DNA of 64,000 bases, taken from contig NZ_CP095757.1 of the NCBI RefSeq assembly GCF_023093535.1, positions 2,852,001 to 2,916,000 on the forward strand, given 5' to 3'. Below, in pieces: positions 1 to 64,000 of the stretch (position 1 is the first letter of the stretch; every line of letters starts with the position of its first letter). The notes below the pieces were generated by a model. It worked only from the letters and a program-made list of their open reading frames with translations. It did not search any database and was not told the DNA's origin. Origin of the DNA: Halovivax limisalsi. Its GTDB lineage: Archaea; Halobacteriota; Halobacteria; Halobacteriales; Natrialbaceae. Position numbers and translations under genes: made by a program.

Positions 1-1
1 C

Positions 2-535
2 CTCGACGTCGCCGAGGTCTACTTCTCGCCCCGTCTCGCGACGGAGCGCCACCGCGTGGCCGAGCAGGTCGCGGCCGGCGACCGCGTCGTCGACATGTTC
101 GCCGGCGTCGGGCCGTTCGCCATCCCCATGGCCGCCCGCGGCGCCGACGTCGTCGGCGTCGACGTCAACCCGCGCGCGATCGAGTACCTCCGCGAAAACG
201 CCGAGCGAAACGGCGTGGCCGATCGGGTGACCGCGATCGACGCGGACGTGCGCGATGTCGCCGCCGAGTACGCGGGCTGGGCCGACCGCATCGTGATGAA
301 CCTGCCCCACAGCGCCGACGACTTCCTCGACGCCGCCGTCGCGATCGCCGGCGACGACTGTACGATCCACTACTACGACATTCAGCACGAGGACGACCCT
401 TTCGGCCCCGGCGAACGCGCGATTCGCGAGGTCGCCGAGCCCGAGTACGACGTCTCGGTCGAGACCGAACGAGTGGTCAGATCCTACGCGCCCCACGAGT
501 GCAACGTCTGTCTCGACGTTCGCCTGACCCGGTGA
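2..535 (+). CDS. trm5: tRNA (guanine37-N1)-methyltransferase Trm5, 3' part
   Basis: C-terminal part of the enzyme that methylates N1 of G37 next to the tRNA anticodon, using S-adenosylmethionine. The frame is open from base 2 with no start, so the gene begins upstream of the window; GTG at 56 is internal, because the family motif YFSPRLATER lies just before it. Seen: the SAM-binding motif FAGVGPFAIP, the acidic loop GVDVNP that follows it, and the NLPHSADDFLD motif of class I Trm5 enzymes. The last residues (NVCLDVRLTR) look complete. Function follows from the family; only the catalytic Rossmann domain is visible here. It is followed by about 110 bases and then tRNA-Thr on the same strand. 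Confidence 0.93.
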   Translation, partial: LDVAEVYFSPRLATERHRVAEQVAAGDRVVDMFAGVGPFAIPMAARGADVVGVDVNPRAIEYLRENAERNGVADRVTAIDADVRDVAAEYAGWADRIVMNLPHSADDFLDAAVAIAGDDCTIHYYDIQHEDDPFGPGERAIREVAEPEYDVSVETERVVRSYAPHECNVCLDVRLTR

Positions 536-647
536 CCCGTCCCGGATCGATTCGCAATCCTTATGGCTGGTATCGGCCCTACGTGTGAGTGAACGCGGGC
601 CCGGCGAACGCGCTTCGCCGAGAATGGTGCGCGAACGACGCGAGCGT

Positions 648-721
648 GCCGGTGTAGCTCAGACTGGCAGAGCGAATCCTTCGTAAGGATTAGGTCGAGG
701 GTTCAAATCCCTCCACCGGCT
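648..721 (+). tRNA. tRNA-Thr (anticodon CGT)
   Basis: A full cloverleaf can be drawn: acceptor GCCGGTG (648-654) pairs with CACCGGC (714-720); D-stem GCTC/GAGC; anticodon stem AATCC/GGATT around loop TTCGTAA, giving anticodon CGT at 682-684 (reads ACG, threonine); T-arm GAGGG-TTCAAAT-CCCTC. Discriminator base is T721, as expected for archaeal tRNA-Thr. CCA is not encoded and no intron is seen. A TATA-like CTTATGG lies near 560. Confidence 0.96.
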
Positions 722-871
722 TGTTGCTGCAAACAATTCGTGAGCAGCAACAGGCGTTGCGGGATTTGAATCAGGGAGAGCGCAGTCTCGCGAACGCAGT
801 GAGGGAGGAAGCGATCGACCGTGGTTCACAATCCCTCCACCGGCTTGTTGCTGCGGACAATTCGCGAGCAG
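706..871 (+). repeat. Direct repeat of the tRNA-Thr 3' end (706-747 and 830-871)
   Basis: The last 15 bases of the tRNA gene plus 27 downstream bases (706-747) recur at 830-871, offset exactly 124 bases, with 3 mismatches in 42; the first 25 positions are identical. Similarity extends upstream into the T-loop (GGTTC at 700 and 823) with one extra base in the second copy. A 10-base inverted match to the T-arm (GGGATTTGAA, 761-770) lies between them. Duplicated tRNA 3' ends are the usual mark left by tRNA-targeted integration, but no integrase gene lies here. Confidence 0.9.
723..751 (+). terminator. Hairpin directly after tRNA-Thr
   Basis: GTTGCTGC (723-730) and GCAGCAAC (744-751) form a perfect 8-bp stem with a 13-base loop, starting two bases after the tRNA. 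It could aid 3' processing or termination; there is no T-run, so the role is inferred from position only. Confidence 0.4.
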
Positions 872-919
872 TCAATCGCCTTCGGAGGGGTTCGAACGAG
901 GGGTAGGATCGCCGCCCGC

Positions 920-3900
920 TCACTCTTGGGGCTCGCCTGCCGCAGGTAGCGTGACCGTGAACGTCGTCCCCTCGCCGGGGTCGGAGTCGACCCGGATCTT
1001 GCCGTCGTGGCGCTCGACGATGCGCTGACAGAGCGCCAGCCCGATCCCCATGCCCGCGTGTTCGTCGCGGCCGTGTAAGCGGTTGAACACCTCGAAAATG
1101 TCGTCCTGGTAGTCCGGATCGATCCCGATCCCCCGATCGCTGACCGTCAGTTGCCACCGGTCGCCGTCGCGCTCGGCTCCGACGTGGATCCGCGGGGGCT
1201 CGTCGCCGCTGTATTCGATCGCGTTGTCGAGTAAGTTCTGGAAGAGTTGGCGAAGTTGGCTCGCATCACCCTCGACGCGGGGTAGCGACTCGCTCGTGAT
1301 CTCGGCATCGCTCTCTTCGATCTGTAGCCGGAGATCGTCCAGCACGTCGTCGAGGGTGGCCTGGAGATCGACGGGTTCGAACGGCTCACCCTTCGTTTCG
1401 ACGCGGGAGTACTCAAGCAGCGCGTCGATCATCTCGCGCATGCGCTCGGCGCCGTCGACGGCAAACTCGACGAACTCCCGGCCGTCCGCGTCGAGTTCGT
1501 CGCCGTACCGGCGTTCGAGCAACTGGAGGTAGCTCGACACCATCCGTAGCGGCTCCTGCAGGTCGTGACTGGCCGCGTACGCGAACTGTTCGAGGCGTTC
1601 GTTGGACGCCTCGAGTCTGCGCTGGTACTCCTTGCGCTCGGTGATGTCGACGAGGGTGACGACCGCGCGGGTCACCTCGCCGTCCGCGTTCCGAACGGGC
1701 GTGCCGTGGTTCAAAACGATCCGGCGTTCCCCGTCGAAGCCCTCGATTTCGATCTCGTCCGGATCGGTCACCTCTTCGCCCCGGAGCGCACGCGCCAGCG
1801 GCCACTCGTGGGGCTCGACGGGCTCTCCCGTGTCCGCCCACCAGGCGTCGTACGCCTCGTACTCGGCGACGGACTCGGATTCGGCGACCTCGCCGCCCCA
1901 GATCGCCTCGGCGGCCTCGTTCCACTCGACGATCTCGCCGTCGGCTTCGGCGACGAAGACGGCGACCGGGAGCACGTCGATGAGCGCCCGGAGCTGGTTC
2001 CGGCTCTCCTGGAGCGCCTGTTCGCGTTCCTTGCGCTCGGTGACGTCGCGGTCCGAGACGATGATGGATACGACCTCGCCGTCCTCGTCCGTGACCGGCC
2101 GGAAGTAGCCGCTCAGGGTGTACCGGTCGCCGCCCGGTCGGATGAGATCCGCCTCGAAATCGACGTACTCGCCGTCGGCCGCTCGCTCGGTCCACTCCCT
2201 CACGTCCGACTGGACGCCCGCCTGGCCGCCCCACCAGGGCGTCTCCCAGAACGGTTCGCCGGTCACGTCCGCGAGGGCGGCGTCCACGTACTCCATGGCC
2301 GTCCCGTTGATGTCCAGAACCGTCCCGTCTGGATCGAGCAGGCCGACGAGGATGTTCGGATCCTCGAAGACGGCCTCGTACCGGCGTTCCTTCCGCCGCA
2401 GCTCCCGCTCGCGCTCCCGTCGGTCGGATATATCCCTGACGACGCCGACGCGCCGGTCGGGCTCGTCGGGGCTCGCCAGCAGTGCGAACGTCGCCTCCGA
2501 GGGGAGTCGTTCGCCGTCGGCCCGCCGTAGCTCCGCCTCGACCGTCGACCCGTTCGAACCGCCGTGGCGCATTTCGGCCTCGGTCACCTGCGCTCGCTCG
2601 GCGACCGCCTGGTCGACGACCAGCGAAACGTGGGCCCCGATCAGGTCGTCGCGATCGTAGCCAGTCATCTCGACGTAGGCGTCGTTGACCATCGTGAACC
2701 GGCCCTCGTCGTCGACCACGTAGACGCCGTCGTTGACGGTTTCGACGACCGTCTCGTAGCGCTGGAGTTCGCGTTCGCGCTCCTTGCGCTCGGTGATGTC
2801 GACCAGGTACCCGAGATAATTCGTGATCTCGCCCGAGTCGTCCCGGACGATCTTGGTGGTGTCTTTCACCCACCTGACCTCGCCGCCATTGGTCCGCACG
2901 CGATACGGCTCGTGGCTGAAGCGCTCGGTCGTCCCGTCGCTGTTGGCTTCGACCTCCCGGGCGATGCGGTCCACCTCCTCCTCGAAGAGCAGGTCGGTGT
3001 ACGGAACCGTCCCCGACTCGAGTTCCGCGGGCGCGTAGCCGAACACGTCCTCGACATTTGGGGAGACGTACTCGACCGGCCACCCCGCCTCGTCGTCGGG
3101 CTCCCACCTGAAGACGACCGCGGGGCCGTCCGCGAACATGTCCCGCTCCTCGGCCAGCCGCCGCTCGGCGCGCTTGCGATCGGTGATGTCCGAGATGATG
3201 CCCTCGATCTCCACCAGCTCGCCGTCCTCGAAGATGCCACGGCCGCGATCGCTGACCCACCGCCGTTCGCCGGTCGCGGTCTCGATGCGGTAGGTCACCG
3301 CGAACGTCCCGTCCTCGCCCGCCTCCCGCTGGACGGCCTCCCAGACCGCCTCCCGGTCGGCCTGCACCATCACGTCCGCGCCCCAGTTCACGTCGCCGCG
3401 TTCCAGCGCCTCGGCGGCGTATCCCGTTACGTCTTCGCACGCGTCGCTCACGAACGCCACGGGCCAGTCGCGGTCGTTCCGACACCGATAGACCATCCCC
3501 GGCACGTTGTCGATCAGCGACGAGAGCCGCCGTTCGCGCTCGCGGAGTTCCCGTTCCAGTTCGCTGTGGTCGGCGATCGGCCCGGCGCGCTCGCGGTCGC
3601 GCACGTCCCGAACCACGCCGACGGTTCCTCGGAGGCTGCCGCGTTCGACCAGCAGGCTCATCCGGAGTTCGCACGGGACGGTCCCGCCGTCGGCCGTCCG
3701 GATCGACAGCTCGAACGTCTCGACGCGCGGCCGACCCGCCTCGAGGCGCGCGGCGATCTCCCGTTCGATTCGCTCGACGTCGTCTTCGGCGACGAGCCGG
3801 GAGACGTGCTCGCCGAGCAGGGCGTCGCGGGGATAGCCGGTCGCCTCGACGATCGCGTCGTTGACCGCGACGAATCGGCCCGCGGCGTCGAGCTGGTAGA

Positions 3901-4006
3901 TGCCGTCCTCGACGGCGTTGACCAGCGTGCGATACTGCCGGCACGCCTCGGTATCGTCAGCCGTCCCCCAGAACTCCGTCTCTGCGGTCCCCCCACCGTC
4001 GCTCAT
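920..4006 (-). CDS. Multi-PAS sensor histidine kinase
   Basis: Signal-transducing kinase of 1028 residues with no obvious membrane span, so probably cytoplasmic. Six PAS-type sensory domains occupy roughly residues 20-790, most ending in the PAC-like motif DITERKER/DISDRRER. Then come a HisKA dimerisation domain with phospho-acceptor His at about residue 814 (ASHDLQEPLR) and a HATPase domain with N-box NLLDNAIEYS, G1 DRGIGI and G2 GMGIGLAL. No receiver domain is fused and no response regulator is adjacent, so the partner is unknown. I start at the ATG at 4006 rather than the in-frame ATG at 4129: it opens MSDGGGTAETE, and a TATA-like box lies 29 bases upstream, fitting leaderless transcription. 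The signal sensed cannot be told from the sequence. Confidence 0.93.
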   Translation of the reverse strand: MSDGGGTAETEFWGTADDTEACRQYRTLVNAVEDGIYQLDAAGRFVAVNDAIVEATGYPRDALLGEHVSRLVAEDDVERIEREIAARLEAGRPRVETFELSIRTADGGTVPCELRMSLLVERGSLRGTVGVVRDVRDRERAGPIADHSELERELRERERRLSSLIDNVPGMVYRCRNDRDWPVAFVSDACEDVTGYAAEALERGDVNWGADVMVQADREAVWEAVQREAGEDGTFAVTYRIETATGERRWVSDRGRGIFEDGELVEIEGIISDITDRKRAERRLAEERDMFADGPAVVFRWEPDDEAGWPVEYVSPNVEDVFGYAPAELESGTVPYTDLLFEEEVDRIAREVEANSDGTTERFSHEPYRVRTNGGEVRWVKDTTKIVRDDSGEITNYLGYLVDITERKERERELQRYETVVETVNDGVYVVDDEGRFTMVNDAYVEMTGYDRDDLIGAHVSLVVDQAVAERAQVTEAEMRHGGSNGSTVEAELRRADGERLPSEATFALLASPDEPDRRVGVVRDISDRRERERELRRKERRYEAVFEDPNILVGLLDPDGTVLDINGTAMEYVDAALADVTGEPFWETPWWGGQAGVQSDVREWTERAADGEYVDFEADLIRPGGDRYTLSGYFRPVTDEDGEVVSIIVSDRDVTERKEREQALQESRNQLRALIDVLPVAVFVAEADGEIVEWNEAAEAIWGGEVAESESVAEYEAYDAWWADTGEPVEPHEWPLARALRGEEVTDPDEIEIEGFDGERRIVLNHGTPVRNADGEVTRAVVTLVDITERKEYQRRLEASNERLEQFAYAASHDLQEPLRMVSSYLQLLERRYGDELDADGREFVEFAVDGAERMREMIDALLEYSRVETKGEPFEPVDLQATLDDVLDDLRLQIEESDAEITSESLPRVEGDASQLRQLFQNLLDNAIEYSGDEPPRIHVGAERDGDRWQLTVSDRGIGIDPDYQDDIFEVFNRLHGRDEHAGMGIGLALCQRIVERHDGKIRVDSDPGEGTTFTVTLPAAGEPQE

Positions 4007-4030
4007 ATCGGAGGGGGTCGACAGCAAGTC

Positions 4031-4039
4031 GGATAAATG
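4031..4039 (-). promoter_or_regulatory. TATA-like box of the multi-PAS kinase
   Basis: CATTTATCC on the minus strand, centred 29 bases before the ATG at 4006. This supports that start and a leaderless mRNA. Confidence 0.6.
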
Positions 4040-4142
4040 CCGTGCACTGGTCGCGGGAAACCTACCGCCGAGAACGGAGTCGCGCCGGGCCGCGATGGCG
4101 GCGCTCCCTGAGTCAAAAAGGCCGCACACAGCTCCAACTACG

Positions 4143-4325
4143 TCAGATATCGACGGGATCTATGGAGCCAGCAGGTCCGGTCCGAGCGGGCTCGTCGTCA
4201 CCGGCCGCGTGCGCGATCGGCGTCTCGCCGTTTCGCTCGACGATCTCCGGGAGCCGATCGCGAACGTGCGGGACGCGGCTCACACGCTCTTCGGCGAGCG
4301 AAAATCGGTTCGACCGGCACTCCAT
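4143..4325 (-). CDS. Small protein of unknown function (60 aa)
   Basis: I do not recognise this family. The frame from ATG 4325 encodes 60 residues beginning MECRSNRFSLAEERV and ending GSIDPVDI, with the mixed acidic composition of haloarchaeal proteins. A TATA-like CCCTTACCG (about 4349-4357, minus strand) sits 27-28 bases before this ATG, the leaderless spacing seen at other genes here, and this is the main support. The frame stays open upstream to 4421, but that stretch looks non-coding. It lies between the kinase and the HalOD1 gene, reading the same way. It may still be a chance frame. Confidence 0.45.
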   Translation of the reverse strand: MECRSNRFSLAEERVSRVPHVRDRLPEIVERNGETPIAHAAGDDEPARTGPAGSIDPVDI

Positions 4326-4471
4326 TCGGACGGCGCCGTCCGTAGCCGACGGTAAGGGTCCACTCGCGGGCCGGCACAGGTGGGGCAACCGGATGGAGCG
4401 TTGGAGAGGCCCGTCCAGCAATATGTCGGCGAAGTAGCGCGCCGGGCCGGGGTCGACCGGCCGGCCGAACG

Positions 4472-4789
4472 CTAGTTCGCGTCCGGGCGTGGATCGATCG
4501 CGATCTCGTCGACCGAGACGGTTACCTCGCAGCTCGCGTACTCGAACGAGAGGGAGAAGTCGGTCTGGCAGGCCGCCGCGTGGTCGACCAGCTGGTCGAG
4601 GGCCTCCGGATCGATCGCGTGGTACAGCGGCGGGAGCGGTGACCCCGCTTCGGTCGGGACGGCCGGACGGCCGGTGACCGACGAGACCGCCTCGAGGACG
4701 GCCTCGCTGCTCGGTTGCGACGTCGATCGGTCGAGGGTGATCGGTCCATCCTGAGTGGCACAGCAGTCGTTCGGGGGTGCGGCTGACAT
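4472..4789 (-). CDS. HalOD1 output-domain protein
   Basis: Small (105 aa) single-domain protein. Residues about 25-100 match the haloarchaeal HalOD1 output domain as I know it: VLEAVSSVTGRPAVP, then LPPLYHAIDPEALDQL and a C-terminal strand pair with VTVSVDEIAIDP. HalOD1 domains are found alone or attached to haloarchaeal response regulators; the molecular activity is unknown. ATG 4789 (MSAAPPNDCCA) is the natural start; the frame happens to stay open through the gene upstream, which uses another frame. It lies downstream of, and on the same strand as, an HTH_10 regulator, so a regulatory pair is plausible. Confidence 0.8.
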   Translation of the reverse strand: MSAAPPNDCCATQDGPITLDRSTSQPSSEAVLEAVSSVTGRPAVPTEAGSPLPPLYHAIDPEALDQLVDHAAACQTDFSLSFEYASCEVTVSVDEIAIDPRPDAN

Positions 4790-4881
4790 CGAGAATTCTG
4801 TTCGGTGATACGCCCGGTCGACGGGTAGGCCCGGCGGTTGAGCACGAAACCTTTTACGTACGCGAGGACAGCGCCGGCCCG

Positions 4882-5535
4882 TCAGCGATCGGGATCGAAC
4901 GTCTCCGCGAAGAGGTTCGACTGCGCGCGTCGAAGCGTCGCCGACAGCGACTGTTCGGAGACGTCGAACCGGTCGGCGAGCGCGTCGAGCGAGGTAGAGC
5001 GCGGGACGTCGAAGTAGCCCGCCTCGAACGCCGCGCGCAGCACCGTTCGCTGGCGGTCGGTCAACGCCGACGCGGCCGAAGGGGCGCCCTCGCTCCGGTA
5101 GAGCCGATCGAGGGTGAAATCGAGGTCGCGTTCCGCGCAGGCCGACCGGTACGCGGAGAGGGCGTCCCGATTCGGAATCATGGCCCGGTAGTGGACAGCC
5201 TCGCCGGTCGCCCTGACCTCGAGAAAGGTGATCCCGTGTTCCATCGCGACCGGGTACGTCATCCCGCACGCCCCCTCCGGAGAGAGTTCGATCCGGTAGA
5301 GCCGACGGTCGGGTACGCTGGCGAGTACGGTCGCAGATGCGAGCGTCGGATCCGATCGAACGGCCGCGTCGAAGCGCTCCAGCGCCGCGTCCGGTCCGCT
5401 CGCCCAGGCGGTCAGCACCGGCGGCTCGTCCGCCGTCACGAATTCGTCGACGACCTCGTACTCGACGCCCGGGCTCTCGGCTCGAGCCGCGGCGAGGATC
5501 GGGCTGTCGAGCGTGTACTCGGCGATGAAGCTCAC
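4882..5535 (-). CDS. Bacterio-opsin activator-type HTH_10 regulator
   Basis: Probable DNA-binding transcription regulator of 217 residues. The C-terminal quarter (about 155-210) has the HTH_10 pattern of Bat-like haloarchaeal regulators: LTDRQRTVLRAAFEAGYF, then LDALADRFDVSEQSLSATLRRA. The N-terminal 150 residues form the mixed alpha/beta domain usual in this group, with no PAS or GAF domain obvious. Start ATG 5535 (MSFIAEYTL) is typical for the family. Target genes are unknown; the HalOD1 gene follows on the same strand after 92 bases. Confidence 0.88.
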   Translation of the reverse strand: MSFIAEYTLDSPILAAARAESPGVEYEVVDEFVTADEPPVLTAWASGPDAALERFDAAVRSDPTLASATVLASVPDRRLYRIELSPEGACGMTYPVAMEHGITFLEVRATGEAVHYRAMIPNRDALSAYRSACAERDLDFTLDRLYRSEGAPSAASALTDRQRTVLRAAFEAGYFDVPRSTSLDALADRFDVSEQSLSATLRRAQSNLFAETFDPDR

Positions 5536-5672
5536 GATCGCGGGGACCTACCACGACCACGGGTAAAACTCATCGGGGACGGCAAGGGCCAGCTTCAAGA
5601 CGGATCGGCTCGGCCGCGGCCGAGCGGTTAGTATCGAGCCCGCAGGCGAGGTCGAGAGCTCGTCCGGGACCG

Positions 5673-6377
5673 TCACAGCACCGACGAGATGACGAGGCCG
5701 AGCGCGATCGCGAAGACGGGGAGGTCGCGGCGGCCGAACGAGAGCGGCGGCAGCGTCGGATTCCAGGAGAGACAGCGCGCCTGGAGGGCGACCGAGAGTC
5801 GATCCGCGCGCCGAAAGGCACGCGAGAGCCCGAGCGCTCCGATTCGAGCCGCCCGATCGTGGGCGGATCGCTCGGTCCCGAGGCGGGTCGCCATCGCGTT
5901 CCGAATCGTGCGAATGTCGGCTTGCAAGACGGGGAGAAAGCGAAAGACGAGCGAGACGCCGAGGCCGAGCAGTCGCCCGACGCGACCGGGGACGAGTCGG
6001 TGGAACGCCGCCTCCGAATCGCGAACCGGCGTCGATCGGACGTACGCCGCGCTGACCAGCAGGATGAGGACGACGCGGTAGCTCGCGCTCGCCGTCGCGA
6101 TCGCGTCGGCCACGTCGATCCACGGCGGTCCACGGGTGACGGCCGAGAGGATCACGCTGATCGACAGAAAGCCGAACACGTACCGGTAGGCGTACAGCGT
6201 TCGCCCGAGTGCGACGCCTGCACCCATCACGACGATGAGCGCCAAGAGCGAGAGCGCGGCAGTCGCGGACGGTGAGGAATGAGCGAGGGCGGCGACGGCG
6301 AATGCGACCTGGAACGCCAACTTGGACCGCGGATCGAGCGTGTGGGCCAGCGTCTCGTCGGGTTCGTACGCGAGCAC
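5673..6377 (-). CDS. bioN: ECF transporter T component, biotin-type (BioN)
   Basis: Membrane coupling subunit of an energy-coupling-factor importer; it joins the ATPase to the substrate-binding protein BioY. The 234-residue protein has about five hydrophobic segments and, between them, the long cytoplasmic arm (about 130-205) containing VSLVFRFLPVLQADIRTI and ALQARCLSW, the region that carries the ATPase-coupling Ala-Arg motifs of T proteins. It starts with GTG at 6377, four bases after the bioM stop, so translation is probably coupled. Last gene of the bioY-bioM-bioN operon. The biotin assignment rests on BioY and the BirA box. Confidence 0.9.
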   Translation of the reverse strand: MLAYEPDETLAHTLDPRSKLAFQVAFAVAALAHSSPSATAALSLLALIVVMGAGVALGRTLYAYRYVFGFLSISVILSAVTRGPPWIDVADAIATASASYRVVLILLVSAAYVRSTPVRDSEAAFHRLVPGRVGRLLGLGVSLVFRFLPVLQADIRTIRNAMATRLGTERSAHDRAARIGALGLSRAFRRADRLSVALQARCLSWNPTLPPLSFGRRDLPVFAIALGLVISSVL

Positions 6378-6381
6378 GCGA

Positions 6382-7092
6382 TCACCCGGTCGGCGCTCGC
6401 ACGCCGATAGACGACGTGTTCAGCGCCTCTTTCGCCCGTTCCGGGTCCGCGTCGACAGCCACTTCGCCGTCGGCCATCGCGACGACGCGATCCGCCAGGT
6501 CCCAGACCGCGTCGGGGTCGTGCGTCGAGACGATCACGCCGGTCCCCTCGGCCGAGAGTGCGGCCAGGCGCTCGCGAACCGACCGGCGAGCGGGTACGTC
6601 GAGGCCCGTGAACGGTTCGTCGAGAATTAGATGGGTGGGTTCCATCGCGAGTGCGCCGGCGATGGCGACGCGGGATTGCTCGCCGCCGGAGAGTTCGTCG
6701 ATCTGCTCCGACCCGCGGCCGTCCATGTTGACCGCCGCGAGCGAGCGCTCGACCCGTTCGTCGATCGTCGCCCGGTCGAGGCCGAGGTTTTCAGGGCCGA
6801 ACGCGACGTCTTCGGCGATCGTCGCGGCGACGAACTGGTCGCGCGGGTGTTGAAACACCATCCCGATCGCCGAGCGCGCCGCCACGAGGTCCTCGTCGAC
6901 CGGTCGCCCGTCAACCAGGACGGTTCCAGCCTCGGGTTCGAGCAGGCCGTTGGCGTGGCGCAGCAGCGTCGTCTTGCCGCTCCCGTTCGGGCCGACGAGC
7001 AGGACGAACTCGCCGTCGGCGATCGAGAGCGAAACCGAGTGAAGCACGTCGGTCTCGCCGTAGGCGAAGGTGACGTCGCGATAGTCGATCAT
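6382..7092 (-). CDS. bioM: ECF transporter ATPase, biotin-type (BioM)
   Basis: Cytoplasmic ATP-binding subunit that powers biotin uptake through BioN and BioY. All ABC ATPase motifs are intact: Walker A GPNGSGKT (about residues 34-41), Q-loop MVFQHPRDQF, signature LSGGEQSRVAIA, Walker B LILDEP followed by the D-loop, and the switch His in VSTHDPD. The Q-loop form FQHPRDQ is characteristic of ECF (CbiO/BioM-like) ATPases. Length 236 aa is normal. ATG at 7092 lies 27 bases after the bioY stop, within the same transcription unit. Confidence 0.93.
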   Translation of the reverse strand: MIDYRDVTFAYGETDVLHSVSLSIADGEFVLLVGPNGSGKTTLLRHANGLLEPEAGTVLVDGRPVDEDLVAARSAIGMVFQHPRDQFVAATIAEDVAFGPENLGLDRATIDERVERSLAAVNMDGRGSEQIDELSGGEQSRVAIAGALAMEPTHLILDEPFTGLDVPARRSVRERLAALSAEGTGVIVSTHDPDAVWDLADRVVAMADGEVAVDADPERAKEALNTSSIGVRAPTG

Positions 7093-7119
7093 GGGAGTGG
7101 TTCCGAGTGGCGGTCAGTC

Positions 7120-7767
7120 TCAGGCCGGGACGATGTCGCTACGGACGACGCCGATCGCCGCCGCCATCTTGACGAGTTCGAAGAAGACGAACGGGGCGAC
7201 GAACCCGGCTATCGCTTCGGAGGGAGACAGATCGAGTAACAGCATTGCGTAGCCCGCGCCCATTGTGTAGATGAGGAGGGTACCCGCGACGAGCGCAGCG
7301 ACCAGGCGGAGGGTGCCGACCGTCGACGGGTTTCGGCGGCGAAACCGATCGACGAACCTGGCGGATTCGAGCGACACATCGCTCGGTTCCGCCCCACGGC
7401 GAGAGCCGAGGAAACGCGCGTGGACGAGTACGCCGATCAGACACGCGGCAACCGGGAACGACCAGAGGAACCCGGCCGTATAGTCGAAAAGTGGACCGAT
7501 ACCCGTCCGACCATGGGCGAAGACCGGCAGTCCACTTACACCGGCCGCGAGATACAGCCCCATCGACGCCGTCCCCCACAGCGGGCCGAGGTAGATACCA
7601 GCGAGGAAGACGAACAACACCTGCAGCGTCACCGACACCGTCGTGAACGGAATCGGGATGGAAAGTGGGGCAGTCGCCCCCATCAGCGTTGCCAGTAACG
7701 CGGCTCTCGCGAACGGCCGAATGACGTCCGCCGAGACCAGCGAGACGGATGTTTGCTCGGTCGACAT
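7120..7767 (-). CDS. bioY: Biotin transporter substrate-binding subunit BioY
   Basis: Integral membrane S component that captures biotin for the BioMN module. The 215-residue protein has six hydrophobic segments and BioY-type motifs: PIPFTTVSVTLQVLFVFLAG near residue 40, YLAAGVSGLPVFA with a Gly-rich stretch, and LFDYTAGFLWSF. A charged loop of about 35 residues (RGAEPSDVSLESARF and onward) between helices 4 and 5 is longer than I expect for bacterial BioY. ATG 7767 lies 14 bases downstream of a BirA-type operator, so transcription is probably repressed when biotin is plentiful. First gene of the operon. Confidence 0.93.
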   Translation of the reverse strand: MSTEQTSVSLVSADVIRPFARAALLATLMGATAPLSIPIPFTTVSVTLQVLFVFLAGIYLGPLWGTASMGLYLAAGVSGLPVFAHGRTGIGPLFDYTAGFLWSFPVAACLIGVLVHARFLGSRRGAEPSDVSLESARFVDRFRRRNPSTVGTLRLVAALVAGTLLIYTMGAGYAMLLLDLSPSEAIAGFVAPFVFFELVKMAAAIGVVRSDIVPA

Positions 7768-7780
7768 ACTCGAACCGCTC

Positions 7781-7812
7781 TCGTAAACCGGCGTAATTGC
7801 TTCGGTTTACAA
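7781..7812 (-). promoter_or_regulatory. BirA-type operator of bioYMN
   Basis: TCGTAAACC (7781-7789), a 14-base spacer, then GGTTTACAA (7804-7812). This differs by one base from the published BirA consensus TTGTAAACC-N14/15-GGTTTACAA. The site ends 14 bases before the bioY ATG and covers where a leaderless TATA box would sit (about 7794), so binding would block transcription. The regulator itself (BirA with an HTH domain) is not in the window. Confidence 0.88.
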
Positions 7813-7892
7813 AACAGTCACGGGGTTGACCTTTGGAAATCGTGTCAACGTAACTGCTGGAAGCGATCAGTCTTCAGCGTCGGGGAGCTGGC

Positions 7893-8183
7893 TCAGTGGT
7901 GGTGACCGGTCGCCTCGGCGTAGCTCACGCCGAATCGTTCCTCGAAGAGGTCCATGATCTCTTCTTCCTGGGCGGCGACCTCCTCGCCGGCGTCCTCGCC
8001 GTGGTGGACGAGGTGGTGAGCCCGGCTCGCAAAGGAGAGCAGGGTGATGTCACCGACCGTTTCGGCCTGCGACTGGTCGCCCTCCGCCAGGAGGGAGACG
8101 AGGCCGCTCGGGATGGTGACGTCGTCGCCGTCGCCCGACTCGGATTCGATGCTGAACGTCGTTGTTGGAACCGACTCGTCCAT
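7893..8183 (-). CDS. Conserved haloarchaeal protein, unknown function (96 aa)
   Basis: Small acidic protein that resembles haloarchaeal proteins of unknown function but has no motif I can tie to an activity. It opens MDESVPTTTFSIES, contains DDVTIPSGLVSLLAEGD and the His-rich RAHHLVHHGEDAGEE, and ends ERFGVSYAEATGHHH. The several His near the middle and end could bind metal, but this is speculation. I start at ATG 8183; the frame is open further upstream but there it runs into a 49-base tandem repeat and is not protein-like. Confidence 0.8.
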   Translation of the reverse strand: MDESVPTTTFSIESESGDGDDVTIPSGLVSLLAEGDQSQAETVGDITLLSFASRAHHLVHHGEDAGEEVAAQEEEIMDLFEERFGVSYAEATGHHH

Positions 8184-8227
8184 ACCGAAACACTCGCGCC
8201 TGCCCCTAAAGGTCCTGCGGCTGGCCC

Positions 8228-8333
8228 CGTCGGGTGGCAGTTCGAGCGGTGCCGTCGGGGGCATTGCGACCGGCTTCGTCGGGTGGCAGTTCGAGCGGTG
8301 CCGTCGGGGGCATTACGACCGGCTTCGTCGGGC
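8228..8333. repeat. 49-base tandem repeat, two copies plus a stub
   Basis: Copies at 8228-8276 and 8277-8325 are identical except at one position (8266 G, 8315 A), and a third copy begins at 8326 (CGTCGGG) before diverging. It lies between two convergently unrelated minus-strand genes and just upstream of the 96-aa gene at 7893-8183. Confidence 0.92.
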
Positions 8334-8463
8334 CGACGAGCCGGCCCTCGATACGGAATCGATCGTGGATCGCACCACCGCTGACCGTGCGAAACGCGCC
8401 GATTCGGCAGTGGATCGGATCAGACAGCCGGACGGGATCAGGGGCGATCAAACCCGGACGGGA

Positions 8464-8925
8464 TCAGGAACGGTCGGCGTCGGCCGCGGCGAGCTCGCGG
8501 ACCTCGCCCCAGCGGCCCGTCTCCTCCAGGCGATCCTGCAGTTCGCTCGCGTACTCCTGGGCGAGGGCGTCGGCCGCCTCGAGGTCGGCCTCGGAGACGT
8601 CCTCGTCGCCGCCGAGCCCGATCGCCGACTTCAGCGAATCCAGCAGCCCGCCGCCGCTCGAACCAGCCGCGGGTTGCCCGCCCATTCCGGCCACGCCCGC
8701 CTCGAGGTTCTCGAATTCGGGCAACACGTGCTCGACCTGTTCGGTGTTGGCCACGAGCGTCGCCGCGTCCGGATCGGCCGGATCGGTGATCTCGAAGGTC
8801 GTCGCGGTCATGACGAGGGACCACTCCTGATTCGAAAACTGCGACTGGGCGACCTGATCGGCGAACTCTCGATCGACAGCCATCCGCTCGCCGACGATCT
8901 GGTCCGTCCACGACGTCTCTGTCAT
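8464..8925 (-). CDS. Conserved haloarchaeal protein (DUF5799-like)
   Basis: Protein of 153 residues matching, from memory, a haloarchaeal family of unknown function annotated DUF5799. Typical features: N-terminal SWTDQIVGERMAVDREFADQV, SNQEWSLVMTATTFEI, a low-complexity Gly/Ser hinge (GGQPAAGSSGGG), then LLDSLKSAIGLGGDED and a helical C-terminus with ALAQEYASELQDRLEETGRWGEVREL. No catalytic motif or membrane segment. I chose ATG 8925 because the family starts just before the TDQIVG motif; an in-frame ATG at 8952 adds nine residues. Confidence 0.82.
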   Translation of the reverse strand: MTETSWTDQIVGERMAVDREFADQVAQSQFSNQEWSLVMTATTFEITDPADPDAATLVANTEQVEHVLPEFENLEAGVAGMGGQPAAGSSGGGLLDSLKSAIGLGGDEDVSEADLEAADALAQEYASELQDRLEETGRWGEVRELAAADADRS

Positions 8926-9048
8926 GTCCGGTTCTTCCGTCGGAACGGCCATGAGGGTTTCCCATTTGCCGGTCGACGGGGCTCGGAAACCGCGGAATGC
9001 CCCGAACCGGAGCAAAAACTACTGGGGGACAGGCTGTAAGGATGAGAT

Positions 9049-10632
9049 ATGTCACTATCCTCGCCCGCGATCCTGGAATCCGCCGGCGTCACGCGGGCCC
9101 GGCTCGACGGACTGACCGATCGGCTGGCTGGCACCGAGTCCGAGTCGTCGATCGACGTCCGGACGCCGGTCACCGACGACGTCATCGGGACGATCCCGGA
9201 CGCGACCGCGGACGGCGTCGAGACCGTCGTCGAACGAGCCAGGCGGGCCCAGGCCCGGTGGGCCGCGACGCCGATCGGCGAGCGGGCCGCGGTGATCGAA
9301 CGCTTCGGCAGGCTGGTGGCCAAGCGGCGCGAACCGTTGCTCGACCTCCTCCAGCTCGAGACCGGCAAGTCACGGCGACACGGCTTCGAAGAGGTACTCG
9401 ACGTCCCCCTTTCGTGTTCGTACTACGCCGCGGTCGGCCCCGACGCGATCTCGGAATCGAGGCGGATGGACCCGATTCCGCTCGTCTCGACGGCGCGCGT
9501 GACGAGCGATCCGGTCGGCGTGGTCGGGGTCATCTCGCCGTGGAATTACCCCGTGACGCTCTCGATGGCCGACGCCGTTCCCGCGTTGCTCGCCGGCAAC
9601 GCGGTCGTGCTGAAACCGGACGCGAAGACGCCGTTCGTCGCGCTGGAACTCGCCGCCATGCTCGAAGAAGCCGGGCTCCCCGAGGGCGTCCTGCAGATCG
9701 TCACCGGGGAGGGTTCGACCGTCGGCCCCGCGCTGATCGACCGGGTCGATTACGTCGCGTTCACGGGGAGTACGGAGACGGGCCGGCAGGTCGCCGAACG
9801 GGCGGGACGAAACCTGATCGACTGCTCGCTCGAACTCGGCGGGAAGAACCCGCTGGTCGTCCTCGACGACGCGGACGTCGAGGAAGCCGCCCGCGGTGCC
9901 GCCCAGGGGGCGTTCACGAACGCCGGCCAGCTCTGTCTCGCGCCCGAGCGAATCTACGTCCACGAATCGTGCTTCGAGGCGTTCCTCGACGCGTTCGTCG
10001 GAGAGACGCGGTCGCTCTCGCTCGGACACACGTTCGACTACGGGCCCGACGTCGGCTCCCTCATCGACGACGCCCAGCACACGCGCGTGGCCGACACCGT
10101 CGATTCGGCGGTCGAGGACGGGGCGTCGCTCGTCTCCGGCGGTCGACGTCGACCCGACGTCGGCCCGTACTGCTACGAACCGACGATCCTGACCGACGTC
10201 GAGCCCGACGCCGACGTCGCGTGCGAGGAGACGTTCGGGCCCGTGGTCACCGTCACGCCGGTTCCCGACGCAGATAGCGCGATCGACGCGGCGAACGACT
10301 CGCCGTACGGCCTGAACGCGAGCGTCTGGAGTCAAAATACGGACCGCGCACGCGAGGTCGCCCGCCGCATCGACTGCGGCACCGTCTGCATCAACGACAC
10401 GTACCTCACCGGCTGGGCCGCGCTCGACGCGCCGATGGGCGGGATGGGTGACTCGGGCATCGGTCGCCGCCACGGCCCCGAGGGGATTCGGCGTTTCACC
10501 GAGTCGAAAACGATCGCGACGTCGCGCACCGGGCCCCTCGTCCCGCCGGATTTCGTACCCACGGAGTGGTTCGTTCGCGGCCTGTCGACGCTGACGGCGC
10601 TCCGACGCCGGCTACTCGGGTGGGGCCGATGA
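9049..10632 (+). CDS. NAD(P)-dependent aldehyde dehydrogenase (succinate-semialdehyde type)
   Basis: Oxidises an aldehyde to a carboxylate with NAD(P). The 527-residue protein has the complete ALDH core: cofactor-site motif SPWNYP, GSTETGRQV, general base Glu262 in LELGGKNP and nucleophile Cys296 in GQLCLAPER, 34 residues apart as usual, and the late motif EETFGPVV. The GQLC-x-xxERIYVH context resembles succinate-semialdehyde dehydrogenases of the GabD2 group, but substrate is not certain. An extra 30 residues at the C-terminus (PPDFVPTEWFVRGL and onward) exceed the usual ALDH length. Its stop overlaps the ATG of the SDR gene (ATGA), so the two are translated together. Confidence 0.92.
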   Translation: MSLSSPAILESAGVTRARLDGLTDRLAGTESESSIDVRTPVTDDVIGTIPDATADGVETVVERARRAQARWAATPIGERAAVIERFGRLVAKRREPLLDLLQLETGKSRRHGFEEVLDVPLSCSYYAAVGPDAISESRRMDPIPLVSTARVTSDPVGVVGVISPWNYPVTLSMADAVPALLAGNAVVLKPDAKTPFVALELAAMLEEAGLPEGVLQIVTGEGSTVGPALIDRVDYVAFTGSTETGRQVAERAGRNLIDCSLELGGKNPLVVLDDADVEEAARGAAQGAFTNAGQLCLAPERIYVHESCFEAFLDAFVGETRSLSLGHTFDYGPDVGSLIDDAQHTRVADTVDSAVEDGASLVSGGRRRPDVGPYCYEPTILTDVEPDADVACEETFGPVVTVTPVPDADSAIDAANDSPYGLNASVWSQNTDRAREVARRIDCGTVCINDTYLTGWAALDAPMGGMGDSGIGRRHGPEGIRRFTESKTIATSRTGPLVPPDFVPTEWFVRGLSTLTALRRRLLGWGR

Positions 10633-11729
10633 CCGCACCGCGAGTATTCCTGACCGGCTTCCCGGGGTTCCTGGGGTCGGCGCTGATCGAACGAGTGCTC
10701 GAACGCGGCGACGGGCCGGTCGCCTGCCTCGTCCAGCCCCACCATCGGGCACAGGCCGAAGACCGGGCGCGCGAACTCGTAGACGCCGTCGACGCACCCG
10801 CGGTCGGCGACGATCGCATCGACATCCGGTTGTACGACGGCGACATTACCGATCCCGACCTCGGGCTCGAGGTCGATCGGGCGACGTTCGATGCCATCGA
10901 GTCGTGCTACCACCTCGCGGCGATCTACGACCTCGGCGTCGACCTCGAACCGGCCGAGGCGGTCAACGTCCGCGGGACGGAACGCGTCCTCGAATTCGCC
11001 GCGTCGATCGACGTCGATCGGTTCCACTACGTGAGCACGTGTTACGTCAGCGGGCGCTACGACGGCGTCTTCACCGAGACCCATCTCGCGGAGGGCCAGT
11101 CGTTCAACAATCACTACGAGGAGACGAAGTACCGCGCCGAGGTGGCGGTACAGCGCCGCATGGCCGCGGGGTTCCCGGCGACCGTCTACCGGCCGGCGAT
11201 CGTCGTCGGCGACAGCGAGACGGGCGAGACCGAAAAGTACGACGGGCCGTACTACCAGCTTCGACACCTCCTGTCCCAGCCCGAGTGGCTCTCGGTTTCC
11301 GTGACGGTCCCCGGCGCGCGCTCGGCGGAGCTGAACGTCGTGCCCCGGGATTACGTCGTCGACGCGATCGACGCGTTGAGCGCCAGGGCGGACACCGTCG
11401 GCGAGGTGTACCAGCTCTGCGATCCGGCGCCGCTCCCGGTCCGGCGGTTCGCCGCGGTGCTCGCGGACGCGATCGACCACCGGACGGTGCCCCTACCCGT
11501 CCCCAAGTCGATCGCGCGCCGCGGGCTCGACTGGCTCGAATCGCGCGGCGCGAGCGTCGAACCCGCCACGCTCGACTACCTCGATCATCCAACTCGCTAC
11601 GCGTGTCCGAAGACGCGGCGGGCGCTCGCGGATACGGCCGTCGAGGTGCCGCCGTTCGAGTCGTACGTCGACGCGCTCGTCGACTTCGTCCGCGAACACC
11701 CGGACCTGCGCGATTCGGCGATGCGGTGA
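10629..11729 (+). CDS. Extended SDR / thioester-reductase-like oxidoreductase
   Basis: NAD(P)-binding protein of 366 residues. The N-terminus carries the Rossmann motif LTGFPGFLGSALIE (TGxxGFLG) and the active-site pair Tyr163-x3-Lys167 (HYEETK), preceded by the STCYVSG strand. This combination matches extended SDRs of the male-sterility/thioester-reductase group (NAD_binding_4), which reduce acyl thioesters or oxidise alcohols. It begins four bases before the upstream ALDH gene ends, so the two enzymes probably act in one pathway, for example interconverting an acyl thioester or alcohol with an aldehyde and an acid; that link is inference. The C-terminal 100 residues are less conserved in type. 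Confidence 0.87.
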   Translation: MTAPRVFLTGFPGFLGSALIERVLERGDGPVACLVQPHHRAQAEDRARELVDAVDAPAVGDDRIDIRLYDGDITDPDLGLEVDRATFDAIESCYHLAAIYDLGVDLEPAEAVNVRGTERVLEFAASIDVDRFHYVSTCYVSGRYDGVFTETHLAEGQSFNNHYEETKYRAEVAVQRRMAAGFPATVYRPAIVVGDSETGETEKYDGPYYQLRHLLSQPEWLSVSVTVPGARSAELNVVPRDYVVDAIDALSARADTVGEVYQLCDPAPLPVRRFAAVLADAIDHRTVPLPVPKSIARRGLDWLESRGASVEPATLDYLDHPTRYACPKTRRALADTAVEVPPFESYVDALVDFVREHPDLRDSAMR

Positions 11730-11846
11730 CCGGCCGACACTCCGGTCGAACGGGCGCCCGGACCGCTGGCTCTGGAGCCGGTATCGCGGACGAGACGCGC
11801 ACGCGATCACGGAAAATGGGTCGATGGGCCACCGTCTGCGGCCGTC

Positions 11847-12227
11847 TTAGAGCGACACGTCCGCTTCCAGCGACGGCTTGACGGCGTCGTGGACCTTGCA
11901 GAGTTCGTTCGCGCGCTCGACGACGTTCGCGGCGGTGTCGCCGTCGAGGTCGGCGTCGGTCTCGACGTCGAAGGCGACCGACTCGAGTTTGTCGTCGTCG
12001 TTGAGTTCGCCCGTGACGTCGATGACGATCTCGCCGAGTTCGCCGGCGTCGCGCTGTTTTGCGCCGACGCGCAGCGCGGGTACGTAGCAACTGGCGTAGG
12101 CGGCCAGCAGGCTCTCGAGCGTGTCGGGGCCCTCCTCGCCGCCGGAGTCGATCGTCACCTCGAAGTCGCGGATCTGGTTCGTCGCGACGTAGCCCTCCTC
12201 GGACGTCGTGGTCACGTTCTTTGACAT
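11847..12227 (-). CDS. OsmC/Ohr family protein
   Basis: Probable thiol-dependent peroxidase-type protein of 126 residues acting in the cytoplasm on organic hydroperoxides. The two family cysteines are present: one in LLAAYASCYVPALRVGAKQRDA (start of the central helix) and one in NELCKVHDAVKP. The beta-rich flanks (EIVIDVTGELNDDD) fit the fold. ATG 12227 is supported by a TATA-like CGTTTACAC about 31 bases upstream (minus strand, near 12258). Single gene; the peroxidase role is assumed from the family. Confidence 0.9.
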   Translation of the reverse strand: MSKNVTTTSEEGYVATNQIRDFEVTIDSGGEEGPDTLESLLAAYASCYVPALRVGAKQRDAGELGEIVIDVTGELNDDDKLESVAFDVETDADLDGDTAANVVERANELCKVHDAVKPSLEADVSL

Positions 12228-12418
12228 GGCAGTCGGTACGACGACGTCCCGGCGTGTAAACGTTGTTCTCTGTCGCGAGACTGGGAGTCGTCCGCACAGA
12301 TGCGTTCGAGCGACGGCGGGGCGTCACGAGCACCGAGCTGACACCGGCGAACGGATCGAGTCGGCGCCGACGAGACGATCGCCGGACGGACCGAGCCGTC
12401 GGACGGCGAGTCGAACGA

Positions 12419-13135
12419 TCAGGAGAGGTCGAACGACTCGTCGCCCGCGAGCGCGTGGACGGACGCGTCGGCACCGACCTCGTCGACCGCCGCCTCGAAA
12501 TCGGCCGGGTCCTGCTCGATCGGGCCGAACGTGTCGTAGTGCTGCGGGAACGCGTGATCGACGTCGAGCCAGTCCGCGGCGATGGCGGCCTGGTGGGGCC
12601 CCATGGTGAAGTGATCGCCGATCGGGACGGCCGCCGCGTCGGGCCGGAGGTGCGGGCCGATCACGTCGCGCATCTCCGACATGAGGCTGGTGTCGCCGGT
12701 GTGGTAGAACGTCGTGGCGCCGGCTGCGGTGGGATCGTCGTCGCTGACGAGGAAGCCGGCAGGCATCCCGGCGTCGTACTCGTAGTCGGTCACGATGCCG
12801 TTCGTGTGATCGGCCCGCACCATCGTCACCCGCGCGTCGCCGCACGCGACGGTACCGCCGAGGTTCATTCCCATGCCGCCGACGGCGTCGTCGAAGCCGA
12901 ACTCGTCCTCGCAGTAGGCGGCCAGTTCTGGCGTCGCCACGAGCGTCGCGTCCGCGAACGCGCTCGCGTCCGCGACGTGGTCAGCGTGGCCGTGCGTAAG
13001 GAGGACGTAGTCGGGCTCCGGGACGTCCTCGGGCGTCAGGTCCGTCTTCGGATTGTCGAAGAACGGGTCGATCAGCAGGCGCGTCTCTCCGACCGTTACC
13101 GCCCACGTCGAGTGACCGTGCCAGGTGAGTTCCAT
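12419..13135 (-). CDS. UPF0173-type metal-dependent hydrolase (MBL fold)
   Basis: Metallo-beta-lactamase-fold hydrolase of 238 residues. Metal-binding motif [10 protein letters not shown] (HxHxDH), the second His in RADHTNG and the Asp in YHTGDTS are all present. [16 protein letters not shown] at the start and the [11 protein letters not shown] insert are typical of the UPF0173 group, whose substrate is not established. I start at ATG 13135 rather than a GTG/ATG further upstream because the family begins MxLxWHGHS and because a TATA-like CTTTAAGG lies about 32 bases upstream. Confidence 0.92.
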
Positions 13136-13163
13136 GCGCACGCGAGGATTCGGGAGAATTGCC

Positions 13164-13171
13164 CTTAAAGC
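13164..13171 (-). promoter_or_regulatory. TATA-like box of the UPF0173 hydrolase gene
   Basis: CTTTAAGG on the minus strand, about 32 bases before ATG 13135, in the divergent region shared with the + strand gene at 13376. Confidence 0.5.
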
Positions 13172-13346
13172 TTCGAGATTTCGGCCCACAGCGCCTGCGC
13201 GCGCCGAACGTGATCGACGACTAGCCGCGCCGGGACGCGACACACCCGAGGGCCGTCTGGATGCCCGACGAGAATCGAGTCGCACCAATCGCCCGGCGAT
13301 CCGCCGACCCGGCTAGCAGGAGCCGTCGCCGGATCGACGGAGGGGA

Positions 13347-13354
13347 GTTTTACG
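13347..13354 (+). promoter_or_regulatory. TATA-like box of the 88-aa protein gene
   Basis: GTTTTACG centred 26 bases before ATG 13376; the same octamer serves the next gene. Confidence 0.55.
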
Positions 13355-13375
13355 ACGGCGGGGACAACGGGGCGT

Positions 13376-13642
13376 ATGCTCGCACTCGACATCGAGCCGT
13401 TCACGGTCGAACTGAAGGAGGGATCGCTCTCGAACGTCGGTCCGACCAACAAATCCGCCTCTGCGAAGCTCTTCGACGTCGAATCCGCCGACGTCAGGGC
13501 GTTCGGCGACAAGCGCGTCAAATTCGAGTTCGACGACGCCGAGGGCAACGAGGTGCAGGTCGCCCTGTTCCCGGAGACCGTCCGCGCGCTCGTCGAGGAG
13601 ATCGAAACCCTGGAAGACGAATCCTCAGTTTTCGAAGGCTAG
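13376..13642 (+). CDS. Conserved haloarchaeal protein, unknown function (88 aa)
   Basis: Acidic protein of 88 residues with alternating strands (DIEPFTVELKEGSL, RVKFEFDDAEGNEVQVALFP) and a C-terminal helix (TVRALVEEIETLED). I recognise the type from haloarchaeal genomes but no function. The start is supported by a GTTTTACG box 26 bases upstream. It precedes the RecJ-like gene by 87 bases, but that gene has its own TATA box, so they are probably separate units. Confidence 0.82.
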   Translation: MLALDIEPFTVELKEGSLSNVGPTNKSASAKLFDVESADVRAFGDKRVKFEFDDAEGNEVQVALFPETVRALVEEIETLEDESSVFEG

Positions 13643-13698
13643 AGCACCCAGTACGCCAATTCTGTCGTATTCGACGCGGCCGCGGCGTTTCGACAACC

Positions 13699-13706
13699 GT
13701 TTTACG
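13699..13706 (+). promoter_or_regulatory. TATA-like box of the RecJ-like gene
   Basis: GTTTTACG centred 28 bases before ATG 13730, which implies a leaderless mRNA. Confidence 0.55.
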
Positions 13707-13729
13707 CTCAACGCACTCTACTCGGATAG

Positions 13730-15877
13730 ATGGGTACCTGCATCATCTGCGACACGCCCGTCGACGGCGAGGTGTGCGAGTTCCACGAGGAGGACGTTTG
13801 CTTCCTCTTCCGTGGTACCGACGCCTCCCAGCTCACCCCCCGCCGCTACTACGAGGGGACCGTCGACGGCTACGCCGATTTCGGCGTCTTCGTCGACATC
13901 GGCCCGCGTGTCACCGGTCTGTTGCACCGAAGCGAACTGGACAAACGGCTCGAGAGTCTCGACTGGGAACCCGGCGATACGGTCTTCGTCCAGGTGCTCG
14001 ACGTCAGAGACAACGGAAACGTCGACCTCGGCTGGTCCATTCGGCAAGGACGGGACGAGTTCCGCGGCTGTGTCGTCGACGATCCGGACGGCGAGCGTCG
14101 CCTGGACGAGGCGGACTCGATCGACGAGCCCGACGGGTCGGCCGACGAGACGACCCCCGCGTCGGCCGAGACCGACGACGAGTCGACGGGGATGACCGAA
14201 CAGACGGAGACGACCACCGGGACCGATTCGGCCGACGAGTCGGCCGCCACCGGATCGTCGTCGGCCGGAACGGACGAAGCCGCCGGCGACGGCGCGACGG
14301 TCGGCTCGACGAACGGCGGCACCGCAGCCGTCGTCGCGGAATCGGACGAATCGACCGAGGCGGCGGCCGACGCGGAACTCGCGCGCACGACCGTCGACGC
14401 GCTGGCCGACCAGGTCGGCGCCATCGTCCGGCTCGACGGCGTCGTCACCGGCGTCCGGCAGACGACGGGGCCGACCATCTTCGAACTGCGCGACGAGACG
14501 GGCACCATCGAGTGCGCCGCGTTCGAGGAGGCGGGCGTCCGCGCGTACCCGGACGTCGACCTTGACGACGTCGTCTCGATCGAGGGCGAGGTCGAACGCC
14601 ACAACGGCGATCTCCAGATCGAGACCGAGTCGCTCACCGTCCTGACCGACGACGAACGCCAGGCCGTCCTCGACCGGCACGAAGCCGCCATCGAGGACGA
14701 GGCCCGGCCGGCGAGCGTCGACCCGCTCGGCGGGCACGAGACCGTCGACGGTCTCACTGACGAACTGACCGAGGCCGCGACGACGATTCGCCGCGCCGTC
14801 ATGGAGGCCCGTCCGATCGTCGTCCGCCACAGCGACACCGCGGACGGCTACGTCGCGGGGGCCGCGATCGAGCACGCCCTGCTGCCCCTGATCGAGGACA
14901 AGCACACGCGCGACGACGCGATCTACCACTACGTCACCCGGCGGCCCCTCGAGGGCACCGTCTACGACATGGACGACGCCACCGGCGACGTCTCGAACAT
15001 GCTCGACGCCCGCGATCGCCACGGCGAACAGCTCCCGCTCGTGGTCGTCGTCGACGCGGGGTCGACGATCGAGTCCACCGACGCCTACGAGTTGCTCGCC
15101 CAGTACGGCGCAGACCGGCTCGTCGTCGACGCGAACGTGGCCGATTCGGCCGTCAGCGAGACGGTCCGCACGGCCGTCACCCCTGGCGACCGCGACGAGA
15201 CGCTGACGACCACCGCGATCGCGGCGACGCTCGCCGCGGCCGTCAACGCGGACGTCCGGGAGGACCTCCGGCACCTCCCCGCGCTGAGCTACTGGGAGTC
15301 GCCGCCGGAGTCCTACGTCGACCTCGCGAGCGAAGCCGGCTTCGACGCCGACGCGCTCGCGGATCGGCGCAACGCGGTCGCGCTGGAGGCACACTACCAG
15401 TCCTACAACGACAAGCGCGAACTGATCGCCGACCTGCTGTTCGACTCGAACGGCGGGCTCGCCGGCCACGTCGGTGATCAGTTCCGCGAGAAGCTCGAGA
15501 CCGAGCTCGCGACCGCTCGCGAGAACACCACCGTCAGCGGCACGGGCGACGTGACGGTCACGGTACTCGACACCGCGCAGTTCACCCACCGCTACGACTT
15601 CCCGCCGACCGGTCTCCTGCTCGACGCGCTCCACCGCAGCGAACGGGACCGCGCCGACGGCCCCTTCGCCACGCTGGGCGTCGACGAGGCCGAACTCTCG
15701 GTCCGGACGACCGACTTCGTCGACGTCCGCGACCTCGGCGACGCGATCGCCACGGCCGTCCCCGATGCCGGCGTCACCGTCGTCGGCGGCGCCGACGGGA
15801 CCGTCGAGTTCCTCAAGGGCGAACGCGAGGCCGTCCAGGACGCAGCAGTCGACGCGCTCGGCGACCTGCTCGAGTAG
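13730..15877 (+). CDS. RecJ-like DHH-superfamily protein with zinc finger, S1 and OB domains
   Basis: Nucleic-acid-binding protein of 715 residues. Order of parts: a short Cys/His cluster (Cys4, Cys7, Cys16, His19) likely to bind zinc; an S1-like RNA-binding domain (about 36-105, YEGTVDGYADFGVFVDIGPRV); a 90-residue Asp/Glu/Ser/Thr-rich linker (about 115-205); an OB fold (about 215-300, VRLDGVVTGVRQTTGPTIFELRD); then a DHH/RecJ-type core. In the core, motif I reads HSDTADG (His367) instead of HxDxDG, and the expected DHH reads DAG (442-444). Exonuclease activity is therefore doubtful; a binding or scaffold role is possible. Haloarchaea carry several RecJ paralogues, and I cannot say which group this is. 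Confidence 0.85.
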   Translation: MGTCIICDTPVDGEVCEFHEEDVCFLFRGTDASQLTPRRYYEGTVDGYADFGVFVDIGPRVTGLLHRSELDKRLESLDWEPGDTVFVQVLDVRDNGNVDLGWSIRQGRDEFRGCVVDDPDGERRLDEADSIDEPDGSADETTPASAETDDESTGMTEQTETTTGTDSADESAATGSSSAGTDEAAGDGATVGSTNGGTAAVVAESDESTEAAADAELARTTVDALADQVGAIVRLDGVVTGVRQTTGPTIFELRDETGTIECAAFEEAGVRAYPDVDLDDVVSIEGEVERHNGDLQIETESLTVLTDDERQAVLDRHEAAIEDEARPASVDPLGGHETVDGLTDELTEAATTIRRAVMEARPIVVRHSDTADGYVAGAAIEHALLPLIEDKHTRDDAIYHYVTRRPLEGTVYDMDDATGDVSNMLDARDRHGEQLPLVVVVDAGSTIESTDAYELLAQYGADRLVVDANVADSAVSETVRTAVTPGDRDETLTTTAIAATLAAAVNADVREDLRHLPALSYWESPPESYVDLASEAGFDADALADRRNAVALEAHYQSYNDKRELIADLLFDSNGGLAGHVGDQFREKLETELATARENTTVSGTGDVTVTVLDTAQFTHRYDFPPTGLLLDALHRSERDRADGPFATLGVDEAELSVRTTDFVDVRDLGDAIATAVPDAGVTVVGGADGTVEFLKGEREAVQDAAVDALGDLLE

Positions 15878-15946
15878 GGCGGTCGCGCGCTATCCTGCGG
15901 TTCGAAACGAACGGCCCGTCTCCGGATCGACGGGGCGTGCGATAAA

Positions 15947-16363
15947 TCAGCGCTCAGTCGCGTCGCGATCCTCGTCCGCGCCCGCCGGACGCGTCTCGGC
16001 GGCGTCGTCGCGCTGGTCGTCGGGCGCGATCGCCGCCGAGGACCGACCGGGCCAGGTCACGCTCCCGAGAAACGGGACCCCGATCCGCTCGGCGGATCTG
16101 GCGATCATGTGCGCGCCGGTCGGGACCGTGAGAAAGAGGAAGAACAGCCCGACGAGCGCCGTCAGACCCTCGTTCCCGGGGCCGAAGCGAACGAACGCGG
16201 CGAGAAAGATCGCCGCCGCGCCGAGCGTCGTCGGCTTGCTGGTCGCGTGCATCCGGTTGTAGACGTTGGGCAGGCGCAGGAGGCCGATCGTCCCGACGGT
16301 CAGGAAGAAACAGCCGACGACGATCAGCGCGATCTCGACGGCGACGATGGCGGTCCCGATCAT
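15947..16363 (-). CDS. mnhG: Mrp-type Na+/H+ antiporter subunit G
   Basis: Small membrane subunit of the multi-gene sodium/proton antiporter that exports Na+ in exchange for H+. The 138-residue protein has three hydrophobic helices in the first 95 residues and MnhG motifs GTIGLLRLPNVYNRMHATSKPTT and GLFFLFLTVPTGAHMIARSA. The C-terminal 40 residues are hydrophilic and acidic, a haloarchaeal extension. It starts three bases beyond the mnhF stop and is the last gene of the operon. Confidence 0.94.
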   Translation of the reverse strand: MIGTAIVAVEIALIVVGCFFLTVGTIGLLRLPNVYNRMHATSKPTTLGAAAIFLAAFVRFGPGNEGLTALVGLFFLFLTVPTGAHMIARSAERIGVPFLGSVTWPGRSSAAIAPDDQRDDAAETRPAGADEDRDATER

Positions 16364-16366
16364 GGT

Positions 16367-16654
16367 TCACTCGATGATATCTCCCTGGTCGACGTACTTC
16401 GCCACGGCGACGGTGGCGATAAAGCCGATGATCGCGAGGACGAGGCTGACGGTGATGAAGAGACCCCGGCCGGTCAATAGGGCGAACAGCACGGCGATCG
16501 CGACGACGTTGGTGGCGATCGCGTCGAGGGCGACGACGCGGTCGGGAATCGTCGGGCCGCGGATGACGCGATAGCTACTCAGCACGCACAGCGCGGCGAC
16601 CAATATCAGCGCGGCCCGGACCGTGACGTCGAGCAGCGTCCCCGGGTCACTCAT
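16367..16654 (-). CDS. mnhF: Mrp-type Na+/H+ antiporter subunit F
   Basis: Three-helix membrane subunit of 95 residues. The family motif RVIRGPTIPDRVVALDAIATN is present, followed by two helices. I start at ATG 16654 (MSDPGTLLDV), which overlaps the end of mnhE by eight bases; the frame is open further upstream but that part is mnhE sequence in another frame. Confidence 0.93.
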   Translation of the reverse strand: MSDPGTLLDVTVRAALILVAALCVLSSYRVIRGPTIPDRVVALDAIATNVVAIAVLFALLTGRGLFITVSLVLAIIGFIATVAVAKYVDQGDIIE

Positions 16655-17423
16655 CGGTCTCGCCTCGATCGGTCGGTTCGTCCAGGTCCACGTCGCCCCG
16701 GTCGGTCGGCTCGCCGGAGTCGTCCCGTTCGACATCGCGTCGGGCGGCAGAGTCGTCCGCCTCGACGGGCCCTCGATCTGCGGCCTCGTCCGTCTGGACG
16801 CCCGCTCGCTTCAGCGCCGGCGGCAGCGGCCCCTCGATCACGATCGCCGGCGCCTCGTCGGTCGGCGACCGCTCCTCGTCGAAGATCTCGAGGGCGTAGT
16901 CCTCCCACGACCGGATCGGCGCCACGATCGCGTCCGGGTCGCGGCCGTCGATGGCGTGGACGAACAGCGCGTTCGTCTCCGCGTGGTAGTCCAGGGTGAT
17001 CGTCCCCGGCGTGATCGTGATGGAGTTGGCGATCAGCGTGATCGCGACCGGCGTCCGGACCCGCAGCGGGACGAGGATCACCTCCGGTTCGATCGCCGGC
17101 TCGAGCCGGAGGACCCGGTAGGCGACGTCCAGGTTCGCGCACGCGATCTCGTAGCCGAACGCGACGACGTAGCGGACGGCGTAGGGAACGGCGCGGGCGA
17201 GTCGAGCGAGGTCGATCCGGTCGAGGTAGAGCCGGCGGACGACGAAGGCCACCGGAAGTCCGACGCCGAGTCCGAACAGGAACTGGCCGGTGACGGCGGT
17301 GACCGTCGGGGCGACGCCGCGAACGAACAGCCAGAGGACGGCGAACCCGACGCCGACCACCGGCCAGGCCCGGACCACCCAGCCGCCGGGCTCGTCGTCG
17401 ACGGCCGTCGATCCGGCGGTCAC
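16647..17423 (-). CDS. mnhE: Mrp-type Na+/H+ antiporter subunit E
   Basis: Membrane subunit of 258 residues. Two to three N-terminal helices are followed by the MnhE domain with VRTPVAITLIANSITITPGTITLDYHAE and FVHAIDG, the family signature. The last 80 residues are acidic and repetitive (DRGDVDLDEPTDRGETDE), making it longer than usual bacterial MnhE (about 160 aa). Its ATG overlaps the mnhD stop by four bases, and its end overlaps mnhF. Confidence 0.93.
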   Translation of the reverse strand: MTAGSTAVDDEPGGWVVRAWPVVGVGFAVLWLFVRGVAPTVTAVTGQFLFGLGVGLPVAFVVRRLYLDRIDLARLARAVPYAVRYVVAFGYEIACANLDVAYRVLRLEPAIEPEVILVPLRVRTPVAITLIANSITITPGTITLDYHAETNALFVHAIDGRDPDAIVAPIRSWEDYALEIFDEERSPTDEAPAIVIEGPLPPALKRAGVQTDEAADRGPVEADDSAARRDVERDDSGEPTDRGDVDLDEPTDRGETDE

Positions 17424-19174
17424 GGACGATCACCCCAGAGCGTCGCCGCGTCCGCGGTCGGATCGCCACCGGGGACCGCAACCCGGGTCGATTCGCCGCC
17501 GACGGCGTCGACGTAGCCCTCCCAGTCGAGGGCGGACTCGGCCGCGGCGTCGGCGAACCGGTGGACGGGTTCGAACCCGAGACCGATCGCGAGCACGACG
17601 ACCGCGAGCGCGACGACGACGCCGATCAGAACCGGATCCGTTCTGGCGCCCTCGACGCTGTCCGTTCGCCCGCCCCAGAACCCGCGGTTCCAGGTCCGCG
17701 TCGTGTAGGCGATCGTCAGCAGCGAGCCGAGGAGCAGGACGACGACGAGCGAGACGGCGGCCGCGGGCGCCGTTTCGCCGACTCGGACCGCGACGTCGAA
17801 CGCGAGGAACTTGCCGAAGAATCCGGATAACGGCGGAATGCCGACGAGCGCGAGCGCGCCCACGAAGAACGAGCCGGCGAGGACGGGCGCTCGCCCGGCC
17901 AGCCCGCTCAGATCGACGAAGTGACTCGTGCCGGTCGCGTCGCGAACGGCGCCGACGACGAGGAAGAGCAGTCCTTTCGCGACCGCGTGATTCAGGGCGT
18001 ACACCAGGGCGGCGAGAATCGCCAGGTGTCGCAGGTCGGGCCAGACCGCCGCGATGGCGACGGGGATCGCGATGAACCCGATCTGGCCGATGCTGGAGTA
18101 CGCGAGGACGCCCTCCATCGAGTCGCGTTCGATCGCCCCGAGCCCGCCGAGCAGGATGCTCGCGACGGCCATCGCGAACAGGGCGATTCCGACGAACGCG
18201 ACGGGCGACTCGCCGGCGAGGCTGGTGCCGGGGACCGAAACCGCGAGTTGCGACCCGCCGAAGACGGTGAAGGAGATGCGGATGATGGCGTAGATGCCGA
18301 CTTTCTTGCTGGCGCCGGCGAGCAGGGCCGTCACCGGCGGCGGGGCCGCGGCGTAGGCGGCCGGGATCCAGAACTGGAAGGGGACGAGGCCGGCCTTGAG
18401 CGCGAACACCGAGAGGAGGAGGCCGAGCAATCCGACCGTGGGTGTCGGGTCGATGCCGTACGCCGCGGGCTCGGCGATGCGCCTGGCCAGTTCGGCCATG
18501 TTGAGCGTCCCCGCGGTGGCGTAGAGGCCGCCGATGGCGAGCAGAAAGACGGCGCTGGCGACGAGGTTGAGCGCGACGTACCAGAACGCGGCGCGCGTGT
18601 GCTCGGCCTCGCCGTAGAACGCCACGAAGGTGTAACTCGCCATGAGCAGCACCTCGAACCAGACGAAGAGGTTGAACAGGTCGCCGGCGAGGAACGAGCC
18701 GGTCACGCCCAGCAGGAGGAAGTGATACAGCGGGATGTAGAAGGTCCGCCGGTCGTAGTTCGGCGCGTACCGGGCCGAGGAGACGAGCGAGGCCACCGCG
18801 ACGACGGCCACCATCGATAGCATGAACGTCGACAGGCCGTCGGCGACCAGTGCGATGCCGTACGGCGTCTCCCAGCCGCCGACCTGGTAGGTCGCGGTTC
18901 CGGCCGCCGAGGGCGCGAAGACGACGTGCCAGGCCAGCGCCGCGACGCTCGCGGCGTAGGCGAAGCCACCGACGACGCTGATGACGCGGCGAGCGTCGGG
19001 GTACGGCCGCGCTGCGAGGGTCACGACGGCCGTCACGAGAACGACCAGCAGCGGCGCGATCACGAGCTGGTCGGCACCCGGCGTGCCGAGGGGACCGAAC
19101 TCGACGTCGACGGACGACACGACTGCGGTCGTCCGGAGAAAAGTGACGAGCGGACCGAACGAAATGTCGATCAC
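17420..19174 (-). CDS. mnhD: Mrp-type Na+/H+ antiporter subunit D
   Basis: Large polytopic subunit (584 aa, about 14 helices) homologous to complex I proton-pumping subunits; with MnhA it forms the ion-translocating part. Conserved features: FLAGDLFNLFVWFEVLLMASY, FALKAGLVPFQFWIPAAYAAAPPPVTALLAGASKKVG split across two helices, and LAYSSIGQIGFI. These include the conserved Glu and Lys of the proton path. Four-base overlaps with mnhC and mnhE. Confidence 0.95.
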   Translation of the reverse strand: MIDISFGPLVTFLRTTAVVSSVDVEFGPLGTPGADQLVIAPLLVVLVTAVVTLAARPYPDARRVISVVGGFAYAASVAALAWHVVFAPSAAGTATYQVGGWETPYGIALVADGLSTFMLSMVAVVAVASLVSSARYAPNYDRRTFYIPLYHFLLLGVTGSFLAGDLFNLFVWFEVLLMASYTFVAFYGEAEHTRAAFWYVALNLVASAVFLLAIGGLYATAGTLNMAELARRIAEPAAYGIDPTPTVGLLGLLLSVFALKAGLVPFQFWIPAAYAAAPPPVTALLAGASKKVGIYAIIRISFTVFGGSQLAVSVPGTSLAGESPVAFVGIALFAMAVASILLGGLGAIERDSMEGVLAYSSIGQIGFIAIPVAIAAVWPDLRHLAILAALVYALNHAVAKGLLFLVVGAVRDATGTSHFVDLSGLAGRAPVLAGSFFVGALALVGIPPLSGFFGKFLAFDVAVRVGETAPAAAVSLVVVLLLGSLLTIAYTTRTWNRGFWGGRTDSVEGARTDPVLIGVVVALAVVVLAIGLGFEPVHRFADAAAESALDWEGYVDAVGGESTRVAVPGGDPTADAATLWGDRP

Positions 19175-19557
19175 TCCGAGTCACCTCCGTCGCCATCCTC
19201 GTCGGTCTCCGGGGACTCCAGCGCCGAAAGGTCGAGCGTGCCGTGTTCTTCGTACACCCTGAAACTCAGGACCAGCGCGAACGCCGTCATCCCGAACCCG
19301 ATCACGATCGCGGTCAGGACGAGCGCCTGCACGAGCGGGTCGGCCGTCTCGGGAACGTGCGCTCCGTGGCCGGCGAGGACGGGGACGGCGTCCGCGGACG
19401 CCGGCGCGATACCGCCCATCACCAGCAGGTAGACGTTCGCCGCCTGGCTGACGATCGCGAGCCCCCAGACGACCCGCACCAGATCGCGCTGGAGCACCAG
19501 GTAGGTTCCGAGGGCGAACAGCGCCCCGACGACCGTCGCGAAGACGAAGTCGGTCAT
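19171..19557 (-). CDS. mnhC: Mrp-type Na+/H+ antiporter subunit C
   Basis: Homologue of complex I subunit NuoK: 128 residues with three helices, GTYLVLQRDLVRVVWGLAIVSQAANVYLL in the first two and DPLVQALVLTAIVIGFGMTAFALVL in the third. The DPLxQALVLTAIVIGxAxTA motif is the MnhC hallmark. ATG 19557 overlaps the mnhB stop by four bases. Confidence 0.95.
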   Translation of the reverse strand: MTDFVFATVVGALFALGTYLVLQRDLVRVVWGLAIVSQAANVYLLVMGGIAPASADAVPVLAGHGAHVPETADPLVQALVLTAIVIGFGMTAFALVLSFRVYEEHGTLDLSALESPETDEDGDGGDSE

Positions 19558-20111
19558 TCGGCGCCCACCACCGAGAGGATCGTCAGGAGGCCGCCGACGA
19601 CCACGCAGAAGACGCCGAGGTCGAACGCCAGGGCGCTCGCCACCTCGACGTGGTGGTAGATCGGCAGGCCCTCGACGATGACGTACGTCTGGGAGAGGAA
19701 CGGCCGGTCGAAGAGCAGCGGCGCCAGGCCGCTCGCGACCGCGAGCGCCAGGCCGAACGAGAACAGCCGGCGGTAGCCCGGCACGACGCGGTCCCGCGAC
19801 GGTTCCTTTCCCGATTCGACGTCCCGGTCGAGGACGCCCCGTTCGAGGTAGTCCAGGCCGAACGCGACGTACAGCAGGCCGAACGCCGTCACCGCGAGCA
19901 CGCCCGCGATGAACCCGCCGCCGGGAAGGTTGTGACCCTCGACGAACAGCGAGACGGCGACCACCAGGATGATCGGCACGACGGCCCGGGCCATCGTCCG
20001 CATGATGACCGTCGTCACGCGCCCCACCTCCGAGATGGCGAGGGGACGGACGGGGGCGGCGACGTCGAGAGCCCCGACGCGAACGAGCGACGTCCGCTCA
20101 CGGCGACTCAC
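19554..20111 (-). CDS. mnhB: Mrp-type Na+/H+ antiporter subunit B
   Basis: Membrane subunit with four helices. The MnhB motifs are clear: VVPIILVVAVSLFVEGHNLPGGGFIAGV and, near the end, HHVEVASALAFDLGVFCVVVGGLLTIL. The start is uncertain: GTG at 20111 gives 185 residues and overlaps mnhA by 14 bases, in keeping with the tight packing of the operon; GTG at 20018, just before the first helix (VTTVIMRTMARAV), gives 154 residues and is also reasonable. Confidence 0.9.
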   Translation of the reverse strand: MSRRERTSLVRVGALDVAAPVRPLAISEVGRVTTVIMRTMARAVVPIILVVAVSLFVEGHNLPGGGFIAGVLAVTAFGLLYVAFGLDYLERGVLDRDVESGKEPSRDRVVPGYRRLFSFGLALAVASGLAPLLFDRPFLSQTYVIVEGLPIYHHVEVASALAFDLGVFCVVVGGLLTILSVVGAE

Positions 20112-22473
20112 CCCGCGTTCGCATGACGAACAGCGTGATGATCGAGATCGCCGCGATCGCGACCACGACGATCTCGCCCATCGTGTCAAACCCGCGGAAG
20201 TCCGTCAGGATGACGTTGACGACGTTCGTCCCGCCGCCGCCCGGGACGGCCTCCTCCGCGTAGAACTCGGCGACGTCGGTCCGGCCCTCGGGCCGGGCGT
20301 CGGTCGCGAGGACGACGGTCAGAAAGACCGTGAGGCCGACGACGAACGAGAGCGCCACGTCGCGCCCGCGCGTCCGAGCGTCGAGCTGTTCGCGGTCGGG
20401 GATCTCCTCGATGACGAGCAGGAAGATGACCAGGATCAGCGTCTCGACGACCAGTTGCGTGAGCGCGAGGTCCGGCGCGCTCGCGAGGATGTAGACGATC
20501 GCGACCATGAATCCGAGGATCGAGAGCGTGAGGACGCCGACCGGGTGGGTCGGCGCTCGGACCACGGCGAGCGCGGCGACGATGGCGACGGCCAGCACAA
20601 GCGAGATCGCCAGCGAGCCGTCCGGCGTCGGGACGAGTCCCGCCGGAAGCGATACGGCTGCCCCGGCTACGAGGTAGCCAGCCAGTGCCAGGGCACACGT
20701 CACGCCGAACGTCCACGTGGCGTAGTTTCGCAACCGGCCGTTCTGGAGGTGCCTGTCGACGAACCAGCTCGTCCGAACGAGACCCACGAGGATCCCGTCG
20801 TACCACTGACCGGGTTTCACCACCGTCGTGGCGGCCGACGCGGTTCGAACCGCGTCGTGAATCCGGCCGTACGCGGGGTAGGCGACGAGACCGAGTCCGA
20901 TGGCGACGGCGCTCATCCCGACGGCGGGCGAGTACGACGTCGGCAGCCCGTAGTGCATCTCGTGGGGGGTGACGGCGGTCGCGTCAGCGGCCGACTGGAC
21001 GATCGCATCCACCGCGATTCCCGGGGCGACGCTGACCACGGCCGTGAGCACGGCGAGGATTCCAGGCGGGACGAGCAGCAGCGCCGGTGCGCGGTGGATC
21101 GAACCGCGCAGTTCCTCTGGCTGGTCGCCGAGGAACAGGCCGAGGAAGCGAAGCGAGTACAGGACGGTGAAGATGCTGGCGAAGACCGCGAGGGCGACGT
21201 AGAGCCAGCCGACCGGGAAGCCGGCGACGCCGAGCGTGCCGACGGAGTCGTGGGCGGCTTCGAACAACAGTTCCTTCGAGTAGAAGCCGCTGAACGGCGG
21301 AATTCCGGCCATGCTCAGCGCGACGATCCCGGTAACGGCCGCGGTGATCGGCATGTCCCGGCCCAATCCGCCGAGGTCCGCGAGGCGGCGCGTCCCCGCC
21401 TCGTGGGCCACGATGCCGGCGACGAGAAACAGCGCCGCCTTGAACAGCGCGTGGTTGAACAGGTGGAAGACGCCGGCGTCGGCCCCGACCGTCGGCGCGA
21501 GGCCGAAGCCCGCGACCATCAGCCCGAGGTGACTCGCCGTCGAGTACGCCAGTAGCTCCTTGATGTCGGTCGAGGCGACCGCCAGCAGCGCACAGACGGC
21601 CATCGTCACCAGGCCGACGGTCGCGAACAGGTAGGTCCACTCCGGGCTCGCGAGCAGCGGTCGGAGCCGGCCGAGGAGGTAGACGCCCGCCTTCACCATC
21701 GTGGCGGAGTGGAGGAACGCCGACACCGGCGTCGGCGCCGCCATCGCGTTCGGCAGCCAGAAGTGCAGCGGCACCTGTGCGGACTTGCTCCCCGCACCGA
21801 TGGCGATGAACAGGAGCGCCGGAACGAACAGGTCGTTCTCGCGGAGTTGCGCCCGGACCGGCCCCGGATCGGCGAGCATCGCGGTGAGGTCGAAGGCCGA
21901 CCCGCCGAGCGTGGTCCCCGCGGCGAACGCGAGAAACAGGAAGCCGACGAGCAGGAAGAGCCCGCCGCCGACGGTGACGAACATCGCCATCCGCGCGGCG
22001 TAGATCGATTCGGCGTCGTCGGTGTAGTGCCCGATCAGCACGAACGAGCTGAGGCTCGTCAGCTCCCAGAACGTAAAGAGCGAGACGAGGTCGGCCGCGA
22101 GCGCGACGCCGAGGATCGACCCCATGAACGTGAGCAGGGCGGCGTAGTACTTGGCCAGGTTCGGCTCGTCGTGCATGTACGACCGCGAGTACGCGAACAC
22201 GAGGACGCCGACACCGCTGGCCAGGAGGGCGAAGAGCAGCGCCCAGCCGTCGACGTACAATCGGAGCGTGACGTCCAGCGACGGGATCCACTCCAGTTCG
22301 ACGGCTCCGTCACGGCCGTACTGGGAGGCCAGCAGGAGAAAGCTCGCCAGCGCAGTCGCTGCGGCGACCCAGGCCATCCGCTCGCCGAGCAGGCGGGCCG
22401 CCAGCGGGGTGATCGCGGCGGCGAGAAAGGGCAACGCCACAGCGGCGAGTAGAACCGACAACTCGGGAGCCAT
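20098..22473 (-). CDS. mnhA: Mrp-type Na+/H+ antiporter subunit A
   Basis: Largest antiporter subunit (791 aa), homologous to NuoL. Motifs: VSLFTFWELTSLSSFVLIG, IGAGSKSAQVPLHFWLPNAMAAPTPVSAFLHSATMVKAG (in two helices) and LAYSTASHLGLMV. The C-terminal part (about 590-791) is the MnhA-specific extension, ending with VNVILTDFRGFDTMGEIVVVAIA, which resembles the domain shared with MnhB. First gene of the seven-gene operon; TATA-like TTTTATG at 22505-22511 lies about 34 bases upstream of ATG 22473. The system probably expels Na+ or sets pH. Confidence 0.95.
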   Translation of the reverse strand: MAPELSVLLAAVALPFLAAAITPLAARLLGERMAWVAAATALASFLLLASQYGRDGAVELEWIPSLDVTLRLYVDGWALLFALLASGVGVLVFAYSRSYMHDEPNLAKYYAALLTFMGSILGVALAADLVSLFTFWELTSLSSFVLIGHYTDDAESIYAARMAMFVTVGGGLFLLVGFLFLAFAAGTTLGGSAFDLTAMLADPGPVRAQLRENDLFVPALLFIAIGAGSKSAQVPLHFWLPNAMAAPTPVSAFLHSATMVKAGVYLLGRLRPLLASPEWTYLFATVGLVTMAVCALLAVASTDIKELLAYSTASHLGLMVAGFGLAPTVGADAGVFHLFNHALFKAALFLVAGIVAHEAGTRRLADLGGLGRDMPITAAVTGIVALSMAGIPPFSGFYSKELLFEAAHDSVGTLGVAGFPVGWLYVALAVFASIFTVLYSLRFLGLFLGDQPEELRGSIHRAPALLLVPPGILAVLTAVVSVAPGIAVDAIVQSAADATAVTPHEMHYGLPTSYSPAVGMSAVAIGLGLVAYPAYGRIHDAVRTASAATTVVKPGQWYDGILVGLVRTSWFVDRHLQNGRLRNYATWTFGVTCALALAGYLVAGAAVSLPAGLVPTPDGSLAISLVLAVAIVAALAVVRAPTHPVGVLTLSILGFMVAIVYILASAPDLALTQLVVETLILVIFLLVIEEIPDREQLDARTRGRDVALSFVVGLTVFLTVVLATDARPEGRTDVAEFYAEEAVPGGGGTNVVNVILTDFRGFDTMGEIVVVAIAAISIITLFVMRTRGESP

Positions 22474-22504
22474 TCAGTTTCTCCCACCTACTTTCACATC
22501 GGAC

Positions 22505-22511
22505 ATAAAAG
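22505..22511 (-). promoter_or_regulatory. TATA-like box of the mnhABCDEFG operon
   Basis: TTTTATG on the minus strand, about 34 bases before the mnhA ATG, implying a leader of only a few bases. Confidence 0.5.
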
Positions 22512-22634
22512 GGGCGCCTCGCGGGCGGCGAGCCCGGCCGGCACCCCCGAGTCGGGACGATGCACACTCGAGGAGCACCTGTCCCACCGACCGGTCGTCC
22601 ATCGACTGCCGCCATCCCGGGTGTCGAGACGACA

Positions 22635-22643
22635 CGCTTAACC
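22635..22643 (+). promoter_or_regulatory. TATA-like box of elp3
   Basis: CGCTTAACC centred 29 bases before the ATG at 22668, supporting this start over the upstream in-frame ATG at 22560. Confidence 0.5.
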
Positions 22644-22667
22644 GCCGTGCGCGGTGAATTGCTGGCG

Positions 22668-24332
22668 ATGAGTACCGGGGCGGATCCGACCGAGACGGCG
22701 GCCTTCGAGCGCGTCTGCGAGACGCTCGTCGAGCGCATCCTCTCGGGCGAGATCGACGCTGACGACCTCGAATCCGCGAAGTTACGGGCGTGTTCGGAGC
22801 ACTCGGCGCCGAAGGTGCCGAAGAACTCGGAGCTGCTCGATCACGCCGGCGAGGAACACCGCGAGGCGCTGGAACCCGTCCTGCAGCGAAAGCCGGTCCG
22901 GACGGCCTCGGGCGTCTCGCCCGTCGCCATCATGACCTCGCCGGAGCGCTGTCCCCACGGCAAGTGTCTGTACTGTCCGGGCGGACCCGACTCGGAGTTC
23001 TCCTCCTCGCAGAGCTACACCGGCGAGGAGCCCGCCGCGGCGCGCGGCGTCCAGAACGACTACGATCCCTACGGCCAGGTCACCCTCCGACTGGAGCAGC
23101 TTCGCCAGATCGGCCACCCCGTCGAGAAGGTCGAGCTGATCCTGATGGGCGGGACGATGACCGCGCGCAGCCACGACTACCAGGAGTGGTTCGTCAAGCG
23201 CGCCCTGGAGGCGATGAACGACTACGACGTCGAGAAGGAGCCGGAACCCGCGGAGGGCGAGAGCTTCGCTCAGGAGCCCGACGAGTACGAGTGGCGCTAC
23301 CTCGAGGACGTCGTCGCCGAGAACGAGACGAACGAGATCCGCAACATCGGGACGACGTTCGAGACCAAGCCCGACTGGTGCGATCCGGAGCAGATCGACC
23401 GCATGCTCGACCTCGGCGGGACGAAGGTCGAGGTCGGCGTCCAGACCACCTACGAGCGGATCAACCGCGAGATGCACCGCGGCCACGGCGTCCAGGCGTC
23501 GATCGACGCCAACCGGCGGCTGCGCGACGCCGCGTTCAAGGTCGGCTTCCACATGATGCCCGGCCAGCCCGGCATGTCGAAGGAGATGTGTCTGGAGGAC
23601 TTTCGCGAACTCTTCGACAACGAGGCCTGGAAGCCCGACTACCTGAAGATCTACCCCACGCTCGTCGTGCGCGGGACGGCCACCTACGACTGGTGGCACC
23701 GCGACGAGTACGACCCCCTGACGAACGACGAGGCCGCCGACCTGATCGCCGAGATCAAGGACATGATCCCGCGGTACACCCGCCTTCAGCGCGTCCAGCG
23801 GGACATCCCCGCGGACTTCATCGACGCCGGCGTCTGGAAGTCCAACCTCCGACAGCTCGCCCGCCAGCGGATGGACGAACACGGCTGGAGTTGCGATTGC
23901 ATTCGCTGTCGGGAGGTCGGGATGAACGATGCGAAGCCCGACTCCGTCGACCTGGACGTCATGACGTACGACGCCTGCGGCGGCACGGAACACTTCATCT
24001 CGATCGAAGATTTCGACCAGGATCTCCTCATCGGCTTCTGCCGGCTGCGCTTCCCGAACGATCCCGTCCGACCGGAACTCGAGAGCGCCGCGCTCGTGCG
24101 GGAACTGCACGTCTACGGCAGCGAGGTGAGTGTCGGAAGCACGGCCGAAGGCGACAGCGGGCAGCACCAGCATCGAGGCTACGGCCGGCAGCTGATGGGC
24201 CGAGCCGAGTCGCTCGCGGCCGACGCCGGGTACGAGAAGCTCAGCGTCATCTCCGGCATCGGCGCCCGCGAGTACTACCGCGAGAAACTCGGCTACCACC
24301 AGGACGGCCCGTACGTGAGCAAAGGGCTCTAA
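22668..24332 (+). CDS. elp3: Elp3-type tRNA uridine-34 modifying radical SAM/acetyltransferase
   Basis: Catalyses the first step of carboxymethyl-type modification of wobble uridine 34, using acetyl-CoA and a radical SAM centre. The 554-residue protein contains the Fe-S motif CPHGKCLYCPGG (Cx4Cx2C), MGGTMTARSHDYQ, GVQTTYERINREMHRGHG and MMPGQPGMSKEMCLEDF in the radical SAM core. The C-terminal GNAT domain shows FCRLRFPND, ALVRELHVYG and HRGYGRQLMGRAESLA. Archaeal Elp3 works alone without the other Elongator subunits. The start at ATG 22668 is chosen because of the TATA-like box; the extra upstream frame is not family-like. Confidence 0.96.
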   Translation: MSTGADPTETAAFERVCETLVERILSGEIDADDLESAKLRACSEHSAPKVPKNSELLDHAGEEHREALEPVLQRKPVRTASGVSPVAIMTSPERCPHGKCLYCPGGPDSEFSSSQSYTGEEPAAARGVQNDYDPYGQVTLRLEQLRQIGHPVEKVELILMGGTMTARSHDYQEWFVKRALEAMNDYDVEKEPEPAEGESFAQEPDEYEWRYLEDVVAENETNEIRNIGTTFETKPDWCDPEQIDRMLDLGGTKVEVGVQTTYERINREMHRGHGVQASIDANRRLRDAAFKVGFHMMPGQPGMSKEMCLEDFRELFDNEAWKPDYLKIYPTLVVRGTATYDWWHRDEYDPLTNDEAADLIAEIKDMIPRYTRLQRVQRDIPADFIDAGVWKSNLRQLARQRMDEHGWSCDCIRCREVGMNDAKPDSVDLDVMTYDACGGTEHFISIEDFDQDLLIGFCRLRFPNDPVRPELESAALVRELHVYGSEVSVGSTAEGDSGQHQHRGYGRQLMGRAESLAADAGYEKLSVISGIGAREYYREKLGYHQDGPYVSKGL

Positions 24333-24417
24333 CGGCGCGTCGACTCGTCCGTTCGCCCGAAAGCGTCGACGATCACCAGTGGAACCGTCGACGATCTCAC
24401 CGTGATCCGGTTGCGAT

Positions 24418-24654
24418 CTAGCAGCGCTCGCCCCAATCTCGCCCGTCGAGATCGTCGTGGAGCGCCACTTCGACCTCCATGCTACAGTCGGGGCAGTAAA
24501 ACACCACCGACCGGCGGCCGGGGTCGAACACCTGCCACTCGTCGTGTCGCTCGCAGCCGACGCGCATCCCGCGCTCGGGATCGTCGAGCGTTTCGACCCG
24601 GTACGGGCCGACGAAACCGGGCGGGGCCGGATCGCTGTCGTCTGGATCTGTCAC
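24418..24654 (-). CDS. Small zinc-ribbon-like haloarchaeal protein
   Basis: Protein of about 78 residues from GTG 24654 (VTDPDDSDPAPPGFVGPYRVETL). It has four well-placed cysteines or His suited to a metal site: GCERHDEW, then FYCPDCSMEVEV, and a terminal Cys in DWGERC. A longer frame to 24723 exists, with a further GTG at 24660, but the segment before residue DPDD is not protein-like. Unknown function; it lies between elp3 and rqcH on the opposite strand. Confidence 0.68.
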   Translation of the reverse strand: MTDPDDSDPAPPGFVGPYRVETLDDPERGMRVGCERHDEWQVFDPGRRSVVFYCPDCSMEVEVALHDDLDGRDWGERC

Positions 24655-24803
24655 GAACACCGCAAGGGACCGCACGGACCTAACTCCGTCGCCGGCACGG
24701 GTGGTCGACCGAACAGTCCGCATCCGTGAGGAGAGACGACTGCGGTGGGGCGGCAGCCGGACCGGAGCGATACCCCTTTTGGGGCCCGTCCGGCACTTGG
24801 AGT

Positions 24804-27008
24804 ATGGACCAGAAGCGGGAGCTTTCGAGCGTCGACCTCGCGGCCGTCGTCGCGGAGCTGTCGGCCTACGACGGCGCGAAGGTCGACAAGGTCTACCTCT
24901 ACGGCGACGACCTGCTCAGGCTGAAGATGCGCGACTTCGATCGGGGTCGCGTCGAACTGTTCGTCGAGGTGGGCGAGACCAAGCGCGTCCACACGGTCGC
25001 GCCCGAGCGCGTTCCGGACGCACCCGGCCGCCCGCCCCACTTCGCGAAGATGCTCCGGAGTCGGCTCTCCGGCGCCGATTTCGTCGAGGTCTCGCAGTAC
25101 GAGTTCGACCGGATCCTCGAGTTCGTCTTCGACCGCGACGACGAGACCACGCGGATCATCGTCGAGCTCTTCGGCGAGGGCAACGTCGCGGTCACGGACG
25201 GCGAGTACGAGGTCGTCGACTCGCTGGAGACCGTCCGGCTGAAGTCCCGGACCGTCGCACCGGGTTCGCGCTACGAATTTCCGGAATCGCGCGTCGACCC
25301 GCTGACCGTCTCGCGCGAGACGTTCGACCGCCAGATGGCCGACTCCGACACCGACGTCGTCCGGACGCTCGCGACCCAGCTCAACTTCGGCGGGCTCTAC
25401 GCCGAGGAGATCTGCACGCGCGCCGGCGTCGAGAAGACGCTCGACATCGCCGAGGCGGGCGACGACGAGTACGAACGCCTCTACGGCGCCGTCGAGCGAC
25501 TGGCGATCGACGTCAGGACCGGCGCCTTCGACCCGCGCATCTACGTCGAACGCGATTCGGACGGGGCCGAATCGGCGGGGGCCGCTGACGCGGGCGAGTC
25601 GAGCGACGACGGCGAGACCGACGGTACAGCGGGCGATTCCGGCGGACGAGTCGTCGACGTCACGCCCTTCCCGCTCGAGGAGCACCAGGCCGCGGGGCTC
25701 GAACCCGAGGGTCGCGACTCGTTCCTCGACGCGCTCGACGAGTACTTTCACCGACTCGAACGTGACGAGCAGGAGGACGAGCCGGGGAGCCAGCGCCCGG
25801 ACTTCGAGGCCGAGATCGAGAAACAACGGCGCATCATCGACCAGCAGGAGGGCGCCATCGAGGAGTTCGAGCGCGAGGCCGAGGCCGAGCGCGAGCGCGC
25901 GGAGCTGCTCTACGCCAACTACGGACTCGTCGACGAGATCCTCTCGACCGTTCGACAGGCCCGCGAGTCGGGGACGCCGTGGGACGAGATCGACGCCCGC
26001 TTTTCCGAGGGCGCCGACCAGGGCATCGACGCGGCCGCGGCCGTCGTCGACGTCGACGGCGCGAACGGTCGCGTCACCGTCCAGGTCGAGGGCGAACGGA
26101 TCCCGCTCGAGGCCGACGCGGGGGTCGAGAAGAACGCCGATCGCCTCTACACGGAGGCCAAACGGATCGAGGAAAAGAAAGCCGGCGCCGAAGCGGCGAT
26201 CGAGGATACCCGCGAGGCGCTCGCCGATCTGAAAGCCCGCCGCGACGCCTGGGAGGCCGGAGAGGGGCCAGACGACGGCGCGGACGAGGAAATGAACGAC
26301 GAGGACCGCGAGATCGACTGGTTGGCCCGCTCCTCGATCCCCATCCGCGAGAACGAACCCTGGTACGGTCGCTTCCGCTGGGTCCACACCAGCGACGACT
26401 TCCTCGTCATCGGCGGGCGCAACGCCGACCAGAACGAGGAACTGGTGAACAAGTACCTCGAACCGGGCGATCGCGTCTTCCACACGCAGGCCCACGGCGG
26501 CCCGGTCACCGTCCTCAAGGCGACCGATCCGGGCGAGTCCTCGCGGCCCGACATCGAATTTCCCGACACGAGCATCGAGCAGGCCGCGCAGTTCGCCGTC
26601 TCCTACGCGTCGGTCTGGAAGGACGGTCGCTACGCCGGCGACGTCTACGCCGTCGACGCCGACCAGGTGACGAAGACGCCCGAGAGCGGTGAGTACCTCG
26701 AGAAGGGCGGCTTCGCGATCCGCGGCGATCGCACCTACCACCGCGATACGCCCGTCGGCGTCGCGATCGGCGTTCAGTGCGAGCCCTGGACCCGGGTCAT
26801 CGGCGGCCCGCCGGCGGCCATCGCCGACCGATCGGTGACGACGATCGCGGTCGAACCCGGCCGCTACGCCCAGGGTGACGTCGCGAAGCGGATCTATCGC
26901 GAACTCCGCGAGCGCTTCGCCGACGAGTCCTTCGTTCGGAAGGTTGCCAGCCCGGACCGGATTCAGCACTTCCTGCCCCCGGGCGGGAGCCGAATCAAAG
27001 ACGACTGA
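24804..27008 (+). CDS. rqcH: Ribosome quality-control factor RqcH (NEMF/Rqc2/Tae2 family)
   Basis: Binds stalled large ribosomal subunits carrying peptidyl-tRNA and, in bacteria, recruits tRNA-Ala to tag the nascent chain. The 734-residue protein has an NFACT-N domain (about 1-210) with RPPHFAKMLRSRLSG and the Asp-Arg pair in EFDRILEFVFD, a helix-hairpin-helix part, a long coiled coil (about 330-500; EKQRRIIDQQEGAIEEFERE), and a C-terminal NFACT-R domain with PWYGRFRWVHTSDDFLVIGG and EQAAQFAVSYASVWKDG. A linker rich in Asp/Glu/Gly is the haloarchaeal variation. Start ATG 24804 (MDQKRELSSVDL) is family-typical. Pelota follows 93 bases downstream. Confidence 0.94.
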   Translation: MDQKRELSSVDLAAVVAELSAYDGAKVDKVYLYGDDLLRLKMRDFDRGRVELFVEVGETKRVHTVAPERVPDAPGRPPHFAKMLRSRLSGADFVEVSQYEFDRILEFVFDRDDETTRIIVELFGEGNVAVTDGEYEVVDSLETVRLKSRTVAPGSRYEFPESRVDPLTVSRETFDRQMADSDTDVVRTLATQLNFGGLYAEEICTRAGVEKTLDIAEAGDDEYERLYGAVERLAIDVRTGAFDPRIYVERDSDGAESAGAADAGESSDDGETDGTAGDSGGRVVDVTPFPLEEHQAAGLEPEGRDSFLDALDEYFHRLERDEQEDEPGSQRPDFEAEIEKQRRIIDQQEGAIEEFEREAEAERERAELLYANYGLVDEILSTVRQARESGTPWDEIDARFSEGADQGIDAAAAVVDVDGANGRVTVQVEGERIPLEADAGVEKNADRLYTEAKRIEEKKAGAEAAIEDTREALADLKARRDAWEAGEGPDDGADEEMNDEDREIDWLARSSIPIRENEPWYGRFRWVHTSDDFLVIGGRNADQNEELVNKYLEPGDRVFHTQAHGGPVTVLKATDPGESSRPDIEFPDTSIEQAAQFAVSYASVWKDGRYAGDVYAVDADQVTKTPESGEYLEKGGFAIRGDRTYHRDTPVGVAIGVQCEPWTRVIGGPPAAIADRSVTTIAVEPGRYAQGDVAKRIYRELRERFADESFVRKVASPDRIQHFLPPGGSRIKDD

Positions 27009-27101
27009 CCGCCGGTCTCGAACCGCAGCCCACTCCGGACGCGCTCGCCCTGACGCCCTCACATCGGTGCCCACTTACCCCTCCCACGGAAACACTCGCC
27101 C

Positions 27102-28169
27102 ATGCAGGTCAGAGACCGGGAGCCGCTCGACGGCGGTCGCGAGCGCCTGACGGTGGTCCCCGAGAGCGTCGACGACCTCTGGCACCTCCAGTACGTCCTC
27201 GAACCCGGCGACCGGGTGGCCGGCGACACCACCCGGCGCATCCAGCGCAACGACGACAAAATGCGCGACACGGGCGGCGAGCGCGAGCACATGTGGGTCG
27301 CCCTGGCGGTCGACGAGGTGGAGTTCCACCGATTCGCGAACCGGCTGCGCGTGTCCGGGGAGATCGTCGCCTGTTCCCGGGAGGATCAACTCGGCTTTCA
27401 CCACACGCTCAACGTGGAGGAGCGAGACGAACTCTCGATCGAGAAGTACTGGAAACCGGATCAGGAACGCCGCCTCGAGGAAGCCGAAGAGGCGACCGAA
27501 AACCCGGACGTCGCCATCGCCACCGTCGAGGAGGGTCGAGCCCACGTCCACAGCGTCGCCCAGTACGGCACCGAGGAGCGGGCAACGGTTACGGGCTCGA
27601 CCGGGAAGAACGAGGACGCGCAGGATCGTACCGCGCTCTTTTCCGAGTTGACCGACGTCCTCCGTCGCCTCGACGTCGACGCGATCATCCTCGCCGGGCC
27701 CGGCTTCACGAAGCAGGACGCCTACAAGTACCTCGAGGACGAGGCGCCCGATGTCGCCGACCAGATCACGATGGTCGACACGGCGAGCGTCGGCGATCGC
27801 GGCGTCCACGAAGTCCTCAAACGCGGCGCCGTCGCGGACGTCCAGGAAGAGACCCGCATCGAGGCCGAGGCCGAGGCGATCGACGAGCTGACTCGCCGGA
27901 TCGCCGAGGGGGCGAAGGCCGCCTACGGCCCGGAAGAAGTCGAGCAAGCCGCCGAGTACGGCGCCATCGAGGAACTGTTGATCGTCGACGATCGGCTCCG
28001 GACGGAGCGCGGACCCGACGGCGACTGGGCGGTCAATGTCGACGACCTCGTCCGTACGACCGAACAGAAAGGCGGCGAAGTGACGGTCTTTTCGAGCGAG
28101 TTCCCGCCGGGCCAACAGCTCTCGAATCTCGGGGGGATCGCGGCCCTGTTGCGATATCGCGTGCAGTGA
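27102..28169 (+). CDS. pelA: mRNA surveillance and ribosome-rescue factor pelota (Dom34)
   Basis: eRF1-like factor that enters the empty A site of stalled ribosomes with an EF1A-type GTPase and helps ABCE1 split them. The 355-residue protein shows the three domains: the N-terminal Sm-like domain ([21 protein letters not shown], then [21 protein letters not shown]), a central domain ([19 protein letters not shown]) and a C-terminal domain ([42 protein letters not shown]). It lacks the GGQ motif of eRF1, as expected. It lies just after rqcH, so a stalled-ribosome pathway appears clustered. Confidence 0.96.
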
Positions 28170-28628
28170 TCGACGGGGTCGACCGGTTGCGGATGCGGCC
28201 CCTGCCGGACCGCATCTGGCCGAGCGGGTGTCGAAGCGATCGGGTTACGATACCAAAACGGTTCGTCAGTCGCCGACCGCCGCCTCGGGCCGGTCGAGGA
28301 CGGAGATACCGAGGCGTTCGAAGCGGACCTGACGATGACCGGCGAGGACGTCGACGTAGAAACTGACGAATCAGCAGAACCAGCGAGCGACGAGAACCGA
28401 ACCAAGGGAGGTGCCGAAGAAGACGAATAGGACTGACGATATCGGGGGCGAACCCTTCCGAAACAGAGCGCCGTATCGCAAATTGATCCGCGACTTCTTT
28501 TCAAGACGACCCTCCGTCAGTAGTCATGAGACTACCGATCCGGACGGCGACAGGGATCAGCTAGCGATACGGGCGACGAAGCCGGAGAAAACGCACCTCG
28601 CTATCCTTCGTCACTCCGGGGAGCTCGC
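28170..28628 (+). other. Gene-free stretch with an acidic frame lacking a start
   Basis: No convincing gene. The frame that continues directly after the pelota stop stays open to TAG 28428-28430 and is strongly halophile-like near its end (for example TEAFEADLTMTGEDVDVETD), but has no ATG or GTG before an ATG at 28335 that would give just 31 residues. It may be the remnant of a small acidic protein. From 28431 to 28628 I see nothing. Confidence 0.4.
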
Positions 28629-29369
28629 TTACGACGAGATCGAGACCCGCTGTAAATCCTCCGCGAATCGCACGTCGCCGTCGTAGTGCTCGCCGATCGA
28701 GCGGCGCATCTCCTCCTGTCGCCCGCTCGTGTGCGGGTAGAGGTGCGTCAGATACACACGGCCGATTTCCACGCCCGCGAGAACCTGCCCGAGTTCGCTC
28801 GGCGTCGGGTGGTTCGAAACGTCGACGTCGTCCGGGAACGAGCAGTCGTGAGCCAGGATGGCCGACCCGTCGGCGAAGTTCGCCAGGCCGGCGAAGGCCT
28901 CGCTGTCGCCGCTGAACGTGAAGCGATCGTCGAACCGGTAGGCCAGACAGGGAAGGGAGTGGCGCGTCTCGTAGCCCTCGACGTCGAACCCGGCCACGGA
29001 GAACGCTTCACCCGCGACGACCTCGCGAACCCGGAGGTCGATCCGACCGTCCATGTACTCGTAGACGGAGAGCAGGCCGTCGACCAGCTCCTTGGTCCCT
29101 TGCGGGCCCACTATCTCCAGGTGCTCCTCGCCGGCGAGCCAGCGGGCCTTCATCAACGGGAGGAGGTCGGCCACGTGATCGAGGTGGTGGTGGGTCACGA
29201 GCACCGACGAAACGGCCTCGTACCCGATGCCGGACTGCTGGAGGCGCTGGAGGACGCCCGATCCGCAGTCGAGCAGGACCGTTCGATCGTCCTCCTGGAC
29301 GACGATCCCCGCCTGATACCGGTCGCCGGTGGGCATCGCCGCGCCGGTTCCCAGAAACGTCACCTGCAT
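28629..29369 (-). CDS. MBL-fold hydrolase, ribonuclease Z-like
   Basis: Metallo-beta-lactamase protein of 246 residues. It starts MQVTFLGTGAAMPTGDRYQAG, typical of RNase Z-like and arylsulfatase-like members, and has the metal motif VTHHHLDHVADL, the second His near YETRHSLPCLAYR, Asp in FTFSGDSE and the final His in YLTHLYPHTSG. The flexible-arm sequence of true tRNase Z is not evident, so it is probably a relative with another substrate. ATG 29369 is preceded at eight bases by GGAGG, a clear Shine-Dalgarno sequence and unusual in this window. Confidence 0.9.
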   Translation of the reverse strand: MQVTFLGTGAAMPTGDRYQAGIVVQEDDRTVLLDCGSGVLQRLQQSGIGYEAVSSVLVTHHHLDHVADLLPLMKARWLAGEEHLEIVGPQGTKELVDGLLSVYEYMDGRIDLRVREVVAGEAFSVAGFDVEGYETRHSLPCLAYRFDDRFTFSGDSEAFAGLANFADGSAILAHDCSFPDDVDVSNHPTPSELGQVLAGVEIGRVYLTHLYPHTSGRQEEMRRSIGEHYDGDVRFAEDLQRVSISS

Positions 29370-29650
29370 ACGTTGCCCTCCACGGGGTTCGTGGAAAAAC
29401 GTTGCGACGAGCCCATCAGCGGACCGTCGATAGCGGACTCGCACCGTGACGGGTGGTGACAGCCAACAGTGCGACTGCTGCTCTCGACCGGTCGTCCGCC
29501 GCGTCGGACGGACGCCTCACTCGCCGCCCCACGTCCGATCGACGGTCCGTCGGCCGTCTGTCACCGGTGGCTCCGACCGGCATGTGAACCGTCCGCTCGA
29601 GACGGGCGACGATCGACCGTCCGCTCGTTACGGCCGTCGGTCAGCGCCCG

Positions 29651-29977
29651 TCACTCGACGTCGACGCCCTCCAGACCGTCGCCATCGGGCGTCAGTTCCT
29701 CAGTCGGTTTCTGGGCGATGGCGGTCCCCAGCGCGCCGATCCCGCCGTTCTCGTCGCCGATCCAGCTCACGCTGCCGTCGGGTTCGAGAAAGCCGAAGCG
29801 GCCGCCGTCGTCGTCGATGACGAGGACGCCCGCGAAGAAGCCGTTCTCGCCGGCCGCGACGGTCGCCTCGTAGCCCTGGGCCTCGAGCTGGTCGCGATAG
29901 CGCTCGAGTCTGGTCTCTAATTCCGCGCGATCCTGCATCGTCAAGCGTTCGAAGTAGGTGTCGAGGTTCGGTGTCAT
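29651..29977 (-). CDS. Small protein of unknown function in the DUF2589/HhH module (108 aa)
   Basis: I do not recognise it. The N-terminal third is helical and charged (LDTYFERLTMQDRAELETRLERYRDQLEAQ); the middle looks like a small beta domain (GFFAGVLVIDDDGGRFGFLEPDGSVSWIGD); the tail is acidic. It starts 47 bases after the helix-hairpin-helix gene on the same strand and may be the fourth gene of that unit. No membrane segment or signal peptide. Confidence 0.72.
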   Translation of the reverse strand: MTPNLDTYFERLTMQDRAELETRLERYRDQLEAQGYEATVAAGENGFFAGVLVIDDDGGRFGFLEPDGSVSWIGDENGGIGALGTAIAQKPTEELTPDGDGLEGVDVE

Positions 29978-30024
29978 CTATCGTGAATCGTGGGTCGTCT
30001 CATCGTTGGCGGTCCACGGTCGTC

Positions 30025-30912
30025 TCATCGGTCATCGCCCGAGGTGTCGGTCTCGTCGGTGTCGTTGGACTCTCGCGTCGGTTCATCCGTCGGTCGGGTC
30101 CCGTCGGTCGATTCGCCCGCGGATTCCAGTTCGGCGAGTAAGCTGTCCGCCTCGTCCAGCCACTCGGCCGCCCGCTCGGTCGAGACGCCGCGCGACCCGG
30201 TGCTGACCAGCTCCGCGAGTTCGTCCGGCGAGCGCTCGACGAGGTCCGAGAGCGTCTCCACGCCGTGTTCCCGTAGTCTGCTGCCGAACGTCGGGCCGAT
30301 GTCGTCGACGAACTCGACGGGCTGCGCCCCGCCGGAGAGGACGGTGATCATGCCGCGGGCTTGTTCGATCCAGTCGCGGGTCCGATCCGCCGAGACGACC
30401 GCCCCCTCCGCGCTCACGACCTCCGCGAGTTGCTCGGGCGAGTGAGCCACGAGGTCGGCGATCGACTCGATACCCGCGGCTTCGAGATCAGCCGAGAACT
30501 GCGGTCCGATCCCCCGGACCGCGTCGACCGACTGGCTTTCGGGCAGCCCGTCACCTCCGCCGGGTCGACCGGGGAACGGCCCGTCGACGATCTCCTCGTA
30601 CTCGAGGTCCGGAAAGTCGTCGGCGTCGACCAGGTCGAACAGTTCGACCGAGAGAGACAGGCCGGTTTCGTCATCCGAGTCGGACTCGGTAACGTAGAGT
30701 TCGACCCCGTCTTCGGTCGGTTCGGCCTCGAGGCCAACGTCCAGCGAGACGGAGACGTCGGAGGCGTGGTAGACGGGGACGGAGCCGTCCGGCGGAATCG
30801 CGCCCCGTTCGACGAGTTCCAGATACCGTGCCCGACCGTGCTCGACCGCCTGGACCTCCGCTTCGGAGAACGACTCGTAGAGAGCCTCCAGGAAGGTTCG
30901 GAGTTCAGTCAT
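30025..30912 (-). CDS. Tandem helix-hairpin-helix protein of the DUF2589 module
   Basis: Protein of 295 residues. The N-terminal half has a helix (LRTFLEALYESFSEAEVQAVEHG) and a beta segment PVYHASDVSVSLDVGLEA, which echoes the IPLLL..VP..x.I..F strand region of the two DUF2589-like neighbours. The C-terminal half has two helix-hairpin-helix repeats: VDAVRGIGPQFSADLEAAGIESIADLVAHS and VEFVDDIGPTFGSRLREHGVETLSDLVERS, each with I-G-P-x-F/L at the hairpin, usual in non-specific DNA or protein binding. An acidic tail follows. ATG 30912 overlaps the end of the gene upstream by eight bases, so translation is coupled. No function is known to me. Confidence 0.8.
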   Translation of the reverse strand: MTELRTFLEALYESFSEAEVQAVEHGRARYLELVERGAIPPDGSVPVYHASDVSVSLDVGLEAEPTEDGVELYVTESDSDDETGLSLSVELFDLVDADDFPDLEYEEIVDGPFPGRPGGGDGLPESQSVDAVRGIGPQFSADLEAAGIESIADLVAHSPEQLAEVVSAEGAVVSADRTRDWIEQARGMITVLSGGAQPVEFVDDIGPTFGSRLREHGVETLSDLVERSPDELAELVSTGSRGVSTERAAEWLDEADSLLAELESAGESTDGTRPTDEPTRESNDTDETDTSGDDR

Positions 30913-31642
30913 CGTCTCGTTCCTCTCCGTCTCCGTCCTCGGTCGGCGGTTCAACCATCTCGTCGGACGGGTTCGGCGTCGCCTCGAACGCGCGGTCCGT
31001 CCGTCCGAGCCCTCGCGACGGAGCCGTCGGTCGACCGCCGTCGGATTCGGTTCGCTGCTCCGCGTTGAGACGTTCGGTCCGTTCCTCGTCGATCCGGTCG
31101 TTCGTCATCGTCGACGCGACGCGTTCGAGGCGGTCCATCCCCGCCGACTGGTTCGTCACCTCCGCGACCATCCGGACGTTCAGGTCGTAGCTCGATCGGC
31201 TGGTCCGGTCGACGGCCGTCTCACGTGTCGATGGCGTGACTTTGAGACGGGTGGGGTTGAGTGGGCGGATCGGGTACCGTGGCTTGCTGGCGGTCGCGAG
31301 CGACGCCTGGTCGGCTTCGTCGTCATCCGGCTCCTCGACGGTCGTGATCTTCGCGGAAAACTCCTCTTCGATCTCGTGGATGACGAGGTTCGGGACGGAC
31401 AGAAAGAGCAGGAGGGGGATTTCCAGCTCCCTGGCGACCCGACGCGACTCGCCGGTCTCTGGATCCGGTTCGGTCGTCGTGTACCCGAAGCTCACCGTGA
31501 CGAGATTGCCGTCCTCGTCGTAGCCGTACTCCCGGAGAAGCTCGACCGTCTCGGTCTGGGCGGCGACGTTCGCGTCGATCGCCGCGATCAGCGGCCCCGA
31601 GAACAGCGCCGACAGCGGGAGATCCTCGAGTTGTTTCGTCAC
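30905..31642 (-). CDS. DUF2589-like protein B
   Basis: Protein of 245 residues, a paralogue of its upstream neighbour. The first 105 residues match it and the bacterial DUF2589 pattern as I remember it: LEDLPLSALFSGPLIAAIDANVAAQ, a YDEDGNLVTVSFGYT turn and ELEIPLLLFLSVPNLVIHEIEEEFSAKI. After residue 105 a hydrophilic tail of 140 residues follows (including ATASKPRYPIRPLNPTRLKV and YDLNVRMVAEVTNQSAGMDRL). No signal peptide or membrane span. It lies 22 bases after gene A and overlaps the HhH gene. The family has no assigned function that I know of. Confidence 0.78.
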   Translation of the reverse strand: MTKQLEDLPLSALFSGPLIAAIDANVAAQTETVELLREYGYDEDGNLVTVSFGYTTTEPDPETGESRRVARELEIPLLLFLSVPNLVIHEIEEEFSAKITTVEEPDDDEADQASLATASKPRYPIRPLNPTRLKVTPSTRETAVDRTSRSSYDLNVRMVAEVTNQSAGMDRLERVASTMTNDRIDEERTERLNAEQRTESDGGRPTAPSRGLGRTDRAFEATPNPSDEMVEPPTEDGDGEERDDD

Positions 31643-31664
31643 CAGTTCTCACATCCGAAACGCA

Positions 31665-32270
31665 TCATTCGCCGCCGCCCGACGCCTCTTCCTCCGACGT
31701 TTCGGTGATCGTCTGCTCGAGCACGTCCAGTAATCGAGTTACACCTGTCGGGGCCTCGATCGAGCCCGCCTCGATGTGGACCGACTGATCGTACTTGCGT
31801 TCGATCTTCTGCTGGCGCTTCTCGGTCCGCTGGTAGCTGCCGCCGACGTTGAACCCGATGATGCCGCCGAGCAGGCCGCCGACGCTCCCGCCACCGCCGC
31901 CCTCGGTCTCGACTCGCTTCGCGTGAACTGAGTTGAGCGAGACGTTGAAGTCGACGGTGACGTTGTTCACTTCGAAGTACGGCACGTGGAGCAACAGCAA
32001 CAGCGGAATCTTCATCTGGAATTCCTGGGTCTCGACCTCCCCCTCCGCGTTCGTCGCATCCTTCCGGTAGTGGAAGTTGACGTACACCGGCTCCCGCTGG
32101 GCGCCGAAGGTATCGAACCCCTCGCTCTCTTTGAACGCGACATCCTGAATGAACTGCGCGGCCGTCTCGGAGGCCTCCGCGTTCGCCTCGACCGCCGCGT
32201 TCAGTGGCGCGCCGAGGATCTTGCTGTACGGAATATTCCCGAGTTCCTTCGGGAAGTCTGGTCTTGGCAT
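31665..32270 (-). CDS. DUF2589-like protein A
   Basis: First gene of the module, 201 residues. Conserved block: LGNIPYSKILGAPLNAAVEANAEAS, then a strand region PVYVNFHYRKD and FQMKIPLLLLLHVPYFEVNNVTVDFNVSL, which aligns with protein B. A Gly-rich stretch (EGGGGGSVGGLLGGIIGFNVGGSYQ) follows and could be a membrane-contacting or flexible segment, then a charged helix (RTEKRQQKIERKYDQ) and an acidic end. ATG 32270 is about 38 bases downstream of a strong TATA-like box in an A+T-rich island. Role unknown. Confidence 0.8.
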   Translation of the reverse strand: MPRPDFPKELGNIPYSKILGAPLNAAVEANAEASETAAQFIQDVAFKESEGFDTFGAQREPVYVNFHYRKDATNAEGEVETQEFQMKIPLLLLLHVPYFEVNNVTVDFNVSLNSVHAKRVETEGGGGGSVGGLLGGIIGFNVGGSYQRTEKRQQKIERKYDQSVHIEAGSIEAPTGVTRLLDVLEQTITETSEEEASGGGE

Positions 32271-32302
32271 ACTGTCCCAAGTTGGTATGTGTACCCATCA
32301 CC

Positions 32303-32313
32303 GATAAATATAC
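32303..32313 (-). promoter_or_regulatory. TATA-like box of the DUF2589 module
   Basis: GTATATTTATC on the minus strand, about 38 bases before ATG 32270, which implies a short leader of about ten bases. It is one of the most canonical boxes in the window. Confidence 0.6.
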
Positions 32314-32842
32314 TCGTCCAGTTATTACTTTTAATAAAATTGGTTAGAATCGCACACATACATAGTTACCTAGGATGGAAACCGATGAAAAGAATTATTA
32401 GTAGATATTGATTCGTAACTTTCGATTTGTTCGAGTGGATGCCGCCGGAATCGGCCGCGCGGATTCGAGAACGGTACCGAAACCTCAACTGACGACCGAT
32501 GTCGTCAATCGGCGCCACCGGTCGCGGCCCGCGCTTCTACGACCGCCCACGAGACCCCGCCTGCGACCACCCCCCCGATTCCGGGGGCGGCCGGGACTCT
32601 CTGGGGCGGCTGGGAAACATCGTGGGCGAGCGGCGACTTTACACCGGACGAGCGGCGACCGGACTCGGCGACGTACGAGACGGTCGAGGGGACGTCGGGA
32701 CCGCTCAATGGGAACTACAACGGTTCGTTCGGCGGGCGCCGTGGGGGGATCGTCGCAGCTTCGCCGGCGCGGTTACCCGCACTTATTCACTTTCACCGCG
32801 CTGACCCAACCCTCTTTGTTGCTGGCGACCCAGAAGACCTCG
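32314..32842. other. Gene-free stretch: A+T-rich island, then a frame without a start
   Basis: 32300-32420 is strikingly A+T-rich for this chromosome and holds no frame. GTATGTGT (32285-32292) and ACACATAC (32354-32361) form an inverted repeat around its promoter-proximal end. From about 32420 one + strand frame is open into lhr and reads like haloarchaeal protein in places (GTLWGGWETSWASGDFTPDE; NGNYNGSFGG), but contains no ATG or GTG start before it enters lhr. It may be a decayed gene. Confidence 0.5.
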
Positions 32843-35722
32843 ATGGAGGAATCCGAGTCGGTCGACCGCGACGCGCGCCCGTCGATCGATTCCGACGTGG
32901 ACCCCGTCGACCGCGACGTGCTCGAACTGTTCGAGCCCGCGGTGCAGGAATGGTGGGTCCGCGAATTCGGCGAATTCGTCCCCGAGAACGGCGGCTTCTT
33001 TACACCCCCGCAGCGAGGCGCCATCCCCAAGATCCACGAGGGGACGAACACGCTGGTCTGTGCGCCGACGGGCTCGGGAAAGACGCTCGCCTCGTTCAGC
33101 GCGATCATCGACGAGCTCTTTCGGCGCGATCGCGAGCGAGCCGAGGGCCTCGATAATTCGGTCTACTGCCTGTACGTCTCCCCGCTGAAGTCGCTGGCCA
33201 ACGACATCCACCGCAACCTCACCGTGCCGCTCGAGGGGATCGAGTCGATCATCGACGAGCGCGGCGACGACGTGGGCGAGATCCGCCACGCCATCCGCCA
33301 CGGCGACACGCCCTCCTCCGAGCGCCAGGCGATGCTCGAGGAGACGCCGCACATCCTCAACACGACGCCCGAGACGCTCGCCATCCTGCTCAACTCCCCG
33401 AAGTTCCGCGAGAAGCTCCGGACCGTCGAGTACGTCGTCGTCGACGAGATTCACTCCCTCGCCGAGGGGAAACGCGGGACCCACCTCTCGGTGAGTCTGG
33501 AGCGACTCGAGACGATGACCGGCGGCGACGTGACCCGCATCGGCTGTTCGGCGACGATCGACCCGCTCGAAGGCGTCGCCGAGTTTCTCGTCGGCCGCGA
33601 GCTGGCGACCGACGCGACCGATGAGTCGCTTCCCGCCGAGCCGCGCGACTACGAGATCGTCGACGCCCGCTTCGCGCGCGACTTCGACCTGCGGCTCGAG
33701 TGTCCGACGGACGACCTCATCAACGCACCCCGGGACGTCGTCCAGACGCGCTTCTACGAGCGCCTCCACGAGTTGATCGAGGAACACACCAACACGCTCG
33801 TCTTCACCAACACGCGCTCGGGCGCCGAACGCGTCCTCCACGAGTTACGCGAGCGGTTCCCCGGGGACGGAGGCGGCGCGGATGGTGCAGACGCCGCCGG
33901 CCGCGAAGCCAGCGGGGACGGTGGAGGCGGCGCGGACGGCGAGGCAGGCCGGAACGTCTCCGCCGGCTACGACGAGTCGAACTCGGCCTGTCACCACGGC
34001 AGCCTCTCGAAGGCTGTCCGACAGGACGTCGAGTCGAAGCTCAAGTCCGGCGAGCTCGACATCGTCACCTCGTCGACGTCGCTCGAACTCGGCATCGACA
34101 TGCCCCACGTCGACCTGGTCGTCCAGGTCGGCTCGCCGAAGAGCGTCGCAGCGCTCCTCCAGCGCGTCGGGCGAGCCGGCCACCGCGTCGGCCAGACCGT
34201 CACCGGGCGCGTGATGGCGCTCGACCGGGACGAACTCGTCGAGTGCGCGGTCATGCTCGCGAAGGCCGAGGAGGGCTTCGTCGACTCGGTATCGATCCCC
34301 GAGAACGCCCACGACGTCGCCGCCCAGCACGTCTACGGCATGGCGATCGCCGAGATCAGGCCCGAACGCGAGGTGAAAGCCATCCTCCGGCGGGCCCATC
34401 CGTTCCGCGCGTACGACGACGAACGCTACGAGCGGCTGCTCCGCTACCTCACGGCCGCCTACACGGGCCTGGAGGATCGCAACGTCTACGCCAAGATCTG
34501 GCGCGACGAGAACGACCCGCCCGAGGGCGAGCACCACTACGCCGACTTCCCCGTCGGCGAGACGCTGATCGGCAAGCGCGGCCGCCTCGCCCGCGTCATC
34601 TACATGACGAACATCGGGACGATCCCCGATTCGTTCACCTGCAACGTCCACACCCGCGCCGGCGACGAGTGGGTCGGCCAGCTCGACGAGGACTACCTCG
34701 ATACCCTGGAGAAGGGCGACGTCTTCGTCCTCGGCGGCAACCACTACGAGTACCGCTATCGCCGGGGCTCGAAGGTCTACGTCGACCCTACGCGCGCCAG
34801 ACCGACCGTCCCCTCGTGGTACTCCGAACGGCTGCCCCTCTCGACCGATCTCGGCCGGGAGATCCTCGACTTCCAGGCGCAGCTTCTGGATCACTACGCG
34901 GACGGCGGGGCCGCCCGCGTGCGCGCCTGGCTGCGGGACTTCCCGATGGACGACGACAGCGCGCGAGCGCTGGCCCGGCTCTTCGACCACCAGTTCAAGT
35001 ACGCGGGTCCCGAGAGCGTCTCGACGCCCGACCGACTCGCGATCGAGGTCGAACGCGACCGCGACGAGTACGAACGCCACTACTACGTCCACTCGAACTA
35101 CGGCCGCCGGGTCAACGACGGCCTCTCGCGGCTGCTGGCGTACCACTGTTCGCAGGCGGCCACCGCGAACGTCCGCGTCGCCGTCGCGGACAACGGCTTC
35201 GTCCTCTCGATGCCGCTCAACCGCAAGGTCGACGTCCCCGGCATCCTCGAGGGGCTGGATCCGGCCGCCGTCCGCGAGGACCTCCGGGACGCGCTCTCGG
35301 GGACGGACCTCCTCCAGCGGTACTTCCGGATCAACGCCACGCGCTCGCTGATGATCCTCAAGCGCTACAAGGGCTACGAGAAGTCCGCGAGCGAACAGCA
35401 GGTCTCCAGCGAGATGTTACTCGGCTTCGCGGAGGACCTCGACGAGTTCGCCGTCGTCGAGGAGACCTACCGAGAGATCCTCGAGGACAAACTCGCCGTG
35501 GACGTGATCGAGTCGATCGTCGATCGGATCGACGCCGGCGACCTCGCCGTCGAGCGATCGCTGCTCGACTCGCCGTCGCCGCGCGCGTTCGGCCTGGCGA
35601 CGCTCTCGGCGAGCGACGTCGTCCTCGCCGAGGACGAGAGCGCCGCCCTGCAGTCCTTTCACGACCGCGTCGTCGCCGAAATCGACGACGATCCGCCCCG
35701 CGGCGTCGCGACGAACGACTGA
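32843..35722 (+). CDS. lhr: Lhr-type DEAD/DEAH-box helicase
   Basis: ATP-dependent 3'-5' DNA helicase of the large-helicase-related (Lhr-core) group, linked to DNA repair. The 959-residue protein has Walker A APTGSGKT (about residues 72-79), motif Ib LYVSPLKSLANDI, Walker B VVDEIHSLAEGKRGTHLSV, motif III GCSATI and motif VI LLQRVGRAGHRVGQ. The winged-helix and Lhr-specific beta domain follow (YRYRRGSKVYVDPTRARPTVPSW). A Gly/Ala/Asp-rich insert of about 40 residues (GDGGGADGADAAGREASG) interrupts the second RecA domain. I chose ATG 32843 (MEESESVDRDAR); the frame continues far upstream without family similarity. Confidence 0.95.
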   Translation: MEESESVDRDARPSIDSDVDPVDRDVLELFEPAVQEWWVREFGEFVPENGGFFTPPQRGAIPKIHEGTNTLVCAPTGSGKTLASFSAIIDELFRRDRERAEGLDNSVYCLYVSPLKSLANDIHRNLTVPLEGIESIIDERGDDVGEIRHAIRHGDTPSSERQAMLEETPHILNTTPETLAILLNSPKFREKLRTVEYVVVDEIHSLAEGKRGTHLSVSLERLETMTGGDVTRIGCSATIDPLEGVAEFLVGRELATDATDESLPAEPRDYEIVDARFARDFDLRLECPTDDLINAPRDVVQTRFYERLHELIEEHTNTLVFTNTRSGAERVLHELRERFPGDGGGADGADAAGREASGDGGGGADGEAGRNVSAGYDESNSACHHGSLSKAVRQDVESKLKSGELDIVTSSTSLELGIDMPHVDLVVQVGSPKSVAALLQRVGRAGHRVGQTVTGRVMALDRDELVECAVMLAKAEEGFVDSVSIPENAHDVAAQHVYGMAIAEIRPEREVKAILRRAHPFRAYDDERYERLLRYLTAAYTGLEDRNVYAKIWRDENDPPEGEHHYADFPVGETLIGKRGRLARVIYMTNIGTIPDSFTCNVHTRAGDEWVGQLDEDYLDTLEKGDVFVLGGNHYEYRYRRGSKVYVDPTRARPTVPSWYSERLPLSTDLGREILDFQAQLLDHYADGGAARVRAWLRDFPMDDDSARALARLFDHQFKYAGPESVSTPDRLAIEVERDRDEYERHYYVHSNYGRRVNDGLSRLLAYHCSQAATANVRVAVADNGFVLSMPLNRKVDVPGILEGLDPAAVREDLRDALSGTDLLQRYFRINATRSLMILKRYKGYEKSASEQQVSSEMLLGFAEDLDEFAVVEETYREILEDKLAVDVIESIVDRIDAGDLAVERSLLDSPSPRAFGLATLSASDVVLAEDESAALQSFHDRVVAEIDDDPPRGVATND

Positions 35723-35870
35723 CGGCGTCGACGGGGCGCTCGTAGGCTCCGCCGGTGCGGAATCAGGTCCCGGCTCCACCGGGAGCAACCCGCACCGCCC
35801 AGCACTCGACTCGCGACGAGCAACCGGCAGGACCCAACAGCCACTTCGGCCTGCTCGACCGATCGAGGGT

Positions 35871-36341
35871 ATGAGCGACGAGGATCACGATTCGGGGTCG
35901 ACGGCGTACGACGGACGCGACGACGCGTTCCGGACCGTCTTCGAGAACCGCGTCCGGCTCCAGGAGACCGATCGGCAGGGGATCGTCTTCTACGGTACCT
36001 ACTTCACCTACCAGGACGAAGCGATCGCGTCGTACCGGCGGGCGATCGGCTTCGGCGGGGCGTTCGTCGACGAGGCGGACTGGACGACACGCATCGTCGC
36101 GACCGACCTCGCCTACAGCGACTCGGCTCGCTTCGAAGACGTCCTGGAGAACGAGGTGCGAGTTCGGCGGATCGGCGAGACCTCGATCACGTTCGACTAC
36201 CGGGTGTGTCGCGAAGCCGACGGGCGGCGCCTCGCCGAGGGGACCGCGACCCAGGTCGTCGTCGACAAGGCAACGACAGAACCGCGACGGGTCCCCGCCT
36301 CGTTCCGGGACGCCGTCCGCGACTTTCAGGGACGCGAGTGA
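35871..36341 (+). CDS. Acyl-CoA thioesterase, 4HBT hotdog fold
   Basis: Hydrolyses acyl-CoA thioesters. The 156-residue protein shows the 4HBT active-site stretch LQETDRQGIVFYGTYFTYQDEAIASY, with the catalytic Asp in the TDRQGIVFYG motif, a strand pair (FEDVLENEVRVRRIGETSITFDYRV) and AEGTATQVVVDKAT near the end. The N-terminal 18 residues are acidic and unstructured. Single gene; acyl chain specificity cannot be judged. No TATA-like box is obvious upstream. Confidence 0.9.
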   Translation: MSDEDHDSGSTAYDGRDDAFRTVFENRVRLQETDRQGIVFYGTYFTYQDEAIASYRRAIGFGGAFVDEADWTTRIVATDLAYSDSARFEDVLENEVRVRRIGETSITFDYRVCREADGRRLAEGTATQVVVDKATTEPRRVPASFRDAVRDFQGRE

Positions 36342-36455
36342 CGGAGACGCCAATTACCGGCGCGGCCGGCGGATCGACGGGCGAACCGGTCCGGCGGGCG
36401 GAACTGTCGACGTCCGAGCGATACGTTCAAAGGCGGCGTCCACGCAGGCCCGGGT

Positions 36456-37430
36456 ATGCCCGGCAAGGTCGGACCCGCGGAGTTGACCAGACACGTGTTC
36501 GAGCGAACGGGGAGCGGCGACGATCGCGTCCGACAGGGCCCCGCGCTCGGCGAGGACGCGGCCGCCATCGACGTACCGGCCGGAACGCTGGTCGTGAGCG
36601 CCGATCCCATCTCGCTCGCCGCGAGCGAAGTCGGCCGCCTGGGCGTCGTCGTGGCGTGTAACGACGTCGCGGCCGCCGGCGCCGACCCGCGGTGGCTGAC
36701 CGTCGTCTGTCTCCTCCCCACCGACGACGAGGACGCGCTCGAGACGGTCACGGCCGACCTCGACGCGGCCGCTCGCGAGCACGGCGTGACGATCGTCGGC
36801 GGGCACACCGAGTACGTCGACGCGCTGGAGCGACCGATCCTCTCGGTGACCGCGATGGGATTCGCGGATCGCTTCGTGCCGACCGGCGGCGCGACGCCCG
36901 GCGACCGGATCGTCCTCGCCGGGCCCGCCGGCCTGGAGGGAACCGCCATCCTCGCGAGCGACTTCGCAGAGGCATACTCGGTTCCGGACGACACCGTCGA
37001 GTCGGCGCTGTCGTTCTTCGACGAACTCTCGGTCGCTCCGGCCGCCGAGATCCTGCGCGAGTCGGCGTCGGCCATGCACGATCCGACCGAGGGCGGCGTG
37101 GCGGCGGGGCTCGTCGAACTCGCCCGGGCGTCGAGCGTCGACGTCGACGTCGATCGTGAGGTCATCCCGATCAGGGCCGAGACGGCGGCGCTCTGCCGGG
37201 CGGCGGGCGTCGATCCGCTGCGGATCTTCGGCTCCGGCGCCCTCCTCGCGACCGTCCCGCCGGCGGCCGTCGACGGTCGCCTCGACGCCCTCGCGGCAGC
37301 CGGGATCGACGCCGCCGAGATCGGCGTCGTCACCGACAACGGAGACGGCGCCGTCGACCTCGACGGCGAGCGGCTGACGGCGGTCCCGACCGACGACCTC
37401 TACCCGCTCTGGGAGGCGGCCGACGCCTGA
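36456..37430 (+). CDS. AIR synthase-related (HypE/ThiL-like) ATP-binding protein
   Basis: Member of the PurM superfamily (324 aa) that binds ATP or a phosphorylated intermediate at a dimer interface. Seen: GPALGEDAAAIDVPAG near the start, ACNDVAAAGADPRWLTV, TIVGGHTEYV, and DPTEGGVAAGLVELARASSVDV; the final domain has FGSGALLATVPP. The pattern resembles archaeal AIR synthase-like/HypE-like proteins, yet no hydrogenase or thiamine gene lies nearby, so the reaction is open. TATA-like CGTTCAAAG about 28 bases upstream supports ATG 36456. Confidence 0.85.
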   Translation: MPGKVGPAELTRHVFERTGSGDDRVRQGPALGEDAAAIDVPAGTLVVSADPISLAASEVGRLGVVVACNDVAAAGADPRWLTVVCLLPTDDEDALETVTADLDAAAREHGVTIVGGHTEYVDALERPILSVTAMGFADRFVPTGGATPGDRIVLAGPAGLEGTAILASDFAEAYSVPDDTVESALSFFDELSVAPAAEILRESASAMHDPTEGGVAAGLVELARASSVDVDVDREVIPIRAETAALCRAAGVDPLRIFGSGALLATVPPAAVDGRLDALAAAGIDAAEIGVVTDNGDGAVDLDGERLTAVPTDDLYPLWEAADA

Positions 37431-37566
37431 CGCCAGCCGATAGCGGCCCGGCCACCGCCCGCGCCGACATCGACGACTCACGGCTCGAAACGGAGCGAAC
37501 GTACTTCTCCATGTGCTGCCTCGGATACGCCGACCGACAGACAGCGACCGCCCGGACGCTTCCGAC

Positions 37567-38124
37567 ATGGCTTCAGACACGACGTTCGCGGGTGCCAGCC
37601 GGCTCGACGAGCGCGGGGTTTCGCCGGCGCTCGGGTTCGCGATCGCCATCGTCCTGATTCTGGTGCTGGCCGTCTCCGTCGGCGTCATGGTCGGCGCGAT
37701 CGCGGAGGAGCCGGGGCCCGACGCAACGTTCGAGTGGTCCCAATCCGGGTCGGGCGCCGACAAACGGCTCGAACTCGCCCACGCGGGCGGCGCGGTCGTC
37801 TCCGGAAGCGAGCTCCGGCTCGAACTCGACGGCACCGGTCGCTTCGCGGCGAACGCCACGCTCTCAGCGTGGGGGCCCGTCCGCAACGGCAGTACGCTCA
37901 CCGTCGGCCTCGTCAGGGGAGCCGTCGTCGTCGACGGACGGGTCAACGGGACCGCGGCGAACGGCACCGCCGTCATCGCGTTCGCCCCGGACGGCGAGCC
38001 CCTCGAGCGCGGCGTCGTCGTCGCCGAACTCGTCGACGTCGAGTACGACCAGCTGACGGAAGCGAAGCTCGTCTGGCAGGGGTCGTACGCGTCGAGCGAA
38101 CTGGCCTCGACCTACGTCGACTGA
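37567..38124 (+). CDS. Type IV pilin-like protein
   Basis: Surface or pilus subunit of 185 residues. The N-terminus has the archaeal type IV prepilin signal: ASRLDERGVSPALGFAIAIVL, with a cleavage Gly before VSP and a hydrophobic helix of about 22 residues (IAIVLILVLAVSVGVMVGAIA) that forms the filament core. The remainder is a beta-rich extracellular domain (FEWSQSGSGADKRLELAHAGG) with several N-glycosylation sequons (NAT, NGS, NGT). ATG 37567 is chosen because the signal begins within 12 residues; GTG 37513 would add 18 residues. It is a lone gene; PilB and PilC are not nearby. Confidence 0.85.
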   Translation: MASDTTFAGASRLDERGVSPALGFAIAIVLILVLAVSVGVMVGAIAEEPGPDATFEWSQSGSGADKRLELAHAGGAVVSGSELRLELDGTGRFAANATLSAWGPVRNGSTLTVGLVRGAVVVDGRVNGTAANGTAVIAFAPDGEPLERGVVVAELVDVEYDQLTEAKLVWQGSYASSELASTYVD

Positions 38125-38163
38125 AAGCGTCGCGAACGGGCCGAACGCACCCCGTTTCACTGC

Positions 38164-41073
38164 TTACGCCGCCCACTCGAGCAACCGTCGGTAGACCGGA
38201 TCGGTTTCGAGGGCGGCCTCGTCGCCCACCAGGACGAGCGCCCGCTTCGGGCGCGTGATCGCGACGTTGAGCCGGCGATAATCCTCGAAGATCGGCCCGG
38301 AGAGGTCGTCGCTGGCGACGAACGAGACGACGATCACCTCCTGGCTCGATCCCTGGAACCGATCGACGGTGTCGACGGCGACCGCCGACGGCACGGCGCG
38401 CTCGATCTCCCCGACCTGGGCGCGATAGGGTGCGATGACGCCGATGTCGGCCGGGTCGAGCCCCGCCGACGCGTACGCGTCGACAACCGACGCGATTCGA
38501 TCGGCCTCGATCGCGTCCGTGTAGGTTGCGGCGTCGCCGTCGACGTGCAGGAAGGTGACGGGATCGACGAGGTCCGCCGGCAGCCGCTCTCGCGAGACGC
38601 CGTCGAGGTCGTCGACCGTGCGGCCGGCGACCGCCGGCGTCGCGGGTCGAAGCGCGCCGTCGTAGAACTCGGTGGAGGAAAACGCCTGGATGCGCTGATT
38701 CATCCGGTACTGGCGGTCGAGGAGAACGCCCGCCTCCGGTGTCGCGTCGGCCAGGCGCTCGAACAGCGAGACCGTGAGCGGATTCGCCCCGTCATCGGCG
38801 TCGACGGTGCCAGCGGACGGGGCCGCCTCGACTGAGTCGCCGGACGGGGTCCCCTCGATGGACTCGCCGGCGCCGTCCGAGACGACCTGATCGCCACCGG
38901 AAGCGACCGGGTCCCCAGCCGATGACCCGGCTTCTCCTGACTCGTCCTGTGAGAGGGGCGCCGGCAACGTCTCGGCCTGGACGACCGGCGGCAACTGCTG
39001 GTGGTCGCCGACGAGGACGAACCGGGACGCGAGGTGGATCGCCGCGTAGGTGCCTGGTTCGGTCAGCTGGGCGGCCTCGTCGACGAGCGCGACGTCGAAC
39101 GACTGCTCTTTCATGACCCGCGAGCCGCAGGTGGCCGTCGTCACCGCGACCACGTCGGAGTCGTTCAGCGCGGCGACGCGCTCGGCCGGCGATCCCTCGC
39201 GTTCGAATCGCAGGTCGCGCATATCTTCTCGGACGCCGCGTTCGGTCCCCATGCGGGCGATCCGGTCCGGGTCGATGCCCGCGTCGAGCAGCGCCTCCAG
39301 CGCGTTGTCGACGGCGCGATTGGTAAAGGCCGACAGCAGGACGCGCTCGCCGCGATCGAGGAGCGCCTCGACCGTCTTCGCGATCGTGTAGGTCTTGCCG
39401 GTCCCCGGGGGCCCGTGGATCAGCGCGTAATCGCGCGCGCCGACGGCGAGTCCGACCGCCTCGTCCTGGGCCGCGTTGTTGTCGACGAACGTCTCGTCCG
39501 GATCGTCGAATTCGGGGTCGGCCCGGCCGAAGAGGACGTCCTTGCGGCGCTCGTCGCTCGTCAGGAGGACGTCGTGCAACGCGGTGAGCAGGCGGTCGGT
39601 CGTGAGTTCGCTGGGGTAGACGTCGACGCGCTCGACGGGGACGCGCTCGTCGGCGGTGAGGACGAGTTCGTCCGCGTCGAGGCGCTCGATCCGGGCGAGT
39701 TCGGCGCTGCCGCCGACGGGATCGCCGTCGCTCGCGAGCACCAGGTCCCCCTCGCGGATCTTCGTCGAGTCGACCGCGCCGCGCTCGGCGCGCAACTCCC
39801 AGCGACCGCCCTCGAGTTCGGTCGCGCCGGCGAACGTCAGGTCGATGATCGCTCGATCGTCGTCCGCGCGTTCGTCGGCCGACTGCTCGAAGAGCTTGAC
39901 GTACTCGCGGTGGACCTCGCGTCGCTCGGCCTCGATCCCCCGGTAGAATCGCTCGAAGAACGCCCGCTCTTCCGGCGGGAGCGCCTCGCCGATCTGGCCG
40001 GCTTTCGACTCCTGGTCGAGCCGCCCGGAGACCACCATGCAGGTGTCGCGCTCGAAGCAGTACTCGCACTTCGCGTCGGCCTCGTACCCCGTCGGGGTCG
40101 TCCCCGCGACCGCCATCGCGGCGAGTTCGTTCCGCAGGCGGAGGACGTACGCGAGCAGGCCGCGCCCGACCGAGAAGTCCTTCGCGGGCGTCAGATCGCC
40201 CGTCTCCTCGTTGCGATCGAGCGCGGAGTTCTTGGTGTAGAGCAGCGTCGCGGTGTCGACGGAGCCGCCGTGTTCTTCGAGGACGAGCGCGTAGAGCGCG
40301 GCCTGGACTTTGTCCTTGAACCGGGGTTCCTTCTTCAGGTTCTTGCCCGTCTTGAGTTCGACCGGCGCGCCCCGGCGGATGGCGTCGGCCCGCCCCTTCA
40401 ACCCGAACGTCTCGCTGATGAGCAACTGCTCGGAGCGCCACTCGTCGTCGTCGCTCAACCGGCCCTGCGCGAGCCAGCCCTCGATCGCGGCGGCGTTCTC
40501 CCGAACGTCTTCGGCCACCGACTCGGCGTCCTCGCCGAGCAGGCCGAGTTCGAGCGCCCGCTCTTCGATCCGGGCGTCGATCGACTCCTCGAGGTCGCGA
40601 CCGCGGAGCAGGTCGCCGAAGACCTCGTGGACGAGGGTCCCCTTGAGGACGGGATAGTTCAGCGGCACGCCGGAGAGCTTGTTGAGGTAGTACAGCCGCG
40701 GGCACTCGACCCACGAGCGGACGTCGGTCACGTCGACGAGGTAGTCGGGTTCGACGACGACGTACGACTCGCCCGTCGTCGAGTACTGGATCTCGCCGCG
40801 ATACTCCTCCACCGCCGGCTCCGTGACGACGAGTTCCATCCCCGATTCGAGCAGCGACGCCGTCTCCGTCCACTTGCCCCACAGCGTCACCGTCGTCACG
40901 GGCTCGGCGTCCCCGTCGTCGAACTGCCCTAGTTCCGCCGCCGATGCAGCGTCGTCGGCCGACCGATCGATCGTCACATCCCGCAGCGTCACCTCCGCCA
41001 GTTCCCGCTTTCCCCCGCTCGTCGAGACGGTTCGCGTCGACACGTCGCCGGTGACCCGCCCGCGTAACTTCAC
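38164..41073 (-). CDS. dna2: Dna2-like nuclease-helicase (OB fold, RecB/Cas4-type nuclease, SF1 helicase)
   Basis: DNA replication and repair enzyme of 969 residues. Residues about 1-110 form an OB-fold-like region. Next is a RecB/Cas4-type nuclease: Cys124 (SWVECPRLYYLN), His in KGTLVHEVF, Asp in LKGRADAIRR, the EVK-like motif VELKTGKNL, and a Cys triad CEYCFERDTC that with Cys124 would hold a 4Fe-4S cluster. The helicase half has Walker [11 protein letters not shown], Walker B LVDEAAQLTEP, GDHQQLPPVV, RQYRMNQRI and VDRFQGSSQEVIVVS. A 70-residue Ser/Gly/Asp insert lies between motifs III and IV. It likely processes flaps or ends of DNA. Confidence 0.93.
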   Translation of the reverse strand: MKLRGRVTGDVSTRTVSTSGGKRELAEVTLRDVTIDRSADDAASAAELGQFDDGDAEPVTTVTLWGKWTETASLLESGMELVVTEPAVEEYRGEIQYSTTGESYVVVEPDYLVDVTDVRSWVECPRLYYLNKLSGVPLNYPVLKGTLVHEVFGDLLRGRDLEESIDARIEERALELGLLGEDAESVAEDVRENAAAIEGWLAQGRLSDDDEWRSEQLLISETFGLKGRADAIRRGAPVELKTGKNLKKEPRFKDKVQAALYALVLEEHGGSVDTATLLYTKNSALDRNEETGDLTPAKDFSVGRGLLAYVLRLRNELAAMAVAGTTPTGYEADAKCEYCFERDTCMVVSGRLDQESKAGQIGEALPPEERAFFERFYRGIEAERREVHREYVKLFEQSADERADDDRAIIDLTFAGATELEGGRWELRAERGAVDSTKIREGDLVLASDGDPVGGSAELARIERLDADELVLTADERVPVERVDVYPSELTTDRLLTALHDVLLTSDERRKDVLFGRADPEFDDPDETFVDNNAAQDEAVGLAVGARDYALIHGPPGTGKTYTIAKTVEALLDRGERVLLSAFTNRAVDNALEALLDAGIDPDRIARMGTERGVREDMRDLRFEREGSPAERVAALNDSDVVAVTTATCGSRVMKEQSFDVALVDEAAQLTEPGTYAAIHLASRFVLVGDHQQLPPVVQAETLPAPLSQDESGEAGSSAGDPVASGGDQVVSDGAGESIEGTPSGDSVEAAPSAGTVDADDGANPLTVSLFERLADATPEAGVLLDRQYRMNQRIQAFSSTEFYDGALRPATPAVAGRTVDDLDGVSRERLPADLVDPVTFLHVDGDAATYTDAIEADRIASVVDAYASAGLDPADIGVIAPYRAQVGEIERAVPSAVAVDTVDRFQGSSQEVIVVSFVASDDLSGPIFEDYRRLNVAITRPKRALVLVGDEAALETDPVYRRLLEWAA

Positions 41074-41247
41074 GGGGAGTACCTCCGCCGGAACCGGAAA
41101 AACGCTGTCGGTCCCGTTTCCGTTTCCGATACCGAGAGCGGATCGCGGTTATCGTACCAGGGGTTCGTGATCGGGGCGGACCGGTTCACCTCGTACCGGA
41201 TCAGTTCGTCCCGCGTCCCGCCAGTTCCGGTTCGATCCACACTCGTC

Positions 41248-41571
41248 TCAGTTGTACTCGCGCCAGCGATAGCCACACTCGGTGCACTTGAAGAATCGCG
41301 TCGGCGGTTCGTCCGCCGAGCCCGTCTGCTTGATCGTGTACCACGCTTCCTCGGTGCCGCAGTCGTCACAACGGACGTCGGTCGCGATCGGTTTCCCCTC
41401 GAAGTTGGCCGACTCGTCGGACTCGATCACGTCGTCGGTCGACTGGGACTCCGTCGTGACGAAGGCGGCCTCCCGGTCGCGATCGCGCTCGGTCGTTTCC
41501 CCGCAGTTCGAACACACCATCCGGTCGCCGTCGGCCTTCATCATCGAGCCGCACTCCCCACAGAACTGCAT
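41248..41571 (-). CDS. tfs: Transcription factor S (TFS, RNA cleavage factor)
   Basis: Rescues paused RNA polymerase by stimulating transcript cleavage, as TFIIS does. The 107-residue protein has an N-terminal zinc ribbon (MQFCGECGSMMKAD...CSNCGE) and a C-terminal one (VRCDDCGTEEAWYTIKQT, then FFKCTECGYRWREYN), with the acidic tip SADEPP that reaches the polymerase active site. Length is exactly that of archaeal TFS. Start ATG 41571; a longer upstream frame lacks family character. The Cys-rich gene follows upstream on the same strand. Confidence 0.96.
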   Translation of the reverse strand: MQFCGECGSMMKADGDRMVCSNCGETTERDRDREAAFVTTESQSTDDVIESDESANFEGKPIATDVRCDDCGTEEAWYTIKQTGSADEPPTRFFKCTECGYRWREYN

Positions 41572-41658
41572 GCGCGCCGATACGGAGGCGACGGGCAAAA
41601 ACGTCCCGTCGCGTCGCGCATCGAGGAGGTACCAGCGGCCCGGGTCCCGGAACGGCAC

Positions 41659-42330
41659 CTACGTCGCGTCCTCGATCGCCTCTTCTTCGCGGACGACCGG
41701 ACAGTTGGCGACGGTGAACGTCTCGAGGTCCGTGAGTTCGAGGATCGTCGTCCCCTCGTGGGAACACGCGACCTCGGGCGGGTCGCTGAAGTGTTCGCAG
41801 CCCTCGCAGTAGGCCCGCTTCGAAATCTGGCGAATCGTTCGCTCCTGGACGTCGCTCGTCGGCGCACTGTCATCGCGTTCGAGGCGCTCCCAGAGGCGCT
41901 CGGCGTCGAGTTCGGTCACGGATTCGCGATCGAACAGCGCCGTCGCGTCCGAATCCGGGGCCGCCTCGTCGTCCGCGTCGCCCTCGGTCGGTGCTCGAGC
42001 GCTAGCCCTGACGCGTTCCGCCAGCCCGGAAAACGGCGCGGCGTCGGCGTCCCCGGCCGGTGTATCCGCCGACGCATCCTCGTCGGGTGGACGAGCGGAC
42101 GGCGTCTCGTCGGATGCGGGGTCGAAGACGAACGCGTCGCCACCGTCGATACCGTCGTCGCCGGTGACCGAAGCCGCTCCATCGTCCGCCTCTGCTCCGT
42201 CGCCCGCACCCTCGCCATCCCGTCCCATCACGTCTCCGTCGTCCGCGTCGGCGGCTTCGTCGGTGTCGACCGACGCCTCCGGTTCGTCCGCGTCGGTCCC
42301 GACCTCGCGATCGGAGGCGTCTTCAGGCAT
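41659..42330 (-). CDS. Acidic protein with a C-terminal Cys cluster, unknown function
   Basis: Protein of 223 residues. The first 100 residues are a low-complexity acidic tail (ADADEPEASVDTDEAADADDGD) with no fold. The C-terminal 75 residues look structured: RTIRQISKRAYCEGCEHFSDPPEVACSHEGTTILELTDLETFTVANCPVVREE, with Cys-x2-Cys, another Cys and His, and a final Cys, suited to one zinc site. ATG 42330 overlaps the end of the upstream gene by eight bases, so these two are translationally coupled. The family is unknown to me. Confidence 0.8.
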   Translation of the reverse strand: MPEDASDREVGTDADEPEASVDTDEAADADDGDVMGRDGEGAGDGAEADDGAASVTGDDGIDGGDAFVFDPASDETPSARPPDEDASADTPAGDADAAPFSGLAERVRASARAPTEGDADDEAAPDSDATALFDRESVTELDAERLWERLERDDSAPTSDVQERTIRQISKRAYCEGCEHFSDPPEVACSHEGTTILELTDLETFTVANCPVVREEEAIEDAT

Positions 42331-43201
42331 CGTCGCTCACCCCGGATTCGCCGTCGGTCTCGCCGAGGACGGGCTCCGACTCGGTTTCGTCCGGGGTGGC
42401 CGCGTCGAGGAGTGCGCTGTCCGGTTCGCTCGGTTCGTCGTCGCCGGGAAGCTGGGGGTGTTCCCCGACCGAAAGCGAGTGCGAGCCGAAGATCGAGCTT
42501 CGGGGCTCGACGTCGACGAACGCGGCTTCGCAGTGCGGACAGGTCGGGCGGGTGAGCAGCGCGATCTCGAGGCTCGCGCCACACGCCTCGCAGTCGGCGT
42601 TCCCGATCCCGTGGCGATTGGCCGTTCGCTTGAGGCGTTCGGTCGCGTTGCGCCGCCGTTCCCGGGCGACGACCGTCGCCCGCCAGTCGCGGAGTTCGAG
42701 GATCGCGCGCGCGAGCGTCGCGGACTGCTCGGTCAGCGTCTCCGTCTCGTCGACGACGTGTTCGAACACCGATTCGAAGTTCTCGAACCCCTCGTCCGTT
42801 CGCGACTCCAGGGCCTCGAGCTCGGCCTCGATCGACGCGAGCGACGATTCCAGCGCCGCGATCGCGTCGCGCTCGGCATAGGCCTCGTGGTCGTGGTCGG
42901 CCGGCGCGTTCGCGTCGGCCTCGCGCTTGACCTGGAGGACGCGCTCGCGGACGTCCTCGACGTGATCGACGAACTCCTCGCGCTGGGCCTCGAGTCTGGA
43001 TTCGAGCGCCTCGAGATCGCTCGCCGTCGCCAGTTCGGCGTCGACGTCGTCCCTCGCGAAGACGTGTGCCGCCTGAATCAGTCGCCGACAGGTCGTCTCG
43101 GGAGGCTCCCCGTGACGGTCGGCTTGCTCGTTGACCCACCGAGTGACCTCGGGGGGCAACGACTCCGCGACCGTCCCGTCCTCGCAGGGCTCGCTCGCCA
43201 T
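42323..43201 (-). CDS. Coiled-coil protein with zinc-ribbon-like end, unknown function
   Basis: Protein of 292 residues. The N-terminus resembles a short helical domain (LPPEVTRWVNEQADRHGEP, ETTCRRLIQAAHVF), followed by a coiled coil from about 60 to 170 (LEALESRLEAQREEFVDHVED and IAALESSLASIEAELEALES). Then come ADCEACGASLEIALLTRPTCPHCEAAF, a Cys4 zinc-ribbon-like unit, and an acidic tail. TATA-like GGTTAAGGA (43226-43234) lies 29 bases before ATG 43201. Together with the next gene it forms a two-gene unit before tfs. No family function known to me. Confidence 0.8.
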   Translation of the reverse strand: MASEPCEDGTVAESLPPEVTRWVNEQADRHGEPPETTCRRLIQAAHVFARDDVDAELATASDLEALESRLEAQREEFVDHVEDVRERVLQVKREADANAPADHDHEAYAERDAIAALESSLASIEAELEALESRTDEGFENFESVFEHVVDETETLTEQSATLARAILELRDWRATVVARERRRNATERLKRTANRHGIGNADCEACGASLEIALLTRPTCPHCEAAFVDVEPRSSIFGSHSLSVGEHPQLPGDDEPSEPDSALLDAATPDETESEPVLGETDGESGVSDDA

Positions 43202-43225
43202 CGAGCCTACCTTGTGGCGGTTTCT

Positions 43226-43234
43226 CCTTAACCG
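43226..43234 (-). promoter_or_regulatory. TATA-like box of the coiled-coil protein gene
   Basis: GGTTAAGGA on the minus strand, centred 29 bases before ATG 43201. Confidence 0.5.
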
Positions 43235-43407
43235 TTGTTCCCAACTCAGCGTTCGTATCGACCGCGTCGCGGCCGCGGATCCGATTCCGGCGGGATCGCC
43301 CGGGTCGACAAGCCCCGCCGCAGGGTCGAACCGAGGGGTTCGGCGTCCGGTGTGACCCGACGACGGAGGACCCATCGAGAGAGCGAGTGATGGTGAGACC
43401 CTGGTCC

Positions 43408-44244
43408 TCACCTGATCTTCCTGACGTTGCTGATGTCGAAGCCGCTCTCCCTGATTTCCGTCTCGAAGCGCACGATATCCTCGCTCTCGATGCGCGAGAG
43501 GACGCCCCGGAACTCCTCGACGACGAGCGTCCGCGCCCGCTCTGAGCCGCCGCTCTCCCACTCGAAGGCCAGCGTGCCGTCGACGGCGTCCTTGAGCCGG
43601 CCCAGCGTCGTCGGATCGATCGAGGCCGTGCTGGCGAGCAGGAGCACGAGCCCGCCCCACTGGTAGGCGGCTCGCGAGAGTCCCTTCAGCATGTAGATCA
43701 GTTTCGTCGGGCCGATTCGCCCGCCGGCGGCGTCGAGCAGATCGGTCACGGAGTCGACGATCACGAGGTTCCCCGCCGCGTGTTCGGTGAAGAACTCGCC
43801 GAGCACCTCGAGGAGTTCGCGTCGCTGCTGGTTCTCGCCGAGCTTTCTGATGTCCGGCGTCGTCTCGGAGTACCACTCCGTCGGGACGGGCGTGAGCTGA
43901 AAGTAGTGCTTCGAGAGGTCCTCGACGCCGATCTCGGCCGCCGCAGCGTCGACGAGATCGTCCTCCATCGCGAACCGCATCTCGTCGAGCACCGCGTCGG
44001 ACTGGTCCGTAAACGTGACGTAATGGACGGCGCCGGGGCGGGTCGCGGCGGGCTCGAGGTCGCCGTAGTAGAGCTCGAACTGCGTCCGGTCCGCCCTCGC
44101 GAGCGCGTTCAGCGCCGCGCTCGTGTAGCAGAACTCCCGGGCCCCGGCCCCCACGTCACCGGTGAGCAACACGACGCTCCCCGCGGGCGCGCCGCCCCCG
44201 ATCGTGGCGTCGAGCCGCGAGATGCCGAAGGGGATCCGATCCAT
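43408..44244 (-). CDS. RecA/RadA-superfamily (HTR-like) protein with degenerate Walker A
   Basis: Protein of 278 residues with a KaiC/RadA-like start (IPFGISRLDATIGGGAPAGSVVLLTGD). The P-loop reads GDVGAGARE where GxxGxGKS/T is expected, so the nucleotide-binding Lys is missing, while the Walker B strand NLVIVDSVTDLL is kept. The region LSRAAYQWGGLVLLLAST resembles the L1/L2 portion of the fold. The haloarchaeal HTR-like group is known by name only, with no established function. TATA-like GGTTTATC (about 44267-44274) lies 27 bases before ATG 44244. Confidence 0.85.
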   Translation of the reverse strand: MDRIPFGISRLDATIGGGAPAGSVVLLTGDVGAGAREFCYTSAALNALARADRTQFELYYGDLEPAATRPGAVHYVTFTDQSDAVLDEMRFAMEDDLVDAAAAEIGVEDLSKHYFQLTPVPTEWYSETTPDIRKLGENQQRRELLEVLGEFFTEHAAGNLVIVDSVTDLLDAAGGRIGPTKLIYMLKGLSRAAYQWGGLVLLLASTASIDPTTLGRLKDAVDGTLAFEWESGGSERARTLVVEEFRGVLSRIESEDIVRFETEIRESGFDISNVRKIR

Positions 44245-44266
44245 GCAGTGTCCATACCCGAGCGAC

Positions 44267-44274
44267 GATAAACC
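44267..44274 (-). promoter_or_regulatory. TATA-like box of the RecA-like gene
   Basis: GGTTTATC on the minus strand, centred about 27 bases before ATG 44244. Confidence 0.5.
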
Positions 44275-44382
44275 AGTTGTGGCAGCCCGGTCGCGCTATC
44301 GCGAGCGGCGTCGGCCGACGCCGACGGTAACGGGCCAGTGAGACACAATCAGGAGGGCCAGAACGAGTAGCCAGCGGGCCCG

Positions 44383-45348
44383 TCAGGAATCGACGCGCGC
44401 ACCCGACCGGGCCGGTTCGCTGACGAGTACCGATCCCTCGAGTCCGAGCTCGTCGAGCACGCGGCGCGCGTCGGCCGCCGCCTCCGCGGCGCGTGCCTCG
44501 TCGGTCACCCCGTACACCGCCGGGCCCCACGACGACTGGCCGAGTCCCGAAAGCACCGACCCAGATTCGAGCGCGTCGACGAGGCGGCCGGCCGGCGGTC
44601 GGTAGAGGCCGCCCTGCGTCTCCGCGTACCAGCTCCCGTTCAGTCGTCCGATTCGACCGATCGCGTCCCCGAAGGCGTCGAGCCGGCCCTCCGCCGCCGC
44701 CGGGAGCAGCCGCCGCGTGAGGACGCCCGCGATCTCGTCGGCCGTCGCCGGGTCGCCGCTCTCGACCACGCGCCGGATGCTGTCGTCCTCCGCGTCGCCG
44801 CTCCGGCCGGTTTCGGCCGCGGGCAACGCGACGACGAACCGCCAGTCCGCGGGCAGGTCGTGTCTCGCCACGACGGGCGGAACGTTCCACTCGCCGGTCG
44901 CCGGCGGCTCGGCCGTAAAGCGGGACGTGGGGTGGCCGCCGTCGACGACGAACCCGCCCGCCTCGAACGTGGCCACGCCGACCCCGCTTCGACCGCCTCG
45001 GCCCAGCTCGGGCGCGTGTTCGCGAACCCGGGGCTCGAGATCGTAGGCGTGCGCCGTGGCCGCGTAGATCGCCAGGGCCAGCTGCGTCCCGCTGCCGAGG
45101 CCGACGTGGGCCGGCAGTCGTCGCTCCACGGACACGTCGACGCCCGCGACGGAGAGGACGGAGACGGCCCGCTCGGCGTACCGTCGGGTCACCTCGTCCG
45201 GCGCGGAGACGGCGTCGGCGCGACTCGCCCCGACGCGAACGCGGGGCTCTGCGAGTCCGACGCCGATCCCGCCGTAGAGGCGTTCGTGCGTCAGGGAGAG
45301 GTTCTGAAAGCCCACGTGCAGCCGCGCGCCGGCGCTGACCGTCACCAT
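44383..45348 (-). CDS. Beta-ribofuranosylaminobenzene 5'-phosphate synthase-like protein (GHMP fold)
   Basis: GHMP-kinase-superfamily protein of 321 residues similar to RFAP synthase, which in methanogens joins p-aminobenzoate or 4-hydroxybenzoate to PRPP, the first committed step to the pterin cofactor methanopterin. Seen: RLHVGFQNLSLTHERLYGGIGVGL, the GHMP loop LPAHVGLGSGTQLALAIYAA, GRGGRSGVGVATFEAGGFVVDGGH, and SSWGPAVYGVTD near the end. ATG 45348 is supported by TATA-like CCTTTACAC 28 bases upstream. Haloarchaea are not known to use methanopterin, so the product here is uncertain. Confidence 0.83.
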   Translation of the reverse strand: MVTVSAGARLHVGFQNLSLTHERLYGGIGVGLAEPRVRVGASRADAVSAPDEVTRRYAERAVSVLSVAGVDVSVERRLPAHVGLGSGTQLALAIYAATAHAYDLEPRVREHAPELGRGGRSGVGVATFEAGGFVVDGGHPTSRFTAEPPATGEWNVPPVVARHDLPADWRFVVALPAAETGRSGDAEDDSIRRVVESGDPATADEIAGVLTRRLLPAAAEGRLDAFGDAIGRIGRLNGSWYAETQGGLYRPPAGRLVDALESGSVLSGLGQSSWGPAVYGVTDEARAAEAAADARRVLDELGLEGSVLVSEPARSGARVDS

Positions 45349-45371
45349 CGGATATCGACGTACGGCGGGTC

Positions 45372-45380
45372 GTGTAAAGG
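45372..45380 (-). promoter_or_regulatory. TATA-like box of the RFAP-synthase-like gene
   Basis: CCTTTACAC on the minus strand, about 28 bases before ATG 45348. Confidence 0.5.
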
Positions 45381-45496
45381 GGATTTCGGCGCGGGCAACG
45401 CCTGCAGACGTCCCCAGCGGGATCGATGGATCAAGCCCAGCGCCACGCAGATGGGGTTTCGCCGGCGACCGGTCCGCCATCGACCGGGCCAGGCAC

Positions 45497-45505
45497 ACTT
45501 ATTCC
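45497..45505 (+). promoter_or_regulatory. TATA-like box of the RuvC-fold-like gene
   Basis: CACTTATTC centred about 26 bases before GTG 45527; it shares a divergent region with the RFAP-synthase-like gene. Confidence 0.5.
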
Positions 45506-45526
45506 GCCAGCGGCCCAACGTGGAGC

Positions 45527-46285
45527 GTGATCGTCGTCGCGACCGATGACTTCGAGCTCTATCACGAGGTCGTCACGGAGCTTCGCGAGCGCGAGACCAC
45601 CTTCACCACGGTCGAACCCGACGCCGACCTCCCCGAGGCCGCGACCGTCGTCATCACCGACGCCGAGACCGAGGCTCGGTTCGCGGACGCGGACGCCCCG
45701 GTCGTGGTCGGCGAACCGGACGAACCGCGGCTGGCGGTCGATCGCGCGCTCGCGCTGACGCGAGCCGGGGGCGGGCGGACGACCGTCGGCGTCGACCCGG
45801 GCCGCCGGCCGGGCATCGCCGTCCTCGCGGACGACGTCGTCGTCGCGGCGTTCCAGGTGCCCCTCGCCGACGCCGTCGACACGATACTCAGCGAACTGGA
45901 CGAAGCGACGGAGCCGATCGTACGGATCGGCGACGGCGCGCGCCTGCAGGGGAGCACGCTGATCAACGACCTCCCGGACGACGTCCGCGTCGAACTCGTC
46001 GACGAGACCGGGACGACGCCGTACCTCGGCACCGGCGCGCGCGGCATGGGCGACGTGATCGCCGCCGCGAACATCGCCCGCATCGAGGGCGAACCGATCA
46101 CGGAACGCGAGATCGACCCGACCGCCGGCGAACTCCAGCGCATCAAGGATCGCTCGCGCGAATCCGGCGACTCGAACCGCTCGATCGACGAGTCGCTTGC
46201 TCGCCGGGTCGCCGCCGGCGAACTCACCATCGACGAAGCCCTCGAGGCCCACCGCGAGACCCGCGCCGACGAGCAGGACAGCTGA
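45527..46285 (+). CDS. Possible RuvC/RNase H-fold protein
   Basis: Protein of 252 residues starting with GTG. The first 75 residues form an alpha/beta unit (MIVVATDDFELYHEVVTEL, ATVVITDAETEARF). The centre begins TTVGVDPGRRPGIAVLADDVVV, resembling the first strand pair of RuvC/YqgF and of archaeal DUF460-type proteins, where the Asp-Pro-Gly carries a metal ligand; IVRIGDGARL and VELVDETGTTPYL may be later strands. The C-terminus is helical (ESLARRVAAGELTIDEALEAHRE). The fold is an inference from the DPG motif; function is not known. Confidence 0.72.
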   Translation: MIVVATDDFELYHEVVTELRERETTFTTVEPDADLPEAATVVITDAETEARFADADAPVVVGEPDEPRLAVDRALALTRAGGGRTTVGVDPGRRPGIAVLADDVVVAAFQVPLADAVDTILSELDEATEPIVRIGDGARLQGSTLINDLPDDVRVELVDETGTTPYLGTGARGMGDVIAAANIARIEGEPITEREIDPTAGELQRIKDRSRESGDSNRSIDESLARRVAAGELTIDEALEAHRETRADEQDS

Positions 46286-46375
46286 GAACGAGCGAACGCC
46301 TCCTATCCGTATTTCGATCGGTTCGGATCCCGAAACCGAGTATACCCGCGCCGAGTGCGACGACCACCGACCGGG

Positions 46376-49300
46376 TCAGTCGTCCTCGCCCGGCGAGAAC
46401 CTGTCACGGCTCTCGTCGACCGTCGGCTGTCCGACCTCGTCGCCGTCGCCCACCGATCCACCCGTTGATCCGTCGGATCCGACGCCGTCCGCACCGTCAG
46501 CGCCGGTCGCGGCGTCACCCGGTTGCGCCCCCTCCCGACCCGCGGATCCGGCGGGGGAGTCGTCGGCGCCCACGCCCGCCGGTCCCGCCGTCGATTCCTC
46601 GGCCGACGGCTCGTCGAACGAGATGTCCGGTCCGAGGTACCGCGTCCAGACGACCAGCAGGCTCGGCAGGACGAGCACGCTCGCCAGGAAGGCGTAGATG
46701 ATCGTCATGCCGGTGATGATGCCGAACTGCTGGAGCGGCGGGATGATGGCGAAGGCGAGCACGCCGAAGCCGCCGACCGTCGTCGCCGCCGAGCCGAGCA
46801 GGGCGCCGCCGGTCCCGGTGATCGTCCGTGTCATCGACTCCCAGACCGATCCGGTCCGCTCGAGTTCGAGGTTGTAGCGCTCGCTGACGTGGATGCTGTA
46901 GGCCACGCCGAGCCCGACGGTGAGGCTCGTGATCATCCCCGTCATCACGTTAAAGGGGATCCCGAGCAGGTACATCGTCCCGAGGATCCACGAGACGCTC
47001 AGGAGGACCGGCAACAGGGTGACCGCGCCGAGGGTCGCGCTGCCCTCCGTAATGCGGTAGGTGGCCATCAGGAAGGCGAAGACGGCCACGAACGTCACCA
47101 GCAGGCTCTCGATGACCGTGTCCATCAACTGGTCGGAGACGATGTGGAACAGGATCGTCTGGCCGGTGGCCGTCGCCCGGACGCCGGGCCCCTCGATGCC
47201 CTCGGCGATGGTTCGCATCTCCGCGGTGACGGTGCCCATGTCCGCCGCCCCGCTGGTCGAGATGACCATCCGCACGTCCGTGTACTCGCCGTCGGCGGAC
47301 CGGTGGATGACGTTCGACGCCTGTTCGGGGGCGACGGCGAACAGTTCGTCGTACACCCGCTCGACGTTCTGGTCGGGGACGCCGTCGTTCCCCACGGTGT
47401 CGGCGGCCGCGAGCGTCGCGTTGAACGACTCGTTCTGGGCCGCGACCTCCCGCATCGTTCGCAACGGACTCCGGAGGTCCGCCTCGCCGCTCGACAGCGT
47501 GACCACGACCGAACTGTTGGCCGCCGCGCGCTCGGCGTCGGCGAGGCGTTCTACCGTCGCCGGATCGGTGACGCCCTCCCCTTCGACGACGATCTGGGCC
47601 TGCGAATCCTCCCGGACGAAGTTCTCGTTGACGAAGGCCAGGTTCTCCTTCATCGTATACTCGCCCGGCCGGAGCGGTCCCGGCAGGTTGTCCGTCCACT
47701 CCGGCGGCTGTTCGGCGATGAAGTCCTCCTGGTCGAACGTCGTATCGACCTGGGAGGCGCCGTAGGCGCCACCGGCGCTCAACAGGAGCGCGAGGACGAT
47801 GACGACGATGGGCGCTCGCCTGGCCGCCTTCGAGCCGACCGAGAGGAGCTGACTGAACCGGCCGCCGCCGGTCCCGAACGCGCGCTTCCGGCGGTCGTAG
47901 CCGTGGCGCTCGAAGAAGTCGTCGAGTTCCACCTTCATCGCCGGGATCAACAATCCGAAGATGAGCAGCGCCGCCGTGATGCCGACGGCGCTGACGACGC
48001 CGAAGTCCTGAATCGGCGGGACCGGACTCGTCAAATTCGAGAGGAAGCCGATGACCGTCGTCGCCGTCACCCAGACGAGCGCGACGCCGACGCCGGCCAG
48101 CGCCACCTTCATCGATCCGCGGCTGTCACCCGATCCGGATTCGCCACCCGCCTGGCGCTGTTCGCGGTGGCGCATGAAGATGTGGATCGCGTAGTCGATC
48201 GAGAGCCCGATCAACAGGACCGGGACGGCGATGAAGATCTGGTTGAAGGAGATGTCCGCCCAGCCCATGAAGCCGAACGTCCAGACGAGGACGGCCACGA
48301 TGCCGAACACGCCCACGAGGATGTCGAGGACGTCGCGGTAGGCCACGATCAGTGCGAGGACGACGAACAACAGCGCGAGCGGGCCGACGATCGCGAGGCT
48401 ATCGACCATCGAGTTGTTGATTTCCTCGCTCATGATCCCGCCGCCGAAGATCATGACGTCGAGACCCTCCGCGGTCACCGCCTCGTCCGCGACGGACTGC
48501 ATGGCCAGCTGGGCGTCGATGATCGCATCCGACGTGGTCATGCCACCCTGGCCGCCACCACCGCCGCCGCTGGTCTCGTGCGTGACGAGCAGCATCGTGG
48601 CGTTTGCCTCCATCGACCCGATCTCGTAGTCGGTCGGCACGAACGCCAATCCGTTCAACCGGCTCGATGAATCCTCGCTCAGGACGGTTCCGAGCGCGTG
48701 TTCGTACGACGACGCGTTCATCGATTCGATCGCCTCGATCTGTTCGCCGAGCGAGGGCGTCGACGCGTTTTCCAGCGCTGCGCGCTCGGTCCGCAGCTCC
48801 TGGCCCAGTTCCTCGAGTCGAGCAGCCTCAGACTCGAGTGCCGATCGGCGCTCCGAGAGCGCCTCGTACTCGGCTTCGAGCACGCCCTGGGTTCCCAGCT
48901 GGTAGGCCTGCGACACCTGGGACTCGTTCTCGGCAGTTCGCAGCAGTTCGACCGCCCGCTCGAAGGTGGCGAAGTGCGATTCGTTTAGCTCGACCGGCGA
49001 GGCCTGATTCGCCCGCTCGAACTGCGTCTGCGGCGTCGCGGACGAATCGGCCTGCAGCGTTTCGAGCGCGCTGCGCAGCGACTCCGAAGTCGCGTTCAGT
49101 TCGGCTCCTCGCTGCTCCAGCGCCGCAGATTCCGCCTGAACACTCGCGTTCAGCCGCTCGACCTCGGCGGCCTGCTGCCGGAGTTCGCGTTGTTGCTCGC
49201 CCCTGATCGCCGTGAGCGCCACGAGATTCGCCACGCCGACCGTCGGCTGCTCCGTCGAGAGCGTCCGGTTGATCGTTTCGTCGGTTCTGAACGCCTGTTG

Positions 49301-49582
49301 CAGTTCCAGTTGCGAGACGAGCGCGTCCTGTGAGAGGACGTTCTCGTCACCCCGCACGATCACCTGCGCCGACGTGGTGTTATCCTCCCCGCTCCCGAAG
49401 TTCTCCCCCGCTTCTTCCAGCACCGCCTGCTCCGGCGAGTCGCTCTGAAAGGCGTCGAGCGAGGACTCCTGGGTAACCATCCCCGCACCGGCGCCCATCA
49501 CGACCGTCAGAACGAGCATGACGGCGATTACGGCCCGGCTGTGATCGACGATCCGCCCCGAAAGTCGGTCCACCCAGCTCAT
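46376..49582 (-). CDS. RND-superfamily (MMPL-type) exporter
   Basis: Large membrane transporter of 1068 residues. There is a first helix at residues 12-35, a long extracellular domain (about 36-360) containing a coiled coil (EQQRELRQQAAEVERLN and RRSALESEAARLEELGQEL), a cluster of six helices including DYAIHIFMRHREQR (typical IDY..H of MMPL proteins), a second extracellular domain (about 560-800) and a second helical set with GLGVAYSIHVSERYNLE. The C-terminal 90 residues are acidic and Gly-rich. It is divergent from a TetR regulator and likely exports a hydrophobic compound or lipid; substrate unknown. ATG 49582 overlaps the stop of a 20-codon leader ORF. Confidence 0.92.
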   Translation of the reverse strand: MSWVDRLSGRIVDHSRAVIAVMLVLTVVMGAGAGMVTQESSLDAFQSDSPEQAVLEEAGENFGSGEDNTTSAQVIVRGDENVLSQDALVSQLELQQAFRTDETINRTLSTEQPTVGVANLVALTAIRGEQQRELRQQAAEVERLNASVQAESAALEQRGAELNATSESLRSALETLQADSSATPQTQFERANQASPVELNESHFATFERAVELLRTAENESQVSQAYQLGTQGVLEAEYEALSERRSALESEAARLEELGQELRTERAALENASTPSLGEQIEAIESMNASSYEHALGTVLSEDSSSRLNGLAFVPTDYEIGSMEANATMLLVTHETSGGGGGGQGGMTTSDAIIDAQLAMQSVADEAVTAEGLDVMIFGGGIMSEEINNSMVDSLAIVGPLALLFVVLALIVAYRDVLDILVGVFGIVAVLVWTFGFMGWADISFNQIFIAVPVLLIGLSIDYAIHIFMRHREQRQAGGESGSGDSRGSMKVALAGVGVALVWVTATTVIGFLSNLTSPVPPIQDFGVVSAVGITAALLIFGLLIPAMKVELDDFFERHGYDRRKRAFGTGGGRFSQLLSVGSKAARRAPIVVIVLALLLSAGGAYGASQVDTTFDQEDFIAEQPPEWTDNLPGPLRPGEYTMKENLAFVNENFVREDSQAQIVVEGEGVTDPATVERLADAERAAANSSVVVTLSSGEADLRSPLRTMREVAAQNESFNATLAAADTVGNDGVPDQNVERVYDELFAVAPEQASNVIHRSADGEYTDVRMVISTSGAADMGTVTAEMRTIAEGIEGPGVRATATGQTILFHIVSDQLMDTVIESLLVTFVAVFAFLMATYRITEGSATLGAVTLLPVLLSVSWILGTMYLLGIPFNVMTGMITSLTVGLGVAYSIHVSERYNLELERTGSVWESMTRTITGTGGALLGSAATTVGGFGVLAFAIIPPLQQFGIITGMTIIYAFLASVLVLPSLLVVWTRYLGPDISFDEPSAEESTAGPAGVGADDSPAGSAGREGAQPGDAATGADGADGVGSDGSTGGSVGDGDEVGQPTVDESRDRFSPGEDD

Positions 49583-49641
49583 ATCGCGACCGACCCCCCA
49601 TCGGCCACCGCTCCGGTTCGCACGCGACTCTCGTCAGTCAT
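49579..49641 (-). CDS. 20-codon leader mini-ORF before the RND exporter
   Basis: ATG 49641 to TGA 49579-49581 encodes MTDESRVRTG then AVADGGSVAI. The TGA overlaps the exporter ATG (ATGA, 49582-49579), so translation could pass from one to the other. A TATA-like TTCTTACG (about 49667-49674) is centred 29 bases before this ATG, which fits a leaderless mRNA starting at the mini-ORF rather than at the exporter ATG. Not a recognised peptide; a chance frame is possible. Confidence 0.45.
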   Translation of the reverse strand: MTDESRVRTGAVADGGSVAI

Positions 49642-49645
49642 CTTG

Positions 49646-49663
49646 TGATTGAATAGTCAATCA
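49646..49663. promoter_or_regulatory. Palindromic operator upstream of the RND exporter
   Basis: TGATTGA-ATAG-TCAATCA is a perfect 7-bp inverted repeat with a 4-base centre. It occupies positions -5 to -22 relative to the leader ATG at 49641, between the TATA-like box and the predicted start site, ideal for repression. A close copy (14 of 18 bases) lies before the tetR gene. Confidence 0.8.
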
Positions 49664-49940
49664 GCACGTAAGAAGTTTCTCACTTCGGTCGATCGGACCA
49701 CCGGCGCGGGGCTTCCTACCGCGACGCGTGGCGCGGCGCGCCACCGGTGTGGACCGACCACGTCAACCAGTCCGTTCGACTCGTCCGTCCGGTGTGACAC
49801 CGCGAGGGACGCCGATACCGAAGTACCGTGTTCCGAACGGCACCGCAGAGTGGCGTGTCCCACCTATTTCGTCCGGATCGATCGTCTGCTGCCGGCCGCA
49901 CGAACAGCGGGCGAGGCGTGCGACGAAGGTACCGGCAAGG

Positions 49941-49958
49941 TGACTGATTATTCAATCG
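49941..49958. promoter_or_regulatory. Palindromic operator upstream of tetR
   Basis: TGACTGATTATTCAATCG matches the exporter operator at 14 of 18 positions and lies directly upstream of TATA-like TTTTTATG (49960-49967), where the BRE would be. It suggests that the TetR protein represses both its own gene and the exporter. Confidence 0.75.
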
Positions 49959-49959
49959 A

Positions 49960-49967
49960 TTTTTATG
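49960..49967 (+). promoter_or_regulatory. TATA-like box of the tetR unit
   Basis: TTTTTATG centred 29 bases before the leader ATG at 49993, and 85 bases before the tetR ATG. Confidence 0.6.
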
Positions 49968-49992
49968 GATCGGGGCCGTACTGCGTTACAGG

Positions 49993-50052
49993 ATGCGAGC
50001 AGGGATTGCGCCAGTCGGCGTGCGCCAGGCGGGTGAGTCGAATCCACGATGA
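49993..50052 (+). CDS. 19-codon leader mini-ORF before tetR
   Basis: ATG 49993 to TGA 50050-50052 encodes MRAGIAPVGVRQAGESNPR. Its TGA overlaps the tetR ATG at 50049 (ATGA). The TATA-like box 29 bases upstream places the likely transcription start at this ATG. It mirrors the arrangement on the divergent side. No similarity to a known peptide is apparent. Confidence 0.45.
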   Translation: MRAGIAPVGVRQAGESNPR

Positions 50053-50657
50053 GCCGGCCACCGTCGTTTCTCGAGGACCCGGATGATACTCGAGAGGCCA
50101 TCATGCGCGCGACGTACGTCGCCCTCTGCGAGCACGGCTACAGCGACCTGACGATCCAGGGCATCGGTGACGAGTTTTCGAAGAGTAAATCGCTGCTCTA
50201 TCATCACTACGACAGCAAGGACGAACTCCTGCTCGACTTTCTGGAATTCATGCTGGCGCAGGTCGAAGAACAGATGCCGACCTATCAGGCTGGCGGCGTC
50301 GACGGGTACATCGACGACATCGTCGACCAGACGTTCGCGTTCGGGTGCGACGCGGAAACGGACGACTTCGTGCGCGCGATTCTCGAACTCCGGTCCCAGG
50401 CGGCCCACGACGAGGACTTCCGCGCCTACTTCACCCGCAGCGACCAGTTCGTCCGCAAACACGTCGCCCACACCATCCGCTCCGGGATCGAACAGGGCGT
50501 CTTTCGGACGGTGTCACCCACCGAGACGGCGGCGCTCTTCCAGATCGTCTTCGTCGGCACGATCACCCAGCGGGCGACGACCGACGACGACGTCCTCACC
50601 GATGCTCGCGCCGAGTTCGAGCGGTACGTCCGCGAGTGTCTCCTCGCCGACGACTGA
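50049..50657 (+). CDS. TetR/AcrR family transcription regulator
   Basis: Probable repressor of 202 residues. The N-terminal HTH is clear: REAIMRATYVALCEHGYSDLTIQGIGDEFSKSKSLLYHHYDSKDELLLDF, with the TetR recognition helix in SKSLLYHHY. The C-terminal domain (about 75-200) is helical and would bind a ligand. Divergent position beside an RND exporter and the matching palindromes at both promoters indicate control of that exporter and of itself. The start is the ATG coupled to the upstream mini-ORF; MSRPPSFLEDPDD fits the family N-terminus. Confidence 0.93.
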   Translation: MSRPPSFLEDPDDTREAIMRATYVALCEHGYSDLTIQGIGDEFSKSKSLLYHHYDSKDELLLDFLEFMLAQVEEQMPTYQAGGVDGYIDDIVDQTFAFGCDAETDDFVRAILELRSQAAHDEDFRAYFTRSDQFVRKHVAHTIRSGIEQGVFRTVSPTETAALFQIVFVGTITQRATTDDDVLTDARAEFERYVRECLLADD

Positions 50658-51257
50658 TGACCCACGGCGAGTGAAGCCGCTCCAGGGGAAGTGATACGAT
50701 AGCCGCCGATCCTCCAGGAAATCGGTTCGGCGGGGAACCTGCGAATCACGGAGCGCACCCGCTCACTGCGGCCGTGGAACCGACCGCTGACGGCAAACTC
50801 GTACCGTACCACCGCCTGAGCGTCGCTACCGGCGACGTACACGGTAACAGGGCATCACTGACGCGCCAGAATTTTATATAGCACTATGCCATATACGCGT
50901 CCAACATAACCGACCCCATATAAATAGTCGGCGGTCCGCGAGCACGACCGGAGTCGCCGTGATCGCCTCGGGTCGCGCGGCCGCGGGTACAACGCTTTTT
51001 ACGGAGACCGGCCCGGGCAGTGAGTCGGGTGCGACGATCAGAAGCCAGCGATCGGTTACACCGGTTTACCGAGAAGACGTTCCCAGTTTCCCGAGTAGTA
51101 CTTCGCGCGAGCGGGGCGCGTGCTGGAGAACGATCCCAACCGGTACCGAACGGTTCGTCCGATATCGATGGACGGGTGCCGCCGTTCGATCGCGACCGTT
51201 TCCCACGAAGCACGTGAGGGCAATAACGCTAAGGGCGTTCGTAACCGAGTACGGGTC
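50658..51257. other. Long gene-poor stretch between tetR and cdc48
   Basis: No protein-like frame. It holds an A+T-rich patch (50868-50930) with TTTTATATA (50872-50880) and a canonical CATATAAATAG (50917-50927) on the + strand, plus CTTTTTACGG at 50995-51004. No gene starts at the expected distance except two basic frames that do not look haloarchaeal (GTG 50959, 100 aa; GTG 51020, 65 aa). A non-coding RNA transcribed toward cdc48 would fit the boxes. Confidence 0.5.
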
Positions 51258-51341
51258 GTGAGCGCGAACGGAGCGGACAGTGAGCAAAAGAGCTATCCGG
51301 CGGGCTGCCGGAACACAGACAGCGTCCACCACAATCTATGA
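51258..51341 (+). CDS. 27-codon leader mini-ORF before cdc48
   Basis: GTG 51258 to TGA 51339-51341, 27 residues, beginning [16 protein letters not shown] and ending DSVHHNL. Its TGA overlaps the cdc48 ATG at 51338 (ATGA). A weak TATA-like CGCTAAGG (51228-51235) lies 27 bases upstream. The frame is open upstream to an ATG at 51120, so a longer version is possible. Evidence is arrangement only. Confidence 0.35.
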
Positions 51342-53566
51342 ACGAAGTGCAACTGGAGGTCGCGAAGGCGTACCCGAACGATTCGGGGCGGGGGATCGCC
51401 CGATTGGATCCGGATACGCTGCTGCACCTGAAGCTGAGTCCCGGAGACATCATCGAGATCGAAGGCGCGGACACGACCGCCGCGAAGGTCTGGCGAGCCG
51501 ACCGGCAGGACTGGAACACGGAGACGGTCCGCATCGACGGCTTCACGCGCCAGAACGCGGAGGTCGGTATCGGCGAACGAGTGACGATCCGGAAGGCCGA
51601 GGCGACGAAGGCCGACTCGCTCGTGCTCGCGCCGCCGGAAGAAGCCTCCGTGCAGTTCGGCTCGGACGCGGCGGGGATGGTCAAGCGCCAGATCCTAAAG
51701 CGGCCGGTCGTCGGCCGCGACATCGTTCCCGTCATGTCCTCGACGAACCACCCGTTCATGCGCTCTCCCGGCCAGGCGATCCCGCTCATCGCGGTCGAGA
51801 CCGAGCCCGAGGGGGTCGTTCTCATCACGGAGGACACCGACGTCGAACTCCGCGAGGAGCCGATCTCGGGCTTCGAGAAGACCGGCGGCGGGATCACCTA
51901 CGAGGACATCGGCGGCCTCCAGAACGAGATCCAGCGGGTGCGGGAGATGGTGGAACTCCCGATGAAACACCCCCAGATCTTCAAGAAGCTGGGCATCGAG
52001 CCGCCCCAGGGCGTCCTGCTGCACGGCCCGCCGGGAACCGGCAAGACCCTGCTCGCGAAGGCCGTCGCCAACGAGACGTCGGCGTCGTTCTTCTCGATCG
52101 CCGGCCCGGAGATCATCTCGAAGTACTACGGCGAGTCCGAACAGCAGTTACGCGAGATCTTCGAGGACGCCAGCGAGGAGTCGCCGGCGATCATCTTCAT
52201 CGACGAACTCGACTCCATCGCGCCCAAGCGCGAGGACGTCACCGGTGAGGTCGAACGGCGCGTCGTCGCGCAGCTGCTGACGATGATGGACGGCCTCGAG
52301 GCGCGCGGGCAGGTGATCGTCATCGCGGCGACCAACCGCGTCGACAGCGTCGACCCCGCGCTGCGCAGGCCGGGCCGCTTCGACCGGGAGATCGAGATTG
52401 GCGTCCCCGACGAGGCCGGTCGCGAAGAGATTCTCCAAATCCACACGCGGGGCATGCCGCTTTCCGACGACGTCAACCTCTCGAACCTGGCCGACGAGAC
52501 CCACGGCTTCGTCGGCGCCGACATCGAGAGCCTGACGAAAGAAGCTGCGATGAAGGCGCTGCGCCGGTACCTGCCGGAGATCGACCTCGACGAGGAGGAC
52601 ATCCCGCCGACGCTCATCGACCGGATGATCGTCAAGCGCGACGACTTCGGCGGCGCGCTGAACGAGGTCGAACCCTCCGCGATGCGCGAGGTCCTGGTCG
52701 AGTTGCCGAAGATCACCTGGGACAACGTCGGCGGCCTCCACGACGCCAAAGACCAGGTCAAGGAGGCCGTCGAGTGGCCGCTCAACAGCCCCGAGAAGTT
52801 CGACCGGCTGGGCATCGACCCGCCCGCGGGCGTCCTGCTCTACGGTCCGCCGGGTACCGGGAAGACGCTCATGGCGAAGGCGGTCGCGAACGAGACCAAC
52901 GCCAACTTCATCTCGGTTCGCGGCCCGCAGCTGCTCTCGAAGTGGGTCGGCGAGTCCGAGAAGGCGATCCGCCAGACCTTCCGCAAGGCCCGGCAGGTCT
53001 CGCCCACCGTCGTCTTCTTCGACGAACTCGACGCGCTGGCGCCCGGACGGGGCGGCGAGGTCGGCTCGAACGTCTCCGAGCGCGTCGTCAACCAGCTGCT
53101 GACCGAACTCGACGGGCTCGAAGAGATGGGCGACGTCATGGTGATCGGCGCGACCAACCGCCCGGACATGATCGACCCCGCGCTACTGCGCTCGGGCCGG
53201 TTCGACCGGCTGGTCATGATCGGCGAACCCGACACCGAGGGCCGCGAGCGCATCCTCGAGATCCACACCGAGGACACGCCGCTGGCCGCCGACGTCAGCC
53301 TCCGCGAGATCGCCGAGATCACCGACGGCTACGTCGGCTCCGACCTCGAATCCATCGGACGCGAGGCCGCGATCGAGGCGCTGCGCGAGGACGACGAGGC
53401 CGACGTCGTCGAGATGCGCCACTTCAGACAGGCCCTCGAGAACGTCCGGCCGACGATCACCGAGGACATCCTCGAGTACTACGAACAGATCGAAGAGGAG
53501 TTCCGCGGCGGCACCACTCGCGATCCCGTCACCGGTCGACGCGGCAGTCGCATCGGCTTCCAGTAA
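51338..53566 (+). CDS. cdc48: CDC48/VAT-type AAA+ ATPase
   Basis: Hexameric unfoldase that extracts and unfolds proteins, feeding the proteasome in archaea. The 742-residue protein has the N-domain (about 1-180; double-psi barrel with [25 protein letters not shown]) and two AAA domains. D1: Walker A GPPGTGKT at residues 230-237, Walker B FIDELDSI, Arg fingers in [17 protein letters not shown]2: Walker A GPPGTGKT at 503-510, Walker B FFDELDAL, and [15 protein letters not shown]. The pore loop KYYGESE/KWVGESE is present in each. The C-terminal end is short and basic. It is a single gene; a 27-codon frame overlaps its ATG. Confidence 0.97.
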
Positions 53567-53670
53567 CCCGACGACCGGGCTCAGCGCACTTTCGCTCCCA
53601 CGGGCCCATCGGAGTATCGGCGACAACCCTCCGTCCGCGACCGCCGCCATCGTCTCCTGCCGACCGTCGC

Positions 53671-54579
53671 CTAGTCACGGCGCGTCAGTTCTCGACGGAT
53701 CGCGTCGCGTTTGACGAGGAGGAATCCGAGGAAGATCAGTCCGAATCCGACCATCGTGGGCGTATCGACCGTCTGGCCGAGGTAGGCCCAGCCGACGACC
53801 GCCGCGACGATCGGGGCCACGTAGGAGACCATGTTGATCTCGACGGCGCCGAGTCGTTCGAGCAAGTCGAAGTAGATCAGAAAGCCGATCGCGCTCGCGA
53901 AGATCGAGAGGTACGCGATCGCGCCCACGGCTTCCCCGACGAGCCAATCGTCGACGGCGAAGCGCTCGCCGAGGCCCGCGCTCAGCACGTGGAGGACGAG
54001 CGCGCCGCCGAGCATCGACCACGCCTCCATCGTCTCGATGCGGAGGTCCGCGTCGATCCGACGGGTGAGGACGCTCCCGAGTGCGAACGCCGCCGCGGCG
54101 GCGAAGACCAGCAGGTTCGCGACCGTCCCCGTCGCCAGCAGGTTCGACGGATCGGGCCGGGCGATAACGAGCACGCCGACGAGTCCGACCCCGACCCCGA
54201 CCACGCCGACCGGCGACAGGGCGTCCTGCGGAACCAGCGCCCGGGCGAAACCGGTCGTGAGGACCGGCGACAGGCTCACGAGGACGGCCGCGGCCGCGGC
54301 GGTCGTGTTGCGCTGCCCGACGAAGAGGAAGGCGTGGTAGGCGGCGATCATCAAGAGTGCGCCGACCGCGATGGCCGACCAGGACGCTCGATCGCGGGGG
54401 ATCACGTCCTCGACCACGACCGCCGCGTAGCCGAGCATGAGGAGTCCCGCGATGTCGTACCGGATCGCCGCGAACAGGATCGGCGGCAGGTACCCGAGGC
54501 CGACGTCGATCGCGACGAACGCGGACCCCCAGGCGAACGCCAGGACGAGAAACAGCCCAACGGATCGATACTGGCTCAC
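53671..54579 (-). CDS. DMT-superfamily (EamA) permease
   Basis: Membrane transporter of 302 residues with ten predicted helices in two EamA repeats. The first repeat contains FAWGSAFVAIDVGLGYLPPILFAAIRYDIAGLL; the second contains LLERLGAVEINMVSYVAPIVAAVVGW and ends in a basic tail (LVKRDAIRRELTRRD). Members export metabolites or amino acids, and the substrate cannot be read from sequence. ATG 54579 (MSQYRSVGLF) is the natural start. Isolated gene. Confidence 0.9.
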   Translation of the reverse strand: MSQYRSVGLFLVLAFAWGSAFVAIDVGLGYLPPILFAAIRYDIAGLLMLGYAAVVVEDVIPRDRASWSAIAVGALLMIAAYHAFLFVGQRNTTAAAAAVLVSLSPVLTTGFARALVPQDALSPVGVVGVGVGLVGVLVIARPDPSNLLATGTVANLLVFAAAAAFALGSVLTRRIDADLRIETMEAWSMLGGALVLHVLSAGLGERFAVDDWLVGEAVGAIAYLSIFASAIGFLIYFDLLERLGAVEINMVSYVAPIVAAVVGWAYLGQTVDTPTMVGFGLIFLGFLLVKRDAIRRELTRRD

Positions 54580-54649
54580 TGCCGGGAGTGAGACCCTTCG
54601 GTAGGTATTGGTTTCGATTCGATACTACGAGCCGAGCGGTGACCCGCGG

Positions 54650-55138
54650 CTACTCGTCCGCGACGGCGTCGGGAAGGAACGGGCCGAGATCGGTGTGTTC
54701 GAACACCACGTAGTCGTTGTTCAACCGCCGACAGAACACCCGAAGTCGGCCATTCGTCCGAATCGTCTCGAGGGTTCCCCGGGGATCGGAGCGTTCGTAG
54801 TACGCCGGGACGAAGACGGCGGTCTCGGAAACTGGGTCCCGTTCGACGATCAGGAGGTAGATGACACCCCCGCTCTCGGCCGCAAAGACCTCGACGTCAC
54901 CGAACGAGTTCTCGTCGACTAATCCTTCGAGTTCCTCGTACTCGTCGCCGGGGAGCAAGACGTCCAGTCCCGTCCGGTCGTCCGTGTCCACGAGGACCGC
55001 GTCGCCGGGATGGAGTTCGAGAGCGCTCCAGCCACGGTCCCGGTACGAATCGGCGGTCGCCGACATGTCCGCGAGGACCGACTGCCAGCCATCAGTCCCC
55101 ACGATGTTTCTGGGGACGTCACCTGCCGGATCGTCCAT
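54650..55138 (-). CDS. Conserved haloarchaeal protein, unknown function (162 aa)
   Basis: Soluble acidic protein. It has the start MDDPAGDVPRNIVGTDGWQSVL, LADMSATADSYRDRGWSALELHPGDAVLVD, a central GLDVLLPGDEYEELEGLVDE and beta-rich FAAESGGVIYLLIVERDP followed by AVFVPAYYER. I recognise the general type from haloarchaea but know of no function. TATA-like CGTTTATGCC (55161-55170, minus strand) lies 28 bases upstream. It is divergent from the peptide importer; a regulatory link is possible but unsupported. Confidence 0.82.
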   Translation of the reverse strand: MDDPAGDVPRNIVGTDGWQSVLADMSATADSYRDRGWSALELHPGDAVLVDTDDRTGLDVLLPGDEYEELEGLVDENSFGDVEVFAAESGGVIYLLIVERDPVSETAVFVPAYYERSDPRGTLETIRTNGRLRVFCRRLNNDYVVFEHTDLGPFLPDAVADE

Positions 55139-55160
55139 GTGTCACTCGCGGAGAGGGCCG

Positions 55161-55170
55161 GGCATAAACG
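55161..55170 (-). promoter_or_regulatory. TATA-like box of the 162-aa gene
   Basis: CGTTTATGCC on the minus strand, centred 28 bases before ATG 55138. Confidence 0.55.
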
Positions 55171-55207
55171 TTTCTCACTGATTCGTCCGGCGAAACGGGC
55201 GCTCCAC

Positions 55208-55217
55208 AAATTATTTC
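55208..55217 (+). promoter_or_regulatory. TATA-like box of the peptide ABC ATPase
   Basis: AAATTATTTC centred 30 bases before the GTG at 55243, supporting the GTG start. Confidence 0.55.
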
Positions 55218-55242
55218 TTCACCGGCCGGCGAGTAACGGCCA

Positions 55243-58296
<3,054 letters not shown>

Positions 58297-58481
58297 CGCG
58301 CGAGCCCAACACCGCTGGCGGGAACTCGACCATCTTACGGCGCTATGCCGGCGGTTGGGCCAATGAAATCGATCCTATCCGCATTGACGGCTGCCAGATC
58401 ACGATACCGCCGACGGGTAGTGACGGATTTACTTACGTATGCATTCGATAAAGAATGAGAAAGGATATCACACATCGGTAC

Positions 58482-58488
58482 GTTTATC
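58482..58488 (+). promoter_or_regulatory. TATA-like box of the peptide-binding lipoprotein gene
   Basis: GTTTATC centred 29 bases before ATG 58514; this favours 58514 over the in-frame ATGs at 58439 and 58490. Confidence 0.6.
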
Positions 58489-58513
58489 TATGTCGAAATT
58501 AACGCCACTTAGC

Positions 58514-60238
58514 ATGGAAGGTGCTGACAACGACGACGCCTCCAGGCGGAGCTTCCTGAAGACAACTGGCACGGCGGCCGTGGTGGCAGCTTCGGTGGGA
58601 ACCACAGCCGGCTGTATGAGTAACCAGCCCGAAGATGGCGAGGACGGTGATGACGGCGAAGATGGCAATGATGGTAGCGACGGTGAAGACGGCGGTGACG
58701 GCGGAAGTAGCGGCGGCACGTTGCGATACGGACGCGGTGCCCACTCCTCAACGCTCGATCCGCAGAATTCGACGAGCGGCGAGGTTGCAAAAGTCACGAA
58801 CCAGATCTACGACGGCCTGCTCGGCTTCGAACCCGGTGGGTCAGCGCTCGTCGAGAGTCTCGCGACCGATTGGGAGATGGACGGCGACTCGGTTACGCTC
58901 ACGTTGCGGCAGGATGCCCAGTTCGCCGACGGGACCGAGTTCACCGCCGAGGACTTCATCGCGACGTACCGGCGATTCGTCGACGAGGACTACGAGTACA
59001 ACTTCCCAGAGGCGTCGGCCTACGGCTCGTTAATGCTCGGAAACTGGATCGACAGCGTCGAAGCGGACGGGGACTACGCGCTGAATATTACACTGAACAA
59101 TACCTACGCACCGTTCTTGCGCAACCTCGCGATGTTCGCTACCGCCGTCCTCCCCAAGGACGGTATCGAGAGTGGCTTCGACTTCAATGCCGACGCGAAC
59201 GGAACCGGCCCATTCCAGCTCGACCAGCTCGACGACGCGAACGGGCGGATCCGTCTCGTCCCCAACGAGAACTACTGGGGCGAGGGTCCGCACGTCGACG
59301 AACTGTTGTTTCTCGAGTACGGTGAACCAAACACGCGCGCCCAGGCGCTCGCCGAGGGCGAGACCGAGATCGTCGATACGCTCAATCCGAGCGCCATCTC
59401 GATCGTCGAAGGCGCCGGTAATGCCTCGGTCGTGAGTCAACAGGGAATCAACATCGGCTACATGGGGTTCAACCTGTCCCGCGTCGAGGAGTTCCGCGAC
59501 GTGCGGGTCCGCCAGGCCATCAGCCACGCGATCAATACCGAAGCGATCGTCAACGAGGTGTACTCCGGTATCGCCGATCAAGCGAGTCAACCGTGCCCGC
59601 CGGCGATCACGTTCGGGCACAACGACGATCTCAGCCCGTACGAATACGACACGGACAAGGCACAGTCACTGCTAGAGGAGGCAGGCTACGGCGACGGCTT
59701 CTCGTTCACCCTGACGACGTTCCAGAACTCGCGGGGATACAACCCGGCGCCGACGTCGACCGCCGAGACGATTCGGACGAACCTGAGCGACGTCGGTATC
59801 GACGTCACGATCGACGATCGTCCCTTCGCCGACTTCCTCGAGTACACGGGGGCCGGCAACCACGACGCCTTGACGCTGGGTTGGTACACCGACAACGCAG
59901 ACCCCGACAACTTCTACTACGCCTTGCTGCACCCGCAGGTCGAACCGCCGGAAGGCCAGGACTACATCGACAGCTTCGACGTAGAGGGATACAACACCTC
60001 GAATCGCACTGCGTGGGCCAACACTGAGTTCATGGATCTCGTCGAACAGGGCCAGCAGACCGCCGCACAGGACGAGCGTCAAGAGCTGTACTATCAGGCC
60101 GCAGAGATCGCCCACGAGCAGGCGCCGTGGGTCTATATCGACTACGCCCAGGAGATCCGCGGTGTCCACGACAAAGTGAGCAACTATACCGTCTCGGCCA
60201 TCAGTGGTCCGCACCTCCACCTCGTGTCGGTCGAATAA
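58514..60238 (+). CDS. Peptide ABC transporter substrate-binding lipoprotein (SBP_bac_5)
   Basis: Extracellular, membrane-anchored peptide receptor of 574 residues. The N-terminus has a twin-arginine signal with lipobox: ASRRSFLKTTGTAAVVAASV then TAGC, so it is exported folded by Tat and lipid-anchored at Cys. A Gly/Asp/Glu-rich linker of about 30 residues follows (EDGEDGDDGEDGNDGSDGED). The binding domain shows TLRYGRGAHSSTLDPQNS-like start, the DPxxY motif NQIYDGLLGFEP, VTLTLRQDAQFADGTEFTAEDF and DVRVRQAISHAINTEAIV typical of the family. It has its own promoter, so it is likely expressed above the ATPase level. Confidence 0.95.
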   Translation: MEGADNDDASRRSFLKTTGTAAVVAASVGTTAGCMSNQPEDGEDGDDGEDGNDGSDGEDGGDGGSSGGTLRYGRGAHSSTLDPQNSTSGEVAKVTNQIYDGLLGFEPGGSALVESLATDWEMDGDSVTLTLRQDAQFADGTEFTAEDFIATYRRFVDEDYEYNFPEASAYGSLMLGNWIDSVEADGDYALNITLNNTYAPFLRNLAMFATAVLPKDGIESGFDFNADANGTGPFQLDQLDDANGRIRLVPNENYWGEGPHVDELLFLEYGEPNTRAQALAEGETEIVDTLNPSAISIVEGAGNASVVSQQGINIGYMGFNLSRVEEFRDVRVRQAISHAINTEAIVNEVYSGIADQASQPCPPAITFGHNDDLSPYEYDTDKAQSLLEEAGYGDGFSFTLTTFQNSRGYNPAPTSTAETIRTNLSDVGIDVTIDDRPFADFLEYTGAGNHDALTLGWYTDNADPDNFYYALLHPQVEPPEGQDYIDSFDVEGYNTSNRTAWANTEFMDLVEQGQQTAAQDERQELYYQAAEIAHEQAPWVYIDYAQEIRGVHDKVSNYTVSAISGPHLHLVSVE

Positions 60239-60288
60239 CGTTCGACAGTCGGGGTGCTCCGACGGATCGACTGACTTCCGCATAGGAA

Positions 60289-60298
60289 CATTTTAACA
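60289..60298 (+). promoter_or_regulatory. TATA-like box of dppB
   Basis: CATTTTAACA centred 28 bases before ATG 60322; the permease genes thus seem to have a separate leaderless promoter. Confidence 0.6.
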
Positions 60299-60321
60299 CC
60301 TCCAAAGATTCCTTTAATCAT

Positions 60322-61335
60322 ATGGTGTCGAAGCGGTTCATCGCGAAACGGCTTCTGTTGCTGGGGCCGGTGCTCTTTGGCGTCGCAACGTTCGTTTTCG
60401 CGATTTTGCATATCTCGCCCGGGGATCCGGCGGTCACGATCGGGGGCACCCGGGCCAGTAAGGAGTTCGTCGAACAGATCAGGGTCGAACTCGGGTTGAA
60501 CGAGCCACTCTGGAAGCAGTATCTCAGCTTTCTCTGGGAGACGGTCAACTTCGAGTTCGGCCAGTCCTACAAGGTCAATCGCGGGACGGCAGTCACAGAT
60601 GTTCTCGCCGCACGCCTCCCGATCACGATCGAACTCGCCGTACTGGGTCTGATCGCCGGATTACTCTTCGGCCTCCCACTCGGGATCTTGAGCGCCGTCA
60701 AGCAGGACTCGATCACCGATCACGTCTCCCGTATCGGGGCACTGGCCGGCATTAGCATTCCCATCTATTGGAGTGGTCCACTGCTCATCCTGGTGTTCGC
60801 CGTCTACCTCGATCTCCTCCCGGTGAGCGGGCGAATCGGCTCGACGTACTTCGTCAAAACCCGAACCGGATTCATTCTCGTCGATTCGTTGCTCGTCGGG
60901 AATTGGGATGCGTTCATCTCTGCCGCCCGTCATCTCGCGATGCCGATCGCGGTGCTCGGCGTGTATTCGATGGCCTTTATCTCTCGGATGATGCGATCGT
61001 CGATGCTCGAAGTTATTCGCCAGGATTACATGCGAACCGCCCGAGCGAAGGGCCAGGGCGCGAAGATAACCATCCTGAAGCACGGATTGCGAAACGCGTT
61101 CATCCCCGTCATTACCATCATCGGCATCCAGTTCGGCTCGCTGCTTGGCGGGGCGGTGCTCACCGAGACGGTATTCGAAATCAACGGCATCGGCACACTC
61201 CTCGTCTCGGCTATCCAACAGAGCGACTATCCGGTCGTCCAGGCGACGGTGCTCGTCTTCGCCCTGATGTACACGTTGGTTAACCTCGTCGTCGACATCA
61301 CCTACTCCATACTCGATCCCAGAATCAACCAATGA
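60322..61335 (+). CDS. dppB: Peptide ABC transporter permease, DppB type
   Basis: First transmembrane subunit of the importer, 337 residues, six helices. Features: RLLLLGPVLFGVATFVFAIL with the short periplasmic stretch HISPGDPAVTIGG, then ELGLNEPLWKQYLSFLWETVNFEFGQSY, and the EAA loop MRTARAKGQGAKITILKHGLRNAFIP that contacts the ATPase. These match DppB/OppB. ATG 60322 has its own promoter; the stop overlaps dppC by four bases. Confidence 0.96.
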   Translation: MVSKRFIAKRLLLLGPVLFGVATFVFAILHISPGDPAVTIGGTRASKEFVEQIRVELGLNEPLWKQYLSFLWETVNFEFGQSYKVNRGTAVTDVLAARLPITIELAVLGLIAGLLFGLPLGILSAVKQDSITDHVSRIGALAGISIPIYWSGPLLILVFAVYLDLLPVSGRIGSTYFVKTRTGFILVDSLLVGNWDAFISAARHLAMPIAVLGVYSMAFISRMMRSSMLEVIRQDYMRTARAKGQGAKITILKHGLRNAFIPVITIIGIQFGSLLGGAVLTETVFEINGIGTLLVSAIQQSDYPVVQATVLVFALMYTLVNLVVDITYSILDPRINQ

Positions 61336-62252
61336 GCACGACCACCACCACCGAATCCGCGGCCGCAAATCGGAGCATCGTCGACCGGCTTCGGGCCAAT
61401 CAGTTCCTCGTGGAACTGTTCTCGAACCGTCTCGCCGTCTTCGGACTGGCGATTATTCTCTCGATGTTCGTCGTCGCCGTCTACGCCCGGCTTACCTACG
61501 ACCTGGAAACGATAACCCGGACGATGTTCGGTCAGAATCCGAACCGGGGCGAGCCGGGTTTTGAGTACTGGTTCGGGACGGATGGCCAGGCGCGGGACAT
61601 CTACCCACGGGTCCTTTATGGAGCCTGGTTCGCACTCCTGTATGGGACGTCAGCTGTCCTCGCGTCGACGGTACTCGGCATTGGAGCCGGAGTCCTCGCG
61701 GCGTACTACGGCGACCTCACCGACAACGTGATCATGCGAACGATGGATATCCTCCTGTCGTTCCCCGCGCTCCTGTTGGCGCTCGCGCTCATCACCATCT
61801 TCCCGGACTCCTGGGGACTCTGGCGCGCGGTCGCAGCACTCACGCTGGTTTACACGCCGCGGTTTGCACGTGTCGTCCGCGGCGCGGCGCTGAAGGTACT
61901 GGAAGACGAGTTCATCGATGCGACCCAGGCCCTCGGCGCGAGCGATGCACGCCTACTGGTCAGACACGTCCTTCCCAACTGCCTCGCGCCGATTACCGTC
62001 CAGGCCACGCTGAATTACGGTCTCGCGATCATCGACATCGCGGCGCTCTCGTTCCTCGGGTTCGGCGCGGCCCCGGGCGATCCCTCCTGGGGAATGATGC
62101 TCTCCGAAGGCGTCGAGAAGGGGCTGTTCATGGGCGCGTGGTGGTGGTCGTTCTTCCCCGGCCTCTTCCTCGCCCTGACCGTGCTCGGGTTCAACCTCCT
62201 CGGCGACGGCATGCGCGACGCACTCGACCCACGAATGCGCGACGCCGTGTGA
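61332..62252 (+). CDS. dppC: Peptide ABC transporter permease, DppC type
   Basis: Second permease subunit, 306 residues. It has an N-terminal hydrophilic segment (TESAAANRSIVDRLRANQFL), a first helix, the family motif WFGTDGQARDIYPRVLYGAWFAL and the EAA loop FIDATQALGASDARLLVRHVLPNCLAPI, then GDPSWGMMLSEG and a terminal LLGDGMRDALDPRMRD. ATG overlaps the dppB stop (ATGA), so the two permeases are made in step. Confidence 0.96.
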   Translation: MSTTTTTESAAANRSIVDRLRANQFLVELFSNRLAVFGLAIILSMFVVAVYARLTYDLETITRTMFGQNPNRGEPGFEYWFGTDGQARDIYPRVLYGAWFALLYGTSAVLASTVLGIGAGVLAAYYGDLTDNVIMRTMDILLSFPALLLALALITIFPDSWGLWRAVAALTLVYTPRFARVVRGAALKVLEDEFIDATQALGASDARLLVRHVLPNCLAPITVQATLNYGLAIIDIAALSFLGFGAAPGDPSWGMMLSEGVEKGLFMGAWWWSFFPGLFLALTVLGFNLLGDGMRDALDPRMRDAV

Positions 62253-62261
62253 GCATCACTC

Positions 62262-62648
62262 ATGCGTGATTCGGGACCGGCCACGAACGATGATCGGGCC
62301 TCGGACTTTCCGAGCTGGTCACGCCAGCTCGCGCTGGCAGCCTCGCGCTGGGTCGGCCTCGGGGCAGCGATCGGCGTCGCGCTCTCGCTCGGCCTGCTCG
62401 TCGTGTTCTCACCTAAAGGTGCGACCGATACCGCCTTCGCCCTCGGGGCGCTCGTCTGCGGATTCGGGGTGACCGCCTGGTCGTCGACCGTCGGCTTGGG
62501 CGAGACGATCGAAGGGCTCCAGCAACACCTCGGCAATAACTCGGGGTGGACGAACGCCGGAGCGCGTCGGGCGTTTTTCGTCCTCTCCTGGACCGGCGCG
62601 GGGTGGATGATCGCGGCTGCACTCACATCCATCCTCCTCGACGTGTAG
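62262..62648 (+). CDS. Small membrane protein of unknown function (128 aa)
   Basis: About four hydrophobic segments: VGLGAAIGVALSLGLLVVFSP, FALGALVCGFGVTAWSS, and FFVLSWTGAGWMIAAALTSILL at the end, with a hydrophilic loop (GETIEGLQQHLGNNSGWTNAGARR). The first 20 residues are acidic. It starts nine bases after dppC and may be in the same transcript, but no transporter accessory of this type is known to me; the type is seen in haloarchaea. Confidence 0.78.
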   Translation: MRDSGPATNDDRASDFPSWSRQLALAASRWVGLGAAIGVALSLGLLVVFSPKGATDTAFALGALVCGFGVTAWSSTVGLGETIEGLQQHLGNNSGWTNAGARRAFFVLSWTGAGWMIAAALTSILLDV

Positions 62649-62745
62649 TGCCGTCGGCCGTTTACCGATCGGTTTCCGATCCGATCGTGAACAGCGTCCG
62701 GATTGGGAAACGCCCGCGTACGGCCCGCAATGATAAACGCCCGTA

Positions 62746-62755
62746 CGCTTAAGTC
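62746..62755 (+). promoter_or_regulatory. TATA-like box of the RNase H-like gene
   Basis: CGCTTAAGTC centred 28 bases before ATG 62778. Confidence 0.5.
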
Positions 62756-62777
62756 AATCGAACACCGACCGGTAGAT

Positions 62778-63401
62778 ATGGCCTTCCACGGCCGTCCCGC
62801 CCTTCGGGATCTCTTCGACGAGTCGCCGACACCGCACATCGCACATCCGCCTCGAACCCACCACCGCGACTTCTACGTGGCCACAGACGGCTCCTATCGA
62901 GCGTCAGGTGGCGGGCTGGGTGCGGTGATCGAAACCCGCGACGGCACGGTCGTCGCCAGGCTCGCCCACGCCGATACGCCGCCGGATAACAACGTCGCGG
63001 AGGTTCGGGCGCTCCACCTGGGGCTCGACGTCCTCGCCGCGCGAGCGCCGCCGGAGGCGAGCGTGGGTGTTCTCGTCGACCACGACACGCTCGCGAGTAG
63101 CCTCAACGCGGCCGTCCTCGCGCGTCGGCACCCGGACCGACGGCCACCGCACCCCGTCGACGTCCCCGCTGCGAGCGCGAATCACTGGCGGGGAATCCGC
63201 GCCCGACTCACCGGGTTCGGCGACGTCCGTGCCGCCCGGATCGACAGTCGAGAGAATCCCGCGCACCCGCTCGCGAACACGCCCGACCAGTACGAACACC
63301 TGCGTCGGGAATCACCGCGGTGCGTGCGGCCAACTCCCGTCGAACCGCCATCTCGCGGCTACCTGCCACCCTCGCGAGCCGACCGCAACGCGAGCGACTG
63401 A
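62778..63401 (+). CDS. Ribonuclease H-like protein
   Basis: Protein of 207 residues with an RNase HI-type fold that would cut RNA in RNA/DNA hybrids. The catalytic acids can be placed: Asp in FYVATDGSYRASGGGLGAVI, Glu in NNVAEVRALHLGLD, Asp in LVDHDTLAS, and a later Asp in AARIDSREN near the C-terminus. Length is like that of haloarchaeal RnhA homologues; a longer proline-rich tail (RPTPVEPPSRGYLPPSRAD) is added. ATG 62778 is chosen from the TATA-like box; the frame upstream of it is not protein-like. Confidence 0.85.
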   Translation: MAFHGRPALRDLFDESPTPHIAHPPRTHHRDFYVATDGSYRASGGGLGAVIETRDGTVVARLAHADTPPDNNVAEVRALHLGLDVLAARAPPEASVGVLVDHDTLASSLNAAVLARRHPDRRPPHPVDVPAASANHWRGIRARLTGFGDVRAARIDSRENPAHPLANTPDQYEHLRRESPRCVRPTPVEPPSRGYLPPSRADRNASD

Positions 63402-63526
63402 CGGTCGGCCATCCAAAACGGATGTGGGCACCGCGTCCGGCAACCGAATCCGGTCCACCCATCTGGTGCTTCGGTGGATAGAGGCACGGTCACAGGCCCA
63501 GCCTTCGTCCCGACTACGTACAACCG

Positions 63527-64000
63527 TCAGGGAATCCACGTCGGCAGGAGGACTCCGAGCGTGAGTACGGCGAGCGCGTAACACAGGAGAATCGTCGACA
63601 CGGAGAGGACCGAGCCGAGCGTCGACGCGATCCGGCCGGGATCGCCGTGTCGATACGAACCGACGGTCGATCGGCGTACCCACACCGCCGCGGCGATGTA
63701 GCGACGTTTCCAGCGCGCGTGGAATCGACAGTGCGCATCCCGGATCCGACCGTACGTGTAGACGATCAACTGGGCGATCTCCCAGAGCGGGTCGTACTCG
63801 TCAGGGCCCTCGACCGGCGGCGCCCCGCCAGTTCGCTGCTGACCACCGGCCGCCTCCGGGGTCGTGACGGCGGGCGCCGTTGATTCGGTCGAGTCGTTCG
63901 AGGCCGGCAGCGATCGGGTCGCACTGCCGCTCGACTCGGCCGGACGACCGCCCTCGAGGGTCGGTTGTCGCGGTTCGATGTCGACGTCGTCCAGATCCCA
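63527..64000 (-). CDS. Membrane protein, 3' part
   Basis: C-terminal 157 residues of a protein running off the end of the window; no start lies inside. The upstream-facing end begins with an acidic, Ser/Thr-rich region (residues such as DWDDVD, ESSGSATRSLPAS), then a folded part YDPLWEIAQLIVYTYGRIRDAHCRFHARWKRR and a final hydrophobic helix (VLSVSTILLCYALAVLTLGVLLPTW). TTG 63769 could start a shorter protein, but the open frame continues well beyond it. No family recognised. Confidence 0.72.
   Translation of the reverse strand, partial: WDLDDVDIEPRQPTLEGGRPAESSGSATRSLPASNDSTESTAPAVTTPEAAGGQQRTGGAPPVEGPDEYDPLWEIAQLIVYTYGRIRDAHCRFHARWKRRYIAAAVWVRRSTVGSYRHGDPGRIASTLGSVLSVSTILLCYALAVLTLGVLLPTWIP

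What the first reader, a model, noticed from the sequence alone, without database searches (positions are those of the whole stretch)
29651..32313. Uncharacterised module: two DUF2589-like proteins, tandem HhH protein and a small partner
Genes A and B are clear paralogues: both have L-x2-I/L-P-x-S-x4-GxPLxAAxxAN near the start and a shared IPLLLxLxVP strand later. The third gene pairs a related strand segment (PVYHASDVSVSLDVGL) with two helix-hairpin-helix repeats, and a 108-aa gene follows. Overlap and spacing of 22, -8 and 47 bases show one operon with a strong promoter. I know no function for the set. A hetero-oligomer of A and B, linked by the HhH protein to DNA or another protein, is a testable idea, possibly at the membrane given the Gly-rich stretch of A.
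Basis: partly seen in the sequence, partly recalled or inferred. Interest (0 to 1): 0.7.

Follow-up and report, generated by a model that had tools for sequence, protein, structure and literature searches.

The report
Portable four-gene DUF2589 operon in haloarchaea
This is a compact set of four genes that salt-loving archaea gain or lose as one block; it looks like an offshoot of a three-gene set found across many bacteria and archaea that nobody has characterised, and it probably makes a multi-protein assembly of unknown function.

Summary
Four minus-strand genes, A (31665-32270), B (30905-31642), C (30025-30912) and D (29651-29977), have the stated spacings. A and B are members of DUF2589 (PF11655) above its cut-off; C has two HhH repeats; D matches no family. 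The 'would refute' condition (no conserved neighbourhood) is contradicted: all eight other haloarchaeal genomes examined around DUF2589 carry A-B-C-D contiguously. In 243 haloarchaeal genomes C and D occur in the same nine. In a congener and in other families the flanking genes (MBL hydrolase, Lhr helicase) are adjacent without the operon, so it behaves as a portable ~3.3 kb unit. New: DUF2589 belongs to a strict A-C''-E operon in 72 of 80 bacterial and archaeal loci, and C' of Archaeoglobaceae is a C'' homologue. The haloarchaeal set is probably a derived version: DUF2589 duplicated, C'' reduced to an N-terminal domain (weak evidence) with optional HhH, E missing, D added. HhH is absent from the genus-g33 C proteins, which weakens a DNA-linking role. 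Best reading: a cytosolic hetero-oligomer in which A carries a long beta-hairpin whose uncharged or amphipathic tip B lacks. A pore or tube is possible but unproven.

The parts
31665..32270 (-). Gene A, 201 aa, DUF2589; long N-terminal helix, beta-strands, C-terminal helix
   Evidence: PF11655 67.7 bits; AF2 model mean pLDDT 64
31830..31901 (-). Gly-rich uncharged stretch of A (residues 124-147, GGGGGSVGGLLGGIIGFNVGGSYQ), at the position of the hairpin tip of bacterial relatives
   Evidence: pLDDT below 50 there in the window model
30905..31642 (-). Gene B, 245 aa (GTG start), second DUF2589; charged/Pro-containing segment instead of the tip
   Evidence: PF11655 57.9 bits
30025..30912 (-). Gene C, 295 aa: N-terminal domain (1-~110) + two HhH units + acidic tail
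30583..30912 (-). Conserved N-terminal domain of C; weak colinear match to the N terminus of the widespread C'' family
   Evidence: hhalign 35.6%, E=3.9e-4
30127..30537 (-). Tandem helix-hairpin-helix region of C; not part of the conserved core (absent in genus g33)
   Evidence: PF14520
29651..29977 (-). Gene D, 108 aa, haloarchaea-specific small acidic protein
   Evidence: no family match; strong hits in 9 of 243 genomes, all with C
32303..32312 (-). TATA-like box upstream of A (minus strand TATATTTATC)
   Evidence: read directly; conserved in three other loci of the genus
32322..32337 (.). Palindrome TTATTA-N4-TAATAA, candidate regulator site; similar position in the same-genus loci (one or two mismatches in L042, L044)
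   Evidence: not tested statistically
29413..32735 (.). Approximate limits of the stretch present here and absent in congener G002, where MBL and Lhr are neighbours; no target-site duplication seen

Best explanation
A-B-C-D is one co-transferred operon encoding a cytosolic hetero-oligomeric assembly. It is a haloarchaeal derivative of a widespread three-gene module (A = DUF2589, C'', E). A and B are division-of-labour paralogues: both have a long helix with spaced small residues and a beta-sheet, but only A carries an elongated beta-hairpin with an uncharged or amphipathic tip. The N-terminal domain of C joins them through the same kind of helix plus 'VP-x-strand' element; its HhH domains are an optional add-on for binding some other partner. 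D is a haloarchaea-specific accessory that may take the place of E. SHOWN: gene content, family, co-occurrence, conserved order, portability, dispensable HhH, and homology of the archaeoglobal C' to C''. INFERRED: physical assembly, the hairpin shape (low-confidence models), descent of C from C'', and the role of D.
For: DUF2589 in 7/61 relatives, always as A then B; A-B-C-D contiguous in 8/8 other haloarchaeal loci read; C and D found in the same 9 of 243 genomes at high score, with B adjacent in the loci re-checked. A-C''-E contiguous and same-strand in 72/80 genome-contig loci from many phyla. C' ~ C'' 96.9%, E=1.8e-10; C N-term ~ C'' 35.6%, colinear from the first Met; C'' ~ DUF2589 56.7%. 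Empty site in G002 and MBL-Lhr adjacency in five other loci. Tip present in A and replaced in B in haloarchaea, Archaeoglobaceae, Vibrio plasmids and Nocardioides. Bacterial A model: strands 88-125 and 132-168 form one long hairpin.
Against: No direct evidence of physical interaction. Both models are of modest confidence (mean pLDDT 64 and 67, tips below 50) and no significant PDB fold match was found. The C-to-C'' link is statistically weak alone, and E has no counterpart. The 80 loci came from patterns biased to the A-C''-E type of A, so 72/80 may overstate its universality; plasmid loci show another arrangement.
Confidence: 0.5

Rival explanations
1. A forms an oligomeric beta-barrel pore or tube: the long hairpins of many A copies line up, the tip inserts in the cell's own or another membrane, and B, C and partners cap or regulate it.
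For: Foldseek of the bacterial A model lists many beta-stem pores (iota toxin Ib prob 0.97, anthrax PA, CDTb, lysenin, aerolysin), phage tail proteins and FliF RBM3 rings. The tip shows two alternating polar/non-polar strands around a GWGP-like turn, joint p=0.014. Some bacterial operons carry peptidoglycan-binding/VanY/muramidase genes.
Against: No E-value better than 0.04 in PDB and TM-scores of at most ~0.27, so the matches reflect long hairpins in general. No signal peptide or TM segment evident. Window A itself shows no significant alternation at the tip. Cell-wall genes occur in only a minority of loci.
Confidence: 0.2
2. One reading: an A-B complex tethered to DNA by the HhH protein C.
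For: Two HhH units above the Pfam cut-off, resembling HhH regions of DNA-binding proteins.
Against: HhH absent or unalignable in C of four species of genus g33 that keep B, D and the N-terminal domain of C; C is strongly acidic (72 D+E against 17 K+R); C'' and C' have no HhH match.
Confidence: 0.1
3. Remnant or structural part of a virus, tailocin or contractile injection system.
For: Long-hairpin similarity to phage tail proteins; one BFVD entry is a clear DUF2589 relative (A0A516MP19, E=4e-8); an unverified 4-kb 'Bacteriophage sp.' record carries it.
Against: IMG/VR scan found no relative; no convincing PHROGs family for A, B or D; no sheath, baseplate or capsid families among the 25 listed in a Pfam sampling of bacterial neighbours; window flanks are housekeeping genes.
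Confidence: 0.08
4. A condition-dependent metabolic or stress accessory complex without membrane action.
For: AF0414-AF0417 (DUF2589-related) are up-regulated on lactate in Archaeoglobus fulgidus (PMC3949148); patchy, module-like distribution.
Against: No enzyme fold or catalytic signature found in A-D; no consistent metabolic neighbour.
Confidence: 0.12

Closest known systems
DUF2589 family (PF11655)
   Same: A and B score above the curated cut-off with the characteristic motifs
   Different: Two divergent copies, one without the hairpin tip; haloarchaeal partners C and D
A-C''-E operon of bacteria and many archaea (found here, unnamed)
   Same: A is homologous; C lies downstream with a similar N-terminal layout
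   Different: E absent, DUF2589 duplicated, C reduced to the N-terminal domain and often fused to HhH, D added
AF0414-AF0417 of Archaeoglobus fulgidus (region up-regulated on lactate; L050 taken as this locus from genome size and position, not confirmed)
   Same: DUF2589 pair followed by a C''-type gene
   Different: C' lacks HhH, no D; in the tree the duplication does not group with the haloarchaeal one
Beta-stem pore-forming proteins (aerolysin, lysenin, iota Ib/PA)
   Same: Predicted long two-stranded hairpin with an amphipathic tip in bacterial A
   Different: No significant sequence or fold match, no secretion signal, much smaller protein

Membership tests
DUF2589 (PF11655) | Score above gathering cut-off (23 bits) | tested here: met
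   A 67.7, B 57.9 bits over nearly the whole profile
A-C''-E module | DUF2589 gene first | tested here: met
   hA ~ bacA 100%, E=1e-39
A-C''-E module | C'' homologue in the same operon | tested here: inconclusive
   35.6%, E=3.9e-4 on its own; colinear from the start codon
A-C''-E module | E homologue | tested here: not met
   D ~ bacE 0.3%; no E-like gene in the operon
HhH proteins | HHH_5 above cut-off in C | tested here: met
   43.4 bits against 27; but absent in C of relatives of genus g33
Beta-stem pore-forming proteins | Significant fold match | tested here: not met
   best PDB E=0.04; window model no relevant match
Beta-stem pore-forming proteins | Pre-stem amphipathic hairpin | tested here: inconclusive
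   family profile p=0.014; window A alone not significant
Beta-stem pore-forming proteins | Membrane permeabilisation | not testable with these tools
   needs experiment
Phage or injection-system structural genes | Homologues in viral collections or structural neighbours | tested here: not met
   one BFVD relative only
Known anti-phage defence systems | PADLOC model match | tested here: not met

The most novel reading that the evidence does not exclude
DUF2589 with its C''/E (or B/C/D) partners is an unrecognised, cytosolically made, multi-subunit beta-barrel ring, pore or tube spread across bacteria and archaea, in which paralogous tip-bearing and tipless subunits build one assembly.
Probability: 0.15. 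Interest if true: 0.85.

Novelty: new variant of a known kind. Interest (0 to 1): 0.5.

Why it matters
A domain of unknown function with essentially no literature becomes a defined, testable module: fixed partners (C'', E) over many phyla, none with a Pfam match, and a halophile version that can be deleted as one block. If the long-hairpin model is right, it adds a new class of prokaryotic ring- or pore-like assembly; if not, it still gives a conserved complex to solve.

Tried and rejected
PDB sequence searches for A (profile) and C gave nothing convincing. Foldseek with the window A model gave only noise. D compared with all ORFs of the bacterial loci, including the small Vibrio plasmid protein: no credible homologue. 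D versus E: none. Viral contigs: no relatives. A per-sequence amphipathicity test was only weakly positive (26% of sequences at p<=0.05, related sequences), so I rely on the profile test and call it suggestive. The cell-wall-enzyme link in bacteria was counted by Pfam sampling: 4 PG_binding_1, 3 VanY, 1 muramidase among 51 hand-picked neighbours and nearby genes; not tested against background. The sigma-70 promoter scan is not applicable to archaea.

Full report
OBSERVATION. A and B belong to PF11655, well over its cut-off, and are paralogues (BLASTP E=3e-11; hhalign of the two haloarchaeal families 99%). C has two HhH units. D has no significant Pfam, NCBIfam, PHROGs or PADLOC match.

CONSERVATION IN HALOARCHAEA. 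DUF2589 is patchy: 7 of 61 relatives, always as an A-B pair. Reading the loci of eight other genomes (L042-L049) shows A-B-C-D contiguous in each, with different flanks outside the genus. Searches of 243 genomes of the order with D and with the N-terminal domain of C give the same nine genomes at high score; tblastn on the fetched loci shows B and C next to D, including in two genomes (G546, G557) not seen before. One further genome has a marginal D-like hit (34% identity, E=8e-4).

PORTABLE UNIT. In congener G002, which lacks DUF2589, the MBL-fold gene and the Lhr helicase are divergent neighbours, and the window aligns to it up to ~29412 and again from 32786 by BLAST, by eye from ~32735. Lhr and MBL are also adjacent in five loci of other genera or families (L168, L173, L174, L177, L178). 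The simplest reading is that a ~3.3 kb segment holding the operon and its promoter was gained here; loss in G002 is possible. No target-site duplication was seen. The operon has a TATA-like box and, just upstream of it, a palindrome TTATTA-N4-TAATAA at a similar position in four species of the genus, with one or two mismatches in two of them.

WIDER FAMILY. A profile search of GTDB contigs with diverse archaeal A proteins returned 80 loci from many bacterial phyla plus Methanoperedens, Methanothrix, Bathyarchaeia and others. In 72 of 80 the DUF2589 gene is followed on the same strand by a ~230-aa gene (C'') and a ~190-aa helical gene (E); median distances 71 and 8 nt. Representatives of C'' and E have no Pfam hit above cut-off. 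Most exceptions lie at contig ends or are variants such as Nocardioides L130 (A-C''-second DUF2589, then a short gene and a PG-binding protein). Archaeoglobaceae have A-B-C', and C' is a C'' homologue (96.9%, E=1.8e-10). The N-terminal domain of haloarchaeal C matches C'' weakly but colinearly from the start codon (35.6%, E=3.9e-4), and C'' shows a weak match to DUF2589's own helix-plus-strand segment (56.7%, E=1e-4). I conclude that the window operon is probably a derived form of this module, and mark the C link as inference. The tree puts haloarchaeal A and B each in one group; archaeoglobal B does not group with haloarchaeal B, so the duplications may be independent, but long branches make this uncertain.

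WHICH PART OF C MATTERS. Aligning nine C proteins shows that the N-terminal ~110 residues are conserved, while the HhH region is absent from L048 and L049; in all four g33 species C matches only over residues 1-~104. C is highly acidic. HhH is thus optional, which argues against DNA linkage as the core function.

STRUCTURE. AF2 of window A (72 sequences, mean pLDDT 64) gives a long N-terminal helix (15-45), strands and a C-terminal helix, with 114-157 unresolved; no useful PDB match. AF2 of a bacterial A (L082, 80 sequences, pLDDT 67) gives a two-stranded hairpin of ~37 residues per strand (88-125, 132-168), with parts around the tip below 50. PDB matches are non-significant (E>=0.04) but many are long-hairpin proteins: binary-toxin and aerolysin-type pores, phage tail proteins, FliF rings. 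The only significant BFVD hit is a DUF2589 relative. The family profile alternates polar/non-polar at 116-126 and 131-141 around an AGWGPF turn (joint p=0.014). Window A has instead a 24-residue uncharged Gly-rich stretch there, and B a charged, proline-containing linker; a tip-bearing A with a tipless partner recurs in Archaeoglobaceae, Vibrio plasmids and Nocardioides, although haloarchaeal A tips of g33 are more charged. This is shape-level evidence for an elongated-hairpin oligomer, not homology to pore-formers.

CONTEXT AND LITERATURE. Some bacterial operons carry peptidoglycan-binding/VanY proteins, HExxH-containing proteins or, in Chryseobacterium, an upstream patatin; most do not. Viral contigs hold no relatives. 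The library holds one paper that mentions DUF2589: A. fulgidus AF0414-AF0417 are up-regulated on lactate (PMC3949148).

VERDICT. A real, conserved, portable operon and a new variant of a broadly distributed uncharacterised module. A hetero-oligomer is the best mechanism (0.5); pore or tube is the exciting but unproven version (0.15-0.2).

Noticed in passing
L062-L141 (e.g. L082:4992-6942): Strict A(DUF2589)-C''-E operon in 72 of 80 bacterial/archaeal loci; C'' and E have no Pfam family, so two new family models are warranted.
   Followed up: partly
L129:7140-7991, L125:7030-7941, L109:7020-7583, L130:7356-8093, L106:3796-4731: PG_binding_1 and/or VanY/M15-like proteins next to, sometimes overlapping, the A-C''-E operon in unrelated phyla.
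   Followed up: partly
L104, L105:7181-7732, L108, L120:7043-7594: Family of ~183 aa without Pfam match but with an HExxH motif (AEHEQDHV in L105) directly after E.
   Followed up: no
L131, L134, L135, L137, L138, L140 around 3550-4627: Patatin-like phospholipase gene directly upstream of the module in Chryseobacterium (a similar one upstream in cyanobacterial L132).
   Followed up: no
L143:4302-6174, L146:4323-6108, L144:5107-7187: Second arrangement on Vibrio and deltaproteobacterial plasmids: tipless DUF2589-like gene, A, then a conserved ~91-aa protein; A itself is unannotated on the Vibrio plasmids.
   Followed up: partly
window 32322-32337: Palindrome TTATTA-N4-TAATAA just upstream of the TATA box of A, conserved in the genus: candidate regulator site.
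   Followed up: partly
L163 and L182 (G002); window 29413-32735: Empty site: MBL and Lhr genes adjacent in a congener, ~3.3 kb operon inserted in the window.
   Followed up: yes
L046:4471-5994, L047:8450-10066: C of two MAGs carries a ~150-aa extra segment between the N-terminal domain and the HhH region.
   Followed up: no
window 24726-28169: NFACT (24726-27008) and Pelota/eRF1-like (27102-28169) genes, both tied to ribosome rescue, lie next to each other.
   Followed up: no
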